Source: Thermoproteota archaeon (GTDB lineage: Archaea > Korarchaeota > Korarchaeia > Korarchaeales > Korarchaeaceae). From it: 10,865 nucleotides of DNA. Within the stretch, counting starts at the first letter, position 1. Every line of letters begins with the position of its first letter. The position numbers and the translations under genes were made by a program. The stretch is taken from positions 1-10,865 of the forward strand of contig JAGGTZ010000040.1 in assembly GCA_021158805.1 (NCBI GenBank), written 5' to 3'. Positions 1 through 10,865 of the stretch are shown here, piece after piece. A model generated the notes under the pieces. The model saw only the letters and a program-made list of their open reading frames with translations. It was not told the DNA's origin and searched no databases.

Positions 1-226
1 TTAATTCAAAGAGAAGGATCGCCCTAGACTCATTGACTGGATCTGTACTGAGATTTCTGGAGACCTCTAAGTATTCAAGACCCTTAAAGGACTGTGTCGG
101 TTGAAGGCTATTTATGAACCAATCCAATGAGTCTGGGTATGCTTTATTGTCAGCGCTCACCCCGACACATCCCAAGAGGATAAGCAATAGCGATGCTATC
201 TCAATTATCCTAATATGATCCCTCAT
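1..226 (-). CDS. Partial secreted or lipoprotein gene, N-terminal part only
   Basis: An open minus-strand frame runs from an ATG at 226 to the left edge without a stop, giving about 75 residues of an incomplete protein. The product begins with a basic stretch (MRDHIR), then a hydrophobic core around residues 8-19 ending LLILLGC, then GVSADNKAYPDSLDWF. This is a typical signal peptide: Cys20 in LLGC could be a lipobox cysteine, or cleavage could follow GVSA. The mature part is polar and not recognised. An ATG at 274 is in frame, but the 226 start has GGAG four bases upstream and places the signal peptide at the N-terminus. The gene has the same orientation as wtpC and lies about 170 bases downstream of it, with no clear terminator between, so it may be part of that transcript. 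A loose TATA-like stretch near 282-289 could instead give it its own promoter. Confidence 0.6.
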   Translation of the reverse strand, partial: MRDHIRIIEIASLLLILLGCVGVSADNKAYPDSLDWFINSLQPTQSFKGLEYLEVSRNLSTDPVNESRAILLFEL

Positions 227-399
227 AGAACTCCAGTTCAGTCTCCTATCCTCGGATATATCATTTATTCTCATCTAGTCGAATATACCCATTAATCGAT
301 CTACCTTATTTACCTCTCGCTACGGCTCCCCGCAACTTATCACCGTAATTCCCATCGTTGAGGCCGTTATAGGGAGGTACTCTCCTCTTGTCTTCACGG

Positions 400-1461
400 T
401 CATTGAGAGATTACCTTCACTGCTGTGGCCTTTACCGACAGTAGAAACTCCTTTTTAGGCCCAATACCAAGCTCTTCTAGAGCCTGCCTAGTAATCACGG
501 AACGGAGCCTCACTTCACCAACCCTAAATGTCACGACATGCACTGGGCTCCTGAATTCTACGGACTCCACCACTCCCCTAAATACGTTTCTAGCACTCAT
601 AGGGGTTAGCTGACCCAAAGGATGGATGTATATGTCCTCAGGTCTTATCACCAGCACGATATCACCTTCTGCTTCATAAGCGGTTACTAACTCTAAATCA
701 GAAACTCTCACCTTGGAGAGACCCTCCTTCATCTTTTCAGCTCTTCCCCTCAGAACATTATCCATTCCCATGAACTCCACGATCTTTTCATCTCCAGGAT
801 CTTCAATTAGCTCTTGGAAGCTAGCGACCCTAAATATCCGACCATCAAACATAACGGCTATTCTGTCTGCGAGGAGACTCGCCTCTAAGTAATCGTGAGT
901 GACATGTATTGCTGTGAACCCAAGTTCGCTGTGAAGCCTCCTTAAGAATGACTGCAGCTCAATCCTTTTCGATTTATCAAGTGCTGAGAGTGGCTCGTCA
1001 AGGAGAATAGCCCTAGGATCGACCACTAGCGCTCTAGCTAGGGCTACTCTCTGCTGCTCTCCACCACTGAGAGTTGTAGGGTTCCTGTGGAGGAGATTCT
1101 CTATACCCAATATCTCTGCAAATGTCTTAACCTTCTTGATTATCTCTCCCTCATTGTAACCTCTCAACCTCAGCCCAAACGCTATATTCTCAAGAACTGT
1201 CATATGAGGGAAGAGGGCATAGTTCTGAGGGACATAGCTCAAGCCCCTTCTCTCGGGAGGGAGATCCGTGACATCCACATTATCAACCATTATCCTTCCC
1301 CTAATAGGCCTCACGATCCCCAAGATTGTCTGAAGCAGTACAGTCTTACCGGCGCCAGAGGGTCCCATAACTACCAAGTACTCTCCATCTCCTATAGATA
1401 GATCGATGTCCCTCAACTTGAACTCACCGAGGTCTACACTGAGTTCTCTGATCTCTATCAA
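400..1461 (-). CDS. wtpC: Tungstate/molybdate ABC transporter ATP-binding protein WtpC
   Basis: This is the cytoplasmic ATPase that powers tungstate/molybdate import (353 residues). The ABC domain is complete: Walker A GPSGAGKT at 33-40, Q-loop Gln79, signature LSGGEQQ at 131-137, Walker B ILLDEP at 152-157, D-loop SALD at 159-162 and H-loop His189. Residues from about 230 onward form a TOBE/MOP-type regulatory domain containing SARNVFRG. SARN is typical of molybdate/tungstate transporter ATPases, and in that family this domain senses the oxyanion. The start is TTG at 1459-1461, with GGAGG eight bases upstream inside the end of wtpB. It is the last gene of wtpABC and starts two bases after the wtpB stop. 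Substrate preference between W and Mo rests on the partner WtpA, not on this protein. Confidence 0.9.
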   Translation of the reverse strand: MIEIRELSVDLGEFKLRDIDLSIGDGEYLVVMGPSGAGKTVLLQTILGIVRPIRGRIMVDNVDVTDLPPERRGLSYVPQNYALFPHMTVLENIAFGLRLRGYNEGEIIKKVKTFAEILGIENLLHRNPTTLSGGEQQRVALARALVVDPRAILLDEPLSALDKSKRIELQSFLRRLHSELGFTAIHVTHDYLEASLLADRIAVMFDGRIFRVASFQELIEDPGDEKIVEFMGMDNVLRGRAEKMKEGLSKVRVSDLELVTAYEAEGDIVLVIRPEDIYIHPLGQLTPMSARNVFRGVVESVEFRSPVHVVTFRVGEVRLRSVITRQALEELGIGPKKEFLLSVKATAVKVISQ

Positions 1462-1463
1462 AG

Positions 1464-2234
1464 CTAGACCCTCCTCGAGAACCTCCTAATAGCAACGAAA
1501 GACACCAAACTAATAACTAGTAGGGGTAAGGCTGTGGCCTTAGCTACTTTTAATCCATAGGTCCAGAATCTCTCCATTATAAGCACATTTATTGACTTAG
1601 GGTAGTAGGCTACGATTAGCAGGGCACCAACTTCACTCATGCCTCTTGCCCAAGATAGGAGTGATCCGGTTATGAGAGAGCGTGAAGCAAGGGGCATCGT
1701 TACTTTCCAAAAAGTTGTGGATTCCGAGGCTCCAAGACTCCTGGCTACATACTCTAGATTCACGTCCACTCCTAGGAATCCGTCTATGAGGGAGTCTACC
1801 ATCAGAGGGGCAGAGACGAATGCCATCACTGCTACAATTCCCCAGAACGAATCTTCCAACTTCAGGCCTAAGTTAGTGAGGAGTGAGCCTATCATAGTCC
1901 TAGAGTTGTAAGCAACAAGGAGGGCTATACCAGCGACACCATGTGGTATTATCAAGGGAAGGTCGATTAGGGCCTTGATTAACTCTCTGCCTCTGAACTC
2001 CCTCTTCGCCAGCACATAAGCCAGTGGAATACCTAATGCCATTAAAATGACAGTGGCAAGCAGAGAAGCTGAGATGCCAATATAGAGAGCGCTCAGGGCC
2101 TCGCTATCAAACCCATACTTTATCACCTCCCTTGGGGAGGTACCTACCGTTAGGGATGCTAGAGGAAGGAGTATAAAGAGGATGAGGAGGAAACCTAGGG
2201 CGGCGAAGCCCTGAGCCATCCTCAAACCATGCAA
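1464..2234 (-). CDS. wtpB: Tungstate/molybdate ABC transporter permease WtpB
   Basis: This is the membrane subunit of the oxyanion importer (256 residues, normal for WtpB/ModB permeases). Six hydrophobic stretches can be seen, at about 10-30, 50-75, 88-108, 131-150, 186-208 and 233-250. The cytoplasmic EAA loop that docks on the ATPase lies at about 163-187 (ARSLGASESTTFWKVTMPLA), with the conserved Gly and the closing LP replaced by MP. The start is TTG at 2232-2234, directly after the wtpA stop. A GGAGGTGA site inside the end of wtpA serves it, whereas the in-frame ATG at 2217-2219 lies too far from that site. The gene abuts wtpA and is followed by wtpC after two bases, so translation is probably coupled along the operon. 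Confidence 0.88.
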   Translation of the reverse strand: MHGLRMAQGFAALGFLLILFILLPLASLTVGTSPREVIKYGFDSEALSALYIGISASLLATVILMALGIPLAYVLAKREFRGRELIKALIDLPLIIPHGVAGIALLVAYNSRTMIGSLLTNLGLKLEDSFWGIVAVMAFVSAPLMVDSLIDGFLGVDVNLEYVARSLGASESTTFWKVTMPLASRSLITGSLLSWARGMSEVGALLIVAYYPKSINVLIMERFWTYGLKVAKATALPLLVISLVSFVAIRRFSRRV

Positions 2235-3230
2235 CTAAGGTCTCACCTCCACTACGTCTCTCAGCTCAGCCGGGACATTCCCATAAGCTACTGGAGGTCT
2301 GATTGCAGGTTGTCCCAGCCTATCGAAGATATCCAGCCCTCTAGTGAGGATGAATCTCACGAACTTAAGGGCCCCTTCTTTATTCTCAGCTACCTTAGGG
2401 ATTGTGAGACCATAGGCTATGGGCGCTCCAACTAGTTTTTTCTCCTTATCACTATCTGCAAATATGTGAACTACTGCCTTTGAGTAGATGGAGGCCATCT
2501 TGTCATCCGGTGAACTCAGATCTATCTGAGAGGGAAGGTCTACATACCTTAAGTTGTGCTGGACAGCAACACTTTTGTACTCGAACGCATAATCTAAGGA
2601 ACCTGCCTCAAGTAATGATATGAGTTCGACGCTCTTAGACCTTACGACTATCCTCTCAGATTTAACTTCTACCGGATCAGGGATCCAGGCCTCGGTCCCC
2701 TCTATCCTCATGTTTGTGTTTTTCCTAAGTAGCTCATCTAGAGATACATTATAGAGCTTGGAGGCTAGAAGGAGGGTCATTACGCTCCTATAGCCACAAG
2801 GATCTCTGTTAGGATCGGAAAAGCCTAACTTCACGTCATCCTTCACTAATATCTGTAACCAGTTTTCTGAGCTTATTTCGTCGGCGTACCTGCTCTTCTC
2901 AGTATAAGCTAGAACTATCTCATTTTTAGCGAAGATCACATACCAGTCAGCATAGTCAGGGTACATCATACTTGGAATCAGCCTGTAGTCAGCCGATGCT
3001 AGTAGATCAGCTCTCTTGCCTAATTCAGTTATCTTTCTCACCGCTTCGACACTGCCACTCCCTTCTAATCTTACCTCCACATCCCTATCATACTCTTTAA
3101 CTATCTCTTTCAACGGCACTACAAGAGATCCTGCATGAAATACCTTAATTACCTTAGACTCCTCCCTTAAAAGGAAGGGTAGGGAAAGTAGGATGGCTGC
3201 AATGACAATTGCGACTAGAAATTTTCTCAT
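2235..3230 (-). CDS. wtpA: Tungstate/molybdate-binding protein WtpA
   Basis: This is the extracytoplasmic oxyanion-binding protein of the importer (331 residues). Residues 4-22 form a hydrophobic signal or anchor segment after MRK. The mature domain has strong WtpA hallmarks: HAGSL at 32-36, GSGSVEAVRKITELGKRAD near 57-75, ADYRLIPSMMYPDYADWY, NEIVLAYT, GFSDPNRDPCGYRS around 136-149 and FEYKSVAVQH at 216-225. In the Archaeoglobus homologue the metal is held octahedrally with an Asp and a Glu as extra ligands. The counterparts are probably in the DPCGYRS and FEYKS segments, with Glu217 the likely Glu. Unlike many archaeal binding proteins there is no cysteine in the signal region, so the protein is probably held by an uncleaved N-terminal helix or released. 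ATG at 3228-3230 follows AGGTGAT at seven bases. It is first in its operon. Confidence 0.92.
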   Translation of the reverse strand: MRKFLVAIVIAAILLSLPFLLREESKVIKVFHAGSLVVPLKEIVKEYDRDVEVRLEGSGSVEAVRKITELGKRADLLASADYRLIPSMMYPDYADWYVIFAKNEIVLAYTEKSRYADEISSENWLQILVKDDVKLGFSDPNRDPCGYRSVMTLLLASKLYNVSLDELLRKNTNMRIEGTEAWIPDPVEVKSERIVVRSKSVELISLLEAGSLDYAFEYKSVAVQHNLRYVDLPSQIDLSSPDDKMASIYSKAVVHIFADSDKEKKLVGAPIAYGLTIPKVAENKEGALKFVRFILTRGLDIFDRLGQPAIRPPVAYGNVPAELRDVVEVRP

Positions 3231-3240
3231 GGCATCACCT

Positions 3241-3266
3241 ATCCGTTATCTGATAATGGATAACCG
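3241..3266. promoter_or_regulatory. Inverted repeats at the wtpA promoter, candidate Mo/W-responsive operator
   Basis: ATCCGTTATC (3241-3250) and GATAATGGAT (3252-3261) form an inverted repeat with nine of ten positions paired and one base between. A second, overlapping pair is GTTATC (3245-3250) and GATAAC (3259-3264), perfect with an eight-base spacer. The outer half-sites, CGTTAT and ATAACCG, resemble the CGTTAT/ATAACG core of bacterial ModE boxes. The site lies between the wtpA TATA-like box and the start codon, where a bound repressor would block transcription. The symmetry is seen directly; the ModE/TunR-like role is inference. Confidence 0.45.
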
Positions 3267-3287
3267 CTGAAAAGAGATTTCGTCTCC

Positions 3288-3295
3288 TTTTAAAA
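3288..3295 (-). promoter_or_regulatory. TATA-like box for wtpABC
   Basis: TTTTAAAA lies about 60 bases upstream of the wtpA ATG. An archaeal start site about 25 bases downstream would fall near 3265, leaving a leader of roughly 35 bases that includes the AGGTGAT ribosome site. On the sense strand the box is preceded by GGTAAG, a weak BRE-like purine-rich stretch. Confidence 0.45.
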
Positions 3296-3780
3296 CTTAC
3301 CCTAACAGTGGTACTCATTACTGATTAATGTTAATGCTTAAATGAAGATTTAATCGAGGTTTTGCAGAATAACCACTCTAGAACCTGAAAATTAACGAGG
3401 GAATAAAATCTCTAGGGAACAGCAAGAGAAAGAATCTCTCCGCTACCGTTGCTTGGCTAGAGAATATTGTGTACTACCTCGAGAAACAACAGTTATGCTC
3501 AAAATATTATACTTATTGATGTTTTTCCTTCTTACTTGATATGTAAAAATGAACATATCTCTATATGTGATCAATTCTATTAAATTCTGCCATATATGAC
3601 TGTTTAGTGTACTCATTTAGATTTATCTTTGCCCATAATAGCCAATCTCGTTTAAAAAGAGAATTAGTTTTGCTTTTTTGAACGGTATGAGGAATCTCCT
3701 TACTGGATGAATATAATTAAAGCTACTACTGTATTTAAGATTTATAATATCTCCCCCTTTTTGAAATAAAATCTAGGAGC
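3296..3780. other. AT-rich intergenic region with no convincing gene
   Basis: This region separates the divergent wtp and sulfur-redox operons. No tRNA, rRNA or start-to-stop gene was found. It has several TATA-like stretches (for example TTTAAAAA near 3651-3658 and TTTATAAT at 3741-3748), an inverted-repeat cluster at 3538-3568, and a 45-codon open stretch without an ATG (3382-3519) that may be a gene remnant or chance. Its much higher A+T content than the flanking genes fits a regulatory region, possibly with an undetected small RNA. Confidence 0.5.
3538..3568. repeat. Overlapping inverted repeats of ATATGT/ACATAT
   Basis: GATATGT (3538-3544) and ACATATC (3553-3559) form a perfect seven-base inverted repeat with an eight-base spacer. 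The ACATAT arm then pairs again with ATATGT (3563-3568) across a four-base spacer. The two possible pairings share the middle arm. A further ATATGT occurs at 3803-3808, near the start of the plus-strand operon. This could be an operator for a dimeric regulator, but the region is AT-rich and chance is possible. Confidence 0.35.
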
Positions 3781-3786
3781 ATTAAA

Positions 3787-3794
3787 TTTTATAA
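3787..3794 (+). promoter_or_regulatory. TATA-like box for the sulfur-redox operon
   Basis: TTTTATAA, preceded by ATTAAA-type BRE-like sequence, lies about 38 bases upstream of the ATG at 3829. The expected start site is near 3815, giving a leader of about 14 bases. This placement argues against the in-frame ATG at 3805, which would lie outside the transcript. Confidence 0.5.
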
Positions 3795-3828
3795 CGTTTA
3801 CTATATGTCCATATATCGGTGTGTTCCC

Positions 3829-4239
3829 ATGGCTGATAAGATGGCTATCGTTGTTTTTAGTGGGAGCGTAGACAGGCTGCTTGGTATGTCCATCTTGGCA
3901 AGTAGTGCAGCAGCTATGGACTGGGAGGTGGACATATTTTTACAGCTTTGGGGAGTCTACGCATTCAAGAAGGATGTTATGAAGGAGAACATGAACTTCT
4001 CTGAGTTTGAGGAACTGAAGGACGCTGTTGTAAAGAGAATACAGGAATTAAACTTCCCGATGTGGTATGACATATTAAAGCAGGGTAAGGAAACAGGCAA
4101 TATCCATATATACGCTTGCAGTACGGCAGCTAAGGCATGGAACGTAACCAAAGATGATCTAGAGATGGTAGACGATCTGATGGAGGCAGGAGAATTCATA
4201 GAAAAAGTACGCGATGCTAAACTCTCCTTCTTCATCTAA
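3829..4239 (+). CDS. DsrE/DsrF-like sulfur-carrier family protein
   Basis: This is a 136-residue protein of the DsrE/DsrF/DsrH-like fold (COG2044 type). It opens with the family beta strand and loop (MAIVVFSGSVDRLLG), followed by a helix with a Ser/Ala run and a second strand EVDIFLQLWG. Cys97 in HIYACSTAAKAW is its only cysteine and sits where these proteins carry their persulfide-forming cysteine. A DDLEMVDDLMEAGEFIE helix near the C-terminus is also family-typical. Family members pass sulfur as a persulfide to TusA or DsrC-like partners, and tusA is the next gene, 41 bases downstream, so a sulfur-relay role is likely. The start was placed at 3829 because the protein then begins at the conserved strand and the upstream TATA box predicts a transcript starting after 3805. 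No strong ribosome site precedes it, as expected for the first gene of an archaeal transcript with a short leader. Confidence 0.82.
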   Translation: MADKMAIVVFSGSVDRLLGMSILASSAAAMDWEVDIFLQLWGVYAFKKDVMKENMNFSEFEELKDAVVKRIQELNFPMWYDILKQGKETGNIHIYACSTAAKAWNVTKDDLEMVDDLMEAGEFIEKVRDAKLSFFI

Positions 4240-4246
4240 ATCCCAG

Positions 4247-4255
4247 TTTCTTTTT
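4247..4255 (+). terminator. Short T-rich tract after the dsrE-like gene
   Basis: TTTCTTTTT lies just after the dsrE-like stop and before tusA. T tracts are the main sequence signal for intrinsic termination in archaea, so partial termination here could lower expression of the downstream genes. No stem is present. A promoter role is less likely, because the distance to the tusA ATG would leave its ribosome site untranscribed. Confidence 0.25.
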
Positions 4256-4280
4256 AACTATCGTATAGGAGGGAGTAAAT

Positions 4281-4541
4281 ATGAGTATGTCTCCAGATGA
4301 GTTGAAAAATTTGAAACCCGATAAGGTAGTAGATGCAAGAGGTACTTCCTGTCCTGGGCCTCTCCTCGAAGCTAAGAGAAACATAGGACAAGTTCCAGTC
4401 GGTGGAGTAATGGAAGTCCTTTCCTCAGACGCTACTACTGTGAGAAATCTTCAAGCTTGGGCTAAGAAGGTCGGTCATGAATACCTAGGCCACATAGAAG
4501 AGGCAGGCTACTACAGGATCTTTGTCAGGAGGAAGAAGTAG
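4281..4541 (+). CDS. tusA: TusA/SirA-family sulfur carrier protein
   Basis: This is an 86-residue TusA-family protein. The segment VVDARGTSCPGPLLEAKRNI contains the hallmark CPxP motif at Cys24-Pro27, where Cys24 is the persulfide-carrying residue. It is followed by the usual strand-helix pattern, VGGVMEVLSSDATTVRNL and a helix reading QAWAKKVGHEYLG. In the family TusA accepts sulfane sulfur from rhodanese, cysteine desulfurase or DsrE proteins and delivers it to acceptors, including Hdr-like and Dsr enzymes in sulfur-oxidising or sulfur-reducing prokaryotes. The ATG at 4281 has GGAGG eight bases upstream; an ATG six bases further in is less well spaced. Its position between a dsrE-like gene and hdr/qmo-like genes points to dissimilatory sulfur metabolism more than tRNA thiolation. 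Confidence 0.93.
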   Translation: MSMSPDELKNLKPDKVVDARGTSCPGPLLEAKRNIGQVPVGGVMEVLSSDATTVRNLQAWAKKVGHEYLGHIEEAGYYRIFVRRKK

Positions 4542-4551
4542 GTGGTGAACT

Positions 4552-4974
4552 TTGAATGAAGGGGGGTCTGAACCCCTCATCTTGGTTTTTTCTACGAATA
4601 CGATATCTGACCCGGGTATAGACTTCACGGGCTTGATGCATCTTCATTACCCAACTAGGACTGTGATAGTGAGGCTTCCATGTTCCTCAATGGTCAGGCC
4701 CCAATTTGTCCTCTATGCACTAACTCACGGATTTGATGGTGTATTCATAGCAGCAGATGGCCCAGACTGTCCCTATCTCGCAGCTGCCTGCGTTGATATA
4801 ACATCCCAAAGGATGGCAGAGGCCCAGAATCTCTTGAAGGAGAATGGAATAAAGCCCGAAAGGCTAGCAATGGCTGGAATATGCTCGGTCTGTGCCGAGC
4901 CGTTCGTTAGATCGATTAAGGCCTTCTATGACAGGATCAAAGATCTCGGTAAAGTGGAGATCGGGGAGGTTTGA
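4552..4974 (+). CDS. MvhD/FlpD-family electron-transfer protein with altered cysteines
   Basis: This is a 140-residue stand-alone MvhD-type domain (PF02662-like). In methanogens MvhD passes electrons between a hydrogenase and HdrA through a [2Fe-2S] cluster; in QmoB of sulfate reducers the same domain is fused to the flavoprotein. Family features here are TGLMHLHYPTRTVIVRLPCS (strand with Cys44), FVLYALTHGFDGVFIA, GPDCPY (Cys73), and the KENGIKPERLAM segment that precedes the last helix. The usual N-terminal CxxC-containing loop is replaced by FSTNTISDPGID, which lacks cysteine. Instead Cys80 and a CSVC motif (Cys111, Cys114) are present, giving five cysteines in all. The start is TTG at 4552 with GGTGG six bases upstream; the nearby ATG is out of frame. 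No hydrogenase genes adjoin, so the partner is almost certainly one of the two HdrA-like proteins that follow. Confidence 0.85.
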   Translation: MNEGGSEPLILVFSTNTISDPGIDFTGLMHLHYPTRTVIVRLPCSSMVRPQFVLYALTHGFDGVFIAADGPDCPYLAAACVDITSQRMAEAQNLLKENGIKPERLAMAGICSVCAEPFVRSIKAFYDRIKDLGKVEIGEV

Positions 4975-4977
4975 ACG

Positions 4978-6336
4978 ATGTCCGTCAAATCTTGGTATGA
5001 GAGGAAGTATTATGGAGAGATAGAGGATCTGCCAGAGGAGGAGTACGATGTCCTAGTTATAGGGGGTGGAATAGCTGGCATTCAAGCCGCATTAGATCTT
5101 GGAGACATGGGATTCAAGGTAGTTCTAGTTGAGAAGGAACCATCGATAGGCGGTTTCATGTATAAGCTGAGTAAAACCTTCCCCACAATGGACTGCGCAA
5201 GCTGTATAGCTACTCCTAGGATGGCCCAGGTGTTCCACCATCCCATGATAGATCTGCTCATCTACTCCGAAGTAGAGGAGATAGAGAAGAAGGGAGAGGG
5301 AGATTTCAGAGTCAAGGTACTCGAAAAGCCAAGATTTGTGGATTCCTCCCGATGTACGGGCTGTGGTCAGTGTGAACTGGCCTGCCCTGTAATAGTACCC
5401 CATGAGTATGACTGGGGGCTAGCCGGTAGGAAGGCGGTGTATATACCCTTCGATACAGCCGTCCCTAGAATAGCTGTAGTAGATCTAGATCACTGTATAT
5501 ACTGCGGTCAATGCGAGAGGGCTTGTCCAACAGAGCCTCCCTCGATAGATTTCACCCAAGTACCCAAGATACATCATCTCAAAGTCGGAGCCATAATAAT
5601 AGCTACCGGATTCCATCTTTTCGATGCCAGGCTCAAGGAAAATTATCATTTCGGGGAATATCCTAATGTAATTCATGCAATGCATATGGATAGGCTCTTA
5701 GCACCTACCAGACCATATCACGCAATTCTCCGTCCATCCGATGGCAAGGAGCCCAACAATATAGCATATATCCTCTGCGTGGGCTCAAGGGACAAGACGG
5801 TTAACAACCCTAACTGCTCCCAGATATGTTGCATGTATTCAATAAAGCAAGCTCAGCTTATAATGGGCGCCCTACCACTTGCAGATGTCACCATATACTA
5901 CATAGACATCAGGGCGTTTGGCAAGGCATTTGAGGAGTTCTATCAGCAGGCCAAGGATATGGGAATAATGCTCGTTAAGGGAAGGGTCGCTAAGATAGAA
6001 CAGAAGGAGAACGGTGATCTCATTGTATGGTACGAGGATATAGAAAATGGGGGGAAGCTCTGTAAAGCAGAGCATGACTTAGTAGTCCTTTCCGTGGGAT
6101 TACTACCGAACAAGGAGATAGCTAATGTCTTTAAAGGTCAGAAATTAGAAGTAGACGACGTTGGATGGATAAAACCTGTCGATGAGAACGCGAATCCGGT
6201 AGAAACGAGCATTAGAGGTGTTTTTGCAGCAGGCACTGCACTGGGGCCTAAGGACATACCAGACTCTGTCATCGAAGGAGGAGCTGCAGCTATGCAATGC
6301 GCAGCATACCTCTCTGAGGTACGGGGTAGGCACTAG
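4978..6336 (+). CDS. hdrA: Short HdrA-like (QmoA-like) FAD/iron-sulfur oxidoreductase
   Basis: This is a 452-residue cytoplasmic flavoprotein of the HdrA family. After a short leader, an FAD-binding Rossmann fold starts at 24 with GGGIAG at 29-34 and the VEKEPSIGG turn. The HdrA motif FPTMDCASC follows (Cys73, Cys76). An inserted ferredoxin domain carries two complete [4Fe-4S] motifs, at Cys126/129/132/136 and Cys173/176/179/183. Further on, Cys267, Cys280, Cys284 and Cys285 in LCVGSRD and NCSQICC match the cysteines of the thioredoxin-reductase-like core of HdrA. It lacks both the N-terminal CxCGGNI domain and the C-terminal ferredoxin of full-length HdrA, so its size is close to QmoA. GGAGG lies eight bases before the ATG and the gap to the MvhD gene is three bases. 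It probably forms a heterodimer with the following HdrA-like protein. Confidence 0.88.
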   Translation: MSVKSWYERKYYGEIEDLPEEEYDVLVIGGGIAGIQAALDLGDMGFKVVLVEKEPSIGGFMYKLSKTFPTMDCASCIATPRMAQVFHHPMIDLLIYSEVEEIEKKGEGDFRVKVLEKPRFVDSSRCTGCGQCELACPVIVPHEYDWGLAGRKAVYIPFDTAVPRIAVVDLDHCIYCGQCERACPTEPPSIDFTQVPKIHHLKVGAIIIATGFHLFDARLKENYHFGEYPNVIHAMHMDRLLAPTRPYHAILRPSDGKEPNNIAYILCVGSRDKTVNNPNCSQICCMYSIKQAQLIMGALPLADVTIYYIDIRAFGKAFEEFYQQAKDMGIMLVKGRVAKIEQKENGDLIVWYEDIENGGKLCKAEHDLVVLSVGLLPNKEIANVFKGQKLEVDDVGWIKPVDENANPVETSIRGVFAAGTALGPKDIPDSVIEGGAAAMQCAAYLSEVRGRH

Positions 6337-6350
6337 CGGAGGTGACTGAT

Positions 6351-8306
6351 ATGAGTGAAGAGGAACTCCGTATAGGGGTCTATGTCTGTCATTGTGGGGG
6401 TAACATATCCGATTACGTTGATGTGAAGAAAGTTGTAGAGGCTATAAAAGGAGAGCCAGGTGTCGTAGTGGCCAAAGACGTGATGTTTGCATGCTCAGAT
6501 TCCTCTCAAAACGAGATAATTAATGATGTCAAGGAACATAATCTGAATAGGGTAGTAGTTGCATCGTGCTCTCCTAAGCTACACGAGCTTACCTTTAGAG
6601 AGACCGTGAAGAGAGCAGGACTCAATCCTTACTTGTACTATCATGCGAACATAAGGGAGCATGTTTCTTGGGCCCATACCGATACTAGGGAGGGAGCTAC
6701 TGAGAAGGCTATAAGGCATGTCAGAGCAGCTATAGCATATGTTAGGAATGCCAAGCCTCTGGAGCCGATAAGGCAGAAAACAATGCATGCGGTTCTCGTA
6801 ATCGGAGGAGGAATCGCTGGATTAAGGGCTGCTCTAGATCTCTCCAGAACCGGACTGAATGTCTACCTAGTGGAGAGATCCCCATTCCTAGGAGGAAGAA
6901 CCCCTCAGCTCTACAGGGTATATCCCGATGGGAGGAGGGGTGCTGATATAGTGAAGGACCTAGTGAGTGAACTAATAAGGAGGGATAACGTTGCCATATA
7001 CACCAATGCCGAGATTAAATCATTCTCCGGTTACATAGGGAACTTCGAGGTAGAGGTGGAGATAAAGCCTAGGTACATAAAAGTTCCTTATGATGAGATA
7101 AAGGAGAAAATTAAGGAGCTACCTGACGAAATACCAGATGAATTTAACTATGGGCTTACCAAGAGGAAAGTGATATACTACCCGTATGAGGGTGCCTTCC
7201 CGCGTATACCGGTATTGGATCTAGATCACTGTAGTGATGTAGAGACGATCAAGGAGCTGCTAGGGGATGCGGTAGATCTGGAACAGAAACCAGAAACCGT
7301 GAAGCTTAAGGTCGGGGCAGTTATAGTAGCTACAGGGTTCGATCCATATGAACCCAAGGAGGGAGAGTTTGGCTACGGCAGACAGGGTGTAGTAACGCTC
7401 CCTCAGCTCCACAGACTAATGGATCTTGGTAACGGAGAACTGAAACTGAATGGAAGGGAAATAAGAGATGTAGCGTTCGTATATTGCGTAGGGAGTAGGC
7501 AGAAGAAATCTTCTGAGGAAGAAGAAGTTAATGAGTACTGCTCTAGGTACTGCTGTAACGCTGCTATGTACATCTCCTCGCTCCTAATGGAACAGGGGAT
7601 AAGGACCTATCATATCTTCAGGGATATCAGAACTTATGGAAGGCATGAGAGGATGTACGATGAGGTCAGCAGGAAAGGAGGGATCTTCATAAAATACAAT
7701 GAAGATGAGCCACCTGAGATAGAGGAAGAAGGGGACAAGCTGCTACTCAAGGTGAAAGATCTTCTGACAGCAGGAGAACAACTGGAGATACCTGTTGACC
7801 TCGTTGTCTTAGTAACGGGTATGGTCCCGAGGAAGACTCCTGAGCTTGATGAATTACTAAGGATATCTAGGGGGAGAGATAGGTTCTACGTAGAAGTTCA
7901 TCCTAAGTTAAGACCCGTGGAAACGGCGATAGGAGGCATATTCATAGCTGGCGCATGTCAGGCACCTAGAGACATATGTGAGACCCTATCTTCCGCGAGC
8001 GCGGCTGCATCCAAGGCGGCTACTGTAACGTTAAGGGATGTCATCGAGCTAGAGCCCTTCAAGGCAGAGGTAGATCCAAACATATGCGATCTGAGCAAGA
8101 AGTGTATTGAGATATGTCCATATGAGGCGATAGAGATAAAGAACTATGAAGGCATCGGGGAGAAGGCATGGGTGAACAAGGCGAAATGTATGGGATGCGG
8201 TGCATGCGTAGCGGTCTGTCCTACGGAAGCTATACAGCTCAATGGACTCACTAACGAGCAGATAAGGGCAATGATAGAGGCTGCTGGGAAGGAGGTGATA
8301 ATATGA
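6351..8306 (+). CDS. hdrA: Full-length HdrA-like (QmoB-like) FAD/iron-sulfur oxidoreductase
   Basis: This is a 651-residue HdrA-family flavoprotein, close to the length of methanogen HdrA. In order it has the N-terminal domain with VCHCGGNISDYVDV (Cys13, Cys15), Cys48 in FACSDSSQ and Cys73 in ASCSPKLHE; the FAD fold with GGGIAG at 152-157; and core cysteines Cys379, Cys397, Cys401 and Cys402. A C-terminal ferredoxin has a full motif at Cys613/616/619/623, but its first motif reads C579, S582, C585, C589. The inserted ferredoxin region at about 240-320 keeps its length and flanking residues (FPRIPVLDLDHC) but only Cys294 of the usual eight cysteines. A GTG at 6342 is in frame, but GGAGG eight bases before the ATG at 6351 decides for the latter. 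It follows the first hdrA by 14 bases and overlaps the next gene by four. The MvhD domain of QmoB is absent and is encoded separately upstream. Confidence 0.9.
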   Translation: MSEEELRIGVYVCHCGGNISDYVDVKKVVEAIKGEPGVVVAKDVMFACSDSSQNEIINDVKEHNLNRVVVASCSPKLHELTFRETVKRAGLNPYLYYHANIREHVSWAHTDTREGATEKAIRHVRAAIAYVRNAKPLEPIRQKTMHAVLVIGGGIAGLRAALDLSRTGLNVYLVERSPFLGGRTPQLYRVYPDGRRGADIVKDLVSELIRRDNVAIYTNAEIKSFSGYIGNFEVEVEIKPRYIKVPYDEIKEKIKELPDEIPDEFNYGLTKRKVIYYPYEGAFPRIPVLDLDHCSDVETIKELLGDAVDLEQKPETVKLKVGAVIVATGFDPYEPKEGEFGYGRQGVVTLPQLHRLMDLGNGELKLNGREIRDVAFVYCVGSRQKKSSEEEEVNEYCSRYCCNAAMYISSLLMEQGIRTYHIFRDIRTYGRHERMYDEVSRKGGIFIKYNEDEPPEIEEEGDKLLLKVKDLLTAGEQLEIPVDLVVLVTGMVPRKTPELDELLRISRGRDRFYVEVHPKLRPVETAIGGIFIAGACQAPRDICETLSSASAAASKAATVTLRDVIELEPFKAEVDPNICDLSKKCIEICPYEAIEIKNYEGIGEKAWVNKAKCMGCGACVAVCPTEAIQLNGLTNEQIRAMIEAAGKEVII

Positions 8307-8584
8307 GTGGAGGGGTTAAGAACACGGTTTTAGAGTATCGAAAGAAAACTGGCGTAGAACCTCCCAAGGAATTGACAGAATTAGTAAAAGAAATAAACAA
8401 AATAAAGGCGAAGATAACAAATGCCCTTAAGGAAGGTCCTAAGACCATTCCAGAGATAGCCAAGGAAATCGGAATGAAGGAGAGCCTCACTGCCTGGTAT
8501 GTCCTCACATTCGTAAAGTACGACCTCCTAGAGCCTGAAAGCCAGACTGATGAGGGTTATTATAGGTATAAGGTTAAAGGGTGA
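8303..8584 (+). CDS. Small winged-helix protein within the hdr/qmo-like operon
   Basis: This 93-residue protein has a long first helix (about 24-43, KELTELVKEINKIKAKITNA), then KTIPEIAKEIGM (helix 2), ESLTAWYVLTFVKY (putative recognition helix) and a C-terminal wing DEGYYRYKVKG. This is the MarR/ArsR-like winged-helix layout. It has no cysteine, so a redox sensor based on thiols or an Fe-S cluster within this chain is unlikely. The ATG has GGAGG seven bases upstream and overlaps the previous stop as ATGA; the next gene starts within a few bases. It could be a local transcription regulator. Its tight placement between two subunit genes also allows a protein-protein adaptor role in the complex. 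From memory, similar small winged-helix genes occur beside other hdr-like genes; this was not checked. Confidence 0.72.
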   Translation: MSGGVKNTVLEYRKKTGVEPPKELTELVKEINKIKAKITNALKEGPKTIPEIAKEIGMKESLTAWYVLTFVKYDLLEPESQTDEGYYRYKVKG

Positions 8585-8589
8585 TTGGA

Positions 8590-9738
8590 TTGGTAAGGGT
8601 AGATCCCTCCTTCGTTGAGAGGGTCAAAAAACTAGGTGCGTTTGATATAACCGCTTGTTATAACTGTGGCAACTGCACTGCAATATGCCCCCTATCCTCA
8701 GAGGGCCATGAATTTCCGAGGAAGCTCATCAGATACTCCATCTTAGGAATGGAGAACAAAGTGATATCGGCGCCAGAGTTGTGGTTGTGCTATTACTGTG
8801 GTGAATGCACGGATACCTGTCCTAGGCAAGCGGATCCCGGTGGGCTCATGATGGCTCTCAGGAGATATGCCATAAGCAAATATTCGGTGGGCAAAATAGC
8901 GAGGATCTTCTATGACAAGGTAGCGGCGGCATTCTCTTGGACAATTCTCTCATTGATAGCCCTTATAGGGTTGGTAATGTTCATGAACCCGAATGTGAGC
9001 GCTAGCGAGATGGAACAGAACTTCCCCTTCTGTTTCATAGGAAAGGAATTTATTCACGATGCTGGGCTAGTCCTAGGCGTTATTGTAGTTGCACTAGCGT
9101 TAGTGAATCTCTACATAATGTATAGAAGCATTTCACTAGGTTACAGTAGGAGAGCGAAGGGTAGCGTAGGGCTTTGGGTGAAGAATTTAGTCCTAACACT
9201 GATAAGAGAGGTTGCTGCACAGCTGAAATACACAAAATGTGAGAATAAGCTCAGGTATATCGGGCACATGAGCCTCTTTTGGGGATTCGTGGGACTGTTC
9301 ATAGCTACCATAACCGGTTTCTTGAGGGATTATTATGACATCATGATACCTCCGGAAGTGTCCCTAGGCTTAGGAGTGATATTCGGGATCCTGTTAATCT
9401 ACGGATCACTCTACTACATGGTGGGCAGATTTAGTAAGAAGGAGGCATATGCGAAATATTCTCATCATACCGACTGGGTGTTCCTCTGGCTGCTCTTCCT
9501 CACAGGGATAACGGGATTCCTCATTACAATATTCAGGTTCATGGGATACCCATTCCTTACGTACGTATTGCTGCTGGTACATCTCGTGGTGGTATTCGAC
9601 CTCCTAATTACGGCCCCGTTCACTAAGTTCAGCCATGCTATCTACAGGCCTCTCGCCATCTGGCTATCAGATACGATGGATCAACTGGCTCGGGAGGCGC
9701 CTGGGGAGAAGGAGGCTGTCGCTGAGGTATCTCAGTGA
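8590..9738 (+). CDS. qmoC: QmoC-like membrane protein: HdrC ferredoxin domain fused to HdrE-like cytochrome b
   Basis: This 382-residue protein has two domains. Residues 1-95 form an HdrC-type ferredoxin with two complete [4Fe-4S] motifs (Cys23/26/29/33 and Cys67/70/73/77, each CxxCGxCxxxCP). The rest is a membrane domain with about six helices (near 114-131, 157-179, 223-245, 257-277, 296-318 and 321-343), resembling HdrE and nitrate reductase gamma subunits. His156, His226, His292/293, His331 and His349 are candidate heme b ligands. This HdrC-HdrE fusion is the architecture of QmoC, which passes electrons between the cytoplasmic QmoAB flavoproteins and membrane quinone. Start choice: TTG at 8590 has AAGGGTGAT with an eight-base spacer, like its neighbours; GTG at 8581, overlapping the previous stop, is possible and adds three residues. 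It is the last gene of the operon. Confidence 0.87.
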   Translation: MVRVDPSFVERVKKLGAFDITACYNCGNCTAICPLSSEGHEFPRKLIRYSILGMENKVISAPELWLCYYCGECTDTCPRQADPGGLMMALRRYAISKYSVGKIARIFYDKVAAAFSWTILSLIALIGLVMFMNPNVSASEMEQNFPFCFIGKEFIHDAGLVLGVIVVALALVNLYIMYRSISLGYSRRAKGSVGLWVKNLVLTLIREVAAQLKYTKCENKLRYIGHMSLFWGFVGLFIATITGFLRDYYDIMIPPEVSLGLGVIFGILLIYGSLYYMVGRFSKKEAYAKYSHHTDWVFLWLLFLTGITGFLITIFRFMGYPFLTYVLLLVHLVVVFDLLITAPFTKFSHAIYRPLAIWLSDTMDQLAREAPGEKEAVAEVSQ

Positions 9739-9739
9739 C

Positions 9740-9758
9740 TTCCCTTCTCTCTTTTCTT
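9740..9758 (+). terminator. Pyrimidine-rich terminator candidate after the qmoC-like gene
   Basis: An uninterrupted pyrimidine tract, rich in T (TTCCCTTCTCTCTTTTCTT), begins one base after the stop codon. T-rich tracts terminate archaeal transcription without a hairpin. Its place between two convergent genes fits an end signal for the plus-strand operon. Confidence 0.5.
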
Positions 9759-9858
9759 GCGAATCTTACAAAACTTATCGCAGATTCCTTCTCATAACCT
9801 AGAAGCTTACTCCTACTAGTAGATCATGAAAATCGTCATAAATGAGTGAGAGATCACA

Positions 9859-10818
9859 CTACGTACGGGAGATATGTAGGAGGATATCTCTCAAACCTAT
9901 GCCTAATGGACATGTGCTGGTGCATCCCATCTCGAGGCATTTCTTCGCTAATTCTCTCTCACCTCTCAAGATGTATGCCCATGCGGCCCATAGTGGAGGA
10001 GTATAGAGGTTACCGCATCTAGTACAGTAAAGGACTTCCTTTAGGATCGGATCCTTGGCTGCCCTCAGCCTTCCATTATCTAATAGTATCAAATGCAGCT
10101 CCCTCGGACCATGGACGCCGTAAGTGGTTCTTTTCTCTATATCTCCGGTCTTACTGGGTCCTCCTATCACATAGAGAGTATTCTGACCGGTGGATCTCAT
10201 GATATACTCGCTCACTTTGAAGGCCTCAGAATAGGAGGGAACGATGTCGTTCATACCCACGATGAATATATTGATTTCGGGAGTCATAGTCACCAGCCTA
10301 TCAGCTCCGTTAAACATGACTGAGAAGAGAGCACCGGGATCAGCTGCTATTACACTAGCACCACTTATTCCTACCTCGGCTTTACGAAATACCTCATCCT
10401 TGAGGAATTTCCTCATACAGTCAAGAGGCTCTTTGAATTTAGGGACCTCTTTCCCTATAATGCCATTCATATACTGGAGGATACCTCTATTTACCTCAGG
10501 CAACGACCCCAGCTTGGATAGGACCCCTAATATTGCTACTTCACAGACATTATTTCCTATTGATGCCAAGTGCCTGCCTAACCCGATCTCTTCTATCGCA
10601 TGGTCAACAACTTTCACAATAGTATTTCCAGACCCCACGATCTCTCCCACAATTCTCCTAGCTTCCTCGGCATCTTTCGCTACGTAACAGTGTCCCTTGT
10701 TATCCTCTACATTATCACATGTCAGCTTAACTAGCTCATTCAAGTGATCTATAGAATATTCTTTTATTTGCCTTACATCCTCAGCTAACCCAAGTAATTC
10801 ATCTTTACTGCCTAGCAT
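9859..10818 (-). CDS. LUD-domain (LutB/LldF-like) protein with degenerate iron-sulfur region
   Basis: This 319-residue protein has the LUD fold found in lactate-utilisation proteins LutB and LutC. Key segments are EVGISGASVIAADPGA near 148-163, NGADRLVTMTPEINIFIVG and, later, GGPSKTGDIE, YGVHGPRELHLILLDNGR (about 233-250). LutB continues with two [4Fe-4S] motifs. Here the region has only Cys265 and Cys268 (CTRCG, then no further cysteine of the first motif) and Cys294, Cys299 and Cys303 in a shortened second motif ending TCPLGIGL. At most one cluster seems possible. The protein is also shorter than usual LutB proteins. The ATG at 10818 has GGAGG five bases upstream; an in-frame ATG at 10830 has no good ribosome site. 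It is convergent with the qmo-like operon, and no lutA or lutC partner is in view. Substrate and function are not known from the sequence. Confidence 0.75.
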   Translation of the reverse strand: MLGSKDELLGLAEDVRQIKEYSIDHLNELVKLTCDNVEDNKGHCYVAKDAEEARRIVGEIVGSGNTIVKVVDHAIEEIGLGRHLASIGNNVCEVAILGVLSKLGSLPEVNRGILQYMNGIIGKEVPKFKEPLDCMRKFLKDEVFRKAEVGISGASVIAADPGALFSVMFNGADRLVTMTPEINIFIVGMNDIVPSYSEAFKVSEYIMRSTGQNTLYVIGGPSKTGDIEKRTTYGVHGPRELHLILLDNGRLRAAKDPILKEVLYCTRCGNLYTPPLWAAWAYILRGERELAKKCLEMGCTSTCPLGIGLRDILLHISRT

Positions 10819-10865
10819 TTGCTCCTCCATGTATCCCGAGTAAAAGAGTGAGACTACTTGGGCAA

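Follow-up and report, generated by a model that had tools for sequence, protein, structure and literature searches.

The heterodisulfide reductase HdrABC contains HdrB, a subunit with CCG domains. The sHdr system has HdrB/HdrC subunits together with a lipoate-binding protein. Canonical QmoABC, whose partner is APS reductase, consists of HdrA-like A and B subunits and the heme-bearing QmoC, with an FlpD-like domain at the C-terminus of QmoB. Type II Qmo combines QmoC with two HdrA-type subunits that are nearer to HdrA than to canonical QmoAB (PMC10504309). It occurs both in the presence of Dsr and Apr and in their absence, and its role was said to need further experiments; in the sections of that paper considered here it is not connected with a CxxC switch, a free FlpD, TusA or DsrE (PMC10504309). 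The Mvh-Hdr-Qmo hydrogenase cluster comprises QmoC, two HdrA and FlpD and was proposed to pass electrons from H2 to menaquinone and ferredoxin (PMC10945360). In the YTD cluster of sulfur disproportionators, tusA adjoins a dsrE-type gene and occurs with yedE and conserved hypothetical genes (PMC12998232, PMC8780430, PMC9751629).

Gene content and conservation of the operon

The locus belongs to a korarchaeal draft genome and was analyzed within a stretch of 10,865 nucleotides, here called the window. Seven genes lie head to tail at 3829-9738:

3829..4239, + strand: DsrE-family sulfur carrier, 136 aa (Pfam PF13686/PF02635, DsrE/DrsE_2)
4281..4541, + strand: TusA sulfur carrier, 86 aa, with Cys24 in a C-P-G-P motif (Pfam PF01206, 73 bits)
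4552..4974, + strand: FlpD/MvhD-family adaptor, 140 aa, with C111-x-x-C114 and without the N-terminal Cys pair of MvhD (Pfam PF02662)
4978..6336, + strand: short HdrA, 452 aa, QmoA-like role (Pfam and NCBIfam, conserved Cys set)
6342..8306, + strand: long HdrA, 654 aa, QmoB-like role, without an MvhD tail (Pfam and NCBIfam)
8303..8584, + strand: small winged-helix-like protein, regulator or small subunit, 93 aa (weak PF01022, ArsR-type HTH, 20.2 bits against a cut-off of 22)
8581..9738, + strand: QmoC-like membrane subunit, a 4Fe-4S protein of 385 aa (NCBIfam qmoC NF038018, 218 bits against a cut-off of 300)

A sequence-only reading of this DNA had described seven tightly spaced genes with a winged-helix gene inside. 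The open reading frames bear this out, with intergenic gaps of 41, 10, 3, 5, -4 and -4 bases in operon order; the first gene has an alternative in-frame ATG start at 3805. Cys97 of DsrE is conserved in 24/24 aligned DsrE proteins, and each residue of the TusA motif (C, P, G, P) is present in 53/53 aligned sequences. Both flavoproteins match the NCBIfam HdrA/HdrA2 models below the full-length cut-offs. The short HdrA has a FAD domain with an inserted two-cluster ferredoxin; the HdrA domains at the N-terminus and the C-terminus are missing from it. The long HdrA is built from an N-terminal domain, a FAD domain and a C-terminal ferredoxin, and the Cys residues of the insert ferredoxin are mostly gone in the window copy. 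The QmoC-like protein shows two 4Fe-4S motifs, hydrophobic helices and conserved His residues for b hemes; eight Cys and His229, His334 and His352 are kept in 80/80 aligned sequences, and His159 in 58/80.

On bit scores, the long HdrA is nearer to HdrA than to canonical QmoB, as described for type II Qmo: its best solved relative is HdrA 5odc_A (481 bits), compared with 184-202 bits to three canonical QmoB. The HdrA-HdrA-QmoC core resembles published type II Qmo (PMC10504309) and is not new in itself. The earlier suggestion of an undescribed module does not extend to this core. As to the linkage with TusA and DsrE, neither this link to type II Qmo nor the residue switch in FlpD reported below was described in the literature searched, to which supplements and Chernyh et al. 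(2020) did not belong.

A search for the gene linkage in other genomes had been proposed from the sequence, and the linkage was recovered in both domains. Synteny was counted in the 48 of 80 fetched loci with more than 6 kb upstream of QmoC. Within 7.5 kb upstream of QmoC, TusA was in place in 45/48 loci, FlpD in 45/48, the short HdrA in 47/48, the long HdrA in 46/48 and the winged helix in 43/48, while 44/48 carried a DsrE-family ORF anywhere in the fetched locus. Among the TusA-bearing loci, named phyla number 12 in Bacteria and 5 in Archaea, and the genes are linked in related loci more often than by chance. Culturable carriers include Prolixibacter bellariivorans (L068) and Vulcanisaeta (L036). 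No further conserved partner appeared among the flank genes: apart from DsrE variants, 9 loci have an ArsR-type HTH, and the other flank genes are unrelated or generic. Four long "TusA" ORFs (L043, L052, L053, L075) were considered as fusions; they contain no second Pfam domain and were read as over-long ORF calls.

FlpD and the hydrogenase-linked sister operons

The third gene had been taken for MvhD as a free subunit. The family name and the separate gene hold, but the N-terminal Cys pair of MvhD is gone and a new CxxC is present. This CxxC occurs in 53/53 TusA-type FlpD proteins and in none of the 4 hydrogenase-linked FlpD, the 3 canonical QmoB tails or the 2 solved MvhD structures (5odc_D, 9sw2_D). 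The residue change tracks the partner, TusA or hydrogenase, and we regard this switch, N-terminal Cys pair lost and CxxC gained, as new here. The FlpD tree divides by partner, whereas QmoC sequences are interleaved in their tree, from which 9 near-duplicates had been removed beforehand. For the HdrA trees, 14 named loci and rows shorter than 350 or 420 aa were removed.

A sister operon, in which a hydrogenase replaces DsrE-TusA, is found in the same genus and family. Within the genus it is represented by loci L098, L100 and L107, and MvhG and MvhA are both present in L049, L073, L100, L107 and L127. These Mvh-Hdr-Qmo operons share QmoC, two HdrA and FlpD with the TusA operon. They differ in having hydrogenase subunits in place of DsrE-TusA, an MvhD-type Cys pair without CxxC and another gene order; the winged helix was not found in the hydrogenase-type loci L049 and L073. 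With a homologous core and MvhG/MvhA-bearing relatives so close, the operon might encode a hydrogenase-type complex whose hydrogenase lies elsewhere, TusA and DsrE being incidental. We judge this highly improbable. No MvhG or MvhA was identified among the window ORFs, and the korarchaeal genome already has the start of a hydrogenase-type operon on contig C92. Moreover, the first N-terminal Cys is lost in 52/52 readable rows of TusA-type FlpD and the second in 46/53, whereas both are kept in 4/4 hydrogenase-linked proteins.

Two further Cys residues of FlpD, C44 and C73, are kept in 42/53 and 47/53 TusA-type rows, and most of these proteins might therefore hold an Fe-S cluster with changed ligands. 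In loci L046, L060, L066 and L051 the CxxC alone is kept. Locus L035, whose FlpD is one of the 53 with the CxxC, had neither TusA nor DsrE found nearby. Some public records of close homologues label TusA-type FlpD as "hydrogenase iron-sulfur subunit", which is a misleading annotation.

The cysteines also bear on another explanation. TusA families serve several pathways, and TusA and DsrE might be general sulfur donors (for tRNA, molybdo-/tungstopterin or Fe-S clusters) co-transcribed with a redox complex that has another substrate, the CxxC of FlpD being a structural or cluster-ligand change. C44, C73, C111 and C114 could indeed make a four-Cys site in most rows, and divergent tungstate transporter genes adjoin the operon. 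This explanation nevertheless appears unlikely to us, as the TusA link recurs across distant taxa, the FlpD change follows TusA versus hydrogenase, and, besides this TusA, two more TusA-family matches occur in the korarchaeal genome, one of them above cut-off. A link of the operon to tungsten was rejected, WtpA and WtpB homologues being found in just 1/80 fetched loci (L015).

APS reductase and other sulfur systems

The domain set of the operon is that of QmoABC, and type II Qmo is known in the sulfate-reducing Vulcanisaeta moutnovskia (PMC10504309); a Vulcanisaeta locus (L036) has the TusA-type operon in a genome with AprA and DsrA. The operon could accordingly be an ordinary Qmo that serves APS reductase in either direction, with TusA and DsrE doing sulfur trafficking alongside. 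Genome surveys, from which 30 of the 80 loci were left out, make this very unlikely. AprA was found in 6 of 51 genomes and is missing in 45, DsrA was found in 7/51, and AprA above cut-off in 0/29 genomes of the phylum. In all 6 genomes with AprA, AprAB has a different candidate partner. A canonical QmoC above cut-off is present separately in G043 and G046 (15 genomes searched), in G048 QmoA, QmoB, HdrC- and HdrB-like ORFs adjoin an AprA piece, and in G012, G026 and G033 the Apr genes have as neighbour a small membrane ORF that weakly resembles QmoC. An ordinary Qmo was therefore rejected for most carriers.

A check for aprAB, sat and dsrAB had been suggested for the korarchaeal genome itself (79% complete). 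Neither AprA nor DsrA was found there, whereas Sat is present (396 bits), next to an APS-kinase-like ORF and a phosphatase/sulfatase-like ORF (labels by eye). Because of the APS-kinase-like neighbour and the lack of an AprA match, this Sat looks assimilatory, and a dissimilatory Sat was rejected. The view that the complex is not canonical Qmo agrees with these results and with the proteins themselves. FlpD is fused in canonical QmoB, without CxxC (3/3), and is a separate gene here; the window QmoC falls below the canonical NF038018 cut-off, and canonical QmoC is far from window-type QmoC, on a separate branch of the QmoC tree.

In known sulfur oxidisers, sHdr receives its sulfur from TusA and DsrE, and both systems have in common that an HdrA-type protein is linked with such carriers. 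An sHdr-like module that oxidises TusA sulfane sulfur to sulfite via an Hdr-like complex is still quite unlikely. The operon has the QmoC membrane subunit and lacks HdrB: a Pfam search of the window proteins gave no CCG domain, in line with the sequence-only reading, and no match of the seven operon proteins to a lipoate-binding protein. The conclusion of that reading that this is not a heterodisulfide reductase holds for the same lack of an HdrB-type subunit. The CCG matches of the korarchaeal genome sit on other contigs (C22, C116, C149, C173). A crude CCG-type pattern gave only 3 ORFs among 83 loci, in L048 (about 5 kb away), in L057 (directly downstream of its QmoC) and in the hydrogenase-type L073. 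In addition, 29/52 genomes have neither COX1 nor cytochrome bd above cut-off. With the YTD cluster the operon shares tusA beside a dsrE-type gene (PMC12998232, PMC8780430, PMC9751629), but no yedE was identified among the window ORFs (a YedE-like ORF occurs in 3/80 loci), and the Hdr/Qmo complex takes its place.

Proposed function

The seven-gene operon probably serves electron transfer between the respiratory chain and bound sulfur, by a route that appears to be undescribed. We favour, at slightly better than an even chance, a membrane-bound TusA-persulfide:quinone oxidoreductase with FlpD as its sulfur-facing adaptor. Gene linkage and residue conservation suggest that a persulfide on TusA would be the electron donor or acceptor, as had been proposed, that the operon products would form one complex, and that quinone would be the final partner. 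DsrE would probably load or unload TusA, which would offer its sulfane sulfur to FlpD. There the CxxC, presumed to do the sulfur chemistry, would swap sulfur, taking persulfide in and releasing sulfide or the reverse. FlpD could then exchange electrons in either direction with the two HdrA flavoproteins, short and long, and QmoC would link these with the quinone pool. Where the short HdrA of a bacterium carries an inserted NAD(P)H-type domain, NAD(P)H could enter the circuit.

Counted against such an oxidoreductase were locus L035, the CCG-like ORF of L057, the retention of C44/C73 and the weakness of menaquinol, by itself, as an electron donor to persulfide. For the direction, we lean modestly towards reduction of the persulfide, since no terminal oxidase was seen in the window genome or in more than half of those surveyed. 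The oxidase-family match in 23/52 genomes suits an oxidative role there.

More broadly, and with somewhat less than even confidence, we propose a previously unrecognised respiratory complex, present in both domains and mainly in organisms that lack Dsr or Apr, that may couple TusA persulfide to the quinone pool (in some bacteria to NAD(P)H). It might have arisen by divergence of the MvhD hydrogenase adaptor and its CxxC sulfur-relay form, through which a single HdrA-HdrA-QmoC design came to accept H2 or protein-bound sulfur as the soluble partner. If true, the CxxC of FlpD would be a one-motif marker separating sulfur-linked from hydrogen-linked complexes, and type II Qmo complexes would gain a concrete, testable function. 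Many little-known anaerobes in both domains would then possess a cytoplasmic, carrier-bound route of sulfur respiration.

Organization and spread of the operon

The draft genome carrying the operon comprises 1.46 Mb in 230 contigs with a completeness of 79%. The seven operon genes are arranged head to tail with spacings of 41, 10, 3, 5, -4 and -4 bases, and a TATA-like stretch was found by eye 5' of the first gene.

Features of the operon and its neighbors
400-3230, minus strand: tungstate ABC transporter WtpC-WtpB-WtpA, divergent, upstream of the operon
3829-9738: operon with, in this order, DsrE-family protein, TusA, FlpD/MvhD, short HdrA (452 aa), long HdrA (654 aa), winged-helix-like protein and QmoC-like protein
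8303-8584: small winged-helix-like gene
9859-10830, minus strand: LUD-domain, LutB-like protein, convergent, downstream, facing the operon

The tungstate transporter is not a conserved neighbor of the operon, and the LUD-domain neighbor was not found in the best 80 of at least 550 loci. These came from a search of one genome per species (84,980 species), for which a QmoC alignment served as query; the 80 top loci were retained, and synteny was counted in the 48 of them whose sequence extends beyond 6 kb on the upstream side of QmoC. Among these 48 of the best 80 of at least 550 loci, TusA (45) and the winged helix (43) lie upstream of QmoC, FlpD is found in 45, the short HdrA in 47, the long HdrA in 46 and a DsrE-family ORF anywhere in the fetched locus in 44. 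The DsrE/TusA linkage noticed in the sequence-only reading is kept in relatives, and the operon is real and deeply conserved.

TusA was not found in three of the 48 loci, namely L035 and the hydrogenase-type loci L049 and L073. No winged-helix gene was found in the latter two either; the product of this gene may be a regulator or a subunit. L035 (5791-11104) encodes a CxxC-containing FlpD, both HdrA, the winged helix and QmoC; neither TusA nor DsrE was found in its fetched DNA. FlpD was likewise not found upstream of QmoC in L049, L073 and L036. In L036 (Vulcanisaeta), TusA and FlpD span broken reading frames at 5671-6200, perhaps due to draft errors, and FlpD pieces including the CxxC are present in these frames.

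According to record titles, the 51 TusA-bearing loci, mostly metagenome bins, belong to at least 12 bacterial and at least 5 archaeal named phyla, with nine loci unassigned. A QmoC relative at E 1e-40 was detected in 7 of 29 genomes of the own phylum. Since the TusA form occurs only in the own genome and in G075, a genome of another genus, the operon is patchy within this phylum. In G075, a TauE/SafE transporter is located upstream of the operon (L099 1750-2574) and a hydrogenase-like gene set, labeled by eye, farther along the same contig (L118 202-5065).

Relation to Qmo and sulfate-activating genes

AprA and DsrA were surveyed in 51 genomes, the own and 50 carriers. Real AprA is present in six, over the cut-off in four and as two long pieces each in G033 and G048; the remaining matches reach at most 48 bits vs. 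a cut-off of 642. DsrA is present in seven genomes, three of them at 322-335 bits and thus under the cut-off of 393, with at most 49 bits in the others. None of the 29 phylum genomes has AprA over the cut-off. The AprA-bearing genomes each have another candidate partner at hand. Besides the operon copy (189 and 175 bits), G043 and G046 encode a second QmoC that is canonical and exceeds the cut-off (399 and 391 bits), and a canonical QmoB adjoins it. In G048, QmoA-, QmoB-, HdrC- and HdrB-like ORFs adjoin an AprA piece, and in G012, G026 and G033 a small membrane ORF of weak QmoC likeness (13-57 bits), which we take to be AprM, adjoins the Apr genes. An ordinary Qmo was therefore rejected for most carriers, as AprA was found in 6 of 51 genomes, each with another candidate partner, and DsrA to seven.

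The sequence-only reading had likewise set the operon apart from canonical Qmo, with aprAB, dsrAB and sat as markers. Neither AprA nor DsrA was found in the own, 79% complete genome; Sat is present there over the cut-off, as in 27 of 52 genomes in total. In the own genome and G075, Sat looks assimilatory because an APS-kinase-like ORF (labeled by eye) is located nearby. On the own contig C220 (L119), Sat is accompanied by APS-kinase-like and phosphatase/sulfatase-like ORFs, and similar sets occur in L120 and L125.

The operon contains no HdrB-type subunit, as initially stated. A crude pattern scan of 83 loci revealed three CCG-like ORFs, including:

L057 9262-10413: CCG-pattern ORF with a QmoC-like N-terminal Fe-S part, directly 3' of QmoC, Archaeoglobales bin

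Because of this position, an HdrB-like subunit may have been added in some lineages.

The core of the operon fits the type II Qmo as described in the consulted parts of PMC10504309, which contain nothing tying it to TusA or DsrE. According to that paper, type II Qmo has two subunits nearer to HdrA than to canonical QmoAB as well as a QmoC, occurs both in the presence and in the absence of Dsr and Apr, and is of unclear function. The Vulcanisaeta genome of L036 carries the operon; its species differs from the published one. Conserved HdrABC/MvhD units of unclear role were described in Korarchaeia, TusA being unmentioned in the available portion (PMC10667645). In the literature searched, which did not extend to Chernyh et al. 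(2020) or to supplements, no description of the TusA/DsrE linkage was found, in line with the novelty initially supposed.

Redox centers and the hydrogenase-linked sister operon

In the short HdrA, which is devoid of the N- and C-terminal HdrA domains, every aligned row retains the cysteines of the insert ferredoxin. The long HdrA has both the N-terminal domain and a ferredoxin at the C-terminus; one of its cysteines is Ser585 here and Cys in 46 of 71 rows. The short HdrA (54/54) and canonical QmoB (3/3) share a lysine presumably equivalent to K409 of methanogen HdrA; this lysine is absent from the long HdrA (0/72, His in 43). From these alignments, the two HdrA flavins are therefore unlikely to be equal. 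QmoC keeps eight Fe-S cysteines, three histidines in all 80 rows and a fourth in 58 (best 80 of at least 550 relatives).

Among the best 80 of at least 550 loci, 20 of the 59 with a short HdrA of more than 400 aa encode a form of about 900 aa. The extra part comprises Fer4_20 and a pyridine-nucleotide domain in all three scanned of these 20:

L007 5363-8071: short HdrA with both inserted domains
L052 5297-8017: the same
L055 5228-7984: the same

This arrangement is reminiscent of HdrL-type fusions. The inserted domains suggest that NAD(P)H may be a further partner where they are present.

A sister operon with the order QmoC, short HdrA, long HdrA, FlpD and hydrogenase small (MvhG) and large (MvhA) subunits is located on the own contig C92 and is complete in G059, G069 and G076. 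Besides the own copy, loci L100, L107 and L127 represent it in the genus and family of the own genome.

L098 (contig C92) 6307-9193: own sister operon copy, truncated by the end of the contig

A match on contig C18 probably represents the FlpD of this copy. Thus, either hydrogenase or DsrE-TusA is available as soluble partner to the same kind of core. For Ca. Methanoglobus, the consulted part of PMC10945360 describes the hydrogenase form, proposed to feed menaquinone and ferredoxin.

The FlpD forms differ in their cysteines. The N-terminal pair of MvhD helps to hold a [2Fe-2S] cluster. Both cysteines are kept in all four hydrogenase-linked FlpD; in the TusA-type sample (45 rows plus eight more), none of 52 rows has the first, and 7 of 53 have the second. 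C111-x-x-C114 is present in 53/53, one of them (L035) without TusA nearby, and C44, C73 and C80 are kept in 42, 47 and 42. The CxxC is absent from the four hydrogenase-linked FlpD, three canonical QmoB tails and two solved MvhD, 5odc_D and 9sw2_D. It occurs in all 120 best database matches, which are close relatives by construction. As L046, L051, L060 and L066 retain only the CxxC, the sequences speak for a dithiol rather than a four-cysteine cluster as the common denominator.

Proposed function and exchange of partners

We propose that the complex would act as a TusA-persulfide:quinone oxidoreductase in which FlpD is the putative sulfur-facing subunit, electron flow in either direction being compatible with this function. 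Since menaquinol by itself donates electrons to persulfide only poorly, a second donor such as ferredoxin or NAD(P)H may join it at the HdrA flavins. Reduction is slightly favored, since neither COX1 nor cytochrome bd was found over the cut-off in 29 of 52 genomes, including the own genome and G075. The 23 genomes with such a match count against it, although nitric oxide reductases may account for some of the COX1-family matches.

Trees were calculated by a quick method, which makes their support look stronger than it is. A single branch (99) of the FlpD tree separates the 45 TusA-type rows from the rest; the five hydrogenase rows cluster at a low value (56), and a long-branch warning applies to this tree. 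With three groups, two changes are required in the two HdrA trees. Hydrogenase-linked rows are interspersed among TusA-linked rows at four positions of the QmoC tree; one of these rows (L096, hydrogenase genes confirmed) is a long branch. With few hydrogenase rows in the trees, the simplest reading would be that the soluble portion moves together with its partner, while the membrane anchor is held in common and exchanged.
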